Source: Streptosporangium sp. NBC_01756 | Lineage (GTDB): Bacteria; Actinomycetota; Actinomycetes; Streptosporangiales; Streptosporangiaceae | Direction: 5' to 3' | DNA length: 64,000 bases | Assembly (NCBI RefSeq): GCF_035917975.1 | Contig: NZ_CP109130.1 | Coordinates: forward strand, 1 to 64,000 | Part shown: positions 1 to 64,000 of the stretch, piece by piece | Numbering within the stretch: the stretch's first letter is position 1 | Layout of the letters: each line of letters starts with the position of its first letter | Notes under the pieces: model-generated | What the model was told of the DNA's origin: nothing | The model's database searches: none | What the model saw: only the letters and a program-made list of their open reading frames with translations | Program-made: the position numbers and the translations under genes

Positions 1-1142
1 TCGGCCTGCCCGCCGCCGAAAACCTCCTGGACGAGCCTCTGCGTCGCCTTCTGGAACGCCGCTGCCAGGGACAGTGCGGCGTCGTCGACGTAGTTCAGCG
101 CGGCGGTCAGGGTCGTGCTGCCGTCGGGTGTGCTGTACATCAGTGCCGCGTGGCCCGCCATGCCGCCGTTGTGGGAGATGAGGGTGCCGCCGCCGTCGGT
201 GGTCAGCACGAACACGCCCAGGCCGTAGTCCATGTTCGGGATGCCCGTCGGGTGCGGGGCGCACATCTCGGCCAGCAGCGGAGCCGGCAGCAGCGTGCCA
301 CCCACCAGCGCGGAGATGAACGTGTGCAGATCGCGGGTGGTCGAGATCATGTCACCACCGGTGGAGATCCAGGACGGGTTGTGGCGGGTGATGTCGACCG
401 TCTGCTGCCGGCCGTCCTCCTCGTAGCGGTAGTAGGCGTGGGCGTGCGGCTCGGGGATCTCCGTCTGGGTGGTCGGCGCCACGGTGCCGGTCAGGCCGAG
501 CGGCCCCAGGATCAGCCGCTGCATCTCCTCGGCGTAGGTGCGGCCGGTGACCTTCTCGATCAGCAGCCTGGCCAGCACGTAGTTGGTGTTGGCATAGCTC
601 CAGCCCGTCCCCGGCTCGAACCGCGCCGGCTTGGACAATGCCAGCTCCACCAGCTCCTGCGGCCGGTAGGTCTTCAACCGGTTGTCCAGCCACTCCGTGC
701 CCGCGGGGCCGTAGGGCATGGGGATCCCCGGCGCGAACGTCCCGTCGTCGTAGACCTCGCCGGTGAAGTTGAACACCCCGCTGGTGTGCTGCAGCAGCAT
801 CCGCACCGTGATCCGCTCATCCAGCCCGAACTCGGGCAGGTAGTCCGCCACCGGGATGTCCAGCCCGATCCTGCCCTCGGCCACCAGCTGCAGCACCAGG
901 GTCGCGGTGAAGGTCTTGGTGTTGCTGCCGATCCGGACGTGCCCGTCGGTCGGCGGCTTGGCGGCCCCGCCCCGCTCGGCCGCCCCGGCGCTACCGGCCC
1001 ACTCGCCCCGCTCGTCGTGCACGCGCAGCGACACCCCGGTGAAACCGGAATCGACGATCTCCTCGATCGCCTTCTGCAACTCCGGGCGATCCTGCCCGGT
1101 CTGCGGGGTGGGCTCGTCCTGGCCGGTGAGGGTGGTGGACAT
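1..1142 (-). CDS. Serine hydrolase, class C beta-lactamase / D-Ala-D-Ala carboxypeptidase fold (3' end outside window)
   Basis: The minus strand reads open for 380 codons from an ATG at 1142 and leaves the window without a stop, so the C-terminus is missing. The three active-site motifs of the S12/class C family are present in order: SNTK (Ser73, Lys76), YAN (Tyr183) and HNGG (about 324), the last replacing the usual KTG/HxG strand. Family knowledge says the serine is acylated by a peptide, ester or beta-lactam; many actinomycete members are esterases or DD-peptidases. No signal peptide is visible, so the product may be cytoplasmic, which argues against a cell-wall transpeptidase. The plus-strand frames over this stretch are shadows. 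Confidence 0.85.
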   Translation of the reverse strand, partial: MSTTLTGQDEPTPQTGQDRPELQKAIEEIVDSGFTGVSLRVHDERGEWAGSAGAAERGGAAKPPTDGHVRIGSNTKTFTATLVLQLVAEGRIGLDIPVADYLPEFGLDERITVRMLLQHTSGVFNFTGEVYDDGTFAPGIPMPYGPAGTEWLDNRLKTYRPQELVELALSKPARFEPGTGWSYANTNYVLARLLIEKVTGRTYAEEMQRLILGPLGLTGTVAPTTQTEIPEPHAHAYYRYEEDGRQQTVDITRHNPSWISTGGDMISTTRDLHTFISALVGGTLLPAPLLAEMCAPHPTGIPNMDYGLGVFVLTTDGGGTLISHNGGMAGHAALMYSTPDGSTTLTAALNYVDDAALSLAAAFQKATQRLVQEVFGGGQA

Positions 1143-1380
1143 GGTGGTGTGCTCCTTGGAATCTGGTACGAACTTCAATCGAACGAACGGATGGTGGAAT
1201 GCGGTCTTGTTGGTCCCGGGTCGCATCGCCCCAGATCATCGCGCCGGGGTCGTTCACGGACCGATCCGGTTCCCGGTGCCGCGTACCTGTCCGCAGCCGA
1301 ACCCCCGGGGGCGAGGACGACGAACGGCGTTGATGATCAGATGACGGAGAGCGCGGCACGTCACATTCGGAGGTTGCGGG

Positions 1381-2049
1381 TCAGAGGCTGCGGGCGGTGA
1401 TGTCGCCGTAGACGGTGGTCGCGTGGATGTCGAGCTGGGCGGCGGCGCCTTCGGTGTTCTTGAGCGCGTTGTGGATCCGGCCGTAGGAAGTGCCGGCGTC
1501 CAGGGAGGCCGAGACTCCGGCGGCGGCGCTGACCGACACCTCGCCGGCCTCGGTGCGCAGCACGAGGGTGCCGTGCACGGCCTCGGTGATGCGGATGTCG
1601 CCCTTGCCGGTGCTGATCTTTGCGGGGCCGTTCAGCCGGCCGATCGAGACGTCACCGGCGAGGGTGGTGATGCGGGAGCTTGCGGCCTCGTCGAGCTTGA
1701 TCTGGCCGTGCGCGCCTTCGAAGGTGACGTCGCCGAACCGTCCGACGGCCCGGAATTCGGCGCTGGCCGCCTTCGCCTCGACGTGGGAGCCGGCGGGCAG
1801 CTGGACCGTCACTTCGATGGATCCGGAGGCGCCGAGGAGCTGGTTCTTCGCCGAGGCCCTGATGCGCAGGACGCCGTCGCGGTATTCGACCGTGGTCTGC
1901 TGCGCCACTTTCATGTCGCGGCTCTTGGAGGCGTCTGCGGGCAGCACCTCGACCGTGGTGTCGGCCCGGTCGGCGGCGATGAACCAGACGCGCCCCGCGG
2001 GGATGTCGAGAACGGTGGAGATCGGGGTGGGGGTGGGGAACTTCTGCAT
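1381..2049 (-). CDS. DUF4097 family beta-strand repeat protein (orphan copy)
   Basis: A 222-residue protein made of short beta-strand repeats of the pattern GDVSIGRLNGPAKI / GDIRITEAVHG, ending in YGDITARSL, the signature of DUF4097 (putative adhesin-like beta-helix). It has no signal peptide or membrane segment. A clear paralogue of similar plan lies at 21896-22744 next to ABC transporter genes; this copy stands alone. Both begin with a phobic strand followed by a segment containing D(R)xDTxVEV and end in a YGRI/YGRV...GDIT motif. Family function is unknown. The upstream DNA carries a perfect inverted repeat (2090-2120), so expression is probably controlled by a DNA-binding repressor not encoded next door. 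Confidence 0.85.
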   Translation of the reverse strand: MQKFPTPTPISTVLDIPAGRVWFIAADRADTTVEVLPADASKSRDMKVAQQTTVEYRDGVLRIRASAKNQLLGASGSIEVTVQLPAGSHVEAKAASAEFRAVGRFGDVTFEGAHGQIKLDEAASSRITTLAGDVSIGRLNGPAKISTGKGDIRITEAVHGTLVLRTEAGEVSVSAAAGVSASLDAGTSYGRIHNALKNTEGAAAQLDIHATTVYGDITARSL

Positions 2050-2635
2050 CGTGCTCTCCGGCGACTCGTTGTTTCTGACACTGGAAACGCTACGTTGCCT
2101 TTAAAAATTCCACAACGTAGTCGTTGCGAGAAGTCCATGTAAGCGCAGGTGAAAGCGACAAAATCGTTGCGATGGTTGTAGATGCAATGCAACGATAGCT
2201 TTCTCGATCATTGCAATGAATTGAGAGTGAACGCTATGGTGGAGACATCGTGGTCTGAGGGATATCGGAACCGGATCATGCGCCAAGCCCTCTCAGGGCA
2301 GGTCAGCGCTGTACAACTCCTCGCCGAACCCTTCGGAGAGTGGCCGGCCGCCGAGTCATCGATGGGGAGGATGGCCCCGAGCATGAGCGAATGACCAGGC
2401 GCGGAGGACTTCCCGAGCACCGACGCGTGGCACTGTCACGGCGCTACGCCTGGCTGGCCCAGAGCGAAGACCCCATGGTGGTGGCTGCTCTGGTGGCAGC
2501 CCGCGCGGCGGAGCCGTGCCGGATGATGAAGGCCTCCGATTCCGTTGGAACGGCCGAGCGCGGAGCGCGTAGCGCATCGCCCTCCAGCACGCGGCCGACG
2601 ATCAACTCTCGGGTTGCCTACGTATACTGACGGGC
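2050..2635. other. Intergenic region with palindromes, no convincing gene
   Basis: Nearly 590 bases separate the DUF4097 gene from the VOC gene. The left part is AT-richer and holds the inverted repeats described separately. Short frames such as one starting at the ATG at 2236 (52 codons) show no recognisable family and no good ribosome site. The right edge contains TATACT (2623-2628), a good -10 element eight bases before the VOC start codon. Confidence 0.5.
2090..2120. promoter_or_regulatory. Inverted repeat upstream of orphan DUF4097 gene, probable operator
   Basis: CTACGTTG at 2090-2097 is matched by its exact reverse complement CAACGTAG at 2113-2120, with a 15-base AT-rich spacer. Another pair of related half-sites, ATCGTTGC (2163-2170) and GCAACGAT (2189-2196), lies further upstream. 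The first dyad begins 41 bases upstream of the start codon, where a promoter would be expected. The cognate regulator is not identifiable here. Confidence 0.5.
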
Positions 2636-3019
2636 ATGGCATGCCGCATCAGTGAGCTGGTCATCGACGCCGCCGACCCCGACCTGCTCGCCGCATTCTG
2701 GAGCAAGGTCCTCGGCTACGTCGAACTCGACCGGGAGGACGACGGAAGCATCGAGATCGGGCCGCCCGACGCCGGCTTCGGCGGCCCGCAGCCCACCCTC
2801 ATTCTCAGCCCCAGCAGTGCCCCGCGGACCGGGAAGCTCCGCCTGCACATCGACGTCAACGCCACCGACCGCGACCAGGACGCCGAGCTGGAGCGGCTGC
2901 TCGCTCTCGGCGCCAGACCTGCCGACGTCGGCCAGACCGGAGCTGAGAACTGGCACGTCCTGACCGACCCGGAAGGTAACGAATTCTGCCTCCTGCACAC
3001 CCGGCTCCAGCCCCTCTGA
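2636..3019 (+). CDS. VOC family protein (glyoxalase-like domain)
   Basis: A 127-residue single-domain vicinal-oxygen-chelate protein. It shows the paired beta-alpha-beta plan: an N-terminal strand followed by DPDLLAAFWSKVLGY and a C-terminal DPEGNEFCLL motif, which is the hallmark of the actinobacterial glyoxalase-like subfamily (PF18029 type). Members of this subfamily are mostly uncharacterised and may bind small metabolites or metal. A TATACT hexamer ends only seven bases before the ATG, so the mRNA is probably leaderless, which is common in actinomycetes. The two-domain VOC protein at 49006 belongs to the same subfamily. Confidence 0.85.
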   Translation: MACRISELVIDAADPDLLAAFWSKVLGYVELDREDDGSIEIGPPDAGFGGPQPTLILSPSSAPRTGKLRLHIDVNATDRDQDAELERLLALGARPADVGQTGAENWHVLTDPEGNEFCLLHTRLQPL

Positions 3020-3023
3020 CCAC

Positions 3024-3239
3024 GTGCGTCCTGGCGTGCCAACCGTCAATGCCCTGATGGAGGCCTTGGGCGCGGCGTGCCACGCCTGCCACGGCGCGCT
3101 CGGCGGCTGCGTCGACCACGATCCGGAAAGGATGCTGGTGCGTGGTCTGCTCTGCCGTCACTGCAACGCCCCTCTGAGTGGTAGCGCGTGGGGCGACCAC
3201 CTCAACCACCTGCCTGCGGCGCCGCTCAGCCTGCGCTAA
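3024..3239 (+). CDS. Short endonuclease VII / HNH-like protein, possibly truncated
   Basis: The 71-residue product contains CHACHG, VDHD and VRGLLCRHCN, the zinc-binding and catalytic core of the recombination endonuclease VII family (CxxC...DH...RGLLCxxCN). Full members are usually longer and carry N-terminal helices; this reading starts at a GTG four bases after the upstream VOC stop and has little before the first Cys pair. It may be a free-standing mini-nuclease, frequent in actinomycete accessory DNA, or a remnant. The DNA cleavage function is inferred from the family only. Confidence 0.5.
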   Translation: MRPGVPTVNALMEALGAACHACHGALGGCVDHDPERMLVRGLLCRHCNAPLSGSAWGDHLNHLPAAPLSLR

Positions 3240-3356
3240 GCGACGGCCCGGAGTGTGGTGCGCACCAGTGTGGAAATCGTGGGCGCGGGCTCAGACGATC
3301 TCGGCGGCGGACGATCTGTTGATCGGCGAGAACGGCGGAACTTCACCTCGGGTGGG

Positions 3357-3823
3357 TCATCTGAAGGCGGCGATGTTGCGGATCGCCCATTCGGCGAACG
3401 TGCGGGGCGTGCGGCCGAGGACCTGTTCGACGTCGGGGCTGATCCGCTGCTCGGCGGAGGTGGGCTCACCGATGATGTCGAGGTGGTCTCGACCACGACT
3501 TCGGGCATGAACTGCAGCATCTGCGCGCGGGCCTCGTCGCGGGTCTGCTCGATGAACCGGATCGGCTCGCCGAGCGCGTCGCCGATCGCCTCGGCTCGTT
3601 GCCGGGGCGTGCTAAGGGCGGGTCCGGTCAACTCATAGACCTGCCCGGCGTGACCGTCCTCGCGCAGGGCTGCTGCGGCGACCTCGCCGATGTCGGCAGG
3701 GTCGATGAACGGCAGTCCGGTATCGCCGAACGGTGCGGCGGCCGTGCGCTGCGTGCGGATCGTCTCGGCCCACACGAAGGCGTTGGAGGCGAAGCCACCG
3801 GGCCGCAGGATCGTCCAGTCCAT
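3357..3823 (-). pseudogene. NmrA-like NAD(P)-binding protein, 5'-truncated and frameshifted
   Basis: The reading begins inside the gene at MDWTILRPGGFASN, a block normally near residue 110 of NmrA/NAD(P)H-binding SDR proteins, and continues through the substrate-lobe motifs FIDPADIGEVAA and GQVYELTGP. After FMPEVVVE the original frame is lost near 3480-3490; the family's C-terminus (EPTSAEQRI ... TFAEWAIRNIAAFR, stop at 3357-3359) is found in another frame. The Rossmann N-terminal half is absent; instead DNA of an MFS transporter on the opposite strand abuts it. The gene is therefore dead twice over: deletion of the 5' half and a frameshift. Confidence 0.75.
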
Positions 3824-3849
3824 GCCCGACCGCCGGATTGCCGGTCTCC

Positions 3850-4020
3850 ATGGACGGGTCGATCCGATTCCTGGCGATGCCCCGGATCGGCCAGGCGCTC
3901 ACGCCAACCGCCAACCAGGCCTGGTGGATTTTTGACATCCACGGCTTCGCCGTCGGCTCCCCGCTGATCGTGCTCGGCAACATCGGCGACCGGCACGGCC
4001 GCATGTCGATTGGACCCGGC
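3850..4020 (+). pseudogene. MFS transporter (EmrB/QacA type) N-terminal fragment
   Basis: About 55 codons resemble the first transmembrane region of 14-helix drug:H+ antiporters: the block ALTPTANQAWWIFDIHGFAV, then SPLIVLGNIGDRHGR, which is a close match to motif A (GxLaDrxGrk). The similarity stops shortly after the motif and no further membrane helices follow. It starts about 27 bases from the broken NmrA gene, so the two remnants meet at a rearrangement junction. Confidence 0.65.
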
Positions 4021-4143
4021 ATCAGGCTGCAGGACCGAGAAGCGAGTCCGAGTAGGGACAACACCAGGCACTTTAAGTGACTGTTCAGTTACAGTTCGTA
4101 GCGAATGGCCGTGGACACGGCCCACCAGGCACCGGAGATGCCC

Positions 4144-4596
4144 ATGCGACGTATCACCCCCAAAATCGCCGCACTCGCAGCGGTCACGATGCTCGCCCTG
4201 GCCACACCCGCCCAGGCTCAGCCGGCGGACACCGCCCACCACGCCGCCGACACGGCGGCCTACTTCGAGTTCACCGACATCACCCAGGAAAAGGCCGTCC
4301 TCAAGCTCACCGATCCCGCCAAGATCCAGCACGCAAGAGACCTGATCAGCGGCGCCACCACTGACGAGCCCCATGTCATCGGCAGGATCGTCAAGCGCCC
4401 CGCCCCCTACAACCGGCCCTGGAGCCACCACTACAACCCCGACACGATCGACTTCTTCGACCAGACCTTCGAGGTGTGCGATGCCACGATCCCCTACGTC
4501 GAAGAGCACCTGGACGAAGCGGGCGGCGCGTTCCTGCCCGGCTTGATCTGGTGCCCCTGGACCTCACGCCTGGTGCGCGAGGTTCCCGCACCGTAA
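4144..4596 (+). CDS. Secreted BP74-like small protein
   Basis: A 150-residue precursor. The start at 4144 is preferred over the upstream ATG at 4105 because it puts a classic signal peptide first ([19 protein letters not shown], cleavage near AQAQP) and has a GGAG site upstream. The mature part begins [19 protein letters not shown], followed by [20 protein letters not shown] and a C-terminal FEVCDAT...WCPW, with two Cys that could form a disulphide. This matches the N-terminal domain of calmodulin-binding protein BP74, widespread in secreted actinomycete proteins of unknown role. A strong hairpin follows the gene. Confidence 0.75.
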
Positions 4597-4977
4597 GCTC
4601 CCGCGCCTGCGGCTGCCGGTGACTTACATCGCAGCGGCCGCGGCACCGCGGTGAACGACTAAACCCGGGCTGCTGATGTGCAGCCCGGGCTCCTTCACAC
4701 CATTGGCGCCGCATCGTCGGGGGCGTTGCTTCCGTCATCGCGCCAGGGGCGTGACCAACACGCGTTCATGGTCCGCATCAGCCGCCAGGCACCCTTATCC
4801 GCGGTCCTCGGCGAGCTGGGACATCCGTGGGACCTGGAATTCCCGCCCGGCATTGGCGGAAAAAACGACTGCTCGAACTCTTCGCGTCGTGTTACCTGAC
4901 CGATCACGCCTCGTCAGCGTGGCCCGACTGCAACGGGAGAGAGCGAACATCAAAGCGATCAACGGGAGAGGAACGGC
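4597..4977. other. Intergenic region, no gene seen
   Basis: Contains the terminator-like hairpin and a 23-base segment (4725-4747) that recurs with one base missing upstream of the VOC gene at 49006 (48936-48957). Short frames here have no family features. Confidence 0.5.
4664..4689 (+). terminator. Hairpin downstream of BP74-like gene
   Basis: CCCGGGCTGC (4664-4673) and GCAGCCCGGG (4680-4689) form a perfect 10-bp stem with a 6-base loop. There is no U-run after it, as is usual for actinomycete terminators. It lies 67 bases beyond the stop codon. Confidence 0.6.
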
Positions 4978-6810
4978 ATGACGCACGAGGACCGCGCCCA
5001 CCACGGCATCCAGGCAGCAGGAGACGACAAGGACAACCGGCCGTCTGCCGAGCTCCCGGTCGAGAAGCCCGAAGACCCGCCTACCGGAGACGCCGATGTC
5101 ATCTACCACGGCGGGGAGATCGTCACGGTCTCCGATGCGCTCTTCGCGTCCGAGGAGGCAGCGCCCGAGGCGGTCGTCGTCAAAAACGGCCTGATCGTCT
5201 TCGTCGGCGCTCACGAACAGGCCATCGCCGACTGGCAGGGCGAACACACCGTCCTTCGCGATCTCGAAGGACGAACGCTGCTCCCGGGGTTCATCGACGC
5301 GCACAGCCATCTGACCGGGATCGGGCTCCAGGCCACGATCGCGAGTCTGCTCGCCGAGCCCGACGGCGATGTCACCGACCTCGCCTCCCTCCAGGCCAAA
5401 ATGCGCGAGTTCGCCGGCAGCGAGGTCGGACGGCGATCCGAGTGGATCATCGGCTTCGGCTACGACGACGCGATGCTCACCGAGCGCCGCCACCCCGACC
5501 GCGACGATCTGGACGAGGTCTCCACCGAGCGGCCGGTGCTGGCCATCCACCAGTCCTTTCACCTGGGTGCGGTCAACAGCAAAGGCCTCGACCTGCTGGG
5601 CTACGGCCGCGCGACACCCGATCCGGACGGCGGTGTGATCCGCCGCCGTTCGCCCCTGGCCCGGCCGTACGGCGAGCCTGACGGAGTGCTGGAGGAGACC
5701 GCGTTCAACCCGGCCTCGGCGGCCGCCATCGCGGGTCTCGCCCCCGAGGATCTCGCGCAGTTCCTGCCTCGGGGCATGCGCGCGGCGGCGGGCTTCGGCT
5801 TCACCACCGTCCAGGAAGGCGCCGCGACCCTGGAGGTGCTCGGGCAGATGCGCAAGGCGGCGGCCGCGACGCCCGGCGGTCTGGCACTCGACGTGGTGGC
5901 GTACGTCCGCGCCGACGATGCCATCGCTCACCCGGACGAGGTCCAGGTGAGCGACACCTACACGAACGGCTTGCGCGCGGCCGGGATCAAGATGTTCCTG
6001 GACGGCTCGCCACAAGGCCGCACCGCGTGGCTGACCAAGCCGTACCTGACACCGCCGCCCGGGCAGGAGAAGGACTACTGCGGCTACCCGACGATCGAGG
6101 ACGACAAGCTCGCCGCGGCCCAGGTGCGCGCGGGGTTCGAGCGCGGCTGGCAAGTCATCGCCCATGCCAACGGCGACGCGGCGATCGATCAACTGATCCA
6201 CGCCGTACGTACGGCAACCGATGAAGCCGACCCGGCCGATCGTCGGACCGTCGCCATCCACGCGCAGACCGCCCGCATCGACCAGGTCGCGGCCTTCGAC
6301 GAGTTGGGCGTCCTGCCGTCCTTCTTCTCGATGCACACCTACTACTGGGGCGACTGGTACCTCGACACCGTCCTCGGACCCGAGCGCGCCGAGAACATCT
6401 CACCCGCGCAATGGGCGCTGGCCCGCGGAATGCGGTACACCTCGCACCACGACGCCCCCGTCGCGCTGCCGAACTCGATCGCGATCCTGGCCAGCCAGGT
6501 CACCCGCGTGACCCGCTCGGGCGCGGTGCTCGGCCCGCGCCAACGGGTGTCGCGCATGGACGCGGTCAGATCGCTCACACTCAACGCGGCCTACCAGTAC
6601 TTCGAGGAGGACTCCAAGGGCAGCATCGAGGTGGGCAAGCTGGCCGACCTGGTGATCTTGAGTGCGAACCCGGTCACGGTCGCGGCCGATGAGATCAGGG
6701 ACATCGAGGTCGTGGAGACGATCAAAGCGGGCCGTACCGTCCATCCGGCGGCCGAGCCGAAGGCCGACCCCGGCCCGGTGGTGTCCGTCGGGCTCGCGCC
6801 GCACTGCTGA
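4978..6810 (+). CDS. Amidohydrolase, YtcJ-like
   Basis: A 610-residue metal-dependent hydrolase of the amidohydrolase superfamily. After an unusual charged N-terminal tail of about 38 residues come the small beta-domain (DVIYHGGEIVTVSD), the strand-1 metal motif GFIDAHSH (His109, His111), FLDGSPQGRTAW, the later metal ligands in VIAHANGDAAID and VAIHAQTARID, and the C-terminal GSIEVGKLADLVIL. This order matches YtcJ-type exoenzymes and related N-acyl or formamide hydrolases; the substrate cannot be told. No signal peptide. It stands alone with weak ribosome site (GAGAGG) before the ATG. Confidence 0.85.
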   Translation: MTHEDRAHHGIQAAGDDKDNRPSAELPVEKPEDPPTGDADVIYHGGEIVTVSDALFASEEAAPEAVVVKNGLIVFVGAHEQAIADWQGEHTVLRDLEGRTLLPGFIDAHSHLTGIGLQATIASLLAEPDGDVTDLASLQAKMREFAGSEVGRRSEWIIGFGYDDAMLTERRHPDRDDLDEVSTERPVLAIHQSFHLGAVNSKGLDLLGYGRATPDPDGGVIRRRSPLARPYGEPDGVLEETAFNPASAAAIAGLAPEDLAQFLPRGMRAAAGFGFTTVQEGAATLEVLGQMRKAAAATPGGLALDVVAYVRADDAIAHPDEVQVSDTYTNGLRAAGIKMFLDGSPQGRTAWLTKPYLTPPPGQEKDYCGYPTIEDDKLAAAQVRAGFERGWQVIAHANGDAAIDQLIHAVRTATDEADPADRRTVAIHAQTARIDQVAAFDELGVLPSFFSMHTYYWGDWYLDTVLGPERAENISPAQWALARGMRYTSHHDAPVALPNSIAILASQVTRVTRSGAVLGPRQRVSRMDAVRSLTLNAAYQYFEEDSKGSIEVGKLADLVILSANPVTVAADEIRDIEVVETIKAGRTVHPAAEPKADPGPVVSVGLAPHC

Positions 6811-6954
6811 CGGCTCGACCCGCACCGACACCGGCCCCAAAGAACAACGGAACAGCCGTTGGCACCAGACAATGATCTTGGCCAGCGAAGGGCCTTGGTG
6901 TGGTGATCGCCAGGGTCCTCGGGCCTGGGCCCGATGCCCGTGGACGGAGGCCCG

Positions 6955-7878
6955 TCATGCGCATGATCGACCGAGAGAGGGCAGATTGGCGGCCACCCGG
7001 GCCGCGGTCTCGCGTAGCCAGATGTGAGCCGCGTCCTGGCCGTGCACGGGGTGCCACCACAGGGCCTCCTGAAGGGGTACCGGCTCGAACGGGCAGCGTA
7101 GCGTCCGGACGGGCGCGAGCCCGTACAGCAACCGGGCCAGGCGCCGCTGGATCAGGGCCACCCGGCGGGTGCCGGCCACCAGTTCGGGCAGCAGATGGAA
7201 GCTCTGTACCGACACCTCCACATGCGGTCTCAAGCCCAGCATGCCCAGTTGCCGGGTGACCGGCGCATCGAAGAACCGCTGGTAGACCACCCAGGGCAGC
7301 CGGGCCAGATCATCCATGGTGATGCTGTCGCCGACGTCGGGATGGTCGGCGGCGACCATGCACACCCACTCGTCGCGGTACAGCTCCACGGTGGGGAAAC
7401 CGCTGATCACGCCGTGCGGCATCAGCACCCCGTCGACACCGCCGAGCACGGTGTCGGTGGCCTCCACGATCCTGGAGTCCACATGCCGCAGGTGCAATCG
7501 CACACCGGGCGCCTCGGTGTGCAGGACCCGGGCGAGTCCGGCGCCAAAGATCGCGATCGCGTAGTCGGAGGCGAGCAGGGTGAAGTCGCGCTGTTCGGTG
7601 GCCGGATGGAAATCCGCCCGGCTGGTGAAGAGCCGCTCCAGCATGGCGCAGGCGTTCACCGCGGGCTCCCTCAGCGCGCCGCCCAGCGGGGTCAGCTCGT
7701 AGCTGTTGCCTTTCCTGACCAGAAGGTCGTCGGAGAAATGGTGACGAAGTCTGGCCAGGGCGGCGCTGGTCGCGGGCTGGCTGAGCCCGATCCGCAGGCC
7801 GGCCCGGGTGACGTTGCGCTCCTCCAGCAGCGCCCGTAGGGCCACCACGAGATTGAGGTCCAGGCTGGCGAGGTTCAC
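6955..7878 (-). CDS. LysR-family regulator of the aromatic cassette
   Basis: A 307-residue LysR-type protein when started at the GTG at 7878 (VNLASLDLNLVVALRALL), which has an AGGGG ribosome site; the reading can be extended upstream to 7914, but that extension would overlap the palindrome at 7891-7907. The N-terminal winged helix (RNVTRAGLRIGLSQPATSAALARLR) is of the NodD/LinR-like subgroup, followed by a periplasmic-binding-like effector domain. It is transcribed away from the six-gene catabolic cassette beginning at 7986 and probably activates it in response to an aromatic compound or a ring-cleavage product. Confidence 0.9.
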   Translation of the reverse strand: MNLASLDLNLVVALRALLEERNVTRAGLRIGLSQPATSAALARLRHHFSDDLLVRKGNSYELTPLGGALREPAVNACAMLERLFTSRADFHPATEQRDFTLLASDYAIAIFGAGLARVLHTEAPGVRLHLRHVDSRIVEATDTVLGGVDGVLMPHGVISGFPTVELYRDEWVCMVAADHPDVGDSITMDDLARLPWVVYQRFFDAPVTRQLGMLGLRPHVEVSVQSFHLLPELVAGTRRVALIQRRLARLLYGLAPVRTLRCPFEPVPLQEALWWHPVHGQDAAHIWLRETAARVAANLPSLGRSCA

Positions 7879-7890
7879 ACTGCCCCTTGC

Positions 7891-7907
7891 TATCCGTCCG
7901 GTGGATA
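7891..7907. promoter_or_regulatory. LysR-type box in the divergent intergenic region
   Basis: TATCC (7891-7895) and GGATA (7903-7907) form an inverted repeat containing the T-N11-A core typical of LysR binding sites. It sits just upstream of the preferred LysR start and faces the catabolic cassette. Confidence 0.5.
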
Positions 7908-7985
7908 CTTCCAATCCGGAGAATCGATTTCCCAGATTTACCCCGATAGCCCAAGGTTAAGGGCACCGCACCAGGAGGAAATCTC

Positions 7986-8990
7986 GTGGAAACACATCCG
8001 TCTTTCGCCGGCCCGTTCGCGGTCGGCACCTTCTCCACCGGAAACGGGCCGGCCTTCCCCGGCCTGGTCACCGACGATCGTGTCCTGGACCTGCGTACCA
8101 TTCCCGAGCTTCGCGCGCCGGGCGGCGGCGAGCCGACCACCCGCACCCTGCTGGAGCGGTGGGACGCCGTGCTGCCACTGCTGCACGACGCCGCCGCATC
8201 GGCGCGGGGTGAGTGGCTGCCGCTGGCCGATCTGCGGGTGCACGCCCCACTGGAGCCCCGGCAGATCCTGCAGTCCGGCGCCAACTACCGCACTCACGTC
8301 ATCGATCTGGCGGTGGCCCACGAGCCCGCGGGCGGCCGTCCCGCCGAGCAGGTGAGGGCCGAGGTCGCGGCGATGATGGACCGCCGCGCGGCCGAGGACG
8401 AGCCGTACGTGTTCATCGGCCTGCCCTCCTCGATCACCGGCCCGTACGACGACGTGGTGATCCCGGCCTGGTGCGCCAAGCCGGACTGGGAACTGGAGCT
8501 GGCGGCGGTGATCGGTCGCCCGGCTTTCCGGGTTCCGGTCGAGCAGGCACCGGAGCACGTGGCCGCCTACACCATCGCCAACGACCTCACGGCCCGCGAA
8601 CTGGTGTTCCGCCGTGACATGCCGGAGATCGGCACCGACTGGCTGCGCGCCAAGAACGCCCCGACGTTCACCCCCCTGGGTCCCTACCTGGTGCCGTCCG
8701 CCTTCGTCACCGACCCCGGCGGCCTGCAGGTGACCCTGAAGCTCAACGGCGAGGTCATGCAGGACGAGTCCACCAAGGACATGATCTTCGGCGTGGCACG
8801 GCTGGTGTCCTACATCTCCCAGACCGTGGAACTGCTCCCCGGTGACCTGGTGCTCACCGGCAGCCCGGCCGGCAACGGCATGCACCGGGGCCGGCTGCTG
8901 CGCCCCGATGACGTGATGGAAGGGACGATCACCGGTCTGGGCGTCCAGCGCAACCGGTGCGTGGCCGACCCGCGCGGGCAGGAGAGCTGA
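7986..8990 (+). CDS. Fumarylacetoacetate hydrolase family protein 1
   Basis: A 334-residue FAH-fold enzyme. Core motifs are QILQSGANYRTHV, DWELELAAVIGR, YTIANDLTARE, a TPLGPYLVP block and LLPGDLVLTGSPAGNG near the C-terminus, which supply the metal-binding acidic residues and the C-C bond hydrolase site. In aromatic meta- or gentisate-type pathways such enzymes hydrolyse acylpyruvates or act as hydratase/decarboxylase on 2-hydroxymuconate derivatives. It is the first gene of the cassette, preceded by AGGAGG, and its stop overlaps the next start by one base (TGATG), so the two are translationally coupled. Confidence 0.85.
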   Translation: METHPSFAGPFAVGTFSTGNGPAFPGLVTDDRVLDLRTIPELRAPGGGEPTTRTLLERWDAVLPLLHDAAASARGEWLPLADLRVHAPLEPRQILQSGANYRTHVIDLAVAHEPAGGRPAEQVRAEVAAMMDRRAAEDEPYVFIGLPSSITGPYDDVVIPAWCAKPDWELELAAVIGRPAFRVPVEQAPEHVAAYTIANDLTARELVFRRDMPEIGTDWLRAKNAPTFTPLGPYLVPSAFVTDPGGLQVTLKLNGEVMQDESTKDMIFGVARLVSYISQTVELLPGDLVLTGSPAGNGMHRGRLLRPDDVMEGTITGLGVQRNRCVADPRGQES

Positions 8991-9949
8991 TGCTCGACCG
9001 CACCGACCCTCAACGCGCCATCGCCGAGACCGCCGCCCGCTGCTCCAACTGGGGCCGCTGGGGAGACGACGACGTGCTGGGCACCGTCAACTTCATCGAT
9101 GAGGCCAAGCGCCGCGAGGGCGCGGCGCTGGTCCGCCGGGGTGCCTCCTTCTCCCTGTCCCAGCGCTTCGACGCCGACGGCCCGCAGAAAGGCTGGCGCC
9201 GCCGTACCAATCCGGTGCACACCATGACCGACACCGGCCTGGACGCGGTCCACGGCGGCCAGGGCTTCCCGCACGGATTCGGCGGCGCCGACGACGTCAT
9301 CGCCATGCCGCTGCAGTGCTCCACCCAGTGGGACGGCCTGGGCCACATCTTCGACCACGGCAGGGCGTGGAACGGCCGTCCCGCCGACATGGTGGTCACC
9401 TCTGCCGGTGACCTGGTCACCGGCATCGAGCACCTGGCGGCGCCCGTCGCGAGCCGCGGTGTCCTGCTCGACGCCGGCCGCACGTTCGGCGACGAGGGGG
9501 AACTGCCGGACGGCTTCGCGATCACCGAGGAACACCTCACCGCCACCGCCGAGGCGCACGGCGTCGCGGTCGGTCGCGGCGACATCGTGTGCGTGCGCAC
9601 CGGGCAGCTCACCCGGGCCCGCCGCAACGGCTGGGGCGACTACGCCGGCGGTCCCGCCCCGGGCCTGTCGTTCACCACCGCCGCCTGGTTGCACCGCACC
9701 GAGATCGCCGCGATCGCCACCGACACCTGGGGCTTCGAGGTACGGCCCAACGAGTTCGACCACGCCTTTCAACCACTGCACCAGGTCGTCATCCCGCACA
9801 TCGGCCTGCTCATCGGCGAGATGTGGGACCTGGACGCCCTCGCCGACGACTGCGCCGCCGACGGCGTGTACGAGTTCTGGCTCACCGCCGCCCCGCTGCC
9901 CATCACCGGCGCGGTCGGCTCCCCCGTCAACCCCCTCGCCATCAAGTGA
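8990..9949 (+). CDS. Cyclase family protein (kynurenine formamidase-like fold)
   Basis: A 319-residue member of the metal-dependent cyclase/arylformamidase superfamily (PF04199). The start at 8990 overlaps the preceding stop. The family's metal-site block appears as LQCSTQWDGLGHIFDHGRAW, in which a QWDGLGH variant stands for the canonical HxGTHxD; this variant defines the longer subgroup common in actinobacterial aromatic gene clusters. A second motif, RGVLLDAGR and GDIVCVRTGQ, is also conserved. Likely role: hydrolysis of an amide or lactone intermediate made in the ring-cleavage pathway. The exact substrate is unknown. Confidence 0.8.
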   Translation: MLDRTDPQRAIAETAARCSNWGRWGDDDVLGTVNFIDEAKRREGAALVRRGASFSLSQRFDADGPQKGWRRRTNPVHTMTDTGLDAVHGGQGFPHGFGGADDVIAMPLQCSTQWDGLGHIFDHGRAWNGRPADMVVTSAGDLVTGIEHLAAPVASRGVLLDAGRTFGDEGELPDGFAITEEHLTATAEAHGVAVGRGDIVCVRTGQLTRARRNGWGDYAGGPAPGLSFTTAAWLHRTEIAAIATDTWGFEVRPNEFDHAFQPLHQVVIPHIGLLIGEMWDLDALADDCAADGVYEFWLTAAPLPITGAVGSPVNPLAIK

Positions 9950-9956
9950 GACTTCC

Positions 9957-11090
9957 ATGACCGCAGTAAGGAACGTCCTCATCGTCGGCGGTGGCACCGC
10001 CGGATCGGCCCTGGCCATCCTGCTCGCCCGCGGCGGCGTCGCAGTGGACATCGCGGAGATCAAACCGGAGCTCACCGCACTCGGTTCGGGCATCACCCTG
10101 CAGGGCAACGCGCTGCGGGTGCTGCGCGACCTCGGCGTCTGGGACCGGGTCGGCGCCGCGGGCTTCGCATTCGACTCCCTCGGGCTGCGTACCCCCGGCG
10201 GCCACCTGATCGCCGAGAGCGCCGACGTCCGCACCGGCGGCCCTGATCTGCCGGCGGCGCTCGGCATGAACCGCCCAGAACTGGCCGCGATCCTCGCCGA
10301 GGCCGTGCGCGAGTCCGGCGCGCGGATCGCGTTCGGCCTGACCGTGGAGAGCCTCACCGACACCGATACCGGCGACGGCGTACGGGCACAGCTGTCGGAC
10401 GGCTCCGCCGGCACCTACGACCTGGTCGTGGGCGCGGACGGCATCCGCTCGAAGGTCCGCGGGCTCCTGGGCATCGACGCCGCCGTCCGGCCGACCGGCA
10501 TGGGCATCTGGCGCATCCACACCCGCCGCCCCAAGGACGTCGAGCGCACCGATCTGGTCTACGGCGGCCCGTGCTTCATCGCCGGCTACTGCCCCACGGG
10601 TCAGGACAGCATGTACGCCTATCTGGTGGAGAAGGCCCGGCCCCGTGAATCGGTGGCCGCCGCCGACAAGCCCGCCCACATGCGGGCCCTGGCCGAGGCT
10701 TACGGCGGCGCCTGGCAGGAGATCCGTGCCGACATCACCGATCCGGACCGGATCAACTACACCTGGTTCGAGTCGCTGCTGGTGGAGCGTCCCTGGAACC
10801 GCGGCCGCGTCGTGCTGATCGGCGACGCCGTGCACGCCTGCCCGCCCACCCTCGCCCAGGGCGCGGCCCAGTGCCTGGAGGACGCCGCCGTCCTCGCCGA
10901 ACTGCTGCTCGCCGCCGGTCACCTCGACCAGTCGCTGTTCGACGCCTTCATGGACCGCCGGTACGAGCGGGCGAAGGCCGTGGTCGAGGCGTCCCTGCAG
11001 CTGGCCGACTGGCAGCTGAACCCCGTCCCGGACGCCGACGTGCCCGGCCTGATGGGCCGCATCGCCACGATGGTGACACAGCGCCCATGA
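9957..11090 (+). CDS. FAD-dependent aromatic-ring monooxygenase
   Basis: A 377-residue class A flavoprotein hydroxylase. It starts at the ATG at 9957, seven bases after the cyclase stop. The three fingerprints are present: GGGTAGSALA near the N-terminus (dinucleotide fold), LVVGADGIRSKVR (DG motif) and VLIGDAVHACPPTLAQGA (GD motif). By family it would use NAD(P)H and O2 to hydroxylate a phenolic or carboxylated ring before cleavage. Its stop overlaps the following ATG in an ATGA arrangement. The size and motifs fit salicylate- or 3-hydroxybenzoate-hydroxylase relatives, without fixing the substrate. Confidence 0.9.
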   Translation: MTAVRNVLIVGGGTAGSALAILLARGGVAVDIAEIKPELTALGSGITLQGNALRVLRDLGVWDRVGAAGFAFDSLGLRTPGGHLIAESADVRTGGPDLPAALGMNRPELAAILAEAVRESGARIAFGLTVESLTDTDTGDGVRAQLSDGSAGTYDLVVGADGIRSKVRGLLGIDAAVRPTGMGIWRIHTRRPKDVERTDLVYGGPCFIAGYCPTGQDSMYAYLVEKARPRESVAAADKPAHMRALAEAYGGAWQEIRADITDPDRINYTWFESLLVERPWNRGRVVLIGDAVHACPPTLAQGAAQCLEDAAVLAELLLAAGHLDQSLFDAFMDRRYERAKAVVEASLQLADWQLNPVPDADVPGLMGRIATMVTQRP

Positions 11091-12136
11091 GAACCCACCC
11101 CACGAACAGCGCACCCGTGCCGACCGTCGACGTGCACGCGCACGTCATCCTGCCGCAGATCGAGCAGGCCGTCACCGGACAGCCGGGGCTGGACGCGCAC
11201 CGCGAACTGGACGCGCACCGCAACGGTCCCGATGCCCTGTCGGTCTCCGGGCGGATGGTCGGCGAGCGCATCGGCCGCCTCACCCGGGTGCAGGACCGGC
11301 TGGCCGGCATGGACACCGCCGGAGTGGACGTGCAAATCGTCAGCCCTTCCCCTTCGCACTACCACTACTGGGCCGAGCCCGCTCTGGCGCGGAAGGTCTG
11401 CGCGCTGGCGAACAAGGGCACCGCCGAGCACTGCGCCCAGGCGCCCGACCGGCTGCACGGCCTGGGCCTGGTACCGCTCCAGCACCCCTCGCTGATGGTG
11501 GAATCGCTGGAACACGCCCTCGGCCTCGGCCTGAAGGGGGTGGAGATCTCCTCCCATGCCCCCGGTCGCGAACTGTCGGACCCGGCCTACGAACCGTTCT
11601 GGACGCGAGCAGCCGAAACCGGCGCGGTGGTCTTCCTGCACCCGTTCGGCTGCACGCTGAACGAGCGGCTGGACCGCTGGTATCTGTCGAACATCGTCGG
11701 ACAGCCGGTCGAGAACACCGTCGCCCTGTCCCATCTGATCTTCTCCGGGGTATTCGACCGCCATCCCGGCCTGAAGATCCTGGCAGCCCACGGCGGCGGC
11801 TACCTGCCCACCCATCTGGGCCGGGCCGACCACGGCTGGCGGGTGCGCCCGGACGCGCGCGGCTGCGCCCGCGAACCGAGCAGCTACCTGAAGGACCTGT
11901 GGTTCGACTCCCTCGTGCACGACCCGGCCGCGCTGCGCGACCTCCTCCGGGCCGCCGGGCCGGACCGCGTGGTGCTCGGCTCCGACTTCCCCTTCGACAT
12001 GGGCACCGACGACCCGGTGGCCACGCTGCGCGCCGCCGGACTCGACGAGTCCACCTTCGACGTGATCCGCGGCCGCAACGCCACCGTCCTCTTCGACCTC
12101 GACGACACCCACCTCAAGGAGCAGTCCCGTGCCTGA
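11087..12136 (+). CDS. ACMSD-like amidohydrolase (probable decarboxylase)
   Basis: A 349-residue TIM-barrel protein of the amidohydrolase_2 family that includes 2-amino-3-carboxymuconate semialdehyde decarboxylase and gamma-resorcylate decarboxylase. Metal motifs: VDVHAH (His17, His19), VFLHPFG, ILAAHGGGYLP and GSDFPFDMG. The start overlaps the monooxygenase stop (ATGA) and its end overlaps the next gene by eight bases, so it is part of a coupled operon. Most likely it removes a carboxylate from an aromatic acid or a ring-cleavage product. Confidence 0.85.
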   Translation: MRTHPTNSAPVPTVDVHAHVILPQIEQAVTGQPGLDAHRELDAHRNGPDALSVSGRMVGERIGRLTRVQDRLAGMDTAGVDVQIVSPSPSHYHYWAEPALARKVCALANKGTAEHCAQAPDRLHGLGLVPLQHPSLMVESLEHALGLGLKGVEISSHAPGRELSDPAYEPFWTRAAETGAVVFLHPFGCTLNERLDRWYLSNIVGQPVENTVALSHLIFSGVFDRHPGLKILAAHGGGYLPTHLGRADHGWRVRPDARGCAREPSSYLKDLWFDSLVHDPAALRDLLRAAGPDRVVLGSDFPFDMGTDDPVATLRAAGLDESTFDVIRGRNATVLFDLDDTHLKEQSRA

Positions 12137-13067
12137 CCGGCTCATCACCCACCTGCGCCACGTCGACCTGGCCGTACCCGACTACGCCAGGCAGCGGGAG
12201 TTCTACTCCGGCGTCTGGGGCCTGACCGAGGTCGCGAGCGACACCGGCATCAGCTTCCTGGCAGCCGAGGGCTCACCCGAGCAGTACGTCATCCGGCTAC
12301 GCGAGGCCGACGAGAAGCGCCTGGACCTCATCTCCTTCGGCACGGCCACCCCCGCCGACGCCGACGCCCTCGCGACGCGGCTGCGCACCGCCGGCGTCCG
12401 GCTGATCAACGAGCCCGGGAGGATCGACACCCCCGGCGGCGGGTACGGCTTCCGCTTCTTCGACCTCGACGGCCGCACCGTCGAGGTCTCCGCCGACGTC
12501 GCCGTCCGCGCCCACCGCAAGCTGGCGGCCAAGGAGGCGGTGCCGGTCCGGCTCTCGCACGTGGTGCTCAACGCCCCCGACATCGACGCCACCCGCGCCT
12601 GGTACGAGACCCATCTGGACTTCGCGCTGTCAGACACCCTCGCCCACCCGCACATGGGCCAGGTCATGCACTTCATGCGCTGCAACCCCCAGCACCACAG
12701 CCTGGCCATCGCCCGCGGCCCGCACGCCTCCCTGCACCACATCAGCTTCGAACTGCGCGGCCTGGACGAGTACATGTACGGCACCGGCCGACTGCTGCGC
12801 GCCGGAGTGCGCATGATCTGGGGTCCGGGCCGGCACCTGGCCGGCGACAACACCTTCTCCTACTTCCTGGACCCGCACGGCAACACCGTGGAGTACACCA
12901 CCGAACTGGAGGAACTGGACGAGGACTCCTGGCACCCGCACGTCCACGACTTCTCCCAGGCCGAGGTCACCGACCAGTGGGGCACCGCCAACCCGATGAA
13001 CGAACTCATCGCCAAGGAGTCGTTCAACGACATCGACCGCGGCGTCTTCGTCGCCCCGCCGGTCTGA
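12129..13067 (+). CDS. Type I extradiol ring-cleavage dioxygenase (VOC fold)
   Basis: A 312-residue two-domain VOC protein that begins at a GTG inside the preceding gene. The C-terminal domain carries the iron triad expected for 2,3-dihydroxybiphenyl/catechol 2,3-dioxygenases: His144 (RLSHVVLNAPD), His204 (LHHISFEL) and Glu255 (GNTVEYTTE). The N-terminal domain keeps the fold but lacks the triad, as in known type I enzymes. Family function is Fe(II)-dependent cleavage of a catechol next to a hydroxyl. It is the likely ring-opening step of the cassette. Confidence 0.88.
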   Translation: MPDRLITHLRHVDLAVPDYARQREFYSGVWGLTEVASDTGISFLAAEGSPEQYVIRLREADEKRLDLISFGTATPADADALATRLRTAGVRLINEPGRIDTPGGGYGFRFFDLDGRTVEVSADVAVRAHRKLAAKEAVPVRLSHVVLNAPDIDATRAWYETHLDFALSDTLAHPHMGQVMHFMRCNPQHHSLAIARGPHASLHHISFELRGLDEYMYGTGRLLRAGVRMIWGPGRHLAGDNTFSYFLDPHGNTVEYTTELEELDEDSWHPHVHDFSQAEVTDQWGTANPMNELIAKESFNDIDRGVFVAPPV

Positions 13068-13075
13068 GCCCCGTC

Positions 13076-14011
13076 ATGCGTCTCGCGACCTTCACACATC
13101 GAGGCCTACGCCGCAGCGGCGTCGTCGACGGAGACTCCGTCCTGCCCTTTTCCCAGGGAACCGACCTCCTCGACGTCGTCCGCACCGGCCACATCCCCGA
13201 CAGCGAAACGGCCGTACCCCTGGCCGAGGTACGGCTGCTCCCGCCGATCGAACCCCCCTCGGTCCGCGACTTCGTCGCCTTCGAAGAGCACGTCGAGGGC
13301 GTCCGCCGCAGCGTGAGCGGCGCGGCGGGCGTCCCGGACGCCTGGTATGACGCGCCGACCTTCTACTTCGCCAACCCGCACGCGATGGTCGGAGCCCACG
13401 ACGACGTGCCCGTACCGCCCGGCTGCCACGCCCTGGACTTCGAACTCGAAGTGGCCGCCGTCATCGGCCGCGAGGGCCACGACCTCTCCCCCGAACACGC
13501 CCGCGACCACATCTTCGGCTACACGATCTTCAACGACTGGTCCGCGCGCGACCTGCAGTCCCGGGAGATGCAGGTCGGCCTCGGCCCCTGCAAGGGCAAG
13601 GACGCCGCCACCACTCTCGGCCCATGGCTGGTCACCGCCGACGAACTGGAGCCGTACCGCACCGCCGACGGCTTCCTGCGGCTCGCCCTGACGGCTGAGA
13701 TCAACGGGGTCGAGGTCGGGCGGGACCTGCTGTCCAACATGGCCTGGCCGTTCGAGGAACTGATCGCCTACGCCTCCCGCGGCGCCTGGATCCGCCCTGG
13801 CGACGTACTCGGCTCCGGCACCTGCGGCAACGGCGGCTGCCTCGCCGAACTGTGGGGTCTGCGCGGCAGTCAGGACCCTCCGGCGCTGAAACCCGGCGAC
13901 ACCGTCACCCTCACCGTCGAAGGCATCGGCACCGTTTCCAACACCATCGTCCCCGGCACGGTGCCCCTGCCGATCCCATCCGCCCGCAAACGCCCTCGAG
14001 ACCGCCCTTGA
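13076..14011 (+). CDS. Fumarylacetoacetate hydrolase family protein 2
   Basis: A 311-residue FAH-fold enzyme, clearly different from the first copy in the cassette. The true start is the ATG at 13076, nine bases after the dioxygenase stop. Motifs: FYFANPHAMVG, DFELEVAAVIGREG, YTIFNDWSARDLQ, a GPCKGKDAATTLGPWLV block and LGSGTCGNGGCLAEL. The last part matches FAH proper and its actinobacterial relatives that split acylpyruvates. Two FAH-fold proteins in one pathway often act as hydratase/decarboxylase and final hydrolase. It is the last gene of the operon. Confidence 0.87.
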   Translation: MRLATFTHRGLRRSGVVDGDSVLPFSQGTDLLDVVRTGHIPDSETAVPLAEVRLLPPIEPPSVRDFVAFEEHVEGVRRSVSGAAGVPDAWYDAPTFYFANPHAMVGAHDDVPVPPGCHALDFELEVAAVIGREGHDLSPEHARDHIFGYTIFNDWSARDLQSREMQVGLGPCKGKDAATTLGPWLVTADELEPYRTADGFLRLALTAEINGVEVGRDLLSNMAWPFEELIAYASRGAWIRPGDVLGSGTCGNGGCLAELWGLRGSQDPPALKPGDTVTLTVEGIGTVSNTIVPGTVPLPIPSARKRPRDRP

Positions 14012-14334
14012 CCAGCGATTCCAGCCACCATTCCCCTTTTGAGCGAGAACGGGTTCTGAGAACCGAACGGAGATCGTCGGGCCACCGGCGGCCTGTGGCC
14101 GGTCTTCCTCTCCCAAAGGACCATCGAGGTCCAGTGGCCTTTCCCGTCACCGACTTTCCCGTCACCGACTTTCCCGTCACCGACGGAGATGTGCGCGCGG
14201 CTGTCGCCGTTCCAGTGCGACCGCATCGATTTCCTGGCCTGTTACACCTTCTCCCGCGCCGAGGCGGCCGGGGGTTTGCGTCCTTTCCACGACAGCGCTC
14301 AGGAGGCCAGGGCGTCGGTGACCGGGTGCACGGG
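14012..14334. other. Intergenic region with a triple 15-bp repeat
   Basis: No convincing gene. It holds the tandem repeat at 14140-14184 and the decayed flank of an aldo/keto reductase fragment. A 55-codon reading starting at 14189 (MCARLSPFQCDRIDFLACY) has no recognised family. Confidence 0.45.
14140..14184. repeat. Three tandem copies of a 15-bp unit
   Basis: TTTCCCGTCACCGAC is repeated exactly three times head to tail (14140-14154, 14155-14169, 14170-14184). The unit keeps reading frame, encoding FPVTD on the plus strand, but no gene clearly uses it. Confidence 0.9.
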
Positions 14335-14412
14335 CTACTCGGGAGGGATCTGGTAGACGCCGAAGCCGAGGATCGGCATCCTGACGCCGTTGTTCAGCGT
14401 GATCGTCCGTAT
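14335..14412 (-). pseudogene. Aldo/keto reductase N-terminal fragment
   Basis: Twenty-five codons match the very start of 2,5-diketo-gluconate-reductase-type aldo/keto reductases (RTITLNNGVRMPILGFGVYQ, then IPPE and a TAG stop). The expected initiator ATG before RTITLNN reads ATA, although an AAAGGAC ribosome site is still present upstream. The rest of the roughly 280-residue barrel is missing. It follows a complete aldo/keto reductase on the same strand. Confidence 0.75.
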
Positions 14413-14465
14413 GGGACGTCCTTTCGTACGTGTGGTGGTGCGGTGAGTGCAGGTGTGGCCGGTCG

Positions 14466-15439
<974 letters not shown>

Positions 15440-15443
<4 letters not shown>

Positions 15444-15688
15444 GATCGCCTTTCTGGGACGAGTTTGATCGTCGCGGCTCGTGAGCCGGAGTTGACGACG
15501 CCGCCGATGATGCCGGCGCCGTAGCGGCGGTACTTGGTGCGATAGACCTCGTCGATCTGGTCGTGGACGGCGGACTCGGCGGGATCGGCGTCGGTGAAGG
15601 CGACGTCGGCCTCGATGCCGCCGGCCGAGATGCGACCTTGCTTGCGGGTCTGGGTGCCGCGGTACCAGGCGCCGGAGGGTCCGTTCAT
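15440..15688 (-). pseudogene. DUF2255 family protein, 5'-truncated
   Basis: The remaining 82 codons cover the C-terminal half of DUF2255 proteins: [28 protein letters not shown] and [12 protein letters not shown], ending in a TIKLVP block. Family members are about 120-130 residues and begin earlier with a GTAEELELA-type segment; here an in-frame TGA lies just upstream of the first Met, and the N-terminal half is gone. The stop overlaps the next gene's ATG (ATGA). It could be translated as a fragment but is unlikely to fold normally. Confidence 0.7.
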
Positions 15689-15918
15689 GCAGCGCTCGCA
15701 TCAGCGTCTTCCGTATCTCCGTATTCGTCGTTGGCCCTACCCGCAGCCGATCGATCGGCACGTCTGGGCCAGGCCCGCTGTAGGTAAATCCACACTGCCG
15801 CCACAGGCCGGGCGGCAAAGGTCGCAGCTGTCGTCCGCCTGCACGAAACGGCGCCATCTTCACGTCACCGGGCCGTGCACCAGGAGACATACCGGCAGCG
15901 ATCGGATCGGCAGCTCAG

Positions 15919-16809
15919 TCAGCTCTGGTCCGGGGCCGCCTGCTGTGCCTCGGCGAGGTCCTGGGTGGCTGCCCAGCTGGCGAGCATTTTGAGACCGTCG
16001 GCGGTGGGGCTGCCCGGGGTGGCGGTGTAGACGTTGAGGGCCAGGCCTGGCTCGGAGGGCAGCTCCATCGATTCGAAGTTCAGGTCGAGCTGGCCGACCA
16101 CCGGGTGACGCAGCCGCTTCATACCGCTGCGGTGGAACTGCACGTCGTGGGAGGCCCACCGCTGCCGGAAGACCTCGCTCCGCGTCGAGAGCTCACCGAT
16201 CAGCTCGATCAGCGCCCGGTCGTGCGGGGTGCGGCCCGCCTCCAGCCGGAGCATGGCGGCCGCGTCGTTGGCTATCCGGTCCCAGTCGACGAAGAACTCG
16301 CGCGCGGCCTCATCGAGATAGAGGAATCGGGCGGTGTTCGCCGGGCGGCGCGGGTCGGCCAGGACGGGTGCGTACAAGGCGCGGGCCAAGCGGTTCATGG
16401 CGATGATGTCGTGGCGGCCGTTGCGCACCCAGGCCGGGGCGTCGGTGATGGCGTCCAGCACCTGCTGGATCACCGGCCGCACCGTGGCCGGGGACATGCG
16501 GCGGTGGCGAGGGCCCGGACCCGCGGCCCTGGCCAGGGCGAACAGGTGCTCACGTTCGGCCTCATCCAACTGCAGGGCGCGGGCCAGGGCGTCCAGCACG
16601 CTGTCGGAGGCGCCTGCGAGGTTGCCCCGCTCCATCCGCACGTAGTAGTCGATGGAGACGCCGGCGAGCAGCGCGACCTCCTCCCGACGCAGCCCCTTGA
16701 CGCGGCGGTTACCGCCGTAGGCGGGCAGCCCCGCCTGGTCCGGGGTGATGCGCGCCCGCCGCGAGCTGAGAAAGTCGCGGACTTCGGCGCGGTGGTCGAT
16801 CTGACTCAT
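15919..16809 (-). CDS. XRE-family regulator with MmyB-like ligand-binding domain
   Basis: A 296-residue regulator. Residues about 15-75 form the helix-turn-helix (RVKGLRREEVALLAGVSIDY, YYVRMERGN, then SDSVLDALARAL), and the rest is the MmyB-like PAS-type domain with PAWVRNGRHDIIAMNRLA and a closing HPVVGQLDLNFESMELP. Such proteins in actinomycetes typically sit beside and control aldo/keto reductase or SDR genes and may sense fatty acids. Here it lies upstream of the DUF2255/aldo-keto reductase remnants on the same strand, consistent with that role. Confidence 0.9.
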   Translation of the reverse strand: MSQIDHRAEVRDFLSSRRARITPDQAGLPAYGGNRRVKGLRREEVALLAGVSIDYYVRMERGNLAGASDSVLDALARALQLDEAEREHLFALARAAGPGPRHRRMSPATVRPVIQQVLDAITDAPAWVRNGRHDIIAMNRLARALYAPVLADPRRPANTARFLYLDEAAREFFVDWDRIANDAAAMLRLEAGRTPHDRALIELIGELSTRSEVFRQRWASHDVQFHRSGMKRLRHPVVGQLDLNFESMELPSEPGLALNVYTATPGSPTADGLKMLASWAATQDLAEAQQAAPDQS

Positions 16810-17322
16810 AACCCCAGGTTAGGCGAGGCGACGGCAGACAAGGAGGTAAGGCCAGTACCCCGAACGGGCGTCACTCCCTCGACCGCCGGGATCGTCGTTG
16901 ACTGGTACCACCCCATGTCAGTACAGGGCTCTGCCCTCTGCCCTCTGCCCTCTGCCCTCTGCCCTCTGCCCTCTGCCCTCTGCCCTCTGCCCTCTGCCCT
17001 CTGCCCTCTGCCCTCTGCCCTCTGCCCTCTGCCCTCACCAGGATGGTCGATCCGACCCATATCCCCGGGCTAGGACGATTGAGTCCGAGGGGTAACAGCA
17101 CAGAGGCATGGCCGCGGAGATGGCACGAGGGTGTCCGCGCTCAGTTGGTGACGACCGAGACGGGCACCCTCGCAACCGCGCTCTACGTGCAGGTGGACGA
17201 TCTGCTGAAAGCTTCGCCGGATCTGGGCCCGGCGCGGTGGCCGCGGACAAGGCCTGCTCCTCCCACGTCAACCGCCGCCCGCATTCCGGTATCCGGAGGA
17301 GCAGGCGAGTGCTCCTTGGCCG
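16810..17322. other. Intergenic region holding a 7-bp microsatellite
   Basis: No gene is supported. The main feature is the CTCTGCC array described separately. Open frames on both strands across it are by-products of the repeat (ALCPLPS or QRAEGRG reiterations). Confidence 0.6.
16929..17033. repeat. Fifteen perfect tandem copies of a 7-bp unit
   Basis: CTCTGCC is repeated 15 times without error over 105 bases, followed by a partial unit. Because 7 is not a multiple of 3, all frames cycle through the same heptapeptide. It lies between the start of the XRE regulator gene (120 bases away) and the end of the WYL regulator gene. Such perfect arrays are unusual in high-GC actinomycete DNA and are prone to slippage. 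Confidence 0.95.
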
Positions 17323-18306
17323 TCAGGACGAGGTGGTTGTGCGGGCGGCGTTGGCATAGCGGGTGGCGAGGCGGGCGAAGGCGCCGCTGAGCTCTGGTGG
17401 ACCGATGACTTCGACGTCGGCGTCGAAGCGGCCGATGGCGGCTGCCAGGCCGGCCCATGACCAGGAGCCGAGGGCGAGTCGGCAGCGGTCCGGTCCGAGT
17501 TCTTCGACGATTCCGTCCCGGGCGAAGGGGGCGACGGCGGTGGCGGGAAGGTCGAGGAGGACTTCGCCCTGGCAGGGCCAGTCGGTGGTGCCGTCGGAGC
17601 CGCGAAATCGGCTGGTGATGAAGGCGGGCACGTCGCCTCCGGGCACGTCGCGCGGGGGAAATCGGGGTCCGGTCGGTGTGCGCGGGTGTATGCGGTCGAC
17701 GCGGAAGGTCCGCCAGTCATCGCGGTCGAGGTCCCAGGCCAAGAGGTACCAGCAGCCGCGCCAGGTGACCAGATGGTGTGGCTGCACCCGGCGGCGCCGC
17801 TGCCCGGTTGCCGCCTTCCGGTCCTGCGCGTAGTCGAAACGGAGTTCCTCATGGGCATGGATGGCGGTGCTCAGGTCCGTGAAGACCTGGGTGTCGGCCT
17901 GGGGGACGTCGCCGTTCTCGGGTGGGTGGACGGCCGTGATGCGCATCGTGTCTATGCGGTGGCGTAGGCGGGGCGGCATGACCTGGCGGATCGTGGCGAG
18001 GGCACGGGCTGCGTCCTCGGCGAGCGTGGTGCCGGTAGCGGCGGTTTGCAGGGCGACGGCCAAGGCGACGGCCTGGTCGTCGTCGAACAGCAGTGGAGGC
18101 AGATGCACGCCGGCATCCAAACGGTATCCGCCGGAGGGCCCTTTGAACGCCATGATCGGGTAGCCGAGTTCCCGCAGGCGGTCGATGTCGCGGCGGACGG
18201 TGCGCGGGGTGATATCGAGCCGCTCGGCGAGGTCCTCGCCGGACCAGTCGCGGCGTGTCTGAAGCAGTGAGAGCAGTGCGAGCAGGCGCGAGGACGTTTT
18301 CTGCAT
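17323..18306 (-). CDS. WYL-domain transcriptional regulator (YafY type)
   Basis: About 327 residues from the ATG at 18306 ([20 protein letters not shown]); two Met codons lie slightly upstream. The N-terminal HTH_11 winged helix ([21 protein letters not shown]) is followed by a linker [11 protein letters not shown] and a WYL domain ([20 protein letters not shown]). The C-terminal WCX-like part is also present. WYL proteins bind small ligands or nucleic acid ends and regulate neighbouring genes. It is divergent from a PhnB-like VOC gene, a very common actinobacterial pairing, so it probably represses that gene. Confidence 0.92.
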
Positions 18307-18467
18307 GTCCACCATTCTCCCTTCAGTACAGGACACGACCTGTCCGCTACTCCTGCAACAGTGGACACGGGCCGCCAGGGGGCACCGCCCCAGGTCACAG
18401 TGGCCGCGCTGTGCTCCCCTTCGTCGCAGCGGCGCACATCCGAGAAACCCAAGGCAAGGAGCGGGCT

Positions 18468-18941
18468 ATGTCCATCACGACCACCACCCATCTGAACTTC
18501 CGGGGGGCCGCGCGCGAGGCGCTGGACTTCTACAAGTCCGTCTTCGGCGGGCGGGTCGTCGCCGTCACCTACAAGGACGCCGGCAACATGCAGCAGGAGA
18601 ACGAGGCGGACTGGGTGATGTGGGGCGAAGTGGTCGGGGGCAACGGCTTCCATGTCATGGCCTACGACGTGCCCTCCCCGTTGCCGTGGAATCAGGGCGA
18701 GAACCCCTTCTTCGTCTCCGTACGCGGTGACGACGCCGATGAGATCAGCGATCTGTGGCAGAAGCTGTCGGACGGCTCGACGGTGGTGCGGCCCTTGGAG
18801 GCCGCGCAGTGGGCGCCGCTGTACGGCATGCTCATCGACCACTTCGGCGTGACCTGGGTCCTGGACGTCTCGTACACGCCCCCCTCCCCTGCCCCAACCG
18901 CCCTGCCTCGGCGTCCGGCCGACGAGCGGGCCGCGGGCTGA
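18468..18941 (+). CDS. PhnB-like VOC family protein
   Basis: A 157-residue VOC protein of the PhnB/YjdN subgroup: THLNFRGAAREALDFYKSVF at the N-terminus, GNGFHVMAYD in the middle and WAPLYGMLIDHFGVTW at the end. AAGGAGC precedes the ATG. It lacks a full metal triad for dioxygenase activity, and family members have no firm function. It faces the WYL regulator across 160 bases and is followed seven bases later by the AlkZ-like gene, suggesting co-transcription. Confidence 0.88.
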   Translation: MSITTTTHLNFRGAAREALDFYKSVFGGRVVAVTYKDAGNMQQENEADWVMWGEVVGGNGFHVMAYDVPSPLPWNQGENPFFVSVRGDDADEISDLWQKLSDGSTVVRPLEAAQWAPLYGMLIDHFGVTWVLDVSYTPPSPAPTALPRRPADERAAG

Positions 18942-18948
18942 GAACGCC

Positions 18949-20046
18949 ATGACCGTCCTCGACACCCGCACCCTCAACCGCGCGACCCTCGCTCGTCAGT
19001 ACCTGCTCGACCGCGCCGACACACCGACCCGCGGCGCCGTGGCTCATCTGTGCGGAATGCAGGCACAACAACCACAGGAGCCGTTCATCGGCCTGTGGTC
19101 CCGGCTCCACGCCTTCAAGCCGGACACCCTGGACGACCTGCTGACAGGGCGGCAGGTCGTGCGCACGCACCTGATGCGCCGCACCGTCCACCTCGTCACC
19201 GCCGACGACGCGCTGGCCTGGCGGGCCCGCCACGACACCATGCTGCGCCAACGGGTACTGGCGACCTACCGCCGCGAACTCGCCTGCATCGACCCTGCCG
19301 AGGTCGCCGCGGCGGGCAGAGCGGTCATGGCCGACCACCGGCCCCGCACCATGGCCGAACTCGTCCGGGAACTGCAAGACCGCTGGCCCACGCCACCACG
19401 CCGCGCCCTGGGCGAACTACTCGTCGCCGCCTTGATTCCGATGGTCCAACTCCCGCCACGCGGCCTATGGCACACCACGGCAGGCGTGCGCAATCTGCCC
19501 CTGGCCACATGGCTCGGGCGCGACATCGATCCGCTCTCCCCCGACGCCACCGACCCGACCGGGCAACAACTCGTACGGCGCTATCTCGCTGCGTACGGGC
19601 CCGCCGCCACCGCGGACATCCGCTCCTGGTGCGGTCTCGCCGGGCTCCCCGCTGCCGTCAAAACCGTCCGCGAAGAACTCGTCACCTTCCGCGACGAACG
19701 CGGCCGCGACCTCCTCGACCTGCCCGACGCACCGCGCCCGCACCCCGACACCCCCGCGCCCGTCCGCTTCCTCCCGGCCTTCGACAACGCGATCCTCGGC
19801 TACCACGACCGCAGCCGCATCATCGACGACGCCCACCTCGGCCTGTCCGTCGCCGGCCTACGCGCCGTCCTCGTCGACGGACGCGTCTCCGCCACCTGGA
19901 CCGTGCACAACAACCAACTCGCCATCACCCCACTCCGCCCCTTCTCCACCGCAGACCAAGAAGCCGTCCACGCCGAAGGCCAAGCCCTGGCCACCTTCCT
20001 GGACGAAGACATCGATCACGTACACATCGAAGCCACCGACGGCTGA
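18949..20046 (+). CDS. AlkZ-like winged-helix DNA-binding protein (HTH_42)
   Basis: A 365-residue protein of the YcaQ/AlkZ family. The QxQ signature needed for base excision of bulky or crosslinked lesions is present in GMQAQQP (Gln38, Gln40). Later segments include VRTHLMRRTVHLVTADD and the C-terminal VRFLPAFDNAILGYHDRSR. Known members are DNA glycosylases for alkylated bases or antibiotic-derived crosslinks, and many occur in biosynthetic clusters; others may act only as DNA-binding proteins. It follows the VOC gene by seven bases. The long overlapping frame starting at 19050 is an artefact. Confidence 0.85.
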   Translation: MTVLDTRTLNRATLARQYLLDRADTPTRGAVAHLCGMQAQQPQEPFIGLWSRLHAFKPDTLDDLLTGRQVVRTHLMRRTVHLVTADDALAWRARHDTMLRQRVLATYRRELACIDPAEVAAAGRAVMADHRPRTMAELVRELQDRWPTPPRRALGELLVAALIPMVQLPPRGLWHTTAGVRNLPLATWLGRDIDPLSPDATDPTGQQLVRRYLAAYGPAATADIRSWCGLAGLPAAVKTVREELVTFRDERGRDLLDLPDAPRPHPDTPAPVRFLPAFDNAILGYHDRSRIIDDAHLGLSVAGLRAVLVDGRVSATWTVHNNQLAITPLRPFSTADQEAVHAEGQALATFLDEDIDHVHIEATDG

Positions 20047-20135
20047 GAACAACTCACAGCGCTCCAGTCGGCGAACGCCGCCCACTGGAGCGAGGTTCCG
20101 ATCGCTGCATCGTTCCTCTCCGGCTCAGGTACGGC

Positions 20136-20927
20136 TTAGCGGGTGGACTCGCGGTTGAACAGCTTCTTCGACCAGAGGTAGCCGCCGAGCGCGATGACGA
20201 CGCACCAGCCGACCGCGATGACGGCGTTGTTCCCGATCGGCGTGCCCATCAGCAGGCCGCGCAAAGTCTCGATGAGCGGCGTGAACGGCTGGTACTCGGC
20301 GAACCAGCGCAGCACGGTGGGCATCGAGTCGGTCGGGACGAACCCGCTGCCCAGGAACGGGAGCAGCAGCAGCGGCATACCGACGTTGCTCGATGCTTCG
20401 ACGGTCTTGCTGGCCAGACCGAGCGCGACCGCCAGCCAGATGAAGGCGAAGCTCATCATCACCAGGACACCGGTGAGGGCGAGCCAGTCGCCGGGCCCCG
20501 CCGACGGCCGGAAGCCGATGAGCAGCGCGACGCCGATGACCGCCACGATGCTGAGCATCGTCTGGATGAGGCTGCCGATGACGTGTCCGGTCAGGACGGA
20601 CACGCGGGCGATGGCCATGGTGCGGAACCGGTCGACGATGCCCTCGGTCATGTCCATGGCGATCGCGATGGTGGTGCCCTGGACCGCGGCGGTGATCGTC
20701 ATCAGGACGATCGCGGGGGTGACGTAGTTGACGTACTCCGCACGTCCGCCGGAGACGCCGCCGAGCCCGGCGCCGAGCGTGCCGCCGAAGACGTAGACGA
20801 ACAGCAGCAGGAAGACGATCGGCATGCCGATGAGCATCAGTGTCATGGACGGGTAGCGCGCCATGCGCTTGAGGTTGCGGCGAAGCATCGTCGCCGAGTC
20901 GGTCAGGGCGTACGACACAGTGCTCAT
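20136..20927 (-). CDS. ABC transporter permease, DrrB-like
   Basis: A 263-residue ABC-2 type permease with six predicted membrane helices, including PSMTLMLIGMPIVFLLLFVY and AVIAVGWCVVIALGGYLW. The segment TEGIVDRFRTMAIARVSVLTG between helices is the conserved coupling region of daunorubicin-resistance permeases. The gene overlaps the ATPase gene by four bases (ATGA), so the two subunits are translationally coupled. It is the last gene of the operon that begins with the ribbon-helix-helix protein. Likely substrate: a hydrophobic compound or lipid, exported. Confidence 0.9.
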   Translation of the reverse strand: MSTVSYALTDSATMLRRNLKRMARYPSMTLMLIGMPIVFLLLFVYVFGGTLGAGLGGVSGGRAEYVNYVTPAIVLMTITAAVQGTTIAIAMDMTEGIVDRFRTMAIARVSVLTGHVIGSLIQTMLSIVAVIGVALLIGFRPSAGPGDWLALTGVLVMMSFAFIWLAVALGLASKTVEASSNVGMPLLLLPFLGSGFVPTDSMPTVLRWFAEYQPFTPLIETLRGLLMGTPIGNNAVIAVGWCVVIALGGYLWSKKLFNRESTR

Positions 20928-21874
20928 CGTGCGGTCACCTTCTCCTTGTTGCCGGTGAGAGCGAGGAAGACGTCGTCGAGGTCGGGGGTGTGCACGCTCA
21001 GCGAGTCGACCACGACCGCGTTCTGGTCAAGCCGGTCGAGCAGCGCCTTCAGCGACCTGAGGCTGCCGTCGTGCGGTACGCGCAGGACGAGCGTGTCGCT
21101 GTCGCGGGACACCTGGCCTACCGCGCAGGCGGCGGATTCGAGGTCGCGCTCGTCGGCGAACCGCAGCAGGACGTGGCCGCCGGGAATGCGCCGCTTGAGC
21201 TCGTCCGCAGTGCCCTCGGCGACGATCTTCCCGTGGTCGAGCACCGCGATCCGGTCGGCGAGCTCATCGGCCTCCTCCAGGTACTGGGTGGTGAGAAAGA
21301 TGGTGACGCCACCCGCCACGAGCTCCCGCACAATCTGCCACATGGCGCGGCGGCTACGCGGGTCCAGCCCGGTGGTCGGCTCGTCGAGGAAGATCACCTG
21401 CGGTGAGCCGACCAGCGTCATCGCGAGGTCGAGCCGCCGCCGCATCCCGCCGGAGTAGGTCGCCGCCGTCTTCTTGGCTGCATCGACGAGGTCGAACTGT
21501 TCGAGCAGCTGGGCGGTCCTGCGCCTGCCCGCCTTCCGGCCGAGACGGTGCAGATCAGCCATCAGGGTCAGGTTCTCCTGACCGGTCAGCAGGTTGTCGA
21601 CCGCCGAGAACTGGCCGGTGACGCCGATCGCGGCACGCACCGCATCCGGCTCGGCGGACAGGTCGTGACCCGCGATCCGCGCGCTGCCCCCGTCTGCGCG
21701 GATCAGGGTGGACAAGATCTTGACTGTGGTGGTCTTGCCGGCGCCGTTGGCGCCGAGCAACGAGAAAACGGTGCCATGCGGGACGTTCAGGTCGACGCCG
21801 TCGAGCACGACGTGGTCACCGTACGATCGGCGCAGTCCGGTCGCCGTGATCGCAGATTGGGACGGCATGGTCAT
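20924..21874 (-). CDS. ABC transporter ATP-binding protein, DrrA-like
   Basis: A 316-residue ATPase with Walker A GANGAGKTT (residues 41-49), signature YSGGMRRRLDLAM, Walker B VIFLDEPTTGLDP and the H-loop in IFLTTQYLEEADELAD. The C-terminal 80 residues form the DrrA-specific domain (ALTGNKEK near the end). It pairs with the DrrB-like permease downstream. The start is 21 bases after the DUF4097 stop, placing it third in a four-gene operon. Confidence 0.93.
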   Translation of the reverse strand: MTMPSQSAITATGLRRSYGDHVVLDGVDLNVPHGTVFSLLGANGAGKTTTVKILSTLIRADGGSARIAGHDLSAEPDAVRAAIGVTGQFSAVDNLLTGQENLTLMADLHRLGRKAGRRRTAQLLEQFDLVDAAKKTAATYSGGMRRRLDLAMTLVGSPQVIFLDEPTTGLDPRSRRAMWQIVRELVAGGVTIFLTTQYLEEADELADRIAVLDHGKIVAEGTADELKRRIPGGHVLLRFADERDLESAACAVGQVSRDSDTLVLRVPHDGSLRSLKALLDRLDQNAVVVDSLSVHTPDLDDVFLALTGNKEKVTAR

Positions 21875-21895
21875 GAGACCCCTTTCGAGATCTGG

Positions 21896-22744
21896 TCAGG
21901 AACGGCGGACGGTGATGTCGCCGAACGACGTGTGCGCGTGGACTTCGACGGTCTGCTCGGACTTCTCCGGTGCTTCGCTGAGACCCTCCAGCGAGTTCTC
22001 CACCCGCCCGTACGAGGTGTTCAGGTCGAACCATGCGGCGATGCCGGCGGCGACACCGATTTCGAGGTGGCCGGTCGAGGTACGTAGCGTGACGGTGTCG
22101 CGCGTGACCTGGCCGACGCGAATGGTTCCGTTAGAGGTCTTGGCTTCCACCATGGCGCCGGCCCGGCCGACGGAGATGTCGCCGTTGGCCGAGCGCACCT
22201 GCAGCTCGCCGGCGACAGTGCCGATCTCGGTCTTGCCGTTGGAGTTCTTGATGACGGCGGTGCCGCCGATCTCGCCGATGTGCACGCGCCCGGCGCCGGT
22301 GGAGACATCGGCGTTGCCCGCGACTGTTTCGACAGTGATGTCGCCACCGGAGGTGCCCAGCCGAAGCGGTCCGGTCCGGTCAAAGCGGAAATGCCCGACC
22401 GACGCCTTGAGCCGGCACTCCCCCAGCGTGCCGACGCCGCGCAGGTCCGCTGCCGACAGGTCCGCGTGCACGTGCGAGCCGGTGGGAAGTTCGATCAGCA
22501 CGTCGACCGACCTGGTCTTCTTGGAGAAGTCGGCAATACGGGTCTTCGGCCCACGGACCGTCAACGTTCCGTCGGCGTACTCGACGCGCGTCTTCTGCGC
22601 GGCGTCCACGTCGGACGCGTCGGTCTCGTCGCTCGGCCGTACCTCGACGACGGTGTCGGTCCGGTCGCTCGCGATGATCTGCACGTCACCGACGGAGAGC
22701 TCAATCGTGGCGGAAATCGGTTCAGGTGTGGCGAAAACAGGCAT
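21896..22744 (-). CDS. DUF4097 family beta-strand repeat protein (operon copy)
   Basis: A 282-residue protein of repeated 20-residue beta units (GDITVETVAGNADVSTG, GDISVGRAGAMVEAKTSNG, GHLEIGVAAG), closing with SFGDITVRRS. It is a paralogue of the protein at 1381-2049 but 60 residues longer. There is no signal peptide or membrane span, so a cytoplasmic scaffold or a partner of the DrrAB transporter is possible. The family has no assigned function. Its position between the ribbon-helix-helix gene and drrAB recurs in actinomycetes to my knowledge, which points to a functional link. Confidence 0.88.
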   Translation of the reverse strand: MPVFATPEPISATIELSVGDVQIIASDRTDTVVEVRPSDETDASDVDAAQKTRVEYADGTLTVRGPKTRIADFSKKTRSVDVLIELPTGSHVHADLSAADLRGVGTLGECRLKASVGHFRFDRTGPLRLGTSGGDITVETVAGNADVSTGAGRVHIGEIGGTAVIKNSNGKTEIGTVAGELQVRSANGDISVGRAGAMVEAKTSNGTIRVGQVTRDTVTLRTSTGHLEIGVAAGIAAWFDLNTSYGRVENSLEGLSEAPEKSEQTVEVHAHTSFGDITVRRS

Positions 22745-22826
22745 GGCTGTCTCCTCGGAATGGGTCGGAAGTACATCCCCGCCGGTCGGAGATGTACGAA
22801 GTAAGTGGTTCTGGGTGTCGGCGTGG

Positions 22827-23345
22827 CTAGCGAGCCCAGCCGGTGTAACGCTGCGCGCTGCGTTTGCCTCGCCGGTCGGAGCCGTGGTCGCGCTCCGTGG
22901 CGCGCAGTACCGTCGAGGCGGCCCGCACCAGCCAGGCGTTGAGCGAGCGGCCTTCCTTGCCCGCCGCCTCCTCGATCGCGGCCTTGAGCTGTTCCGGGAG
23001 GCGGACGTTGATCCGTGTCACTGGGCCGTCCTCGAAGCGCGCCGCGGCGTCGTCAGCCGGCATCGCGCCCAGATCCGGGGTGTCCTGGAATGGCTGCTCC
23101 GTCTGCTGAACCGTCACGACGAAGTTCGGGTCACGTCCACGCAGGTGCACCTGGACCGAACCGGGGGCCAGGTCTCGGGTGATCTCGTCGGCAGCCGCTG
23201 ACAACACCTCGAGCAGGGTGAGCCGGATCGCCGACTCCATCGACACGGTCAATCGCTCGATCAGCACATTGGCGTCACCATCACCGGTCTCGACGGCGGT
23301 CAGCAGCTCGCGACCGAGAGAGGCCACATACGGGGTCAAGTCCAT
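22827..23345 (-). CDS. Ribbon-helix-helix (HicB/CopG-like) DNA-binding protein
   Basis: About 172 residues from the ATG at 23345 (MDLTPYVASLGRELLTAVET). The N-terminal 100 residues are helical and contain no known motif; the C-terminal part has a ribbon-helix-helix core, RINVRLPEQLKAAIEEAAG followed by EGRSLNAWLVRAAS, then a basic tail. Such proteins bind DNA as dimers. It is the first gene of the DUF4097-DrrAB operon and its own start codon lies inside a 13-bp inverted repeat, so it probably represses its operon. Confidence 0.82.
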   Translation of the reverse strand: MDLTPYVASLGRELLTAVETGDGDANVLIERLTVSMESAIRLTLLEVLSAAADEITRDLAPGSVQVHLRGRDPNFVVTVQQTEQPFQDTPDLGAMPADDAAARFEDGPVTRINVRLPEQLKAAIEEAAGKEGRSLNAWLVRAASTVLRATERDHGSDRRGKRSAQRYTGWAR

Positions 23346-23377
23346 GGCATCACTATGGCGCATCGTGATGCCATGGA
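23341..23377. promoter_or_regulatory. 13-bp inverted repeat over promoter and start codon (probable RHH operator)
   Basis: TCCATGGCATCAC (23341-23353) is matched perfectly by GTGATGCCATGGA (23365-23377), spacer 11 bases. A third half-site, ATGGCATCA, lies at 23397-23405. A minus-strand promoter fits exactly inside: -35 TTGTCC (23380-23375), 17-base spacer, -10 CATAGT (23357-23352), seven bases from the ATG, implying a leaderless mRNA and repression by occlusion. Confidence 0.7.
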
Positions 23378-23733
23378 CAAGCCATATTGGCTCATAATGG
23401 CATCATTCTGGCTCCGGGTGGATGTTCAGCCGATCACGCCATGGTGGACTGACTCAGAAACTCGCACGTCAGAGGTGCGCTCGTCATACCCTTCCGATCC
23501 GCAGGGCGGAACCGAAGCCCTTCCGGATCAGTGCCTCTGTCGTAACTTGTGATTCGTGACGTTGGGCGATGTCGGCGCACACGCGAACATGCCGCATAAC
23601 GCCCCGCAGGTCTCATCTGACCTGACAAGCACCGAACTCGGTGGACAGAAGATGCCTGGTGAGCTCGCGGCGTGACCCGCTTGACCTTGACACAGTGACA
23701 AGGTCTTCACTTGTAGCCAAGGAGGTGGTCCCG
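23346..23733. other. Divergent regulatory region, no gene
   Basis: Lies between the RHH operon (minus) and the HEAT/MerR operon (plus). Both ends carry operators described separately. The middle (23410-23670) shows no recognisable coding sequence. Confidence 0.6.
23681..23716 (+). promoter_or_regulatory. MerR-type operator and promoter
   Basis: GACCTTG (23683-23689) and CAAGGTC (23699-23705) form a perfect dyad with a 9-base centre, nested between TTGACC (23681-23686) and TTCACT (23706-23711) with a 19-base spacer, the stretched geometry that MerR proteins correct. An overlapping perfect TTGACA (23687-23692) gives an alternative -35. A strong AAGGAGG site follows at 23719. Confidence 0.7.
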
Positions 23734-24402
23734 ATGACCATGCCGAAACAGGACACGGATACGATTCGAGCTTTCCAGGGGCTGGAGGACAGCAGCTCGT
23801 CGGTGCGGCTGCGGGCAGCGCTAGCGGTCGGCACGTCCCCTGACCCGCGGTTTATCGACATGCTCATCGAACGATGCGCGATCGAACCCGAGTTCTACGT
23901 GCGCGACATGCTTACATGGGCACTCACCCGCCATCCAGCATCAATGACGATCCCAGAGCTTCTCAATGAACTCCGCTCGGAGCGTGCGCAGGCACGAAGC
24001 CAGGCGTTGCACACGCTGTCCAAGATCGGAGATCGGCAAGCGTGGCCAGCGATCACACGGGCGCTTCTGGCCGACGCCGACGATGAGGTGGCGCGGAGTG
24101 CTTGGCGGACAGCGGTCGTGCTCGTGCCCGAAGACGAAGAGCCCGAGTTGGCCGCAGTGTTGTCGACCCAGCTCGGGCGCGGCGAACGTGAGATGCAGCT
24201 GAGCCTCAGCCGGGCGCTGATCGCGCTCGGTGAGGTGATTCTGCCGACTCTGCGCGCTGCGATGACGGCTCTCGACCCTCGCGTGCGCGCGCACGCGATC
24301 GCCACGGAACGGCTGCTGCGCGACCCGGATGCCGGATTCGAGTTCGCGATCGAGGAGGCGAAGCGCGCCGTAGCTCTCGGCAGGACCGGCCAAGAGGGGT
24401 GA
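23734..24402 (+). CDS. HEAT-repeat protein
   Basis: A 222-residue all-helical protein. The start is the ATG at 23734, behind AAGGAGG; the longer reading to 23641 lacks a ribosome site and runs over the operator. At least five HEAT/PBS-lyase-type helical pairs can be followed, for example SSVRLRAALAVGTSPDPRF, ERAQARSQALHTLSKIGD, EVARSAWRTAVVL and PRVRAHAIATERLLRDP. HEAT arrays usually serve as protein-protein interfaces. It is co-transcribed with the MerR-HEAT gene six bases downstream and may bind the HEAT part of that regulator. No enzymatic motif is seen. Confidence 0.85.
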   Translation: MTMPKQDTDTIRAFQGLEDSSSSVRLRAALAVGTSPDPRFIDMLIERCAIEPEFYVRDMLTWALTRHPASMTIPELLNELRSERAQARSQALHTLSKIGDRQAWPAITRALLADADDEVARSAWRTAVVLVPEDEEPELAAVLSTQLGRGEREMQLSLSRALIALGEVILPTLRAAMTALDPRVRAHAIATERLLRDPDAGFEFAIEEAKRAVALGRTGQEG

Positions 24403-24408
24403 TCGGCA

Positions 24409-25413
24409 GTGTTGATCGGTGATGTGGCACGACGGTCCGGGGTCAGCGCCCGCATGCTCAGGCATTACGATTCGCTCGGCCTGGTGCGGCCAACGGGCCG
24501 TACCGATGCCGGCTATCGCGAGTACTCCAGCGAGGACATCCAGCGGATCTTCCATATCGAGAGCCTGCGGTCATTGGGGCTGTCGCTGCGTGAAGTCAGG
24601 CGCGCGTTCGATGATCCCGGTTTCACACCCTCCGAGCTCGTTGACGACCTCATCCGCCAGACGCAAGAACGTATTGCAGATGAGACGGAACTGCTCACGC
24701 GACTCCGTAGGATCGACGCCGCGGAACCCGTCGGCTGGGAGGACGTCCTCCAAATCGTTGCACTCCTCCAGGCATTGGGGTCAAAGAGCGCTGGGAAGCG
24801 CCAGCGCGCGGCCTTGTCCTCAGTTGAAGAGGTTCCGGTGCCAGTGGAGGCATTGGTCGAGGCGGCGCTGAGCGAGACGGACCCGAACGTCGCCGGGGCC
24901 CTTCGATGGGCTTTGGCGCAATCGGGCGACAGCGGATTGGCGCTGCTGGCGGAGGGCCTCGGCTCACCCGTAGCCGAGGTACGGAAACGTGCCGTCCAGT
25001 CCATCGCTGAGATTCCGGACGGTGAGGCGACCGTACTGCTGCAGGACGCCCTCGCGAACCCCGACATCGTGGTCCGCAGGTATGCGGCTCTGGCGCTCGG
25101 GGCACGTGGAGTGACCGACGCGGTCCCGGCACTCATCGATATGGTCGTCGAGGGGGCGAACGACGTCGATGCAGCCGATGCACTGAGCGCACTGGCGAGT
25201 CGTCCCGCATTGGCGGATCAGATCGCTACCAGGCTCGTTGCTTGCCTCGCCCACAGCACGGTTGAATCGTCTGCACGTCGACGGCTGACCCAGGCGCTCG
25301 CGGATATCCCGGGAATCACAGCGGCACGCGCCCTCGCGGATCTGTCGCATGACGAAGACCGTGCCGTTGCGCTTACTGCGGCGTACATTCTCGGAATACG
25401 CAACGTACGATAA
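24409..25413 (+). CDS. MerR-family regulator fused to HEAT repeats
   Basis: A 334-residue protein beginning at a GTG. Residues 1-75 are a MerR winged helix (IGDVARRSGVSARMLRHYDS, GLVRPTGRTDAGYREYS), residues 80-115 the dimerising coiled coil (RQTQERIADETELLTRL), and residues about 130-330 form HEAT repeats (DPNVAGALRWALAQSGD, EVRKRAVQSIAEIPDG, VVRRYAALALGARGV). Typical MerR effector domains are absent, so the HEAT part probably takes that role. It likely acts on the operator at 23681-23716. The pairing with a stand-alone HEAT protein suggests a sensor partner or anti-activator arrangement. Confidence 0.88.
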   Translation: MLIGDVARRSGVSARMLRHYDSLGLVRPTGRTDAGYREYSSEDIQRIFHIESLRSLGLSLREVRRAFDDPGFTPSELVDDLIRQTQERIADETELLTRLRRIDAAEPVGWEDVLQIVALLQALGSKSAGKRQRAALSSVEEVPVPVEALVEAALSETDPNVAGALRWALAQSGDSGLALLAEGLGSPVAEVRKRAVQSIAEIPDGEATVLLQDALANPDIVVRRYAALALGARGVTDAVPALIDMVVEGANDVDAADALSALASRPALADQIATRLVACLAHSTVESSARRRLTQALADIPGITAARALADLSHDEDRAVALTAAYILGIRNVR

Positions 25414-26019
25414 CGGATCTTTCCTGGAGTGCTGGGCCCTGACGGATGAAGCGGTGGCACCAGTTGGGTCGCCACCCGCCGGTCATCTGCTCCAACTGGC
25501 CGGCGACGATCCGGCTGGTCTCCTCGGCGATCTTCTTGCAGGCGGTCTTGGCCTGGAAATCCCGAAGCTACGGCAAGCCACAAGGTAGATGTGGGGTCTT
25601 CGGCTGACCTGCGATGATGCCGGAGAGAGCCAGCGGAGCCGGCGTCGAGCGGCAGGGTCGACTTCGGCGGTAACGCGGGCGGAGGTCTGTTCGCCGAGTT
25701 GGCCGTACCGGTCGAGGCTGCCCAGGTGCAGATGCAGGTGCCAAGGCTTGGCCTGGAGCTCGGGGGCGATGCGGCCGTCAACGGCCAGGTGCTGGAGCGC
25801 GAAGTGCCGGAGCCGATGGAGCATCCAGCCGGACCCATACGGATCGAGGGCGGCGGTGGCCTGTTCGAACAGATAGTCCGCGGGCGGGTAGGCCAGCCGG
25901 CCCCGCCCGGTCCCGGGCGCCCTCTTGGCTCGACCAACCGCAGACCCGCCCGGGGCATCACGACGCCGGGAAAACCATTAAACGCGGCAAAGCCTCATCG
26001 ATCGACAACCATACGCAGG
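25414..26019. other. Gene-poor stretch with integrase debris
   Basis: Besides the tyrosine-recombinase remnant (separate entry), minus-strand DNA at about 25440-25590 reads QAKTACKKIAEETSRIVAG in one frame, which looks protein-like but is not assigned. The stretch separates the HEAT/MerR operon from the collagen-like gene. Confidence 0.4.
25635..25965 (-). pseudogene. Tyrosine recombinase (integrase) C-terminal remnant
   Basis: About 110 codons match the catalytic end of actinobacterial phage-type integrases: GTGRGRLAYPPADYLFEQAT, then MLHRLRHFALQHLAVDG with the HxLRH box (His, Arg) and LGSLDRYGQLGEQ with the nucleophilic Tyr, followed by AARRRL. No complete N-terminal core-binding domain or start exists, and the histidine-rich segment LQAKPWHLHLHLG replaces the usual LLAKSRHxSVRS, so it is degenerate. 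It marks a former mobile element next to the collagen-like gene. Confidence 0.6.
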
Positions 26020-29000
26020 TTAAACGACAGGCTGAGGCTCCACAGCTGTCTTCCGGGCTCCAAGCGGCCCGAAGTCATAGATCGTGTTGTTCACCTGCAG
26101 TCCGTCGATCGCGCCAATGAAGGCGGTGTCCATCCTGAACCCAAGACTCAGTGTGATCACCGCGTCCGGCAGCGCGGCCTTGAGTTGGTCGAACGAACAC
26201 GGAGAAGCCAAAGTGCAGTTGATCAAGATTCCCGTCGCCCCGGTGGCATACCACTTGCTGCCGACTGCGCTGGCGTCGTATTGCTGCCAAGCATTGGGAA
26301 GCCGGGGGTCGGGAGCCGACGGGCTGGTAGAGGTACCAGGCAGATAGATCAAGGTCGCGTAGTCCGCCGAGCCCACATTGGGATCAACCTCTATGTTCAG
26401 CCCTGGCACGGAGACTTCCCCCGGAGATTTGGTGCCCGCGAACGCCCAGTACTTCAGAGTGATGAGATCACTGATCGACAACTCTGCAAAGTCCGTCTCG
26501 TTGCCGAAAGTGATCTTGTCTGGGCTGTCGCCAACGATGATTCCCAAGCTGCCGACGCCATAGGGCGGCGGTGCGGTGGCCGAGGAGCTACTGGCAGGGT
26601 CTCGGCTATACGGGCCAACACGATAGACGGCACTCGGCCCACCCTCTGATTCGCGGCCGATGACGCCCCACCTATCGGTGCAACAGAGTGCCGACCCAGG
26701 AGGTCCTTGAGGTCCCGTTTCTCCCTGCGGTCCCGCAGGCCCAGTCGCGCCCGCAACTCCTTCCGGTCCTGCAGGTCCTTCCGGTCCCGTGGCACCTATT
26801 GCTCCCGCAGGTCCCGTCGAGCCTTCCGGCCCCGCAGGTCCCTCCGCGCCCTGCGGCCCTGCAGGTCCTTCCGCTCCGGTCGCGCCCGTCGGGCCTATTG
26901 CTCCCGCAGGTCCCGTCGCACCTTCCGGTCCCGCAGGCCCTGCTTCTCCTTGCGGCCCTGCAGGTCCTTCCGGCCCCGTCGCGCCTTCTGGTCCCGCAGG
27001 CCCAGTCGCGCCCGTCGCGCCCGTCGCGCCCGCAACTCCTTCCGGCCCTGCCGGTCCTTCCGACCCCGTTGCGCCTTCTGGTCCCGCAGGTCCCGTCTCT
27101 CCCTGCGGTCCCGCAGGCCCAGTCGCGCCCGTCGCGCCCGCAACTCCTTCCGGTCCTGCAGGCCCTGCTTCTCCCTGCGGCCCTGCAGGTCCTTCCGACC
27201 CCGTCGCGCCTTCTGGTCCCGCAGGTCCCGTCTCTCCCTGCGGTCCCGCAGGCCCAGTCGCGCCTATTGCTCCCGCAGGTCCCGTCGCACCTTCCGGCCC
27301 TGCAGGCCCTGCTTCTCCCTGCGGCCCTGCAGGTCCTTCCGGCCCCGTCGCGCCTTCTGGTCCCGCAGGCCCAGTCGCGCCCGTCGCGCCCGTCGCGCCC
27401 GCAACTCCTTCCGGCCCCGCAGGTCCTTCCGCTCCAGTCGCGCCCGTCGCGCCTATTGCTCCCGCAGGTCCCATCGAGCCTTCCGGTCCCGCAGGCCCAG
27501 TCGCGCCCGTCGCGCCCGTCGCGCCCGCAACTCCTTCCGGCCCCGCAGGTCCTTCCGCTCCAGTCGCGCCCGTCGCGCCTATTGCTCCCGCAGGTCCCAT
27601 CGAGCCTTCCGGTCCCGCAGGCCCTGCTTCTCCCTGCGGCCCTGCAGGTCCTTCCGCGCCCGTCGCGCCCGCAGCTCCTTCCGGTCCCGTCGCACCCACT
27701 GGTCCTTCCGGTCCTGCAGGTCCCGTCTCTCCCTGCGGTCCCGCAGGCCCAGTCGCGCCCATCGCGCCCGCAACTCCTTCCGGCCCTACAGGTCCTTCCG
27801 CTCCCATCGCTCCAGTCGCGCCTATTGCTCCCGCAGGTCCCATCGAGCCTTCCGGCCCCGCAGGCCCTGCTTCTCCCTGCGGCCCTTCTGGTCCCGCAGG
27901 TCCCGTCGAGCCTTCCGGCCCTGCCGGTCCTTCCGGTCCCATCGCGCCCGTCGCGCCTATTGCTCCCGCAGGTCCCGTCGCACCTTCCGCTCCCTGCGGC
28001 CCTGCCGGTCCTTCCGACCCCGTTGCGCCTTCTGGTCCCGCAGGTCCCGTCTCTCCCTGCGGTCCCGCAGGCCCAGTCGCGCCTATTGCTCCCGCAGGTC
28101 CCGTCGAGCCTTCCGGCCCCGCAGGCCCTGTTTCTCCCTGCGGCCCTGCAGGTCCTTCCGGCCCCGTCGCGCCTTCTGGTCCCGCAGGCCCAGTCGCGCC
28201 CGTCGCGCCTATTGCTCCCGCAGGTCCCATCGAGCCTTCCGGTCCCGCAGGCCCTGCTTCTCCCTGCGGCCCTGCAGGTCCTTCCGCGCCCGTCGCGCCC
28301 GCAGCTCCTTCCGGTCCCGTCGCACCCACTGGTCCTTCCGGTCCTGCAGGTCCCGTCTCTCCCTGCGGTCCCGCAGGCCCAGTCGCGCCCATCGCGCCCG
28401 CAACTCCTTCCGGCCCTACAGGTCCTTCCGCTCCCATCGCTCCAGTCGCGCCTATTGCTCCCGCAGGTCCCATCGAGCCTTCCGGCCCCGCAGGCCCTGC
28501 TTCTCCCTGCGGCCCTGCAGGTCCTTCCGCGCCCGTCGCGCCCGCAGCTCCTTCCGGTCCCGTCGCACCCACTGGTCCTTCCGGTCCTGCAGGTCCCGTC
28601 TCTCCCTGCGGTCCCGCAGGCCCAGTCGCGCCCATCGCGCCCGCAACTCCTTCCGGCCCTACAGGTCCTTCCGCTCCAGTCGCGCCTATTGCTCCCGCAG
28701 GTCCCATCGCACCTTCCGCTCCCTGCGGCCCTGCTTCTCCCTGCGGCCCTGCAGGTCCTTCCGCTCCCTGCGGCCCTGCCGGTCCTTCCGGCCCCGTCGC
28801 GCCTTCTGGTCCCGCAGGCCCAGTCGCGCCCGTCGCGCCTATTGCTCCCGCAGGCCCAGTCGCGCCCATCGCGCCCGCAACTCCTTCCGGCCCTACAGGT
28901 CCTTCCGCTCCAGTCGCGCCTATTGCTCCCGCAGGTCCCATCGCACCTTCCGCTCCCTGCGGCCCTGCTTCTCCCTGCGGCCCTGCAGGTCCTTCCGCTC

Positions 29001-29769
29001 CCTGCGGCCCTGCCGGTCCTTCCGGCCCCGTCGCGCCTTCTGGTCCCGCAGGCCCAGTCGCGCCCGTCGCGCCTATTGCTCCCGCAGGTCCCGTCGCGCC
29101 CGCAACTCCTTCCGGTCCCGTCGCACCCACTGGTCCTTCCGGCCCTGCAGGTCCTTCCGCTCCCGTCGCGCCCGTCGCGCCTATTGCTCCCGCAGGTCCC
29201 GTCGCGCCCGCAACTCCTTCCGGTCCCGTCGCACCCACTGGTCCTTCCGGCCCTGCAGGTCCTTCCGCTCCCGTCGCGCCCGTCGCGCCTATTGCTCCCG
29301 CAGGTCCCGTCGCGCCCGCAACTCCTTCCGGTCCTGCAGGCCCTGGCATGCCAGCCTCACCTACAGGGCCTTCTAGGCCCTGAGGGCCATATGGGCCAGT
29401 TCGACCCGTTGTGCCCTTTGGTCCTTTGCTACCTTTCGGCCCGCGCGGGCCATGCAGGCATACACAAAGCTTGCTCCTGCACCTACACGGCTTGCAGCAC
29501 CTCTTCGGGCAATGACTCCTTGCATAGACGTGTGGCTTTCGGGAGATGGCGCCAGGAGGGCAAGCCCGAACTGACTTTCCCTCCTTGACTTGTGCGACCA
29601 GGTGAACGTTGCTCAGTTTTTCCTTGAGTACATTTGCCTGCATTTGGAATGATATAGCTAAAAAAACGCCGATCAGAAGCACCGTAACGCCTCGGCTTCG
29701 AGCGCGCCCGCTGGGTCGTGGGATCACGATGCGCCTGCTACCGGTGAAATTCATGCTATTCCGTGTCAT
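26020..29769 (-). CDS. Membrane-anchored collagen-like protein
   Basis: About 1249 residues from the ATG at 29769 (a second possible start, MNFTGSRR, lies at 29754). Layout: basic N-terminus; a membrane segment at about residues 28-45 ([14 protein letters not shown]); a short linker ending in a Cys-rich block [18 protein letters not shown]; then some 300 uninterrupted Gly-X-Y triplets (about 107-1025) rich in GPAG, GATG, GPEG and GPQG; and a C-terminal globular domain of 224 residues starting ALCCTDRWG, with [26 protein letters not shown] and a final YDFGPLG, probably a trimerising or carbohydrate-binding beta sandwich. The topology suggests a surface rod tethered to the membrane, with Cys clusters at both ends of the rod able to lock the trimer. 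Near-identical blocks inside show recent internal duplication. Confidence 0.9.
27579..28646. repeat. Near-identical long repeats within the collagen-like gene
   Basis: A 195-base block at 27579-27773 recurs at 28209-28403 and 28452-28646 with at most about one residue difference, giving periods of 630 and 243 bases. Further copies of shorter blocks occur at 28680-28830/28915-29065 and 29090-29190/29205-29310. This is a higher-order array on top of the 9-base Gly-X-Y period. Confidence 0.8.
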
Positions 29770-30020
29770 TCGGGGTCCTGAGGGGGGGACTCTGTGACGC
29801 ATGGATATTAATCGTAGAGTACCCGATAAATGCTTCAAAATGCATCGACTCGACCACTGAACCGTAAATTATGAATATGATGACAGGAAAACGACGAAGG
29901 GCAGTCTATTGAGGTTTATATACATATGCACAAGGACTTTATGTTGCGATCTTGGATCTGTGGTTAATTAAATTCATAGTGACGGCTTTTGTGTATTTTG
30001 CGGGGGAAGGTGGGGGAACC
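29770..30020. other. AT-rich spacer upstream of the collagen-like gene
   Basis: Markedly AT-richer than the surroundings, for example around 29870-29970 (runs such as GGTTTATATACATATG). No gene. It should contain the promoter of the collagen-like gene; TTGAAG and TACGAT on the minus strand, 16 bases apart near 29840-29815, are a candidate pair. Confidence 0.5.
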
Positions 30021-31202
30021 CTAAAGCTTGTCGGCGGCCACTGCGTTCGCAGAGGGTTGGCGCGGTGGGCAGGTCATACGCTTGGCTGTCGTGGACAGCA
30101 GTTTGGCTTGAGGCTGGCTGCCACACGTTGGCCCGCATTCCTCAAGCAAGCAGAAGCCCTGGGAGTCGACGGCCTGGATGAAGGCCGGTGACGTGCTGCC
30201 GTCCAGTTCGGTCACGCCGGGGAAGACGGCGACGATCTCATGTACGCCTTCGGAGAGGGGGGCGACGGTCAACTCGGCGTGGCCTGTGCCATCGAGCTGG
30301 GCTGTGCCCAGACTCACTCCGTCACTGAAGAATTCGACCGGGCCGGTGGGAACGATCCCGCTCGGAGATCTCACCGCCGCAGTGAAGGTGATCGGACTTT
30401 GCTGACTGATGGCGCACGACGAGTTCACCGTGGTGGTCGTGGACCTGTCGGGAGGACCCGCGCAGGTAGACAGGGTGATGGTGTTCGCGTCCAGCGAGAC
30501 GGTGCCGTTGTGAGCCAGGGTTCGACCATCCACAGTCACGCCGCTGCCCACCGTGATCGAGGTCAGCGCGAGAATGTCGCCGGCGAAGTCGGTAGTGGCT
30601 CCCAGCGTGGCCGAGCTGCCTACCTGCCAGAAGACGTTGCATGCCTGTGCCCCCCCGGTGAGGGTCACCGTGCTGGCGGCTGCGGTGATGAGGGTGGAGG
30701 CGGTCTGGAAGATGAAGACCGCGTTGGGGTCACCCTGGGCGTCGAGCGTCAGATTTCCCGTGATCTGGAATGTGCCCGCGGCGGAGTTGTAGACGCCGGG
30801 GGTCACGGTGGTTCCACCCAGCTGTGTCGGGATGGTGGCGCCAGGAGTACGGGAGACGGCGTCGTTGTAGGCGATGAGCAGATCCGCCTGAGCCTGTGCG
30901 GCAGCGGTGTCGGCAACGTGGAGGGTCCCGATCAAGGTGCCGGGCGGGAAGCCGGTCACCGCAGGGGTCGGGCTGGTCCCCAGATCTCCGGTGACGATGG
31001 TGGGGCCGATGTTCGTGACAGAAGCCCCGCCCAGGACTGCGAAGTTCGCAGCTGTGCCCAGCGCGACCGGTGCCGCCAATGCGCTCGCGGCGCAAGGTGC
31101 CGGGACGATGCCTCCTGTCGCGATCAGGACCGTGAGGACCCATCCCAGCAAGGAGCGAACGATGTTTTGTGATACAAGGCGGGGGCCACCGGCGTCTGTC
31201 AT
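30021..31202 (-). CDS. Secreted DUF3494 (ice-binding-like) protein with Ig-like domain
   Basis: A 393-residue precursor. The ATG at 31202 follows an AAGGAAAG site. A long signal peptide (GWVLTVLIATGGIVPAPC, cleavage near ALAAP) leads into a DUF3494 beta-solenoid (about 45-240): FAVLGGASVTNIG, GDLGTSPTPAVTGFPPG, TAAASTVTLTGGAQACNVFW, QVGSSATLG and DANTITLSTC. This is the fold of microbial ice-binding proteins, though many members are adhesins. A bacterial Ig-like domain follows (SSCAISQQSPITFTAAVR ... GTAQLDGTGHAELTVAP). A Cys-containing basic tail closes it. No anchor is seen. It lies upstream of the collagen-like gene on the same strand; the shared context suggests joint work at the cell surface. 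Confidence 0.88.
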   Translation of the reverse strand: MTDAGGPRLVSQNIVRSLLGWVLTVLIATGGIVPAPCAASALAAPVALGTAANFAVLGGASVTNIGPTIVTGDLGTSPTPAVTGFPPGTLIGTLHVADTAAAQAQADLLIAYNDAVSRTPGATIPTQLGGTTVTPGVYNSAAGTFQITGNLTLDAQGDPNAVFIFQTASTLITAAASTVTLTGGAQACNVFWQVGSSATLGATTDFAGDILALTSITVGSGVTVDGRTLAHNGTVSLDANTITLSTCAGPPDRSTTTTVNSSCAISQQSPITFTAAVRSPSGIVPTGPVEFFSDGVSLGTAQLDGTGHAELTVAPLSEGVHEIVAVFPGVTELDGSTSPAFIQAVDSQGFCLLEECGPTCGSQPQAKLLSTTAKRMTCPPRQPSANAVAADKL

Positions 31203-31629
31203 CAAACTGCTCTTTCCTTCAGCATGGCTCAGTTCAGGCCCATTACCGATGACGCTTCATATCCTTCAAGCTTACTAATCAGCAGTTTGGTTCCTTGTCA
31301 TCCGACATGCGGGAGAAAAATACTGGATGTCATCTCTGGACAAAAGATGGGATCGCCATGGCGTCCGGCAGTACTTTTCATCACCCAGGCGCCGAATAAC
31401 GTTCGCTTCACGGCATGTCAGCATTAACTAGTCAATATCATCCCTAAGTGAGAATCGGCTGCCAGGCGCTCACTTCATCCTGCGCATAGAACCGTGCAGA
31501 GAGGCGAGGGAGCGTCACCCTTACGACCTCGTGCATGATTGGCCGTGGTCTCTGAGGTCCTGGCTCATTGGGCCAGACGTGGTGAGAACACTCGGACGGA
31601 CGATCACCCTGGAAATCGGCGGATCACGA
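31203..31629. other. AT-richer intergenic region
   Basis: About 430 bases with lower GC than average and no gene. The left part should carry the promoter for the DUF3494 gene. The right part leads into the IS5-type remnant; no clear terminal inverted repeat for that element was seen. Confidence 0.45.
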
Positions 31630-32312
31630 CCTGTCGGTTGAGGTGATTGCGGAACCGGTAGCCGAGATCGGACCGCTGTGGCAGGCCCGGCACCAGGCCG
31701 CGCTCGCCAGTCGCCCGTGAGGGTGCAACATCGGTGCCGAAGCCAGGCCCAAGCTGGTGTTCGTCGACCGACTGCCGGCCGCACTGGTGCACCCGCGCCA
31801 CGGCGTCATGCACGATGTGTTGGGTTGCCGGTTCGGCGTCGACCGCTCCACCGTCACCCGCGCCATCCACCAGATCCGCCCCTTATTGGTCGAACGAGGT
31901 TGCAGCATCACTGCGGGGCGGCGCTTGCGGACCCTGGCCGATGTGATCGCCCACCTGGGAAGCAGCAGCCAGGAGGCGATCTTGGACGCCACCGAGATCC
32001 GGGGGCGCCGACCGGCCGCCGGCGCTCCCGAACGAGATCGCTTCATCTCTGGCAAAAGCCGGATGAACGCGATGAAGACGATGGTCCTCACCGATCTCCA
32101 AGGGGGCCTGCTGCGATGCGGCGAAACCCGCCTCGGATCGGTCGCCGACATTACCCATGCCCGCCAGTCCGGGTTGGTCGGCCTGCTGGCCGATACTCGC
32201 GGCCTGCAGATTTTCGCTGATGCGGGCTACTCGGGCCTGGGCGGCCAGACCGCAGGCCAGGTCCTCACCCCACCTCGCAAACGACGCGGTAGAAACCTGG
32301 AACAGGTCCTAG
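31630..32312 (+). pseudogene. IS5-family (DDE_Tnp_4 type) transposase, decayed and interrupted
   Basis: The reading contains VFVDRLPAALVHPRHGVMHD, FGVDRSTVTRAI, EAILDATEIRGRRP, FISGKSRMNAMKTMVLTD and FADAGYSGLG, that is the helix-turn-helix and first two catalytic Asp regions of this transposase group. Upstream coding (PLWQARHQAALASRP) is cut from it by a TGA, so the gene is already frameshifted. It stops at 32312 because an IS701-like element is inserted; weak continuation (EMTRRLSRKGSR) appears after the element at 33733-33783. Confidence 0.75.
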
Positions 32313-33727
32313 TAGGGCTTGGTTAGGTGGGGACGGGCTGGGCATGTCGGGGTAACGCTCGGCGGCAGGTGGGGCAGGATCCGGCCCAGCACGCCAGCAG
32401 GAGCTGCAGCTCGGTGATGACCTGGTAGGTGCTCAAGCCACAGCTAGGACTTTTGGGTCGAGCCGTTGCAGGGTGCAAAAGGCGTGTGCGACCGAGACCA
32501 ACGTGACGTGGTGGTGCCAGCCACTCCAGGTACGGCCCTCGAAGTGATCCAGGCCCAGCCCGGTCTTCAGCTCACGGTAGTCGTGCTCGATGCGCCAGCG
32601 GATCTTCGCCATTCTCACCAGGCGCCGCAGCGGGACGTCGCCGGGCAGGGTGGACAGCCAGTACTTGGTCGGCTCGCTCTCGCCTGGCGGCCATTCGGCC
32701 AGCAGCCAGCACACCGGCAATTCCCCGCCCGCATACGCGCGGCGGATCCGTACCCCCGCCGGCCGTACCCGCAGCGCGGCGAACCGCGAACGCAACGGCC
32801 CCTTGGACCCCATCCGCCAGCGCACCGTGTGCAGCGCGCGCCGCCCGCCCTCTGCCACCAGCTGCCGGGCGCTGATCGGCCGCTGCCGGTAGCGGGGCAC
32901 CGGCCGCCGCCCGGTCCCCGCATACGGCGCGACGCTGCGGCAGGCCCCGGCCTCCAGCAGCGCGGTATCGGAACGCACCCCCACCACATAGCCGATGCCG
33001 CGCTCGGTCAGGCCCAGGCGAAAAGCCCCGTCTTGGCCATAGCCCTCATCGGCGACCACCAGCGGTGCCTGCAGCCCCCAACTGCCCAGCTCGTCGATCA
33101 TGTCCAGCGCCAGCTGCCACTTGGGCACATGACCGACGTCGGCGGGGATCCGGGCCCGGCGCCGGCGTGCCGCCACCGCGGCCCGATCCTCCGTGCGCGG
33201 CGCGGCCGCATCCCACTGCTCAGGCACGAACAACCGCCAGTTCACCGGGCAGGACGCGGCATCGGTGACCAGATGCACGCTCGGCGCGACCTGGCAGTTC
33301 GCGGTCTTACCCAGCGCCCCGCAATACTGCGCGGCCACCCCTGGCGACTCCTGGCCGTCCTTGACAAAGGACACATCATCGACCACCCAGGCGGCCGGGC
33401 CGATCGCCGCGTCCATCCGCCAGGCCAGCTCGGCCAAAACCAGCTGATGCGACCAGGGAGCATCAGTGAGGAACTGCTGCAGCCCTTGGCGGTCCACGCC
33501 CAGCCGGGCCGCCATCGGCTCCATCGATTTACGCGCCCCGTCGGTCAGCAGGCCGCGCACATACCGCTCGCCCCACCGCCGCTGATCAGCACGGGCGAAA
33601 CCGGAGAACATCTCAGCGGCAAACGTCTCCAGCCGCGCCCGCACGGCCTCGAGTTCCAGAGGGGTCATCATCCCTCACCCCCAAAGCAGGTGACATACCG
33701 TCTCCTACCCGAGGTAACCAAGTCCTA
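32313..33727 (-). mobile_element. IS701-like insertion sequence, apparently complete (1415 bp)
   Basis: The left end TAGGGCTTGGTTA (32313-) and the right end, which reads TAGGACTTGGTTA inward on the other strand (33727-), form imperfect terminal inverted repeats (12 of 13). CTAG flanks both sides (32309-32312 and 33728-33731) as a 4-bp target duplication. One transposase gene fills most of the element. The insertion lies within an older IS5-type transposase. Confidence 0.85.
32433..33671 (-). CDS. IS701-family transposase
   Basis: A 412-residue DDE transposase. The N-terminal part reads RRWGERYVRGLLTDGARKSM and WVVDDVSFVKDG (first Asp pair), the middle VVADEGYGQDGAFR (second Asp), and the C-terminal RWRIEHDYRELKTGLGLDHF (catalytic Glu in a YREK-like motif), all in the order and spacing of IS701 family proteins. 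No frameshift is seen, so the element may still be active. It opens with MM near 33671, 56 bases inside the right end. Confidence 0.92.
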   Translation of the reverse strand: MMTPLELEAVRARLETFAAEMFSGFARADQRRWGERYVRGLLTDGARKSMEPMAARLGVDRQGLQQFLTDAPWSHQLVLAELAWRMDAAIGPAAWVVDDVSFVKDGQESPGVAAQYCGALGKTANCQVAPSVHLVTDAASCPVNWRLFVPEQWDAAAPRTEDRAAVAARRRRARIPADVGHVPKWQLALDMIDELGSWGLQAPLVVADEGYGQDGAFRLGLTERGIGYVVGVRSDTALLEAGACRSVAPYAGTGRRPVPRYRQRPISARQLVAEGGRRALHTVRWRMGSKGPLRSRFAALRVRPAGVRIRRAYAGGELPVCWLLAEWPPGESEPTKYWLSTLPGDVPLRRLVRMAKIRWRIEHDYRELKTGLGLDHFEGRTWSGWHHHVTLVSVAHAFCTLQRLDPKVLAVA

Positions 33728-33794
33728 CTAGCACCATGAGATGACCCGGCGTCTGAGCCGTAAGGGCTCCCGCATCGGCCGGTAGACGAAGAAA

Positions 33795-33815
33795 CCGCCA
33801 GCCGTCGGCTGGCGG
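33795..33815 (-). terminator. Intrinsic terminator of the lipoprotein gene
   Basis: CCGCCAGCC (33795-33803) and GGCTGGCGG (33807-33815) make a perfect 9-bp stem with a 3-base loop. Read on the minus strand it is followed by TTTCTTCGT and lies 20 bases past the stop of the lipoprotein gene, giving a standard Rho-independent signal. Confidence 0.8.
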
Positions 33816-33835
33816 CGGTTCCACTCGACTGACTG

Positions 33836-34987
33836 TCAACGCCAGTCGATGAACACAGCAGTGTCACCGAGAGTGGAGAACTCCCCGGTCCGCTCGACCT
33901 TCTTGGGCGTGGAGCCCGGCTTGGCGTCGCAGAGGTAGTAGTCCCTCGTGGTCCCCTTCGCGGAGAGAAACGCGAATTTCTGCCCGTCGGGGGAGACCAC
34001 CATGCCGTTGTTCTGATGGTCGTTGTCGGGCACGATGGGCGCCCCGGGCTTCATCCCCGGGGAGATGTCGAGTATGGCGAATCTGCCTTCGTAGGTGTTT
34101 CTCGCGTCACACAGCACCGTGTCGTTGTCCAGCCAGCCCACCTGGTCCCCGCCTTCGCAGGAGATGAAGCGGCCCTTCTCCACAAGGTCCGGGCCCACTG
34201 CTCGGCGATCCGCCGCGAATTCCAGGACGCGGCTCTCGGTCAGGAGGCGTTTTCCGTCCGGCGAGAGGTAGGCGTCGTTGGCCAGTACTGCCATGCCCGG
34301 CGTCCCCACCACGATGAGATGGCTTTCGCCGGCGGTCTCGACCTGCAACTGGTCGACCGCCTTGTGGTCCCCGGCAAGCGCCCGGCTCGCGACGCGGTCC
34401 TGGTTGTCCACCTCGTAGGTGAACCAGACCGCACTCCCATCCGGTGCGAAGGCCGCGTTGTCCTCGCGCGGAGTGTTGCCGAAGTCCTCGTTCCCGGTCA
34501 GATCGGTGAACTTGCCCGAGCGGTCGAGATACCCGACATGGGTCCCTTCGGTCTGCGGGTCCTCGGTGACCACGGCCATCTTCGTGAAGTCCCGATCGAA
34601 GAGCGATTTGACGGCGGTCACATCCCCAGCGTCGACGGACATGTTGTTCGGCTCGCACAGTTTCCTCACCGCGGTGGAAGGCCTGGCCCTGTCGGACTGG
34701 ACAACCGCCGTGTCCGGCAGCCGGAACTCCGCATGCGCCACGTGCTTCCAGCTTTGCGGGTCCCAGCCATCGACGTTGACGAATGCGCCGCTGCCGTTCG
34801 CCGGCGAGCACACCGCCGTAACGATCACGTTCTGCCGGGGGAAGTCGTCACTGATGTCGGTCCCCGACGATCTTCGACTGCCGTCTGCTCCCGGCCCACG
34901 CTGATCGCTGTCCGAGGAACAGGCGACAAGGCTTGCTGCTAATGCCAGCGAAAGAAGAGCCACAGTCGCCTTCGGCATATCAACCAT
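33836..34987 (-). CDS. Lipoprotein with TolB/PD40-like beta-propeller repeats
   Basis: A 383-residue precursor. The N-terminus is a lipoprotein signal (MPKATVALLSLALAASLVAC, with Cys at the lipobox end), so the mature protein is tethered to the outer face of the membrane. The rest contains repeated FAPDGSAVWFTYE, YLSPDGKRLLTES and VSPDGQKFAFLSA units, typical of PD40/WD40-like propellers. Ligand unknown. A terminator follows the gene. A short 35-nucleotide leader precedes it; no operon partner is evident. Confidence 0.85.
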   Translation of the reverse strand: MVDMPKATVALLSLALAASLVACSSDSDQRGPGADGSRRSSGTDISDDFPRQNVIVTAVCSPANGSGAFVNVDGWDPQSWKHVAHAEFRLPDTAVVQSDRARPSTAVRKLCEPNNMSVDAGDVTAVKSLFDRDFTKMAVVTEDPQTEGTHVGYLDRSGKFTDLTGNEDFGNTPREDNAAFAPDGSAVWFTYEVDNQDRVASRALAGDHKAVDQLQVETAGESHLIVVGTPGMAVLANDAYLSPDGKRLLTESRVLEFAADRRAVGPDLVEKGRFISCEGGDQVGWLDNDTVLCDARNTYEGRFAILDISPGMKPGAPIVPDNDHQNNGMVVSPDGQKFAFLSAKGTTRDYYLCDAKPGSTPKKVERTGEFSTLGDTAVFIDWR

Positions 34988-35120
34988 TCATCTGCCCCCT
35001 ATCCGATACTGGACCGCATCGTACAGAGAAGACTTTGACCCGCACCATCTCTTTCAGCCGATCGCCGCCAGCGATCCAAGGTGCCGTCGTGCCTGAACGC
35101 AGCGGGTTGAAAACACCCAG

Positions 35121-35840
35121 TCAGAACAGGTGAAACTCCTCGAAAGGCGGCTCGAACGAGGGATCAGGCAGGCGAATGGCCTTGCAGCGAGTCACCGGTT
35201 CGGCCCGGGGGCCGGCGACAACCGTCGCCAAAGCTTCGCCCGGGAAGGCATCGGGAATCACCGTCCACCCCAGGTTCCGCTCGTAGTAGTGCACAGCGGT
35301 CAGCACTGACGGAGTCCCGGCGTCGTCGATGACAATCAGTCCGCCGGGTCGGACGATCTTGCGTAGGAAGTAAAGATCGACGAAGACTTCGTGGAACCGG
35401 TGACTGCCGTCCACGAATGCCGCATCGGCGACGAGGCCTTCGGTGAGGAGTTGCGGGAGCGCGATCGACGAAGGAGCGAGCATGAGCGAGGCGATCGAGT
35501 CCAGTCCCGCGGAGCGCAGCAGGTCCCAGCCGGAATTGGACCAGTCACATTCTTGAAACGGGTCGATGATGACGTGCCGGGGGCGCGGCGGGTTGACTGT
35601 GACCAGAGCCTCCCCAATCGCGAGCGCCGAACTGGCATAGGCGAGACCGACCTCGACAACCGTCTGCACACCCTCGGAGATCAGCAGGTCGCGAAGCTGG
35701 TCGCAATCGCGTTCGGGCACCGTGACCGTCTCGAAGTCCGCCTCGCGATCCCGTGTCCGCGTCGGCCCCTCCTGCACGAGCCTGCGGCGTACCTCTCGGA
35801 TCCGCTTCCTACGTTCATCCCTTTTCATCATGTCGGCCAT
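35121..35840 (-). CDS. Class I SAM-dependent methyltransferase
   Basis: A 239-residue protein. A basic N-terminal helix (RRKRIREVRRRLVQEG) precedes the Rossmann core: motif I VVEVGLAYASSALAIGEAL, an acidic end of strand 2 in HVIIDPFQ, ADAAFVDGSHRFHEVFVDLY and GGLIVIDDAGTPSV. This pattern fits the Methyltransf_24/CmcI-like group that modifies small molecules or sugars. The neighbours give no pathway. The start may be slightly downstream, at MKRDERRK. Confidence 0.8.
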   Translation of the reverse strand: MADMMKRDERRKRIREVRRRLVQEGPTRTRDREADFETVTVPERDCDQLRDLLISEGVQTVVEVGLAYASSALAIGEALVTVNPPRPRHVIIDPFQECDWSNSGWDLLRSAGLDSIASLMLAPSSIALPQLLTEGLVADAAFVDGSHRFHEVFVDLYFLRKIVRPGGLIVIDDAGTPSVLTAVHYYERNLGWTVIPDAFPGEALATVVAGPRAEPVTRCKAIRLPDPSFEPPFEEFHLF

Positions 35841-36077
35841 ACCTCCACACTAGGAGAGCATTTTGCCCGAAGAGGGGATCAAACACCTACTAAGTGGATT
35901 TTTAATCCTGAAATATAATGAAAAATGCTATTTATCCGGCGCTCCTGCGTCGACGAGCCAGAGGCGGCGGCAGGCCGAGTAGGCCAGAAAGGGTCACGCC
36001 GCAGGTCACCGGGCCTGGCGTTGTTTCTTGCCGTCCACCACTGGCGGCCTTCGAGGAATTCTTGGGCGCGTTCCCAG

Positions 36078-36557
36078 TCAGCGCCACGACTCCTCGGGGG
36101 TATCGGTTCGCCGGTTGTGGTGGTCCAACAGTTTGGACAGCAGCCCGGTCAACTGCTGTCGCTCGTCAGGTGACAGCGGAGCCAGCAGCTCGTCCTGGCA
36201 TTCGGCCAGCTGCTTCTCCAGTCGCCGCAGCTGCCGCTTGCCCGGCGCGGTCAGCGAGATGACGTTGCGCCGCCGGTCTGAGAGGTCCGGGGCGCGCTCG
36301 ACCAGTTTGCGGTCGGCGAGCTCGTTGATCGTCGCGACCATGTCGCTGACGTGAATGCCGCTACGGCGGCCCAGCGCGGCCTGACTGGCCGGGCCGGACT
36401 CCTCCAGCGTCGCCAGCAGGCGGTAGTGGTAGCCGCGGGCGCAGGCGGACGAGAACCCGTCGGTCACCAGCCGGTGCGCGTGGTTAGCGGTCTGGGTGAG
36501 CAGCCAGCTGGGCAGACTCTCCCACTTGGCGGGCGTCTTCTCGGATGGGTTCTCCAT
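36078..36557 (-). CDS. MarR-family regulator
   Basis: A 159-residue winged-helix protein: ALGRRSGIHVSDMVATINEL is the recognition helix region, VERAPDLSDRRRNVISLT the wing with the conserved DxRR, and the flanking helices give dimerisation. It is transcribed away from the epoxide hydrolase gene; the 111-base gap contains three matching half-sites, so it probably represses both genes until a ligand, perhaps the epoxide or related aromatic, is bound. Confidence 0.9.
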   Translation of the reverse strand: MENPSEKTPAKWESLPSWLLTQTANHAHRLVTDGFSSACARGYHYRLLATLEESGPASQAALGRRSGIHVSDMVATINELADRKLVERAPDLSDRRRNVISLTAPGKRQLRRLEKQLAECQDELLAPLSPDERQQLTGLLSKLLDHHNRRTDTPEESWR

Positions 36558-36602
36558 GTGACAAGTCTAACAAATCGTTGGAAGCACCAATGAATGCGAT
36601 AT

Positions 36603-36642
36603 CGTTTGGCAACCAAACGTTGGCCATACGAACGTTTGGTTG
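36603..36642. promoter_or_regulatory. MarR operator with three half-sites
   Basis: CGTTTGG (36603-36609) pairs with CCAAACG (36613-36619) around a 3-base centre. The second half-site is also part of an 11-bp perfect dyad, CAACCAAACGT (36610-36620) with ACGTTTGGTTG (36632-36642), spacer 11. The cluster covers the middle of the MarR/epoxide hydrolase gap. Confidence 0.75.
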
Positions 36643-36668
36643 TCGAATGAATCCTTGGAGTTAAGACC

Positions 36669-37751
36669 ATGATCAAGCCGTTCCGCATCGACATCCCCCA
36701 GACCGACCTCGACGACCTAACCGACCGGCTCTCCCGCACCCGTTGGCCCAACGAGGTCGCCGACGCCGGGTGGGACTACGGCTTCCCGCTGGCGCGGCTC
36801 AAGGAACTGGCCGAATACTGGCGCACCGGCTACGACTGGCGCGAGCACGAGGCCAAGCTCAACGAGCTTCCGCACTTCACCACCGAGATCGACGGCCAGA
36901 ACATCCACTTCGTCCACGTCCGGTCTGCGAAACCGGACGCGCTCGCACTGATCCTCACCCACGGCTGGCCCGGTTCGTTCCTGGAGTTCCTCGACGTGAT
37001 CGAGCCGCTGTCGCGCGACTTCCACCTGGTGATTCCGTCCATCCCGGGTTACGGCTTCTCCGGGCCGACCCACGAGCGCGGCTGGGATACCGTCCGGGTC
37101 GCGCGGGCCTGGGCTGAGCTGATGCGCCGTCTCGGGTACGAGCACTATGGCGCGCAGGGTGGCGACTTCGGCTCGGGCATCTCCATGGCGCTCGGCTCGG
37201 TGGCAGCCGAGCAGGTCGTCGGGGTGCACGTCAACTACCTGCCGACCCGGCCGGCCCCGGACGCCGACATCGAACTGTCCGAAACGGATGAAGCCCGGCT
37301 GGACAAGGTCAGGCAGCTGATGGCGAATCGTCCGCCGTTCCAGGCTCTGCAGGCCCTCACCCCGCAGACCATCGGCTATGCGCTGACCGACTCGCCGGTC
37401 GGCCAGCTGGTCTGGATCGCCGAGCGCTTCGCACAGTGGACCGACCCTCGCTCGCAGATCAGTGACGAGCGGATGCTCACCGACATCTCGCTGTACTGGC
37501 TGACCGCCACTGCGGCTTCCTCGGCCCGGCTGCACCACGAGGCTCCGCGACGGATCGAGCCGTGCCCGGTACCGGTTGGCGTGGCGGTGTTCGCGCACGA
37601 CATCACGCAGTCGGTGCGACCGCTGGCCGAGCGGCTGTACGACATCAGGCACTGGTCGGAGTTCGAGCGTGGCGGCCACTTCGCCGCGATGGAGGTGCCG
37701 GAACTGCTCGCCGAGGACGTCCGGGACTTCTTCCTCACCCATATCAAGTAG
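36669..37751 (+). CDS. Epoxide hydrolase (microsomal type, EHN domain)
   Basis: A 360-residue alpha/beta hydrolase. Residues 1-100 form the N-terminal EHN lid (PFRIDIPQTDLDDLTDRLSR, TRWPNE). The oxyanion motif HGWPGS is at 98-103, the nucleophile Asp166 lies in GAQGGDFGSG, and the catalytic His is in RGGHFAAMEVPE near the C-terminus. The enzyme converts epoxides to diols in detoxification or catabolism and is soluble here. TTGGAG precedes the ATG by eight bases. Control by the divergent MarR protein is likely. Confidence 0.93.
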   Translation: MIKPFRIDIPQTDLDDLTDRLSRTRWPNEVADAGWDYGFPLARLKELAEYWRTGYDWREHEAKLNELPHFTTEIDGQNIHFVHVRSAKPDALALILTHGWPGSFLEFLDVIEPLSRDFHLVIPSIPGYGFSGPTHERGWDTVRVARAWAELMRRLGYEHYGAQGGDFGSGISMALGSVAAEQVVGVHVNYLPTRPAPDADIELSETDEARLDKVRQLMANRPPFQALQALTPQTIGYALTDSPVGQLVWIAERFAQWTDPRSQISDERMLTDISLYWLTATAASSARLHHEAPRRIEPCPVPVGVAVFAHDITQSVRPLAERLYDIRHWSEFERGGHFAAMEVPELLAEDVRDFFLTHIK

Positions 37752-37826
37752 GACCACCGGGTCGCCACCCGCTAGGAGACACTGCCGGCCGCGAACTCCC
37801 GGGCACCCCGGTCCAGGCCCCGGCTT

Positions 37827-37856
37827 GTTTCGTCGTTCGCCGGCGAACGACGAAAC
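37827..37856. repeat. 30-bp perfect palindrome
   Basis: GTTTCGTCGTTCGCC (37827-37841) is followed directly by its exact reverse complement (37842-37856) with no spacer. It lies 75 bases after the epoxide hydrolase stop. It could act as a terminator (stem with near-zero loop), an operator or a recombination site. Confidence 0.9.
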
Positions 37857-38258
37857 CACGAGGGGCGACCGTTACGGCGGCTGGTTTTGCGTGCACCGCG
37901 GCGGGCGCCCGGCCGTCGTGCAGGCCCTCCACTCGGGTCGACGTCACCAGGAATGAGGTAGCTGCGAGTGATCGGCTTCCATCACCCGATGAAGAGTCCG
38001 GATCGCATCGTGGCCGTTCATCGGCCTCGCGAGAAACCCGGCATCCCAGACGACTGCGGAGCGCTATGGCTTCGCACCCTGATCAGGGATCCTGCCGGAC
38101 GGCTTTGACCCGGTCTTCCTCGCTACTCCGCCCCTGATGGCGTCGACCCGGGTGGGGACCTGCGAGATAGGGAGCGAGCCGGGCGCGGGCATGGATGCGG
38201 CTCATGCCGTTCGGCGCCAAGGTCGCGGCTACGGCTCGGCAGCTGACGGACCCCGTTC

Positions 38259-38274
38259 TTGACCTACAGGTCAA
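38259..38274. promoter_or_regulatory. TetR-type operator overlapping its promoter
   Basis: TTGACCT (38259-38265) and AGGTCAA (38268-38274) form a perfect dyad with a 2-base centre. The first six bases double as a -35 box, with TAGTGT (38284-38289) a possible -10 eight bases before the TetR start codon, so autoregulation is expected. Confidence 0.65.
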
Positions 38275-38296
38275 ATAAGATGCTAGTGTTCTGGTC

Positions 38297-38875
38297 ATGG
38301 CAAGGCCCAAACAGTTTGATCCGGACAAGGCCGTCGACCAGGCTATGGAGGTGTTCTGGCGGAAGGGATATGCCGCCACCACTCCGCAGGACCTGGTGGA
38401 CGCGCTCGGCATCGGCAAGGGCAGTCTCTACAACGCCTTCGACAGCAAGCACTCGCTCTTCGAGCAAGCGCTCCGCCGCTATCGCGACAGCCAGGCTCTT
38501 GCCCTGATCGAGATGTTCGAGGGGCCCGGACCGGTCAAGGCGCGTCTCGGCAAGGCACTGAGGTTCCTCGCCGAGATGGACCTCGCCGACCCCGATCGCC
38601 GCGGCTGCATGGCGGTGAACGTGGCGGCAGAGCTCGCGGGGGTCGACGAGACGGCGACCGAACTCGTCCGCCGCATGTTCGACCGTACGGAGGGCGCCTT
38701 CCAGGCACTGATCGCGGAAGGGCAGCGGGCCGGAGAAATCGCACCTGAGCGCGACCCTGTCGCACTGGGGAGCCTTCTGCTGAACACCGTCGTGGGCATG
38801 CGGCTCATGGCGCGCGTCGCCGAAGGGCCGGACCGGCTCGCCCGAGTGATCGATGCGGTGATCGACTCCCTCTGA
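38297..38875 (+). CDS. TetR/AcrR-family regulator
   Basis: A 192-residue protein. The N-terminal helix-turn-helix reads AMEVFWRKGYAATTPQDLVD and ALGIGKGSLYNAFDSKHSLF, the classic TetR DNA-binding signature, and the C-terminal part (DPDRRGCMAVNVAAELAG) matches the TetR_C group that controls SDR and NmrA genes. It is followed 78 bases later by an SDR gene on the same strand, its likely target. A palindrome lies directly upstream. Confidence 0.92.
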   Translation: MARPKQFDPDKAVDQAMEVFWRKGYAATTPQDLVDALGIGKGSLYNAFDSKHSLFEQALRRYRDSQALALIEMFEGPGPVKARLGKALRFLAEMDLADPDRRGCMAVNVAAELAGVDETATELVRRMFDRTEGAFQALIAEGQRAGEIAPERDPVALGSLLLNTVVGMRLMARVAEGPDRLARVIDAVIDSL

Positions 38876-38953
38876 CCCGGACTGCGGCACCTGCCAAGCC
38901 GGGGGCTTGATTCTGCCCAAATTTTGTACTCGAAGTTCAAGAACTGGAGCATC

Positions 38954-39736
38954 ATGGACCTCAACCTCGCCGCCAAGACGGCTGTCGTCACCGGCGCCAG
39001 CCGAGGCATCGGACTGGCCACCGTCCGGACGCTGATCGCCGAAGGCGTCCGTGTCATAGGAGCCGCGCGCACCATCACACCCGAGCTGAAGGAGACCGGA
39101 GCGCTTGCGGTGTCGGCGGACCTGAGCACCGCCGACGGTGTCGCCACCCTCATCAACAGCGCCCTTGCGGAACTGGGCGGCATCGATCTGCTGGTGAACA
39201 ACGTCGGAGCCGGGGACGACGTGGAGCCCGTCGGCTTCCTCGACACCGACGACACCCAGTGGGTCCGCATCTTCGACCTCAACCTGCTCAGCGCGGTCCG
39301 CGCCAGCCGTGCGGCGCTGCCCAGCCTGATGGAGCGCCGCGGAGCGATCGTCAACGTCTCGTCCATCAACTCCCGGCTGCCCGCTGCCGGCCCGGTCGCC
39401 TACAGCGCGGCCAAGGCAGCCCTCGCCGCACTCGGGAAGTCCCTGGCCGAGGAGTTCGGCCCTCAGGGAGTGCGCGTCAACACGGTCTCTCCCGGAGTGG
39501 TTCGCACGACCATCTGGGAGGACCCCGACGGCTTCGGCGGCAAGGTGGCAGCCGGAGCCGGGGCCGAGCACGGCGCGTTCCTGCGGCAGATACCGGAGGC
39601 TTTCGGCATCACCACCGGACGCATCACCGAACCGCAGGAGGTTGCCGCCTTGATCGCATTCCTTCTCTCCGACGTGGCCGGCAACATCACCGGCGCCGAC
39701 TACGTCATCGACGGCGGAACGATCAAGACCCTCTGA
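38954..39736 (+). CDS. SDR-family oxidoreductase
   Basis: A 260-residue classical short-chain dehydrogenase. The start at 38954 is chosen (MDLNLAAKTAVVTGASRGIG) because the family begins there and a GGAG site lies upstream. Motifs: TGASRGIG (13-20), LLVNNVGAG, and VAYSAAKAAL with the catalytic Tyr-xxx-Lys. The N-terminal Asn/Ser are in INVSSINSRL-like context (AIVNVSSINS). NAD(P)H-dependent reduction of an unidentified carbonyl; regulated probably by the TetR protein upstream. Confidence 0.92.
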   Translation: MDLNLAAKTAVVTGASRGIGLATVRTLIAEGVRVIGAARTITPELKETGALAVSADLSTADGVATLINSALAELGGIDLLVNNVGAGDDVEPVGFLDTDDTQWVRIFDLNLLSAVRASRAALPSLMERRGAIVNVSSINSRLPAAGPVAYSAAKAALAALGKSLAEEFGPQGVRVNTVSPGVVRTTIWEDPDGFGGKVAAGAGAEHGAFLRQIPEAFGITTGRITEPQEVAALIAFLLSDVAGNITGADYVIDGGTIKTL

Positions 39737-39904
39737 TCCAGCGCCACATGGCGGCCACGCCACTGTCCACCGGCACATGTTCGATCGGCTCGACCAGACT
39801 CTGCGCAGCAGTTCCGCCTGAACCGAGGGGCACGCCCTCTCGGCGAGGCCGACCCGTGCGCGACTCCACCCAGTCGAGCCCGGTCGCCGGCTCGTCAACT
39901 GCTG

Positions 39905-40765
39905 CTAGGACACCAGTTGCTGTTGTACCAGTCGGCGGAAGGCATCGGTCGCGGGATGAGAAGGGCTGCTCGGCCACACCATGTACACCGTTACGGGAGC
40001 GGCGTCGGATAGAGGCAGGTAGCGGATGCCTGGGTGGGGGTGGTTGTAGCCGATGCCCGCAGTGGTCACCCCGACGGCTTCCCCGGTGGCAATGGTGGTG
40101 AGCCATTCGTCCACACCCGGCACCTGGAAAGTCGGGGGCCGCTGGGCGTCGGGCCACAAATCGGCGCGCGTGGTCGAGGCGGTGGAGCACAAGACGACAG
40201 GCCGGCCCGCAAGGTCGGCCAGACGTACGGCCGAGCGCTGGGCGAGCGGATGGTCCTCGGGTACGGCCGCCATGCGCTGCTCGCGGATGAGAGAGCAACT
40301 CGCCAGGCAGGGATCCGGGGTGGGTTCGGCGCGCAGGAATGCCACGTCGGCCTCCCCTCGCCGTACAGCCGCCTCGGGGTCATCCACGCGCCGGACGTGC
40401 ACAGGCACGTCGGGGTGGCGGTCACGCCAGACGCGAAGGAGGGGAACCGTGTGGCTGCCCAGCGCGGACCAGGCGAAGGCCACGCGGATGGAGCGCGGCT
40501 GCGTCCCGGCGACCGCCTCAGCCAGCGCGGTGTCCACCTGATCGAGAATGCGGTGGGCGTGCTCCCACAGCCGCCTTCCGGCTTCGGTGAGCGTGAGGCG
40601 GCGAGTGGTGCGCTCCACCAGCCGGGTACCCAGACGGCTCTCCAACTGTTCCAAGGTGCGTGAAAGCGCGGGCTGGCTCATGTGGAGAGCGAGCGCGGCG
40701 CCGGTGATGGTGCCCTCGTCTCCTATCGCCACCAAGGTCCGGAGATGACGCAGCTCCACATTCAT
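39905..40765 (-). CDS. LysR-family regulator divergent from SDR
   Basis: A 286-residue LysR protein beginning at MNVELRHLRTLVAIGDEG (start 40765; the open frame extends upstream without support). The winged helix (ALALHMSQPALSRTLEQLES) and effector domain are complete. The 70-base gap to the SDR at 40836 carries AAATGC (40779-40784) and GCATTT (40795-40800), an inverted repeat suited to LysR binding. LysR regulators typically activate the facing gene. Confidence 0.9.
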   Translation of the reverse strand: MNVELRHLRTLVAIGDEGTITGAALALHMSQPALSRTLEQLESRLGTRLVERTTRRLTLTEAGRRLWEHAHRILDQVDTALAEAVAGTQPRSIRVAFAWSALGSHTVPLLRVWRDRHPDVPVHVRRVDDPEAAVRRGEADVAFLRAEPTPDPCLASCSLIREQRMAAVPEDHPLAQRSAVRLADLAGRPVVLCSTASTTRADLWPDAQRPPTFQVPGVDEWLTTIATGEAVGVTTAGIGYNHPHPGIRYLPLSDAAPVTVYMVWPSSPSHPATDAFRRLVQQQLVS

Positions 40766-40778
40766 AATCGCCGAGCAT

Positions 40779-40800
40779 AAATGCCGCCTGAAGAGCATTT
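40779..40800. promoter_or_regulatory. Inverted repeat between LysR and SDR genes
   Basis: AAATGC and GCATTT, 6-bp arms with a 10-base spacer, in the 70-base divergent gap. This is a likely binding site for the LysR protein. Confidence 0.5.
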
Positions 40801-40835
40801 CACTACCGGCTCCGTACCGCCGTAACGTCGTCGCC

Positions 40836-41435
40836 ATGAAGATCCTCCTCATCGGCGGCGGCGGCACGCTCGGCACCGCCTTGCGCAAGACGCTGCTCGG
40901 GCGTGGCCACGACGTCCTCACCGTCGGTCGAAGCAGTGGTGACCTCCGTTACGACATCTCCGACCCCGCTCAGATCACGGCACTGTATGCAGAGGCGGAT
41001 GCGGTCGACGCCGTGGTCAGCGCCGCCGGCGATGTCCCCTGGAAGCCGTTCGCCGAGATGACGCCGCAGGACTACCAGGCGGCGTTCGACGGCAAGGTGC
41101 TCAGCCAGATCGAGCTGGTGCGCCAGGGTATTTCTCAGCTTCCCGAGCGCGGGTCCTTCACCCTGATCAGCGGAGTGCTGGCTCGTGAGCCTGTTGCCAC
41201 GGGCAGCGCCGCGTCCATGGCCAACGGCGCGGTGGAGGCGTTCGTGCGGGCGGCCGCCATCGAAATCGCACCCCAGCGAATCAATGCCGTCTCCCCCACG
41301 ATCTTCACGGAAGACCTCGACAGGTACGGGGCCTACTTTCCCGGCTTCCCGCCGGTAGACCTCAGCAATGTCGCCGCGGCTTACGTCCGCTCGGTCGAAG
41401 GCGCCCAGACCGGCCAGGTCTACGCCCTTCCATAG
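40836..41435 (+). CDS. Short SDR-like protein (YxxxK motif absent)
   Basis: A 199-residue Rossmann protein with a dinucleotide motif GGGGTLGTAL near the N-terminus, a VVSAAGDVPWKPFAEM segment and SFTLISGVLA with the conserved Ser. The catalytic Tyr-xxx-Lys is missing: the equivalent region reads AASMANGAVEAFVRA. This matches a recognised group of compact SDR-like proteins of about 200 residues. Activity is uncertain. Divergent from a LysR regulator. Confidence 0.85.
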   Translation: MKILLIGGGGTLGTALRKTLLGRGHDVLTVGRSSGDLRYDISDPAQITALYAEADAVDAVVSAAGDVPWKPFAEMTPQDYQAAFDGKVLSQIELVRQGISQLPERGSFTLISGVLAREPVATGSAASMANGAVEAFVRAAAIEIAPQRINAVSPTIFTEDLDRYGAYFPGFPPVDLSNVAAAYVRSVEGAQTGQVYALP

Positions 41436-41532
41436 CGCTGGGAGGACTTCTGGCACCATCCACGAAGCGCCCGACGGCAGGCTGCGTGGTGTGTGACAAC
41501 CCTCTTCCGCTGCGTGAGGTCCACGCCTCTGA

Positions 41533-41700
41533 TCAGCTCCATCCCAGCCACAGGTCGGGGCCGAACACCTCGTAGTGGATGTCGGAGGCGGGCACGCCTC
41601 GCCGGAGGAGCTGGGAGCGGACACTGCGCATGAACGGCAGCGGCCCGCAGAGATAGGCGGTCAATCCGGCGGGCAGGTCGGTCTCGGTCAGGTCGGCCTG
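41533..41700 (-). pseudogene. Flavohemoprotein C-terminal remnant
   Basis: The last 55 codons of a nitric-oxide dioxygenase (Hmp) reductase domain: YLCGPLPFMRSVRSQLLRRG, then VPASDIHYEVFGPDLWLG, the classic NAD-binding CGPxxFM motif and closing FGPD. Nothing of the globin or FAD domain remains. It is fused in frame to transposase sequence upstream, so the current reading is chimeric. Confidence 0.75.
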
Positions 41701-41905
41701 CCCGATGCCACGTCGGGCGATCAGCGGACGCACCCCGAGAGTGCGGACCTGCTTGCGGTACTTGTCGTGGTCGTAGCCGCGATCGGCCAGGACGACGTCG
41801 GGGCCGGCCGCGCTTGCCACGTACCGGCAGGGACGACCTGCAGCAGTGGGATGAGCGGGTGACGTCGTTGCGATTGCCGCCGGCGAGGAGGGCGGTCAGT
41901 GGGCC
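41701..41905 (-). pseudogene. IS5-family transposase remnant fused to the flavohemoprotein end
   Basis: Contains the second catalytic Asp block of IS4/IS5-type transposases (GPDVVLADRGYDHDKYRKQ, LGVRPLIARRG). Upstream in other frames GGNRNDVT and VRGKRGRPRRRP, which normally precede the Asp block in one frame, show at least two frameshifts. The transposase ends abruptly where the flavohemoprotein begins. No intact ends are visible. Confidence 0.7.
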
Positions 41906-42023
41906 GTACGGCGGGCGACGCCAAGCCGGTGCATCGGCATCCGAGACGGTCTATACTCATTTCCTTAGCACTATCGCGCGAAAAAGGAAACAATCCCCCA
42001 ACCAAAAGGATCGTATCAAGGAA

Positions 42024-44369
42024 ATGCCGAGCCGTCAAGTGTCAAGCCCTCAAATCGAAGCCGAGCAGACTTACATCACCATGCTGTACTGCCACCTCGA
42101 CGAGACGCGTGAGCGGGCCGAGACCTCTCTGCAGGAGGCCCACCGCAGTCCCGGTGTTGGCACCGCTCGGGGCATGGTCGAGCGGGAGATGTTCTCCGGC
42201 GAATACGCCAGGCGCCTCGCCAGGCTCAATGGGGTGGAGCACGGCCTGTGCTTCGGCCGGATCGACGACTCCGGCGGCGAGACCCTCTATATCGGCAGGA
42301 TCGGGTTGCGCGACGGCGACGGCGAGCCGGTCCTGATCGACTGGCGGGCCCCTGCCGCTCGCCCGTTCTACACCGCCACGCCCGGCAACCCGGGTTCGCT
42401 GGTACGGCGCCGCCACCTGCACACTCGCAGCCGGACCGTGGTCGGCGTCGACGACGAGGTGTTCGACCTCGATCGGATGAGCGACGCCGACCGCCGTTCG
42501 CTGGTCGGGGAGGCGGCGCTCCTGGCGACGCTGCGCCGGGCGAGGACCGGCAAGATGAGCGAGGTGGTGGCCACCATCCAGACCGAGCAGGACCGCGTGA
42601 TCCGCTCGGGCCTGCATGGGACTCTTGTGGTCCAGGGCGGTCCTGGCACCGGTAAGACGGTTGCCGCGCTGCACCGCGCCGCCTACCTGCTCTACACGCA
42701 CAGGGACGTCCTGGAGCGCAGGGGCGTCCTGATCATCGGGCCCAACGACCTGTTCTCCCGCTACATCGAGCAGGTGCTGCCCTCCCTCGGCGAGAGCGAC
42801 GTGGTGATGACCACGCTCGGGCGGCTCTATCCGGGCATCGCGGCGACGGCAGAGGATGGCCCGTCTCAGGCTGTGATCAAGGGCGGCCTGCGGATGGTCG
42901 AGGTGATGGCGGGAGCCGTACAAGATCGGCAGCGGGTCCCCAAGGGGGACCTCGAGGTCAAGATCCCCGCTCGGACGTCGGTGCGCGGCGGCAAGGAAGT
43001 CGTGGTCGACTGGACGACGCTCCGCGTGGACCACGGCACCTGCGTGATCGCCCGCGACCGCGCCCGTGGACTGCGCCGCCCGCACAATGAGGCCCGGCAC
43101 GTGTTCGTACTCGACATGCTGCGGGCGCTGGCCACCGCCGAGGCCGAGCAGTACGAGCGGCTGACGGATGAGGAGGAACTGGGGGTGGTGCTGCCTGACG
43201 ACGGCGACTCGTGGCTGGCGCTGCCGCCGGACGAGGAGGAGATGCGGGTCGACAAGGAGGAGGCATTGCGGGAGGCGTGCCGGGTGCTGTGGGAGCAGCC
43301 GACGGTACGGCAGGCGATGGACGAGCTATGGCCGATCCTCACCCCGGAGCAACTGGTCGGCGAACTGCTGGCCGACTGGGAGGCGATGCTCTCGGCGGGT
43401 CTGGACGCCGGTGAGGCCGGGGAGTTGCTGCGTCCACCGGATGCGCCGTGGACGGTGGGTGACGTGCCGCTGCTCGACGAGGCCGCCGAGCTGCTCGGCT
43501 CCAACCTGACCGGCGATCAGGAGCGAGATCGGGCCAACGCCGCCGAGCGGCGCGACGAACAGGCCTACGCCCGGGATGTGCTGATCTACAACAACGACTT
43601 CGAGATCCTGGACGAGGCTGGGGCGAGGCTCAGTGACCTGCTGGACCTCGACACCCTGGCCGAACGCCACCACGACCGCGGCCCGGCGCTGACCACCGCC
43701 CAGCGCGCAGCCGCCGACCGGACATGGGTCTACGGTCACGTGATCATCGACGAGGCCCAGGAGCTGTCGGCGATGGCCTGGCGTTCGGTCATGCGGCGCA
43801 TCCCGACCCGCTCACTGACCGTGGTCGGCGACATTGCCCAGACGGGATCGGCGGCGGGCGCCCGCACCTGGGAAGAGGTGCTGGCTCCCTATACCGAGGA
43901 CCGCTGGCGCGAGGAGCGACTGATGATCAATTATCGGACCCCGGCCGAGATCATGGACGTGGCCGCCGACGTCCTGCGCGCCGTGGCTCCTGACCAGGTC
44001 CCCCCGCAGTCGGTCCGCACCGACGAGACTCCGCCTCGCGCCATCCGTCAGACGCCACTCGGGTTCGCGGACGTGGTGGAGTCCGAGCTCACCGCGATCG
44101 GCGAAGGGCGGCTGGCCGTCATCGTTCCCGACGCACGTCGTACCGGGTTCGCCGAGGTCGATCTCGAGGCTCCGGTGGTGGTGCTCACCGTGACCCAGTC
44201 CAAGGGGCTGGAGTTCGACGCCGTCGTGGTCGTGGCTCCTGACGAGATCCTCGCCCAGTCACCCAAGGGAGGTCACGATCTTTACGTGGCGATCACCCGA
44301 GCCACCAGGCGTCTTGCCGTGGTGCACGAAGCGGAACTACCTGACATGCTCGCCAAGCTCACCCGGTGA
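42024..44369 (+). CDS. UvrD/Rep-like superfamily 1 helicase, HelD/HelR type
   Basis: About 781 residues; the start at 42024 (MPSRQVSSPQIEAEQTYIT) follows AAGGA and is preferred to the longer frame that runs into transposase debris. An N-terminal coiled arm (ETRERAETSLQEAHRSPG) is followed by helicase motifs: Walker A GGPGTGKT (near residue 208), LIIGPNDLFSRYI, motif II IIDEAQELS (near 573), motif III VVGDIAQTG, RLMINYRTPAEI, and TVTQSKGLEFDAVVV with YVAITRATRRL. This is the pattern of actinobacterial HelD proteins that release stalled RNA polymerase, some conferring rifamycin tolerance (HelR). The upstream DNA is AT-richer, but no rifamycin-associated element was recognised. Confidence 0.9.
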   Translation: MPSRQVSSPQIEAEQTYITMLYCHLDETRERAETSLQEAHRSPGVGTARGMVEREMFSGEYARRLARLNGVEHGLCFGRIDDSGGETLYIGRIGLRDGDGEPVLIDWRAPAARPFYTATPGNPGSLVRRRHLHTRSRTVVGVDDEVFDLDRMSDADRRSLVGEAALLATLRRARTGKMSEVVATIQTEQDRVIRSGLHGTLVVQGGPGTGKTVAALHRAAYLLYTHRDVLERRGVLIIGPNDLFSRYIEQVLPSLGESDVVMTTLGRLYPGIAATAEDGPSQAVIKGGLRMVEVMAGAVQDRQRVPKGDLEVKIPARTSVRGGKEVVVDWTTLRVDHGTCVIARDRARGLRRPHNEARHVFVLDMLRALATAEAEQYERLTDEEELGVVLPDDGDSWLALPPDEEEMRVDKEEALREACRVLWEQPTVRQAMDELWPILTPEQLVGELLADWEAMLSAGLDAGEAGELLRPPDAPWTVGDVPLLDEAAELLGSNLTGDQERDRANAAERRDEQAYARDVLIYNNDFEILDEAGARLSDLLDLDTLAERHHDRGPALTTAQRAAADRTWVYGHVIIDEAQELSAMAWRSVMRRIPTRSLTVVGDIAQTGSAAGARTWEEVLAPYTEDRWREERLMINYRTPAEIMDVAADVLRAVAPDQVPPQSVRTDETPPRAIRQTPLGFADVVESELTAIGEGRLAVIVPDARRTGFAEVDLEAPVVVLTVTQSKGLEFDAVVVVAPDEILAQSPKGGHDLYVAITRATRRLAVVHEAELPDMLAKLTR

Positions 44370-44633
44370 CGGCTCTGGGAACGGGGCGGGGCGACGTGAT
44401 CGCCGGACAGGTCATACAGTCGGGCGGACCTCCTGGCCGCGCTGCGCCTCCCGCAGGACGGCGTTCTCCGCCTCCAGGCCTACGGCGCCTACGTCCGGCG
44501 CTGAACCACTCCGCCAGACAGGCCTCTGCCGTAACCACTGAGATGGCCGACTGCAGCGACTCCCCCTGGCCACATCTCGGCCGGCCCGTGTCAGGTGCCT
44601 GAAAACCGATGGCGCGCTCAACGGACCGACCGA
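44370..44633. other. Intergenic region downstream of the helicase
   Basis: No clear gene. On the minus strand GLEAENAVLREAQRGQEV near 44430-44480 resembles the coiled helix of IS3-type OrfA proteins, but the match is too short to call. Confidence 0.35.
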
Positions 44634-44792
44634 TCATGATGTGCACGGGGGGCACGGCAAGTCCAGCAGGGCAGCCACCCGGTGCGCGGTGCCGGGCCCG
44701 TCGGCGAGGACGGTGCTGATACCCAGCGTCTGGGCCGGATGGAGATCGGCCGCGGTGTCGTCCACGAACACGCACTCGCCGGCGGTGTTCAC
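44634..44792 (-). pseudogene. HAD-superfamily hydrolase C-terminal remnant
   Basis: Fifty-two codons carry the last HAD motif: ECVFVDDTAADLHPAQTLGI, where the Asp pair binds magnesium, followed by STVLADGPGTAHRVAALL and a stop. The catalytic DxD motif and cap domain that should lie upstream are missing. It has no usable start. Confidence 0.6.
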
Positions 44793-45313
44793 TCGGCGCT
44801 TCCCATCGACAGACTTGCCCCCGCCCGATCAACGGCCGCTCTTCGCCGAGCAGATCCGCCACGCGTTGGAGCAGCACATGCCGTTCACCGAACGTATCCG
44901 CGTGGCGATGCTGGTCGGCCGGATCGGGGCCGAAGCCCCACTGCAAACCATCGACCGAAGCCGCGCTGTCGAGCATCAGCCGAGGTAGGACACTCTCACG
45001 GTCACCAAGACGCCCGTTGGCCTCAATGGGACCACCCCGTTACCGGACGCCGTGTTCGGCGGTCCTGCGGCGTACCCGTCAGGAAGACGCGCTGCGGGCC
45101 AGGGTCATGGCGTGGGCCAGGACCGGTTGTTCATCACCCAGTCGGTGTCGCCCTCCCCCATCGCGCGGCTGATGAGCCTGCACCTCATTGTGTGTAGGTG
45201 TGAGCATCCCGGCCACCTCCCTCTGTCCGGACCGTTACTGGCTCCACTCCCTCATGGATAGCACCCTGAGGAGGCCGCCCGGGGGTTGAGGGGTGGAGAG
45301 TGAGGGACGGAGC
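44793..45313. other. Intergenic region, no gene seen
   Basis: Roughly 520 bases. Plus-strand frames such as FAEQIRHALEQHMPFTERIR look protein-like for a short distance (44840-44900) but belong to no family I recognise. The right end is the leader of the metalloprotease gene. Confidence 0.35.
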
Positions 45314-48300
45314 ATGGTTGACGCACGCTTACGTTTCCTGGCCGCACTGATCATGGGGATCCTCCTCGCACCGCTGCTGGTGGCCTTCCCCGCGCGAGCC
45401 GACGACCGGGTCGTCTGTGGCATCAAGATCAGATTGACGACTGGATCCGACGGTATCCGCGACGAGTCCTCGCTGATCGTCCGACTCGGCGGATCGGGCG
45501 GTGTCAGAACGGGTGAATCATTCGTTTTCGATGGCGGATTCGATTACCACAGCGGCGGCACCGGTGACCTGCCCGACACCACTTTCACCTGGACCGCACG
45601 CCTGCCCCGGTGCGTCAGCGACTCGGCGCTCTGGCGCGGCTTCGAATTCGAGCATGTCAGCACCGTCGGCGGCGACATCGGCGCCGACAATTGGACGCTG
45701 ATGGGCTTGACCATCACCGATCTGATGGACGACAACCGCGTCTACTACCACCGGCCGCCGGAGAAGGGCCCGATCTACCGGTTCAAGGTGAATGAGAGCC
45801 CGATCTGGAACACCGTCTTCCGCGATCAAGGCCACATTTGCCGGGTCCTGGTGACCGTGCACACCGGCGCGGACGGCATCGAGGACGGCTCCACCGAGGT
45901 GATCGCCCTGGGTGGCCAGGAGTTGATCTTCGAGAACGCCGACAGCGACTCCGACCTGGACGGCTACCGTTACGTGGACTCAGACGACGACGGCATGGCC
46001 GACCTGCCCGACGGCGAACGCCGGCACCGAGGCGGGACAGGGGACATCACCAACGCCACCCTCAACTGGCGAGCCCGCTTCTCTCCATGCCTGCCCGCGC
46101 CGCTGCTGCGCCGGGGCGTGCGCATCCAACACACGGCGGGCGGCCTGCTGGGCTGGGACGACTGGGAGCTGACAGGTCTGCGCATAACCGACCTGGACAC
46201 CGACGCCGTCTATGTCTCCCTGCCGCCCGGCCACACCGTGCACACCTTCTACAACGACCACGACCAGGTGTGGCAGGGCCCGGCCGTACTGCCCGAGGAT
46301 CCGCCGCCCGCGCCCGGGCTGGACACCGACGGGGACGGCCTGACCGACCTGGTGGAGCTCAACGGCATCCCCAAGGGGGATGGCACGTTGGACACCTGGC
46401 TGCCCGATCACGGCGCCGACCCCTGCCGCAAGACGATCGCGGTCGAGATCGACTGGCTGACCGTCACGTCCGGCCCTTCCGACCAGCCTCGCCCGGCGGC
46501 GCTGAACGAGGCCCGCCACATGTTCGCCACCGCCCCCCGCCCTGCCCCCGCCGCCTGCCCGTACGGCTGGCCGCCCAGCGGCGGCGTGCAGCTGCTGACC
46601 GACGTCTCCACCCCCATCGTGGTCAGCGCCGAGGAGCGCGTTCGCCCTCTGGATGACCCCGGCGCCGAGGCCGACCGGCTGAACTGCCCGGCCGAGGCCG
46701 CCGTCAAGTCCCGGTTCTGCCTGCTGCGGGCGGCCAACTTCCCGGCCTGGCGGGTGGGCTTCTTCCATTACAGCCTGTGGGGCTTCTCCCACGACGGCAC
46801 CGACTCCAGCGGCCTCTGCTGCTTCGGCCCCAGGGGCAACGACATCATCGTCAGCGTCGGCAAGGGGTGGGGCGGCACCGCCGTCCCCATCTACACCCGC
46901 ATGCAGGCCGGCACCTTCGTCCATGAGCTCGGCCACGCGCTCGGCCTCCGACACGGCGGGGATGACCCGGTCAACTTCAAGCCCAACTACTTCTCGATCA
47001 TGAACTACCGGTACCAGAGCATCGGCGTCCCCGATCTCAGCGCCTGGAACGACGTCATGCCCGCGGCGCTCACCGAGCAGGACTTCACCGTTGACGACGA
47101 GAAGCAGATCCTGATCGACTTCAGCCACCTGGACTACTCCCGGGCCGAACTGCCCAAGATCGGGCCCGACCGGTTCTCCGAACGAGCCGGCGTCGGCGCC
47201 GGCCAGGACATGGTTGCCACCTGGTGGGACCCGACTCTCACCATGCGGGCGGGCAGCGCGAGCGGTCCGCTCGACTGGGACTTCAGCGGCGGCGGTGTCC
47301 CCGACCCCGAGGCGACCGCTGCAGTCAACGTGCTCAGCAAGTTCGAGGTGTGCATTCGCCCGCGCACCGTCGGCGGAACCCTGACCACCGTCGGCGCCGA
47401 CGGCCTCGACAAACGGGTGGGCGACCAGCTCATCCTGGCTGGTGACGATCACATCTGCCAGACCGAGGCCACCGGAACCGACCTCTCCAGGCCACGGAAC
47501 TTCGACTACCGCACCCTCGGCTACGCCGACGGCATCAAGGGCCGCGACGACTGGACCACCCTGGCCTACTGCGTCGGCGTGGCCAACGAGCCCACCTGCC
47601 CACGCGCCGCCGAGCAAGCTCCCGAGCCGGGCATCGGCAGAGCCGAGTCCGACCAGGTGGCCGCGGAGCTGTTCGACGCCCTCGCCGGGCTGAGCGCGCC
47701 TACGCCTCCGGCCGCGCCCCGCTGGGGCTTCGCCTACGTCAACCTGGCCACCGTCGACGAGGCGCCGATCGGCGTGGAGACCCCGCTCCACCCCGGCCCG
47801 CAGTGGACCACAGGTGCGGCCGGACGACTGACCACGGTGACCCACCTCGCCACCGGTCGTTACCTGGTGCGCCTTCCGGGGATCGGCGCCACGCGGGGGA
47901 TCGCGCACGCCACCGCGTACCGGACCAACAACCGGGGCCGCACCTGTGGTGTGGAGGACTACCGGCAGGACGGCTCCGACGAACTGCTCACCGTGCGCTG
48001 CTTCGACGAGCACGGCGCCCCTGCCGACTGGTGGTCCCAGGTGTTCTTCACCGCTCCCGTCGCCGGAACCGCCTCGGTGGCGACCGTACGGTACGGGGGC
48101 TCGGGAAACCTGGACCCGGCGCTCAACAGCGGGACCTTCAACTCCGACCGCCAGGTCAACCGGGTGCTCCGGGAGAGCACCGGCGTCTACCGGGTCGTCC
48201 TGACCGGCGCGCCCTTCACCCGCGGCACCGGCCACATCCAGGTCACTCCGTACGGGACGGGGAATCCCGCCCGCTGCGCCGCCCCGGGCACCCGGCCGCT

Positions 48301-48736
48301 GGCCGAAGGGCTTGAAGTCACCGTGACCTGTCACGAGATCCCGACCGGGCTGCCACGCGACTCCGGTTTCCTGCTCTCCCACGTGGACGGAGTGGGCCTG
48401 CACGGCGACACCGCCACCCCCGCCACCTACGCGCGGATCACCGGCGACCCCGCCGCGCCCGCCGTGGACGCCGCCCGCTCGCACAGCTCGGCCGGCGAGA
48501 CGCCTGCCGTCAGCCGCCTCGGCCTCGGCTGGTATCGCCTGAACTGGGCCGGTGGCGGAAAGCTGTTCGGCAACGTGCAGGTGACCGCGACCGGCGGCAG
48601 CGGCAGATACTGCCAGCTGGGCACGGTCTCCGACTATCACGCGCCGCCGGCGCTGGGTATCGACGTCTACTGCAGTACCCCCGCAGGGCAGCGTGGGGAC
48701 GCCGGCTTCGGGGTGATCTACACGCGCCGCCCCTGA
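45314..48736 (+). CDS. Large secreted metzincin-type metalloprotease
   Basis: About 1140 residues from the ATG at 45314, with signal peptide RFLAALIMGILLAPLLVAF, cleavage near ARADD. Two related domains of about 130 residues come first (CGIKIRLTTGSDGIRDESS and CRVLVTVHTGADGIEDGST, each followed by a GGTGD segment and a DNWTL/DDWEL motif). DTDGDGLTDLVELNG near 337 looks like a calcium-binding repeat. The zinc site HELGHALGLRH is at about 537-547 (HExxHxxGxxH), with Met-turn SIMNYRY near 562. The C-terminal 350 residues contain three related units (ATGRYLVRLPGIG, STGVYRVVLTGAPF, LGLGWYRLNWAGG), each with a later Cys pair. The product is presumably an extracellular protease; its repeats are not assigned to a known family. 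Confidence 0.88.
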   Translation: MVDARLRFLAALIMGILLAPLLVAFPARADDRVVCGIKIRLTTGSDGIRDESSLIVRLGGSGGVRTGESFVFDGGFDYHSGGTGDLPDTTFTWTARLPRCVSDSALWRGFEFEHVSTVGGDIGADNWTLMGLTITDLMDDNRVYYHRPPEKGPIYRFKVNESPIWNTVFRDQGHICRVLVTVHTGADGIEDGSTEVIALGGQELIFENADSDSDLDGYRYVDSDDDGMADLPDGERRHRGGTGDITNATLNWRARFSPCLPAPLLRRGVRIQHTAGGLLGWDDWELTGLRITDLDTDAVYVSLPPGHTVHTFYNDHDQVWQGPAVLPEDPPPAPGLDTDGDGLTDLVELNGIPKGDGTLDTWLPDHGADPCRKTIAVEIDWLTVTSGPSDQPRPAALNEARHMFATAPRPAPAACPYGWPPSGGVQLLTDVSTPIVVSAEERVRPLDDPGAEADRLNCPAEAAVKSRFCLLRAANFPAWRVGFFHYSLWGFSHDGTDSSGLCCFGPRGNDIIVSVGKGWGGTAVPIYTRMQAGTFVHELGHALGLRHGGDDPVNFKPNYFSIMNYRYQSIGVPDLSAWNDVMPAALTEQDFTVDDEKQILIDFSHLDYSRAELPKIGPDRFSERAGVGAGQDMVATWWDPTLTMRAGSASGPLDWDFSGGGVPDPEATAAVNVLSKFEVCIRPRTVGGTLTTVGADGLDKRVGDQLILAGDDHICQTEATGTDLSRPRNFDYRTLGYADGIKGRDDWTTLAYCVGVANEPTCPRAAEQAPEPGIGRAESDQVAAELFDALAGLSAPTPPAAPRWGFAYVNLATVDEAPIGVETPLHPGPQWTTGAAGRLTTVTHLATGRYLVRLPGIGATRGIAHATAYRTNNRGRTCGVEDYRQDGSDELLTVRCFDEHGAPADWWSQVFFTAPVAGTASVATVRYGGSGNLDPALNSGTFNSDRQVNRVLRESTGVYRVVLTGAPFTRGTGHIQVTPYGTGNPARCAAPGTRPLAEGLEVTVTCHEIPTGLPRDSGFLLSHVDGVGLHGDTATPATYARITGDPAAPAVDAARSHSSAGETPAVSRLGLGWYRLNWAGGGKLFGNVQVTATGGSGRYCQLGTVSDYHAPPALGIDVYCSTPAGQRGDAGFGVIYTRRP

Positions 48737-49005
48737 ACGTCCTCACCGAACGACGGGTGGCCAAGCGGGACGGCCTCCACCAGGGCGTCCCCGGGCGCTT
48801 GGCGATGGTGAAGGACCGAGCACCCGGAGCGGCTGCGGCGAGTCAACCGTCCACTGTTCTGATCGCGGGCCACGCGCCGGAAGCGTCGTCTTCCAACTCA
48901 TGTGCGTTGGTGTCACAGTCCTCGATCGGGCTAATGTTGCTTCCGTCATGCGCCAGGCGGACGTGCTCTGTCTGCGCCGGTGAGTCGGCAGATTGAAGAC
49001 GCGGG
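48737..49005. other. Intergenic region with a dispersed 22-bp repeat
   Basis: No gene. Positions 48936-48957 match 4725-4747 apart from a single base, within the presumed leader of the VOC gene. Confidence 0.4.
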
Positions 49006-49782
49006 ATGACCTCTCAGCTTGTCGCGCTCTGCTTCGGTGCGAACGAGCCGCTCCGTCTCGCGCGCTTCTGGGCGGGAGTCCTGGGCTGGGAGACGGCCGA
49101 TGACCCCCACGACGGCATCGCGCTCCTGCCGAGCGATGACACCGGGTTCCGGATCCGATGTCTTCCGACCCAGGAGAAGAAGACCGGCCAGAACCAGATG
49201 CACTTCGATCTGACGAGCACATCCCTGGAGGACCAGCAGCAGACGGTGGCGAGATCGCTCGGACTCGGTGCGCGGCACATCGACATCGGGCAACGCCCGG
49301 AGGAGGGTCATGTGGTGCTCGCCGACCCTGAAGGCAATGAGTTCTGCGTCATCGGGCCGGGCAACGACTTCCTTGCTGACTGCGGATTCATCGGAGCGCT
49401 CGCGTGCGACGGTTCGCAGGACGTCGGATACTTCTGGAGCGAAGCACTGGGCTGGCCGTTGGTCTGGGACCAGGACCAGGAGACTGCGATCCGCTCACCG
49501 CACGGCGGCCCGAAGATCACGTGGGGCGGTCCGCCGCTCATGCCGAAGACAGGGATGAACAGGCTGCACTTCGACCTCGCTCCACCTGTGCACGGTGATC
49601 AGCAAACAGAGGTCGACCGTCTCGTCTCCCTCGGGGCGACTCGAATCGACATCGGCCGGCGCAGGGGCGGTCGGGTGGCGATGGCCGATCCCGACGGCAA
49701 TGAGTTCTGTGTGTTGCCCCCGGATGGCGTGACCAGACCCGGGGGCGGCGCGCCTCCGATCCAACCCGCCGACACGGTGTGA
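49006..49782 (+). CDS. Two-domain VOC family protein (glyoxalase-like)
   Basis: A 258-residue protein built of two tandem glyoxalase-like units. Each has a start like LARFWAGVLGWE / GYFWSEALGWPL and an end DPEGNEFCVI / DPDGNEFCVL, the signature of the PF18029-type group also seen in the single-domain protein at 2636. The duplicated fold could form a complete pseudo-dimeric site within one chain. No function is known for the group. It stands alone after the metalloprotease. Confidence 0.88.
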   Translation: MTSQLVALCFGANEPLRLARFWAGVLGWETADDPHDGIALLPSDDTGFRIRCLPTQEKKTGQNQMHFDLTSTSLEDQQQTVARSLGLGARHIDIGQRPEEGHVVLADPEGNEFCVIGPGNDFLADCGFIGALACDGSQDVGYFWSEALGWPLVWDQDQETAIRSPHGGPKITWGGPPLMPKTGMNRLHFDLAPPVHGDQQTEVDRLVSLGATRIDIGRRRGGRVAMADPDGNEFCVLPPDGVTRPGGGAPPIQPADTV

Positions 49783-50057
49783 TACCGGCGGCGCCGCGTT
49801 CGTGACTCACCCTGCCCAGGATGGGTGGGCGAAGGCCGACACGACGGTCGCAACCGAAGAGCCGGCGACGTGACTCGTGGCCAGGTCGTTCAGCTCGCTC
49901 ACGTCTCTGAATCGTCAGACCGGACCTCGGTGTGGAGGCGCCGACGTGAGCGGTGCCACGGTCATCGCCCTGCTCACCATGGTGCTGACGATCGCCGGGA
50001 TGATCCGGCGCCGGCAGAGCCGCCGTCTCAGCCGGCGGGTGATGACCGCCGTGCACA
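49783..50057. other. Intergenic region, no gene seen
   Basis: Frames running through here belong to antisense readings of the following SDR remnant. No signal or family motif noted. Confidence 0.4.
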
Positions 50058-50530
50058 TCACCAGGGCACTACGCCGGCGTCCTCGAAGAACATGCCGGTC
50101 GGGCCGTCGTTGGGCAGGGTCGCGAGTTTGATGGCGATCGCCGCCCCCTGTTCGGGGGTGCGCACACCGCGGAAACCGTTGAGGTCGGTCGCGACGAAGC
50201 CGGGGCAGCCGGCGTTGATCAGGATGTTCGTGCCGCTCAACTCCCGGGCGTACTGGAGGGTGACGGCATTCAGGAATGTCTTCGACGGCGCGTACGCCGC
50301 GGCCACCGGACCCGTCGTCTGCTCACCGGCGGTTCCTGACTGCCGGGCGAGGGAGCCGACACTACTGGACATGTTCACGATCCGCGGTGAGGCAGAGCGG
50401 CGCAGCAGCGGCATCATCGCGTTGGTGACGCGGATGACGCCGATCACATTGGTCTCCATGACCGTCCGGATGGTGGCGGGATCGACCCGGGTGGGCTCCT
50501 GTGGCATGCCACCGGTGATTGCGGCGTTAG
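50058..50530 (-). pseudogene. SDR oxidoreductase, 5'-deleted
   Basis: About 157 codons remain, starting inside the conserved NAG region (here NAAITGGMPQEPTR) and continuing through RIVNMSSSVGSL (catalytic Ser), AAYAPSKTFLN (Tyr and Lys) and ILINAGCPGFVATDLN to the C-terminus. The N-terminal cofactor-binding motif TGxxxGIG and about 85 residues are gone. The break at about 50528 joins directly to a 5'-truncated LysR gene on the opposite strand. Confidence 0.8.
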
Positions 50531-51078
50531 CCGGCGCGTCCAGGGAACTGCTGGCGAAGCTGCTCGACGCCTACGCCGCCGAACCCGGCGCGGTCCCCGT
50601 CGACGTCACCCTGTGCGGCCCGGCCGAGCAGGAACGACTCCTGCGCGAGGGCCGGGCCGACGTGGCGCTGCTGCACCGGCCGTTCGACTCGACGGCCGGG
50701 TTCCACACCGAAGAGCTCAGCACGGAGAGCCAGGTTGTGGTCCTGCCAGCCGGGCATCCACTCACCGTCCGGGCCCACGTGCACATGGCCGACATCACCG
50801 CGCTGCCAGGCCTGCCCCTGCCACGCTGGCCCAACCCCGACGGCACCTACCCGCCCGGTCCCGGCCCGCAGGTCCGCGACCACGCGCAGCTGCTGCAGCT
50901 GATCGCGCTCGGCCGCGCTTGCGCGATCTCACCGGAGTCGTGCCGAGCCCAACTGCACGGTGACCTCGCCGCCGTGTCCGTGCTGGACGCGCCGACGGTC
51001 ACCACCGTGATCGCCTGGCCACCACGCAGCCGGTCCAGAGCCGTCGCCGACCTCGTCCGGACTGCGACACGTCTTTAG
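50527..51078 (+). pseudogene. LysR-family regulator, 5'-deleted
   Basis: About 180 codons cover the effector-binding domain of a LysR protein: ASRELLAKLLDAYAAEPG, DVALLHRPFDSTAGF, VVLPAGHPLTVRAHVH and ACAISPESCRAQL. The entire DNA-binding domain is missing, as is any start codon of its own. The open frame continues upstream only as antisense of the SDR remnant. The pair was originally a divergent LysR/SDR module like those elsewhere in the window. Confidence 0.8.
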
Positions 51079-51343
51079 CCTCACCGCTCCGAGTTCGGGC
51101 GGTGAGAACCACCATGTCGTACGGGCAGCGCCCTCGTCTCGGCCATCGGGGACAGGCATGCCGTGATCCTGCTCGCAATCCGCCGGCGACATGACCAGCT
51201 GCTACTCGGCGGTAATGCGGAGACGCCGCATCTACTGTATGCCTGACGTGTGCGGCAACCGGCTCAATGTCGCCAACCACCGCGCACGGCACCGGCTGGA
51301 CAGCGCCCCCAGTGAGACGCGATAAAGACACAAGGAGAACCCG

Positions 51344-51823
51344 ATGCGAGACCCTGGAGACAGCGCAACAGCCGGCCCGGCCGGCAGGCCGCCGCTCGCA
51401 GGCGCCCTCCGGCTCCCGGACGGATCCTGGGTCCGCGGCCGCGGCCTACGCCATCCGCTGCCGGAGGGCCCGATGCCCGACTTCGGCCTGTATCTCGGCT
51501 CAGACCGGCTCCGCCGTCGCCATGGAAGCGAGCTGCGGTGGCCCCACGCGTGGATCCCGTGGCCCGACTTCCTGCTGCCCCGCGACCACGATCTGGCCGT
51601 GCAGCACATCCGCGCGCTGCACGAGCGGGCGCGGGCGGGCACCGCGGTGGAGGTCGCCTGCGGGGGCGGCGTCGGCCGCACCGGCACGGTCGTCGCCTGC
51701 CTTGCCGTCCTGGCCGGCCTCGACCCGGCCGACGCCGTCGTCTGGACGCGCGAGCATCATCACCACCGGGCCATCGAGACCCCGTGGCAGCGCCGCTGGG
51801 TGCTGCGCTTCCCAACGGATTAG
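51344..51823 (+). CDS. Protein-tyrosine-phosphatase-like protein
   Basis: A 159-residue protein with a CX5R phosphate loop: ACGGGVGRTGTVVACLAVL, Cys106 and Arg112, flanked upstream by a helix (LAVQHIRALHERARAG). WIPWPDFLLP precedes it, where the general acid Asp may lie. It belongs to the small dual-specificity phosphatase-like group found in actinomycetes, possibly acting on phosphotyrosine, nucleotides or sugars. AAGGAG precedes the ATG by six bases. No partner gene is evident. Confidence 0.82.
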   Translation: MRDPGDSATAGPAGRPPLAGALRLPDGSWVRGRGLRHPLPEGPMPDFGLYLGSDRLRRRHGSELRWPHAWIPWPDFLLPRDHDLAVQHIRALHERARAGTAVEVACGGGVGRTGTVVACLAVLAGLDPADAVVWTREHHHHRAIETPWQRRWVLRFPTD

Positions 51824-51911
51824 TCTCCGCCGCCATTCCGGAGACTCGCCTGCCGGCGAGAGCTTGCCATTGCAGGTCGCAGCCCTCTCGATCGACGCGG
51901 TGAACCGCCCG

Positions 51912-52343
51912 TCAGCCCTCTGCGCTCGCAGGGTTTCTGCCGGCCGCCGACTGCTCATGGGCTCCGACCAGCCGGCCACCGAGAGCTGTGCGGTCGTCAT
52001 GCTGGGGTCTGAACTCCACCAGCACGCCGGCACGAAGTTCATCACCGAGCACCTGAGCCACGGAATCCGTCACATCCGCAGCCAGGCGTGCGACGATCTG
52101 CGGGCCGTCCGGCCGGGTCAGGGCGACCTCGCGAATGCCGAAGGAGACGATCGGAGGAGGGTTGTCAACGGCGTGTCCACCCACGCCCCAGCGCCCTGCA
52201 GGCAATGCAAGCAGTTGGACGACGATCAGCTCGCGGGCCCACTCCCCGTAGATTCGCGCGACGGTGTCCGTAAGCGTGCTGATGAGCACGGACTCGCGTC
52301 CGACGAGTTGCTCCTCCATGGCATAAACGGTCAAATGCGGCAT
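51912..52343 (-). CDS. Tautomerase/MIF-superfamily protein
   Basis: A 143-residue protein beginning MPHLTVYAMEEQLVGR, with the N-terminal Pro2 that acts as catalytic base in tautomerases, and a double-length organisation like cis-CaaD or MSAD relatives. The segment EWARELIVVQLLALPAGRWG and the later REVALTRPDG follow the family. Likely role: keto-enol tautomerisation or hydrolytic dehalogenation of a small acid. A strong promoter is visible upstream (-35 TTGACA, -10 TATTTA, 17 bases apart). Confidence 0.8.
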   Translation of the reverse strand: MPHLTVYAMEEQLVGRESVLISTLTDTVARIYGEWARELIVVQLLALPAGRWGVGGHAVDNPPPIVSFGIREVALTRPDGPQIVARLAADVTDSVAQVLGDELRAGVLVEFRPQHDDRTALGGRLVGAHEQSAAGRNPASAEG

Positions 52344-52392
52344 TGCGCCCTCCTGTGGCGAACCATGGTTGAGATCAATCTACCTTTGCTAA

Positions 52393-52421
52393 TAAATATA
52401 ATTTAAATATATAGATGTCAA
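52393..52421 (-). promoter_or_regulatory. Promoter of the tautomerase gene
   Basis: On the minus strand a consensus -35 TTGACA (52421-52416) is followed by a 17-base AT-rich spacer and TATTTA (52398-52393). The AT content of this short stretch is exceptional for the window. Confidence 0.65.
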
Positions 52422-52537
52422 CCGAGCCGACGGTCGACCACGACGGTCTGCGCGATGCCTCGCCGGTGACCACGTACTTACCGGCGGACATGTCGCAGAT
52501 CTCTTCCTCGCTCGCTAATACGACGTATCAAAAATAG

Positions 52538-52565
52538 ACAACGTACACACTCTTGTGTACGTTGT
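52538..52565. promoter_or_regulatory. 12-bp inverted repeat upstream of FMN reductase gene, operator
   Basis: ACAACGTACACA (52538-52549) and TGTGTACGTTGT (52554-52565) are perfect reverse complements with a 4-base centre. A smaller dyad ATACGACGTAT lies just upstream, and a related half-site (TACGCCGTACAC) downstream. The site is 37 bases before the ATG, so it probably controls the reductase-exporter operon. The TetR remnant at 54740 may be the lost regulator. Confidence 0.75.
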
Positions 52566-52602
52566 ATCGCGACAGATACGCCGTACACAGCTAAGAGGCA
52601 TC

Positions 52603-53184
52603 ATGCTCAACATCGCGGTCATTCTCGGCAGCACCCGTGACGGACGTTTCGGCTCCGCCGTGGCGAACTGGGTCATGGACCACCTGGACCAGCGCGACGA
52701 CATGAGCGCCGACCTGATCGACCTGATCGAAACCCCGCTGCCGACCGTCTTCCCGGTGCTCGGACAGCCGCCCGCCACTCAGGAGGACAGGGATCTACTG
52801 GCGGCCGTGTCACCGCGCCTGGCGGCAGCCGACGCCTTCGTCATCGTGACGCCCGAGTACAACCACAGCTTCCCGGCGGCGCTGAAGAACGCCATCGACT
52901 GGCACGGCATCGAGTGGCACGCCAAGCCCGTCGCGTTCGTCTCCTACGGCGCCTTCTCCGCCGGACTGCGCGCCGTCGAGCAACTGCGGCTCGTCCTGGC
53001 CGAACTGCACGCCGTCACCATCCGCGACAGCGTCGGCCTGCAGCACCCCTGGGCGCAGCTCGACGGCGACGGCAAGGCCGTGGACCCGGCCGCCGACGCC
53101 GCCGCCAAGGTCATGCTGGACCGGCTCGCCTGGTGGGCGCACTCACTGCGCGAAGCCAGGACCGCCCGCCCCTATGCCGCCTGA
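52603..53184 (+). CDS. NADPH-dependent FMN reductase
   Basis: A 193-residue flavodoxin-fold protein starting at the ATG at 52603 (MLNIAVILGSTRDGR). The FMN phosphate loop is GSTRDGRFGSAV, and TPEYNHSFPAALKNAIDW is the family's second conserved block. Members reduce FMN or quinones with NADPH, often in oxidative or electrophile stress. It is followed six bases later by an MFS exporter, forming an apparent two-gene operon. Confidence 0.92.
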   Translation: MLNIAVILGSTRDGRFGSAVANWVMDHLDQRDDMSADLIDLIETPLPTVFPVLGQPPATQEDRDLLAAVSPRLAAADAFVIVTPEYNHSFPAALKNAIDWHGIEWHAKPVAFVSYGAFSAGLRAVEQLRLVLAELHAVTIRDSVGLQHPWAQLDGDGKAVDPAADAAAKVMLDRLAWWAHSLREARTARPYAA

Positions 53185-53190
53185 ACCGCC

Positions 53191-54726
53191 ATGACACGTC
53201 TTGGTGTCTTCGGACTGCTCACCGGCATGTTCCTGGCCATGCTCGACGGCCTGATCGTGGGCACCGCGCTGCCCACGATCGCCGGCGAGCTCGGCGGCCT
53301 GGACCTGCTGCCCTGGGTGGTGACCGCGTACATGCTCGCCGCCGCGGCCACCACCCCCATCTGGGGCAAGCTCGGCGACCTGTTCGGCCGCAAGGCCACC
53401 TTCATCACCTCCATCACGTTCTTCCTGGCCGGGTCCGCGCTCTGCGGCCTGGCCCAGGACATGGCTCAGCTCATCGCCTTCCGCGCCGTGCAGGGCCTCG
53501 GCGCGGGCGGGCTCATGGTCGGCGCGCTGGCCATCATCGGCGTCCTGGTCCCACCCCGCGAGAGCGGCCGGCTGCAGTCGATGATCGGCGTCATCATGCC
53601 GGTCGCCTACGTCGGCGGGCCACTGCTGGGCGGCCTGCTCACCGACTACTTCAGCTGGCGCTGGACCTTCTACGTCAATCTGCCCCTCGGCGCCCTCGCC
53701 CTGCTGCTCATCGTCACCCGCATCCACCTGCCACCCGCCGAGCGTCACCGCCCCCGCATCGACTACGCCGGAGCGGCCCTGCTGACCATCGCCATCGTGG
53801 CCCTGACCCTGCTGGCGGGTGGCACCTCATGGACCCTTGGCGCGATCGGGCTGCTCGCCCTGGCCGCCTTCGTGGCCGTGGAACGCCGCACGGCGGAGCC
53901 GATCATCCCACCCCGGCTGTTCACCGACCGCAACTTCACCCTCGCCCAGGTCCTCAGCTTCCTGGTCGGCGCGGTGATGCTCACCGTGACCAACTACCTG
54001 CCGCAGTACATGCAGCTCGTCCAAGGATCCTCCCCGGCGGCCAGCGGCATGCTGCTGCTCCCGCTGATGTTCGGCATGCTCGGCGCCCAGCTGGTCACCG
54101 GCCGCCTCATCAGCGCGAACGGCCGCTACCGGGTCTATCCCATCCTGGGCGGAGCCCTCATGATCGCGGGCGCGCTGGCCCTGCTCCGGCTCGACACCGA
54201 CACGCCCGCCGCCCTCGCCTCGGCACTCACCCTCCTCATCGGAGCGGGAATGGGCCTGGTCATGCAGAGCACCACCCTGATCACCATGAACAGCGCCGAT
54301 CCGCGCGACATGGGCGCCGCCAGCGGCACGCTCACCCTGCTGCGCACCATCGGCGGATCGGTGGGCATCGCCCTGCTGGGCACCCTGTACGCCACTCGCA
54401 TGCACACCGACCTGGCCGCCCACCTGGGACCGGCCGCCGCCGACCGGCTGACCGGAGGAGGCGAGCTCACGCCCGCGCTCCTGCCGAGCCTGCCTGCCCA
54501 GGCGGCTGACGCCGTCCGGCTGGCCGTCACCAGCGGCCTGCACGTCACCCTCATCGGCGCCACCGTACTCTCCGTGATCGCCTTCGCCGTCTCCTGGCTC
54601 ATCCGCGAGATCCCCCTCCGCAGCGGCCCCACGCCACAGACCAACCCCCCAGTGCCTTCCGAGCGCAATCCGCCCGACGAAGTGGACGGGCGCTCACCTG
54701 AAGTCCAGCGGGATCCATCGAGATGA
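53191..54726 (+). CDS. MFS multidrug exporter, DHA2 (EmrB/QacA) family
   Basis: A 511-residue, 14-helix drug:H+ antiporter. Conserved features: MLDGLIVGTALPTIAGELGG in helix 1 with motif D1-like residues, motif A GKLGDLFGRK (59-68), and GGPLLGGLLTDYFSWRW (motif C region). The final 35 residues after the last helix are polar and overlap the TetR remnant on the opposite strand, so the tail may be acquired. Expected role: proton-driven efflux of toxic compounds from the membrane, alongside the reductase. Confidence 0.92.
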   Translation: MTRLGVFGLLTGMFLAMLDGLIVGTALPTIAGELGGLDLLPWVVTAYMLAAAATTPIWGKLGDLFGRKATFITSITFFLAGSALCGLAQDMAQLIAFRAVQGLGAGGLMVGALAIIGVLVPPRESGRLQSMIGVIMPVAYVGGPLLGGLLTDYFSWRWTFYVNLPLGALALLLIVTRIHLPPAERHRPRIDYAGAALLTIAIVALTLLAGGTSWTLGAIGLLALAAFVAVERRTAEPIIPPRLFTDRNFTLAQVLSFLVGAVMLTVTNYLPQYMQLVQGSSPAASGMLLLPLMFGMLGAQLVTGRLISANGRYRVYPILGGALMIAGALALLRLDTDTPAALASALTLLIGAGMGLVMQSTTLITMNSADPRDMGAASGTLTLLRTIGGSVGIALLGTLYATRMHTDLAAHLGPAAADRLTGGGELTPALLPSLPAQAADAVRLAVTSGLHVTLIGATVLSVIAFAVSWLIREIPLRSGPTPQTNPPVPSERNPPDEVDGRSPEVQRDPSR

Positions 54727-54739
54727 CGGAACGGGACAA

Positions 54740-55093
54740 GAAGTAGACCCGACGAGTCCATGAAATGTCGACGTCGGCACGCAGAATGCCGGACTCCCCC
54801 GCCCGGCGGAACAACCGTTCGCACGTGTCCCGTACATCGCTGTGGACGCGCGCCACCTCCGGGTTGGCCGAGGAGCCCCGGCTCATCGCGAATCCCCAGC
54901 CGGCCTTGATGCCGAGGACGTTCGCGGTCGTCTGGTAGAGGGCGACCAGCGGCGGGGCCGTGTCCGGGTGGGCGGCGTCCACCGCCACGGCGAACCGCTG
55001 GGCGGCCCACACCGCCAGGGCGTCGATGAGTGCTTCGCGGGTGGCGACGGCGCCCGGCGTGTCGAAGGCGCCGTACCGCGGCTCTCGTGCCAA
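54740..55093 (-). pseudogene. TetR-family regulator, ligand-binding fragment
   Basis: About 115 codons match the C-terminal domain of TetR regulators (YGAFDTPGAVATREALIDAL, PLVALYQTTANVLGIKAGWG, SSANPEVARVHSDVRDTCER, VDISWTRRVYF). The helix-turn-helix is missing and the reading after RRVYF does not follow the family. It is convergent with and partly overlapped by the end of the MFS gene; it may have regulated that operon once. Confidence 0.65.
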
Positions 55094-55138
55094 CCGCCCA
55101 GGACGGAAGTGCCGTGCGCTTCACCGATGGGCGGGCGG

Positions 55139-55429
55139 TCACTCGCCGGGCGGGAAGTCGGTGGAGGCGGCCAGGTCACCCTGGCTCGCGAAGTCCGCGA
55201 CGCGCTTACGCAGCGTGGACAGCGTGGTGTCCAGGGCCTGGGAGCCGAGCACCATCCGCAGGGGCGCGGGGTCGGCGTCGACACTTTCGATGATTTTCGC
55301 GGCCATGCGGGCGGGGTCGCCGGGGACGAGACCGCCGGTGGTCAGCTCGGGATCGGCCTCCGCCAGGGTCGATACATGGCCCGGGAACAGCGCTTCGTGG
55401 TTGCGGCGTGCGGCGTCACTGATCGCCAT
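55139..55429 (-). pseudogene. SDR C-terminal fragment coupled to the cupin gene
   Basis: Ninety-six codons match only the last third of SDR oxidoreductases: GDPARMAAKIIESVDADPAP, LRMVLGSQALDTTLSTLRKR and a final STDFPPGE. The Rossmann core is absent. Its first ATG (55429) lies within the end of the cupin reading, so it may still be translated by coupling, but as a fragment it should be inactive. Confidence 0.7.
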
Positions 55430-55859
55430 CGACGTTCCCCCTGACCGGGTGCGAGCTGCGGGGAGCCTGGTATTCGGTGTCGGTGACCTTGTCGCCCCAC
55501 ACGGTCTCGGGACCACTGTCCGGGCCTGGGCTCTCCCACAGGGCCAGGTGCTCCATGAAGCTGTCGGGAGCGGCGCCGTGCCAGTGCTCCTCGCCGGGCG
55601 GGGTGTAGATCGTGTCCCCGGGCCGGGCCTCGATGATCCCGCTGCCGCGCGACTGGATCAGCGCGATGCCCGAGACGATGTGCAGTGTCTGCCCGAGGGC
55701 GTGGGAGTGCCAGTCGGTGCGGGCGCACGGTGAGAACCGCACCAGGTTGGCGCGCATCCGGGACGGCTCCTGCCCGGCGTAGATGACGTCCCACCACACG
55801 TCGCCGGTGAACCAGTCGGCCGGGGCCTTACTGGTGGGCTGCCGCTTGAGGATCTCCAT
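55416..55859 (-). CDS. Cupin domain protein
   Basis: A 147-residue single cupin started at the ATG at 55859 (MEILKRQPTSKAPADWFTGD) with GGAAGAG upstream. Motif 1 is ARTDWHSHALGQTLHIVSG and motif 2 ARPGDTIYTPPGEEHWHGA, giving three His and a Glu-like ligand set for a metal. The group (quercetinase- or carboxymuconolactone-linked cupins) is common beside SDR and TetR genes. The last 15 or so residues run into the SDR remnant and are probably not native. Confidence 0.88.
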   Translation of the reverse strand: MEILKRQPTSKAPADWFTGDVWWDVIYAGQEPSRMRANLVRFSPCARTDWHSHALGQTLHIVSGIALIQSRGSGIIEARPGDTIYTPPGEEHWHGAAPDSFMEHLALWESPGPDSGPETVWGDKVTDTEYQAPRSSHPVRGNVDGDQ

Positions 55860-56392
55860 GATTTCTCTTCCTTGACGAACAACTGTGATCACGAACCACC
55901 GCTCTACGGGCAGACGAGGACCTTGGGTGCCTCACTTATGAACGCTGCTCGCATATCGCTGTCCTCGCATATCGTCGCTGGTCAATGCCCTACCCCGCCC
56001 GGGCCGGCCAGGGTTTCTCGGGGCTCATCTCCAGCAAACGTTCTTTTGCCCGTTCCCGGCAGTGCCTGTCGTTCCAGGTAACGCCAGTACCTGCTTCACC
56101 GCCGGGGCATCGCCTGCTGTACGCTCGGCCGTTTCCTGGCCCGCCGCGTGCTCTCCGGCACCTCGGCCGCCTGATCAGAGGGCACGCGCGCGAGACGGCG
56201 GACCAGGTGGGCGCGCTGGGCCTCGGTTGGGCCGCGAGGGTGGGCCTTTCGATCGGGCTCCCGGCCCGCCGTGCGGCGCCGTACAGGATGCCGCACGCGT
56301 TCCCCGTGCCATCGGTGGCGACTCGGGTCGTCTCCAACGCTTCCCGGTGCCGAACATCCGGGAGACCGGCCGGCCGACGAGGCAAGCACCTG
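55860..56392. other. Gene-poor region
   Basis: Over 500 bases with several overlapping open frames on both strands but no family motif or ribosome site that supports one. No inverted repeat stands out. Confidence 0.4.
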
Positions 56393-56626
56393 TCAGCGGG
56401 CCGTCAGCCGGTTGGCCTCTCCCCTGGAAATCTCATAAGACGCTGCACAGAAGGTGCACTGCGTCCCGTATCTCGTCCGCACAGGAAACAGCGGAATGAA
56501 GAACAACGTGAACTTGGTGGTCCGCTTGACGAGCATCTGAGCCGCCGTGTTGCCGCAGTTGCGGCAGACGGCGGTCATCACGCCGAGCTGGTGAAGGACC
56601 GTGCGGAAGCCGAAAAGAAGGAACAT
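56393..56626 (-). CDS. Small zinc-ribbon protein
   Basis: A 77-residue protein from the ATG at 56626, which has AGGTGAG upstream; a GTG nine bases earlier is an alternative. It contains two Cys pairs, AVCRNCGN and CTFCAAS, separated by a hydrophobic stretch KRTTKFTLFFIPLFPV. This is a known small family of actinomycete zinc-ribbon proteins, function unknown, possibly membrane-associated through the middle segment. Confidence 0.82.
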   Translation of the reverse strand: MFLLFGFRTVLHQLGVMTAVCRNCGNTAAQMLVKRTTKFTLFFIPLFPVRTRYGTQCTFCAASYEISRGEANRLTAR

Positions 56627-56635
56627 CACTCTCAC

Positions 56636-56857
56636 CTACCCCGCCCGGACGGAATACTTCCAGATCGGCCGGACGGCGTCCGGTCGCGCGCCACCGCATC
56701 GTCTACGACGAGCACCGCGCCTGACACGCCCGGATCGGTGCCGTTGTCTGACGCGCGGCCCTGAGGCTGTCTTCGGGATCTCCAGGCCGTGGTGCGTGCT
56801 CATCAGCACGCCATCAGGGCAAGACGACATTCATAAACGCTACGAAGGGATCCGTCC
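56636..56857. other. Intergenic region, no gene seen
   Basis: Short divergent gap between the zinc-ribbon gene and an NmrA remnant. No palindrome noted. Confidence 0.4.
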
Positions 56858-57349
56858 ATGACCAGCACACCCGATCACGCCGGCCCGGATATCGCGGTCA
56901 CGGGGGCGACCGGCCGCATCGGCGGCCGCATCGCCAGACGCCTGGCCGCAGCCGGAATCCCGCAACTCATGGTGGTGCCGCAGCCCGAACGGGCCCCTCA
57001 GCTACCCGGAGCCGTGGCCGTCCGCGGTCGCTTCGGCGATCCCGACGTGGCCGAAGCACTTCAGGGCGTCGATCGGCTCTTCATGGTCTCGGCCTCGGAG
57101 GCACCCGACCGGTTGCGGCAGCACAAGGCGTTCGTGGACGCCGCCGTGCAGGCGGAGGTCGGCCACCTGGTCTACCTGTCGTTCTTTCGCGCCGCCCCTC
57201 GCCGAGGTCGTCCGCGCCGGATCCGGCCGAGGTTAGATGTACGGCTGCCACTCCCCCGCCGCGCATACCCGTCGACCGTGCACGTGACGACTTCCTCGGG
57301 GTTCCAACCGATGGTTCGTTTACCGTACGTGTCGTGGGTAGAACGGTGA
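56858..57349 (+). pseudogene. NAD(P)H-binding NmrA-like protein, 3'-truncated
   Basis: The first 115 residues follow the family: DIAVTGATGRIGGRIARRL (dinucleotide loop), GDPDVAEALQGVDRLFMVSA and QAEVGHLVYLSFF. After SFFRAAP the similarity stops and the reading becomes arginine- and proline-rich noise to a stop at 57349, right over the promoter of the next gene. The substrate lobe is missing. The complementary half-gene at 3357-3823 belongs to the same family, but nothing shows they derive from one gene. Confidence 0.7.
57318..57341 (+). promoter_or_regulatory. SigB-type promoter of the PRC-barrel gene
   Basis: GTTT (57318-57321), 14 bases, then GGGTAG (57336-57341): a match to the stress sigma factor SigB-type consensus GTTT-N14-16-GGGTA of streptomycetes. 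It ends 38 bases before the ATG. Confidence 0.6.
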
Positions 57350-57379
57350 GTGACTTACCTTCGTAGCCAAGGAGGACAC

Positions 57380-57730
57380 ATGACGGAGAACATCTGGAGC
57401 TATCGTCCCGAGGCCTACAGCGGCGAGCAGACGCTCGGCCTCGTCGGATTCGACGTGGAGGCCACCGACGGCAAAATCGGTTCGGTGGACGAGGAAAACG
57501 ATGCGGTCGGCGACAGCTACATCGTCGTCGACACCGGTTTCTGGATCTTCGGCAAGAAGGTCGTGCTGCCGGCAGGCACCGTGATTCGGATCGACCCCCA
57601 GGAGCGCAAGGTTTACATCTCGCGCACCAAGGAGGAGATCAAACAGGCGCCGGAGTTCGACGAGGCGACCTACCGGGAGCCCGACTACCGCGACAGGCTC
57701 AGTGACTACTACGGCGCCGGCACCTGGTAG
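57380..57730 (+). CDS. PRC-barrel domain protein
   Basis: A 116-residue protein with a PRC-barrel core (LGLVGFDVEATDGKIGSVDE, VDTGFWIFGKKVVLPAGTV and KVYISRTKEEIKQAPEF), followed by an acidic YRDRLSDYYG tail. Such proteins are abundant general-stress proteins in actinomycetes, of unclear molecular role. AAGGAGG lies eight bases before the ATG. The SigB-type promoter and strong terminator make it a monocistronic stress gene. Confidence 0.88.
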   Translation: MTENIWSYRPEAYSGEQTLGLVGFDVEATDGKIGSVDEENDAVGDSYIVVDTGFWIFGKKVVLPAGTVIRIDPQERKVYISRTKEEIKQAPEFDEATYREPDYRDRLSDYYGAGTW

Positions 57731-57743
57731 TCGTTGACCGTTG

Positions 57744-57780
57744 ATGAGCTCCTCCCCGCCCGGGGAGGGGCTCATTTCGT
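57744..57780 (+). terminator. Rho-independent terminator of the PRC-barrel gene
   Basis: A 15-bp stem with one G-U pair: arm 57744-57758 (ATGAGCTCCTCCCCG), 2-base loop, arm 57761-57775, followed by TTCGTGTT. It starts 13 bases after the stop codon. It may serve both strands. Confidence 0.85.
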
Positions 57781-57912
57781 GTTGGGGCGCCGGTAAGGAC
57801 ATGGTCTTCGTGCCAGGGCCCCGACACCGAGAATCGGTACGAAGGAGATCAGCAGCACCGAGCCGGCGATCACGCTCCAGCTGGTTCCGGCCCGGCAGGT
57901 GTATCGCTCCGG
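57772..57912 (-). pseudogene. Possible membrane-protein C-terminal remnant
   Basis: The minus strand reads TSWSVIAGSVLLISFVPILG, then VGALARR and a stop inside the terminator stem. The hydrophobic run looks like a genuine last transmembrane helix, but nothing recognisable precedes it. Confidence 0.35.
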
Positions 57913-58124
57913 TACGGCGAGCGCACCCCGGCCGAGCGGAGACGCCCGTGACCGCGCCGGAACCGGCGATGAACTCAGTGCTGAGGCCGGTGCTCACAAC
58001 TACTCGCCTCACCGGTCGCAGCGCCAGCAATGGCCATAAACTAGCGAAAAACGACGAGCACGCAGCACCTCGGCTTCATCGAAGGAGCCGGCCTGGTCGC
58101 TGCCCGAGACAAGGCAGGGCGTCG
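57913..58124. other. Leader region of the phosphatase gene
   Basis: No gene supported. The open frame of the phosphatase extends back to 57741, but this part lacks any domain similarity. Confidence 0.45.
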
Positions 58125-59492
58125 GTGAGTACGGCTGCTGTCCGGTTCAAAGGGCCCCAGGACCTGCCCCCACAGGTGTTCGACCGCGTGCGGGTGGCCG
58201 CGGTGCACGCCAGCGGCCTGCTGGACACCGGCCCGGAGCCGGTGTTCGACGACCTGGCCGGCCTGGCCCTGACCGTCACCGGCGCGTCGACGGCGTTCGT
58301 CACCGTGCTCGATGAGCGGCGCTCGTTCTGGAAAAGCGTGATCGGCCTGGGAGATCCGCCGGTCGAAGAACGCCAGAATGCGGCGGAGGCGAGTCTCTGC
58401 CATTTGGTGGTAGCCGCCGATGGGCCGCTGATCGTGACCGACGCCGCCACCGACGCCCGGGTGTGCATGATCTCCTCGGTCACCCGGATGGGGATCGGCG
58501 CCTGGGCCGGCTACCCCATCCACGCCCCGGGCGGGCAGGTGCTGGGGGCATTGTGCGTGGTGGACTCCGCACCCCGCGAATGGAACCAGGCGCAGATCAA
58601 GACGCTGGCCACTCTGGCTCGCGCGGTCAGCGGCGAGATCGCCCTGCGCGACGTACTGGGACGCATGGAAACCCAGATGGCCGACCTGCGGGCGGCATCC
58701 GATGCGGCGGCCGCCCTGGCGCGTACCTTGCAAGAGAGCCTGTTGCCGCCGGTTCTCACGCAGCCGCCCGGTATCCAGGCCGCCGCCCGCTACCTGCCCG
58801 CCGGCCAGGGCGTCACCGTGCTGGGCGACTTCTACGACCTGTTCACCGCTTCGCCCTCCCGCTGGTGCGTGATCATGGGTGATGTGTCCGGTCACGGGGT
58901 GGAGGCGGCCAAGGTCACCGCGCTGGCCCGCTACACCGTGCGCGCCGACGCCTCCCATCACATCTCCTCCAACCGGGTGCTGGAGCAGCTCAACACCGCG
59001 TTGCTGGCCCAGCAGGTGGCCTCCCATCAGCTTCTCACCGCCGTCTGTGCGATCTTCCGCATCGACGGGGTGGGCATCACCGGGGTGTTGAGCACTGCCG
59101 GACACCCTTCGGCGCTGATACGCCACATCGACGGCACCGTGCAGGAGCTGCGCTCGGCCGGGGCGATGCTGGGAGTCTTTCCTGACGCGGGCCTGACCAG
59201 CACCCGTTTCACCTTGCGCCCGGGCGAGGTGCTGCTGTTTCACACCGACGGCGTCACCGAAGCCCACCGGCCCACCGATCGGCGGTTGTTCGGCGAGGAG
59301 CGCCTGCACAGGCTACTGGCCGGCTGCGGCGACCTGGATGCCTCAGCCATCGTGGAGCGCATCGGCGAAGCCGTTCTGGCTCACTGCGAAGGCGACTCCG
59401 CCGACGACATCGCCCTGCTGGCCCTACGCGTCCCCGCGATCAGGCCGGCGGCCGGCAATTCGCGCTCCTTGCCGGCGAGGCCGAATACCTGA
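58125..59492 (+). CDS. GAF-domain SpoIIE-type PP2C phosphatase
   Basis: About 455 residues from the GTG at 58125 (VSTAAVRFKGPQDLPP), preceded by AGGCAGGG. Residues about 30-195 are a GAF domain (LTVTGASTAFVTVLDERRSF, VLGALCVVDSAPREW), residues about 225-445 the SpoIIE/PP2C catalytic domain: TLQESLLPP, VLGDFYDLF, VIMGDVSGHGVEAA, LFHTDGVTEA and DDIALLAL, carrying the metal-binding Asp residues. Family role: dephosphorylates an anti-sigma-factor antagonist, releasing stress sigma factors, in response to a signal sensed by GAF. The neighbouring SigB-like promoter fits that role. Confidence 0.92.
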   Translation: MSTAAVRFKGPQDLPPQVFDRVRVAAVHASGLLDTGPEPVFDDLAGLALTVTGASTAFVTVLDERRSFWKSVIGLGDPPVEERQNAAEASLCHLVVAADGPLIVTDAATDARVCMISSVTRMGIGAWAGYPIHAPGGQVLGALCVVDSAPREWNQAQIKTLATLARAVSGEIALRDVLGRMETQMADLRAASDAAAALARTLQESLLPPVLTQPPGIQAAARYLPAGQGVTVLGDFYDLFTASPSRWCVIMGDVSGHGVEAAKVTALARYTVRADASHHISSNRVLEQLNTALLAQQVASHQLLTAVCAIFRIDGVGITGVLSTAGHPSALIRHIDGTVQELRSAGAMLGVFPDAGLTSTRFTLRPGEVLLFHTDGVTEAHRPTDRRLFGEERLHRLLAGCGDLDASAIVERIGEAVLAHCEGDSADDIALLALRVPAIRPAAGNSRSLPARPNT

Positions 59493-59585
59493 CGGCCGCT
59501 TCGGTGAGCGGGCCAGTCGCGAAATCACGATCGACGACATGGACGAGCCCGAGACATCGACCCCAGCACCGGGTCATCATGGAGC

Positions 59586-60071
59586 ATGAGACGGGTAGTG
59601 ATCCTCGGTCGTGGCGGCGCGGGCAAATCGACCCTCGCCCGCCGCCTGGGTGACGTGGCGAAGCTGCCCGTCATCGAACTGGACACACTGTTCTGGGAGC
59701 CCGGTCTCACCGCGACGGCTCCCGGCCGGTGGGCGGCTCGTCAACAAGAACTGGTTCAGCAGGACGCCTGGATCCTCGATGGCGACCTTGGACCCTACGA
59801 CGCCCTCGACGTGCGTCTCCGGAGGGCCGACACCATCATCGTGCTGGACTTCTTCTTCCCCCGATGTGCCTGGCGGGCGATCCGGCGGGGCCGCGAACGT
59901 GCCGACTTCTGGCGCTGGGTCTGGGCCTACCGGCGCCGCAGCCTCCCCCGCGTGATGCGGGCGATCGCCACGCACGCTCCGCACGCGGACACCCACCTGT
60001 TGCGCGACCCCCGCGCGGTCCGGCACTTCCTCACCCGGCTTTCCAGAGACGATCAGGTCCACAACCGATAG
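59586..60071 (+). CDS. P-loop kinase-like protein (adenylate-kinase / topology-modulation type)
   Basis: A 161-residue nucleotide-binding protein. The Walker A motif is GRGGAGKST (8-16), followed by LPVIELDTLFWEPG and WILDGDLGPYDALDVRL, then DTIIVLDFFFPRCAWR, the pattern of the FlaR/topology-modulation adenylate-kinase-like group. The basic segment RRGRERADFWRWVWAYRRR follows the family. Substrate unknown, possibly a small nucleotide. Confidence 0.88.
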   Translation: MRRVVILGRGGAGKSTLARRLGDVAKLPVIELDTLFWEPGLTATAPGRWAARQQELVQQDAWILDGDLGPYDALDVRLRRADTIIVLDFFFPRCAWRAIRRGRERADFWRWVWAYRRRSLPRVMRAIATHAPHADTHLLRDPRAVRHFLTRLSRDDQVHNR

Positions 60072-60167
60072 CCGTCCCGAGACCCAGATCGCTACTCACA
60101 GCGCTCTCGGAGATCCGCCGCTGATCGGCTTGGCGGCCCTCAGCGGCGCGGAGCCGGAGAGCGGCGG

Positions 60168-61142
60168 CTACATCGGTGAGAAAGAGCGCTGGGGCAGGGG
60201 CTGTGGCATCGAGGCCATCCGCCTGACCTGCCGCTCAGGTAGCCAATCGCGGAGGGGATCGTATTCCAGCCAGCGGTTGCGCTCCGCCTCTTCCACGAAG
60301 GCGCTCACCAGGGTGTCCAGCGGCAGATGGCCGTCGTTGTCGCGCCAGAGCAGGGACCAGGCGTAGAGGGGCGTGGGGCCGACCAGCGGGACGGAGCGGA
60401 TCGCTGGGTGAGCCGGGAGGGGTACGTCCGCAGGCAGCAGGCTGAAGCGGCGCGGGTCGACTACCAGGTCGGCCAGGAAGTGGTCCAGTCCCAGGTTGGT
60501 GCCCTCGGCGCGGTCGTGGATACCGAAGGCCTCGGCGAAGCGGTGGAGAAAGTCCAGCCGGTGGAGCGGTCCCGGGGTCCACAGCACGCTGTCCCGCAGC
60601 TGCGCAGGTCGGATCGCCGGCGCGTGCGCCAACGGGTGTTCCGTACCGAAGATCACATCCACCGGCTCCAGCCGGACCAGACGGTGCGTCAGCCCGGCGG
60701 GCAACGGCGCGTGGACGCGGCCGAAAGCGGCGTCCATGTCGCCGTGCAGCAGCGCCGCGATCACTGAGGACAGGTCACGGCCATGTCCCGGTTCCAGCCG
60801 CGGCTCGCGGATCGCCACCTGCGCCAGCGTGCGCATGGGTGCGTACAGGTGACCCCACACGTCGATCCGCAGCGGACGGTGCGCATCCAGTACCGCTGCC
60901 ACGGCCCGGTCCGCGGCGGCCAATGCCTGCCGGGCAGGCTCAAGGAAACGCTCCCCGGCCTCGGTGAGCCGGACCCCCTGGCCGCCACGGTCGAACAGGT
61001 GTCTGCCGAGCGTGGACTCCAGGCGGGCGACGCGTTTGGACAGCGCCTGCTGGGAGATCGCCAGGTCTTCGGCCGCATGGCCGAAGTGCAGTTCTGTGGC
61101 GGCCAGCACGAACGCGCGCACCTGCGCCAGGTCGAGATCCAC
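60168..61142 (-). CDS. LysR-family regulator of the quinone reductase operon
   Basis: About 324 residues when started at the GTG at 61142 (VDLDLAQVRAFVLAATELHF). The ATG at 61181 would place 13 extra codons over a perfect palindrome (61158-61176), so the downstream start is preferred. The winged helix (AEDLAISQQALSKRVARLES) and a complete effector domain are seen; the last 20 residues are basic. It is divergent from the reductase/hydrolase/SDR operon starting at 61231. Confidence 0.92.
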   Translation of the reverse strand: MDLDLAQVRAFVLAATELHFGHAAEDLAISQQALSKRVARLESTLGRHLFDRGGQGVRLTEAGERFLEPARQALAAADRAVAAVLDAHRPLRIDVWGHLYAPMRTLAQVAIREPRLEPGHGRDLSSVIAALLHGDMDAAFGRVHAPLPAGLTHRLVRLEPVDVIFGTEHPLAHAPAIRPAQLRDSVLWTPGPLHRLDFLHRFAEAFGIHDRAEGTNLGLDHFLADLVVDPRRFSLLPADVPLPAHPAIRSVPLVGPTPLYAWSLLWRDNDGHLPLDTLVSAFVEEAERNRWLEYDPLRDWLPERQVRRMASMPQPLPQRSFSPM

Positions 61143-61157
61143 CCCTGCCACCTTAGG

Positions 61158-61176
61158 TGACAACCAATGGTTGTCA
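61158..61176. promoter_or_regulatory. 19-bp palindrome between LysR and the oxidoreductase operon
   Basis: TGACAACCA (61158-61166) and TGGTTGTCA (61168-61176) form a perfect dyad with a single-base centre. It is the obvious binding site for the LysR protein. Confidence 0.7.
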
Positions 61177-61230
61177 GCCACTCGTAGCCGTTGTTGGAGC
61201 GAGCAGGCCGAACGCCGGTTTCATTGCCGC

Positions 61231-62154
61231 ATGCGTAGATTGATGCCTACGGGAGACGTAGCGCGACCGGTGGAGTTCGCCCAGGACGCACAGCCCACGA
61301 CCGCCCCGGACGAAGTGCTGGTCAAGGTCGAGGCGTTCTCGCCGAATCGTGGGGAGACGTTCCTGCTCGAAGAGCCGAAACCCGGTCTGATACCCGGCAA
61401 AGATATCGCCGGCTTGATCGTGCAGGCCGCCGCCGACGGCTCGGGGCCGCAGGCGGGCACCCGGGTGGTGGGTCACCCGCCGATGGGCGGCTGGGCCGAG
61501 TACGCGGCCGTGCCCACCCACTCGCTCGCCGTCCTGCCCGATGAGATCACCCCCGTGCATGCAGCCGCCCTGCCGCTGGCCGGGATCACCGCGCTCCGGC
61601 TGCTCCGCGCAGTCGGCGCCCTGGCGGGCAGGCGGGTGCTGCTGACCGGCGCCTCAGGCGGAGTGGGTCATTACCTGACCGAACTGGCCGCCGCAGCGGG
61701 GGCGCAGGTCACCGCGGTGAGCGCCACGGCGGAGCGCGGCGCACGCCTGCGCGAGCTGGGCGCCGCGGCGATAGTGCACGACGTGTCCGACGCGGAGGGG
61801 CCGTTCGACGTGGTTCTGGAGTCCACCGGCGGAAGCGCGCTCGCGGCCGCGCTGGCCAGGCTGGTCCCGGGTGGCACCCTGATCTGGTACGGCCAGGCCA
61901 GCCGTGCCCCGGTGACGTTGAACTTCTTCGACCTGCTCGCCGGGCCGGAGAACGCCGTGATCCGGCACTTTCACTACGCCGGCGCGCCGTACGGTCCCGA
62001 CCTGGCCACCCTGCTGCGCCTGGTGGCCGACGGGCGGCTCCACCCGGAGGTCGGCCGCGTCGCCGATTGGAGCCAGACCGCCGAGGTCCTGATCGACCTG
62101 CGGGAACGCCGCATCCGAGGCAACGCCGTACTGACGATCGGAGTAGCACGATGA
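61231..62154 (+). CDS. Zinc-independent quinone oxidoreductase (MDR family)
   Basis: A 307-residue medium-chain reductase: an N-terminal GroES-like part (VKVEAFSPNRGETFLLEEPK, GKDIAGLIVQAA) and the Rossmann part RVLLTGASGGVGHYLTELAA, then VVLESTGGSALAAAL. The structural zinc cysteines are absent, as in QOR/enoyl reductases. The ATG at 61231 is chosen as the family start. It probably reduces quinones or enones with NADPH. The stop overlaps the next ATG (ATGA). Confidence 0.9.
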   Translation: MRRLMPTGDVARPVEFAQDAQPTTAPDEVLVKVEAFSPNRGETFLLEEPKPGLIPGKDIAGLIVQAAADGSGPQAGTRVVGHPPMGGWAEYAAVPTHSLAVLPDEITPVHAAALPLAGITALRLLRAVGALAGRRVLLTGASGGVGHYLTELAAAAGAQVTAVSATAERGARLRELGAAAIVHDVSDAEGPFDVVLESTGGSALAAALARLVPGGTLIWYGQASRAPVTLNFFDLLAGPENAVIRHFHYAGAPYGPDLATLLRLVADGRLHPEVGRVADWSQTAEVLIDLRERRIRGNAVLTIGVAR

Positions 62155-63131
62155 GCGTCGCGGACTTCGTCGCCGCCAACCTGTCGCGTGCGACCGGCGC
62201 CGGGTTGGACCCGCACGAGTACCAGCGCGTCGCCAGGGAGATGGCTGTCCTGGACCAGTGGGGCGAGACGTTCATGCGTGCCGCACGCGGGCACCTGGCG
62301 CGTGCCGGGCAGGCAGCCACGACGATCTCAGCAGGCGAGCACTACCAGGTCGCGGCGAGTTGGTTCCATGTCGCCACCCTGGGGCCGAACCGTGAGAGCG
62401 CGCTGGCCGCCGCCGAGGCGGACACCGCCATGCGGCGCGCACTCGAACTGCTGGAGCCGGGGGCCCGCCGGATCGAGGGACCGGGCTTCACCGGCTGGCT
62501 GCGCGGCCCGGCCGATGCCGTGGCGACCGCGGTCGTGGTTCCCGGATTGGACTCCGGCAAGGAGGAATTCCACGCGGTGACCGGCGCCTTGCTGCGCCGG
62601 GGCCTGGCCGTGTTCGCCATGGACGGTCCGGGGCAGGGCGTGCTCGCGGCCGGCAGCACCGTCCGAGCCGACTATCACCACGTGATCGGCCAGGTCGTCG
62701 ACGCCCTCGGCACCAGGAGCGTGGGACTCGTGGGGCTCAGCCTCGGCGGCTACTACGTCGCGGAAAGCGCCGCCCGTGAAACCCGCGTCGCGGCCGCCGC
62801 CACCGTCAGCGGCCCCTTCCATCTGGACTGGAACGCCCTGCCGCCCCCGGTACGGGAGATCATCGTCCGACGCGCCGGCGGCGAAGAAGCGGCCCGCCAC
62901 TTCGCCCGGCAGGTGGATCTGTCCGTCCTGGCCCCGCAGATCACCTGCCCGCTGCTGGTGGTGGACGGCGGCCAGGACGTCATCCCCGGCGTGACCAACG
63001 GCGAGCCGCTGGCCCGCCTGGCGCCACACGGACAGTACCTGCGCATCCCTCACGGTGACCACCTGCTCGGCAACGCCCGATCCGACTGGCTGGCCACCCT
63101 CGCCGACTGGCTTCACGGAGCACTCACATGA
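62151..63131 (+). CDS. Alpha/beta hydrolase (FrsA / DHPON-hydrolase-like)
   Basis: A 326-residue serine hydrolase with a long helical N-terminus. The nucleophile is in VGLVGLSLGGYYVAE, the acid in LVVDGGQDVIPG and the His in RIPHGDHLLGN. Similar enzymes (2,6-dihydroxypseudooxynicotine hydrolase and relatives) cleave C-C bonds next to aromatic rings. It is coupled to both neighbours by ATGA overlaps, implying a shared pathway. Confidence 0.88.
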   Translation: MSVADFVAANLSRATGAGLDPHEYQRVAREMAVLDQWGETFMRAARGHLARAGQAATTISAGEHYQVAASWFHVATLGPNRESALAAAEADTAMRRALELLEPGARRIEGPGFTGWLRGPADAVATAVVVPGLDSGKEEFHAVTGALLRRGLAVFAMDGPGQGVLAAGSTVRADYHHVIGQVVDALGTRSVGLVGLSLGGYYVAESAARETRVAAAATVSGPFHLDWNALPPPVREIIVRRAGGEEAARHFARQVDLSVLAPQITCPLLVVDGGQDVIPGVTNGEPLARLAPHGQYLRIPHGDHLLGNARSDWLATLADWLHGALT

Positions 63132-63874
63132 CACGCTTCATCGACCAGACCGCCCTGATCACCGGCGGCACGAGCGGCATGGGACTGGGCACCGCACACC
63201 GCCTCATCGCCGAAGGCGCCCACGTGATCGTCACCGGCCGCACCCGGCAACGTGTCGACCAGGCCGCCGCCCTGCTCGGCCCGCGCGCCCTCGGCGTGGT
63301 CGCGGACACCACCGACCTCGATGCTCTGAACGCCCTGATGGACACGATCAAGGCACGCTACGGCAAGCTGAACGTCGTCTTCGCCAACGCCGGAGTGGGC
63401 ACTTTCACGCCCTTCGCCGACATCACCGAACCCGACTTCGATCACGCCGTCGACGTGAACTTCAAGGGGGTGTTCTTCACGCTTCAGAAAGCGCTGCCGC
63501 TGATCGTTGATGGCGGCTCCATCGTCATCAACGCCTCCTGGACCCTGCATCGCGGCAACGGCATCCTCACGTTGTACTCGGCCACCAAGGCGGCCGCGCA
63601 CAACCTGGCCCGCACCCTGGCGGCGGAGCTCGCGCCGCGGGGCGTCCGCGTCAACTCCATCAGCCCCGGGTACATCGACACACCGATGTACCCGGTTGCG
63701 GCGTTGAGCGAGACGGAGGCCGCCGCCATCACCAGTCGCGTCGTGGCCGACCGGTTCGGCCGGCCGGAGGAGATCGCCGCAGCGGTGGCGTTTCCCGCCT
63801 CCGCCGAGGCGTCCTACATCAACGGCCAGGACCTGGTGATCGACGGCGGCCTGGTGAACGCGATCCCTGCCTGA
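63128..63874 (+). CDS. SDR-family oxidoreductase, third gene of the operon
   Basis: A 248-residue classical SDR: ALITGGTSGMGLGTAHRL, VVFANAGVGTF, SIVINASWTLHRG and the active-site LYSATKAAAHN (Tyr, Lys), then RVNSISPGYIDTPMY and the C-terminal INGQDLVIDGG. It starts in an ATGA overlap with the hydrolase. Together with the quinone reductase and hydrolase it may process an aromatic or quinoid compound under LysR control. Confidence 0.93.
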   Translation: MTRFIDQTALITGGTSGMGLGTAHRLIAEGAHVIVTGRTRQRVDQAAALLGPRALGVVADTTDLDALNALMDTIKARYGKLNVVFANAGVGTFTPFADITEPDFDHAVDVNFKGVFFTLQKALPLIVDGGSIVINASWTLHRGNGILTLYSATKAAAHNLARTLAAELAPRGVRVNSISPGYIDTPMYPVAALSETEAAAITSRVVADRFGRPEEIAAAVAFPASAEASYINGQDLVIDGGLVNAIPA

Positions 63875-64000
63875 CGTGCCCTTCACCCCCGCCTCCTCCC
63901 CCTCTGACACGAGCCGACCGTCTGGGTACGCGAGCCGACGTCCAAATGCCCTTGTCCACCATTGCGGCACCGCACTACCTTGCCGATGTGGAACTCTTCT
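63875..64000. other. Right edge, no gene called
   Basis: The last 126 bases contain no complete gene. ATG at 63986 may begin a new plus-strand gene, but only five codons are available. Confidence 0.4.

Follow-up and report, generated by a model that had tools for sequence, protein, structure and literature searches.

Does the close neighbourhood of a long collagen-like gene and a DUF3494 (ice-binding-like) gene in Streptosporangium sp. NBC_01756 reflect a partnership of their products, or only a shared place in the genome? The two genes lie in a stretch of 64,000 nucleotides that was analysed as a whole and is called the window here. As an earlier note on this DNA had indicated, they are adjacent ORFs on one strand, the DUF3494 gene (30021-31205, minus) preceding the collagen gene (26020-29838, minus). 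The features of the locus are as follows.

26020-29838, minus strand: collagen-like protein of at most 1272 amino acids (ORF and Pfam profile)
26023-26691, minus strand: C-terminal domain (CTD), jelly-roll/CBM-like in the model (profile search, alignments A1 and A2, structure model)
26689-29451, minus strand: rod of 307 uninterrupted Gly-X-Y triplets (triplet count)
29458-29562, minus strand: basic Cys cluster ahead of the rod, 8 Cys (sequence)
29629-29688, minus strand: signal-peptide-like hydrophobic stretch, residues 51-70 (by eye)
29839-30020, no strand: AT-rich spacer (41.8% GC) that can be aligned across three genomes of the genus
30021-31205, minus strand: DUF3494 type A secreted protein, 394 amino acids from TTG, with an ATG at 31202 (ORF and profiles)
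30024-30167, minus strand: Cys tail with the motif GFC-x(2-5)-C, found in 8/8 collagen-linked copies
30168-30419, minus strand: Ig-like domain PF16640 (E 3.1e-15)
30474-31037, minus strand: ice-binding-like beta-solenoid PF11999 (E 8.6e-62; nearest PDB entry by sequence 6eio)
31206-31335, minus strand: conserved leader upstream of the DUF3494 gene, common to some other DUF3494 genes (alignment, genus search)

Organization of the locus

The collagen-like protein matches PF01391 along its rod (E 2.2e-131; 428.1 bits against a cut-off of 27.2). Its TTG at 29838 is the start of the longest ORF only, and ATG codons in the same frame occur at 29802, 29769 and 29754. In the numbering of that ORF the rod occupies residues 130-1050; the earlier estimate of some 300 triplets thus corresponds to 307, counted with no break. 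The Cys clusters described for both rod ends are also present: eight Cys ahead of it (residues 93-127) and CC at 1052-1053 behind it, and a further Cys pair (1208/1214) lies inside the CTD. The protein had been called membrane-anchored, which is doubtful, because the hydrophobic stretch looks like a cleavable Sec signal and inspection of the C-terminus by eye revealed neither LPXTG nor a hydrophobic segment. Ala-rich sites follow this stretch in several relatives.

The upstream protein is a DUF3494 solenoid with an Ig-like domain and a Cys-bearing tail, as had been proposed. PF11999 is matched over positions 1-208 of its 208 (208.9 bits against a cut-off of 28.7), and the tail Cys are residues 352, 357, 361 and 379. 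A structure model of this protein (pLDDT 44.5) was too poor for use. The spacer is indeed AT-rich, the GC content of the window being 68.2%. On the upstream side, transposase genes (31757-32326 and 32433-33671) account for the insertion-sequence flank given in the earlier note, whereas its 'integrase remnant' at ~25.4-25.9 kb gave no Pfam match when two frames were scanned at E 0.01, and that segment is integrase-like in look on reading only.

Recurrence of the pair

Absence of the pair from related genomes had been named as a refuting outcome, but the DUF3494-collagen pair was found in 7 of 297 family genomes at 8 loci, two of them in the genome of the window; these loci are defined by a CTD on a long rod or on a shortened relative of it. 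Type A DUF3494 lies upstream of the rod and CTD in all six loci contained on one contig, and we infer the same order across contig ends for two. The loci span four genera, with CTDs 55-89% identical, and agree in gene order, strand and domain structure. At the 27 other CTD places DUF3494 was absent from the stretch fetched (27/27; the DUF3494 counts at CTD places used a profile built from sense rows). The pair is real.

When the type A Ig and tail module was searched against the 297 genomes, the eight best matches were exactly the eight rod and CTD loci (at least 130 bits, vs 88 for the next best), and the tail motif found in all eight collagen-linked copies occurred in 0/15 other DUF3494 loci examined. 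DUF3494 genes occur in 77/297 family genomes, and collagen lies within 1.5 kb of them in 1/29 family loci and 3/29 phylum loci; linkage to collagen is thus no general property of DUF3494 genes. PF01391 matches at three places, L025, L027 and L028, were excluded as collagen genes, being antisense frames or Gly/Pro-rich parts of other proteins, and two weak PF01391 matches (5001662 and 8122165) were left out. The distances of the two partners correlate across the eight pairs (Pearson 0.69, Mantel P = 0.0008; Spearman weaker, 0.44), a correlation that could arise from common ancestry alone.

The Cys cluster precedes the rod in 8/8 rod and CTD copies, and the rod-CTD junction carries Cys in 7/8. 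Rod length varies: the second copy in the window's own genome, for which only 16 triplets were counted, joins in frame a Cys cluster, a short rod, the CTD and another DUF3494. Since the rod of genome G202 is broken by an IS3-like insertion, that copy may be dead.

Fusions of DUF3494 with collagen were also found in 3/29 phylum loci. Streptomyces sp. NBC_01001 carries such a fusion, and the Streptomyces fusion WP_331736772.1 bears no annotation beyond 'ice-binding family protein'. A pattern search at the second DUF3494 place of G319 (L239) found nothing. Proteins of the type pfam11999_pfam01391 are listed from Arctic metagenomes in PMC9957290, where the collagen repeat is classed as cell adhesion. 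DUF3494 and collagen domains in one protein are thus already in print, and the claim that no described bacterial system couples the two was too strong in view of the one-chain proteins listed there.

The C-terminal domain

Structure modelling of the CTD, suggested in the earlier note, gave a model of modest confidence (pLDDT 59.6, pTM 0.65) that resembles carbohydrate-binding modules (CBMs). Among the best 50 fold-search rows the closest module was CBM11 (Z 9.7, rmsd 3.4 over 153 residues), and high rows include non-CBM proteins too; the best Foldseek match had E 0.017, and none of the best 50 rows reached E 0.001. PDB sequence relatives were at chance level only (best E 0.13). The CTD is accordingly given a predicted carbohydrate-binding-module-like fold, with modest confidence.

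A possible adhesive fibre and its alternatives

Because the genes recur together and are sometimes fused, we suggest that the pair builds one extracellular adhesive structure. Whether they act together as one unit to produce an adhesive fibre, secreted and multivalent, is, judged from the sequences, an evenly balanced question. The collagen protein would be exported by Sec and would trimerize. A collagen triple helix extends ~0.29 nm per residue, so the 921 rod residues would give a helix of ~260 nm. The Cys cluster would lock the N-terminal end of this fibre and could crosslink neighbouring rods or attach them to the wall, and the CTDs would form jelly-roll, carbohydrate-binding-like heads at the far end. 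The DUF3494 partner, secreted separately, would join the fibre via its Ig domain, its Cys tail or both, and display a face whose target would be ice, or perhaps some other ordered surface. The net effect would be that cells adhere to polysaccharide, to particles or to material that is frozen. More tentatively, a disulfide-knotted collagen with carbohydrate-binding heads and a docked DUF3494-Ig subunit with a conserved Cys tail may be an arrangement not described before, and the Streptomyces fusion may have come to the same partnership separately.

The two products might instead be separate secreted proteins of the surface or matrix that are produced in response to one condition but make no contact, their linkage reflecting common regulation. 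We regard this as rather unlikely. Regulation is where the leader bears on the question, since it is common to type A and other DUF3494 genes and hints at a DUF3494 regulon: in the genus search it preceded type A, three further DUF3494 genes as well as two remnants. In G123 and G142, genes with this leader and a related Ig domain have no adjacent CTD collagen gene, which counts against the fibre. Thirteen aligned leaders have a mean column identity of 68%. A riboswitch or other structured RNA was considered and rejected (Rfam matches below the cut-off were chance-like, folding energy was unremarkable at z 0.45, and only three consensus base pairs were found; at the gathering score, no leader match was obtained in the window and 7 other pair loci), and the leader is treated here as a putative DNA or simple 5' element. 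The AT-rich spacer, alignable in three genomes, could contain a separate promoter. Against separate proteins stand the in-frame fusions in the window's own genome and in Streptomyces, which place both modules in one chain.

A strictly ice-binding DUF3494 protein, with the rod tethering cells or biofilm to ice, would agree with its closest solved sequence relatives, 6eio (E 2.3e-55) and 5uyt (E 4.2e-49), both ice-binding proteins. It is an improbable reading nonetheless, as the CTD model resembles carbohydrate-binding folds and Streptosporangiaceae are mostly mesophilic soil actinomycetes.

The same domain raises a further, doubtful possibility. The C-terminal domain of BclA is a trimerization head that nucleates the triple helix, and the CTD could serve mainly in this way rather than in ligand binding: it directly follows the rod, often with Cys at the junction, and it also stands behind short Gly-X-Y stretches in RYN_222, in G409 and, by eye and below the 8-triplet rule of the script, in a Solirubrobacteraceae MAG (L102). 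The CTD is present in 33/297 family genomes (profile search). Against such a role, a long rod is missing at 27 of its 35 places in this family; the rod-less proteins inspected there look small and secreted.

The genes flanking the pair largely differ between loci, and the pair therefore fits 'a unit'. Apart from the pair itself, comparison between loci gave six weak matches of flanking genes (31-58% identity) and one downstream gene, in L061, similar to the fused protein of L016. That the loci share a mobile element enclosing the pair was rejected on these few flank matches and on the lack of bounding inverted repeats among the 25 listed of 43. The flanks thus fit the unit in the earlier phrase 'acquired as a unit', but acquisition by transfer is only a possibility, because rearrangement within the family could also have changed the context. 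That linkage comes only from riding the same mobile or recombining segment near IS elements is very unlikely: transposase genes beside the pair, the IS3-like insertion in G202 and the end of similarity to G202 at 26032 and 31523 are outweighed by the conservation across four genera, the fusions, the lack of bounding repeats in the same listed pairs and the absence of CTD matches in 72,556 plasmid records.

Relation to known systems

DUF3494 genes are frequent in this family, and organisms with no obvious contact with ice raise the question of their function. If the adhesive fibre is correct, the conserved collagen partner and the fusions would give the solenoid a concrete role, its display on a long fibre. 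The known set of long natural collagens would also be enlarged by members that carry both a defined Cys cluster and a globular head, of possible use for biomaterials.

Long Gly-X-Y rods are shared with the Legionella adhesin Lcl (NF046116) and the streptococcal adhesin Scl2 (NF038329), and both models score above cut-off. These scores say little beyond the presence of a rod, because the best stretches lie within it (831-1050 for NF046116, at 540.2 bits against 500; 286-493 for NF038329). Scl proteins, moreover, have a C-terminal LPXTG wall anchor, which the window protein lacks. In exosporium glycoproteins of the BclA type a collagen-like rod is likewise followed by a C-terminal beta-rich domain, of TNF/C1q type in BclA-like proteins, but the best fold matches of the CTD are carbohydrate-binding modules (best 50 rows, modest model), and no spore link is apparent. 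The modest-confidence CTD model resembles CBM11 and related beta-sandwich modules in predicted fold (Z 9.7), at only 6% identity. The same two modules are coupled in the one-chain PF11999 and PF01391 proteins, as listed in PMC9957290 and in WP_331736772.1. Compared with these, the window has two adjacent genes, a rod that itself carries a CTD and a Cys cluster, and a DUF3494 partner equipped with an Ig domain and a Cys tail.

Recurrence of the pair

The collagen-like gene and its DUF3494 partner lie in a genome of 9.0 Mb consisting of one contig.

26020-29838, minus strand: collagen-like gene, starting 182 bases downstream of the DUF3494 gene
30021-31205, minus strand: DUF3494 gene with full PF11999, Ig-like PF16640 and a Cys-bearing tail

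In the collagen-like protein, a hydrophobic stretch resembling a signal is followed by a basic cluster of Cys, then by 307 Gly-X-Y triplets without a break (the rod) and a C-terminal domain (CTD) of 223 residues, for which Pfam and NCBIfam searches returned no named family. The earlier note had counted 'some 300' triplets and placed a DUF3494 gene with an Ig-like domain and a Cys tail immediately upstream on the same strand; both descriptions hold. Elsewhere in the window, the 7-mer CTCTGCC is repeated 15.4 times in perfect tandem at 16929-17036, and two adjacent HEAT-repeat genes, the second fused to a MerR-type regulator domain, occupy 23641-25413.

Among 297 Streptosporangiaceae genomes, the CTD was matched at 35 places in 33 genomes (own genome counted), and a DUF3494 profile made from sense rows of the own genome was run over all 35 and their flanks. 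The CTD is carried on a collagen rod at 8 places in 7 genomes: the window, a second locus of the own genome (L016, with a rod of only 16 triplets by the rule of our script), G202 and G189, both of the same genus as the window, and G191, G182, G130 and G027. G189 was taken as Streptosporangium subroseum, G191 as Sphaerisporangium corydalis, G182 as Sphaerisporangium sp. TRM90804, G130 as Herbidospora mongoliensis and G027 as Acrocarpospora corrugata. In 6 of the 8 loci the gene immediately upstream, on that strand and contig, is DUF3494. In G189 and G182 the contig ends within the rod and a second contig carries a DUF3494 gene followed by the start of a rod; because of this break, the pair is only inferred there. 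The earlier note had named absence of the pair from related genomes as refuting its reading; the pair does recur there. At the other 27 CTD places, two of which are fragments (G090 and G104), neither DUF3494 nor a long rod was present within the 5.5 to 15 kb retrieved for each, a span that contig ends shortened in some cases; RYN_222 (L069) has 8 triplets. In a phylum set of 396 genomes the CTD profile matched 6, own genome counted; none of the 5 other loci had a long rod, and G409 had a short one. Short runs of Gly-X-Y precede the CTD in other actinobacteria as well (L160, L102, L069).

Specificity of the DUF3494 partner

DUF3494 occurs in 77 of the 297 family genomes and 35 of the 396 phylum genomes. 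When the best-scoring DUF3494 locus per genome was taken from genomes other than our own, Gly-X-Y runs were found within 1.5 kb of DUF3494 at 1 of 29 family loci, namely the pair of G027 itself, and at 3 of 29 phylum loci, so that the collagen link is not general for DUF3494. Within the own genome, no collagen gene accompanies the four single DUF3494 loci (L017-L020) in the fetched 15-16 kb, and the five other accepted collagen genes (L021-L024, L026) have no DUF3494 in the stretch. The L026 gene (6921-7916; genome 6263920-6264918) is collagen-like; a cluster rich in His and Cys precedes its rod, and its stretch lacks DUF3494.

With the Ig and tail part of the window's DUF3494 protein as query against the same 297 genomes, the top eight matches, at 130 bits or more, were the eight collagen loci; the next match scored 88 bits. 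Of 39 further places, the 19 next in rank were examined through 18 more fetched loci: DUF3494 was present in 15, and among these neither a GFC-x(2-5)-C tail nor a collagen gene in the stretch was found (0/15 each). One of the three loci without DUF3494, L140 of G142, contains a gene of 37 triplets; close to it, a gene at 6422-7483 shares leader, signal and Ig with the type A DUF3494 protein (the type paired with collagen) but has no detectable solenoid. The collagen link goes with type A DUF3494 and with DUF3494-collagen fusions, and the pair is real, conserved and specific.

A leader of about 130 bases upstream of the DUF3494 gene (31206-31335) could be aligned in all 8 pairs, though less well in L016, G130 and G027. 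Within the genus it also stands ahead of three further DUF3494 genes and two remnants (L173, L174, L175, L165, L140), which hints at a DUF3494 regulon. No RNA family match or convincing structure was found for it, and we regard it as a promoter or leader element that these genes have in common.

Fusions and inheritance

The downstream gene of L016 encodes in one frame of 807 residues a signal, the Cys cluster, short Gly-X-Y, the CTD and DUF3494, with both Pfam families above cut-off, collagen narrowly (28.1 versus 27.2 bits). In G191 the collagen gene is followed by a separate DUF3494 gene of the type in this fusion. The three phylum matches each join DUF3494 and collagen in frame, with runs of 62, 81 and at least 50 triplets, the third being truncated where its contig stops; all three come from a single genus in a different family. 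In G542, a fourth DUF3494 genome of that genus, the gene has no collagen run. A named relative, WP_331736772.1 of Streptomyces sp. NBC_01001, annotated 'ice-binding family protein', has 81 triplets and, read by eye, a hydrophobic C-terminus. An additional DUF3494 protein of G202 has 14 Gly-X-Pro triplets, under the Pfam cut-off.

The L016 solenoids (upstream DUF3494 gene versus fused gene) share 98.6% identity over 630 bases, although neither Cys position agrees; this suggests a recent duplication or gene conversion.

Compared between loci, the pair is what they share, alongside six weak flanking-gene matches and one downstream gene of L061 similar to the fused protein of L016. The DNA of the window resembles that of G202 over 26032-31523 and no further, and the G202 rod contains an insertion. 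This insertion of ~1.3 kb (L059 10630-11980) breaks the collagen gene and has ORFs of what we take to be an IS3-like element. Across the 8 pairs, distances of the CTD and of the DUF3494 partner are correlated (Pearson 0.69 with Mantel P = 0.0008; Spearman 0.44), which fits joint inheritance but does not prove transfer.

Proposed working

Linkage, fusions and architecture are observed; beyond them we propose that the collagen-like protein would be exported by Sec and would trimerise, with a putative Cys knot at its N-terminal end; the CTD units may form the heads of the rod, and the DUF3494-Ig subunit could dock onto the fibre. A CTD model from 12 sequences (pLDDT 59.6, pTM 0.65) was best matched by carbohydrate-binding beta-sandwiches (CBM11, Z 9.7, rmsd 3.4 over 153 residues; best Foldseek E 0.017, CBM30). 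The list also contains unrelated beta proteins at Z 8-9 (a complex I assembly factor, cyclases, a virus turret), and according to the tool the best Z of a model lacking any clear match is typically 7 to 8, so the model supports, but does not prove, a carbohydrate-binding-like fold. By sequence, the solenoid's closest solved relatives are the ice-binding proteins 6eio and 5uyt. Two solenoid Cys co-occur, the second being present in 20/20 rows with the first and 1/7 without (Fisher P = 2.4e-5; the sequences are related, and 7 of 34 rows were omitted because the first site was unreadable), as would be expected of a disulfide.

Comparison with known proteins

Among the open-licence papers listed by literature searches, none was found to describe the gene pair or a conserved unit of two genes combining CTD, Cys cluster and Cys tail; in PMC12337378 collagen is present in the reference list only. 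The earlier note's statement that it knew of no described bacterial system coupling the two is too broad, since PMC9957290 lists pfam11999_pfam01391 proteins; that paper also proposes ice-binding proteins as anchors of biofilms to ice. Both domains in one protein are thus already known, and within the open-licence papers searched it is the conserved two-gene unit that appears new.
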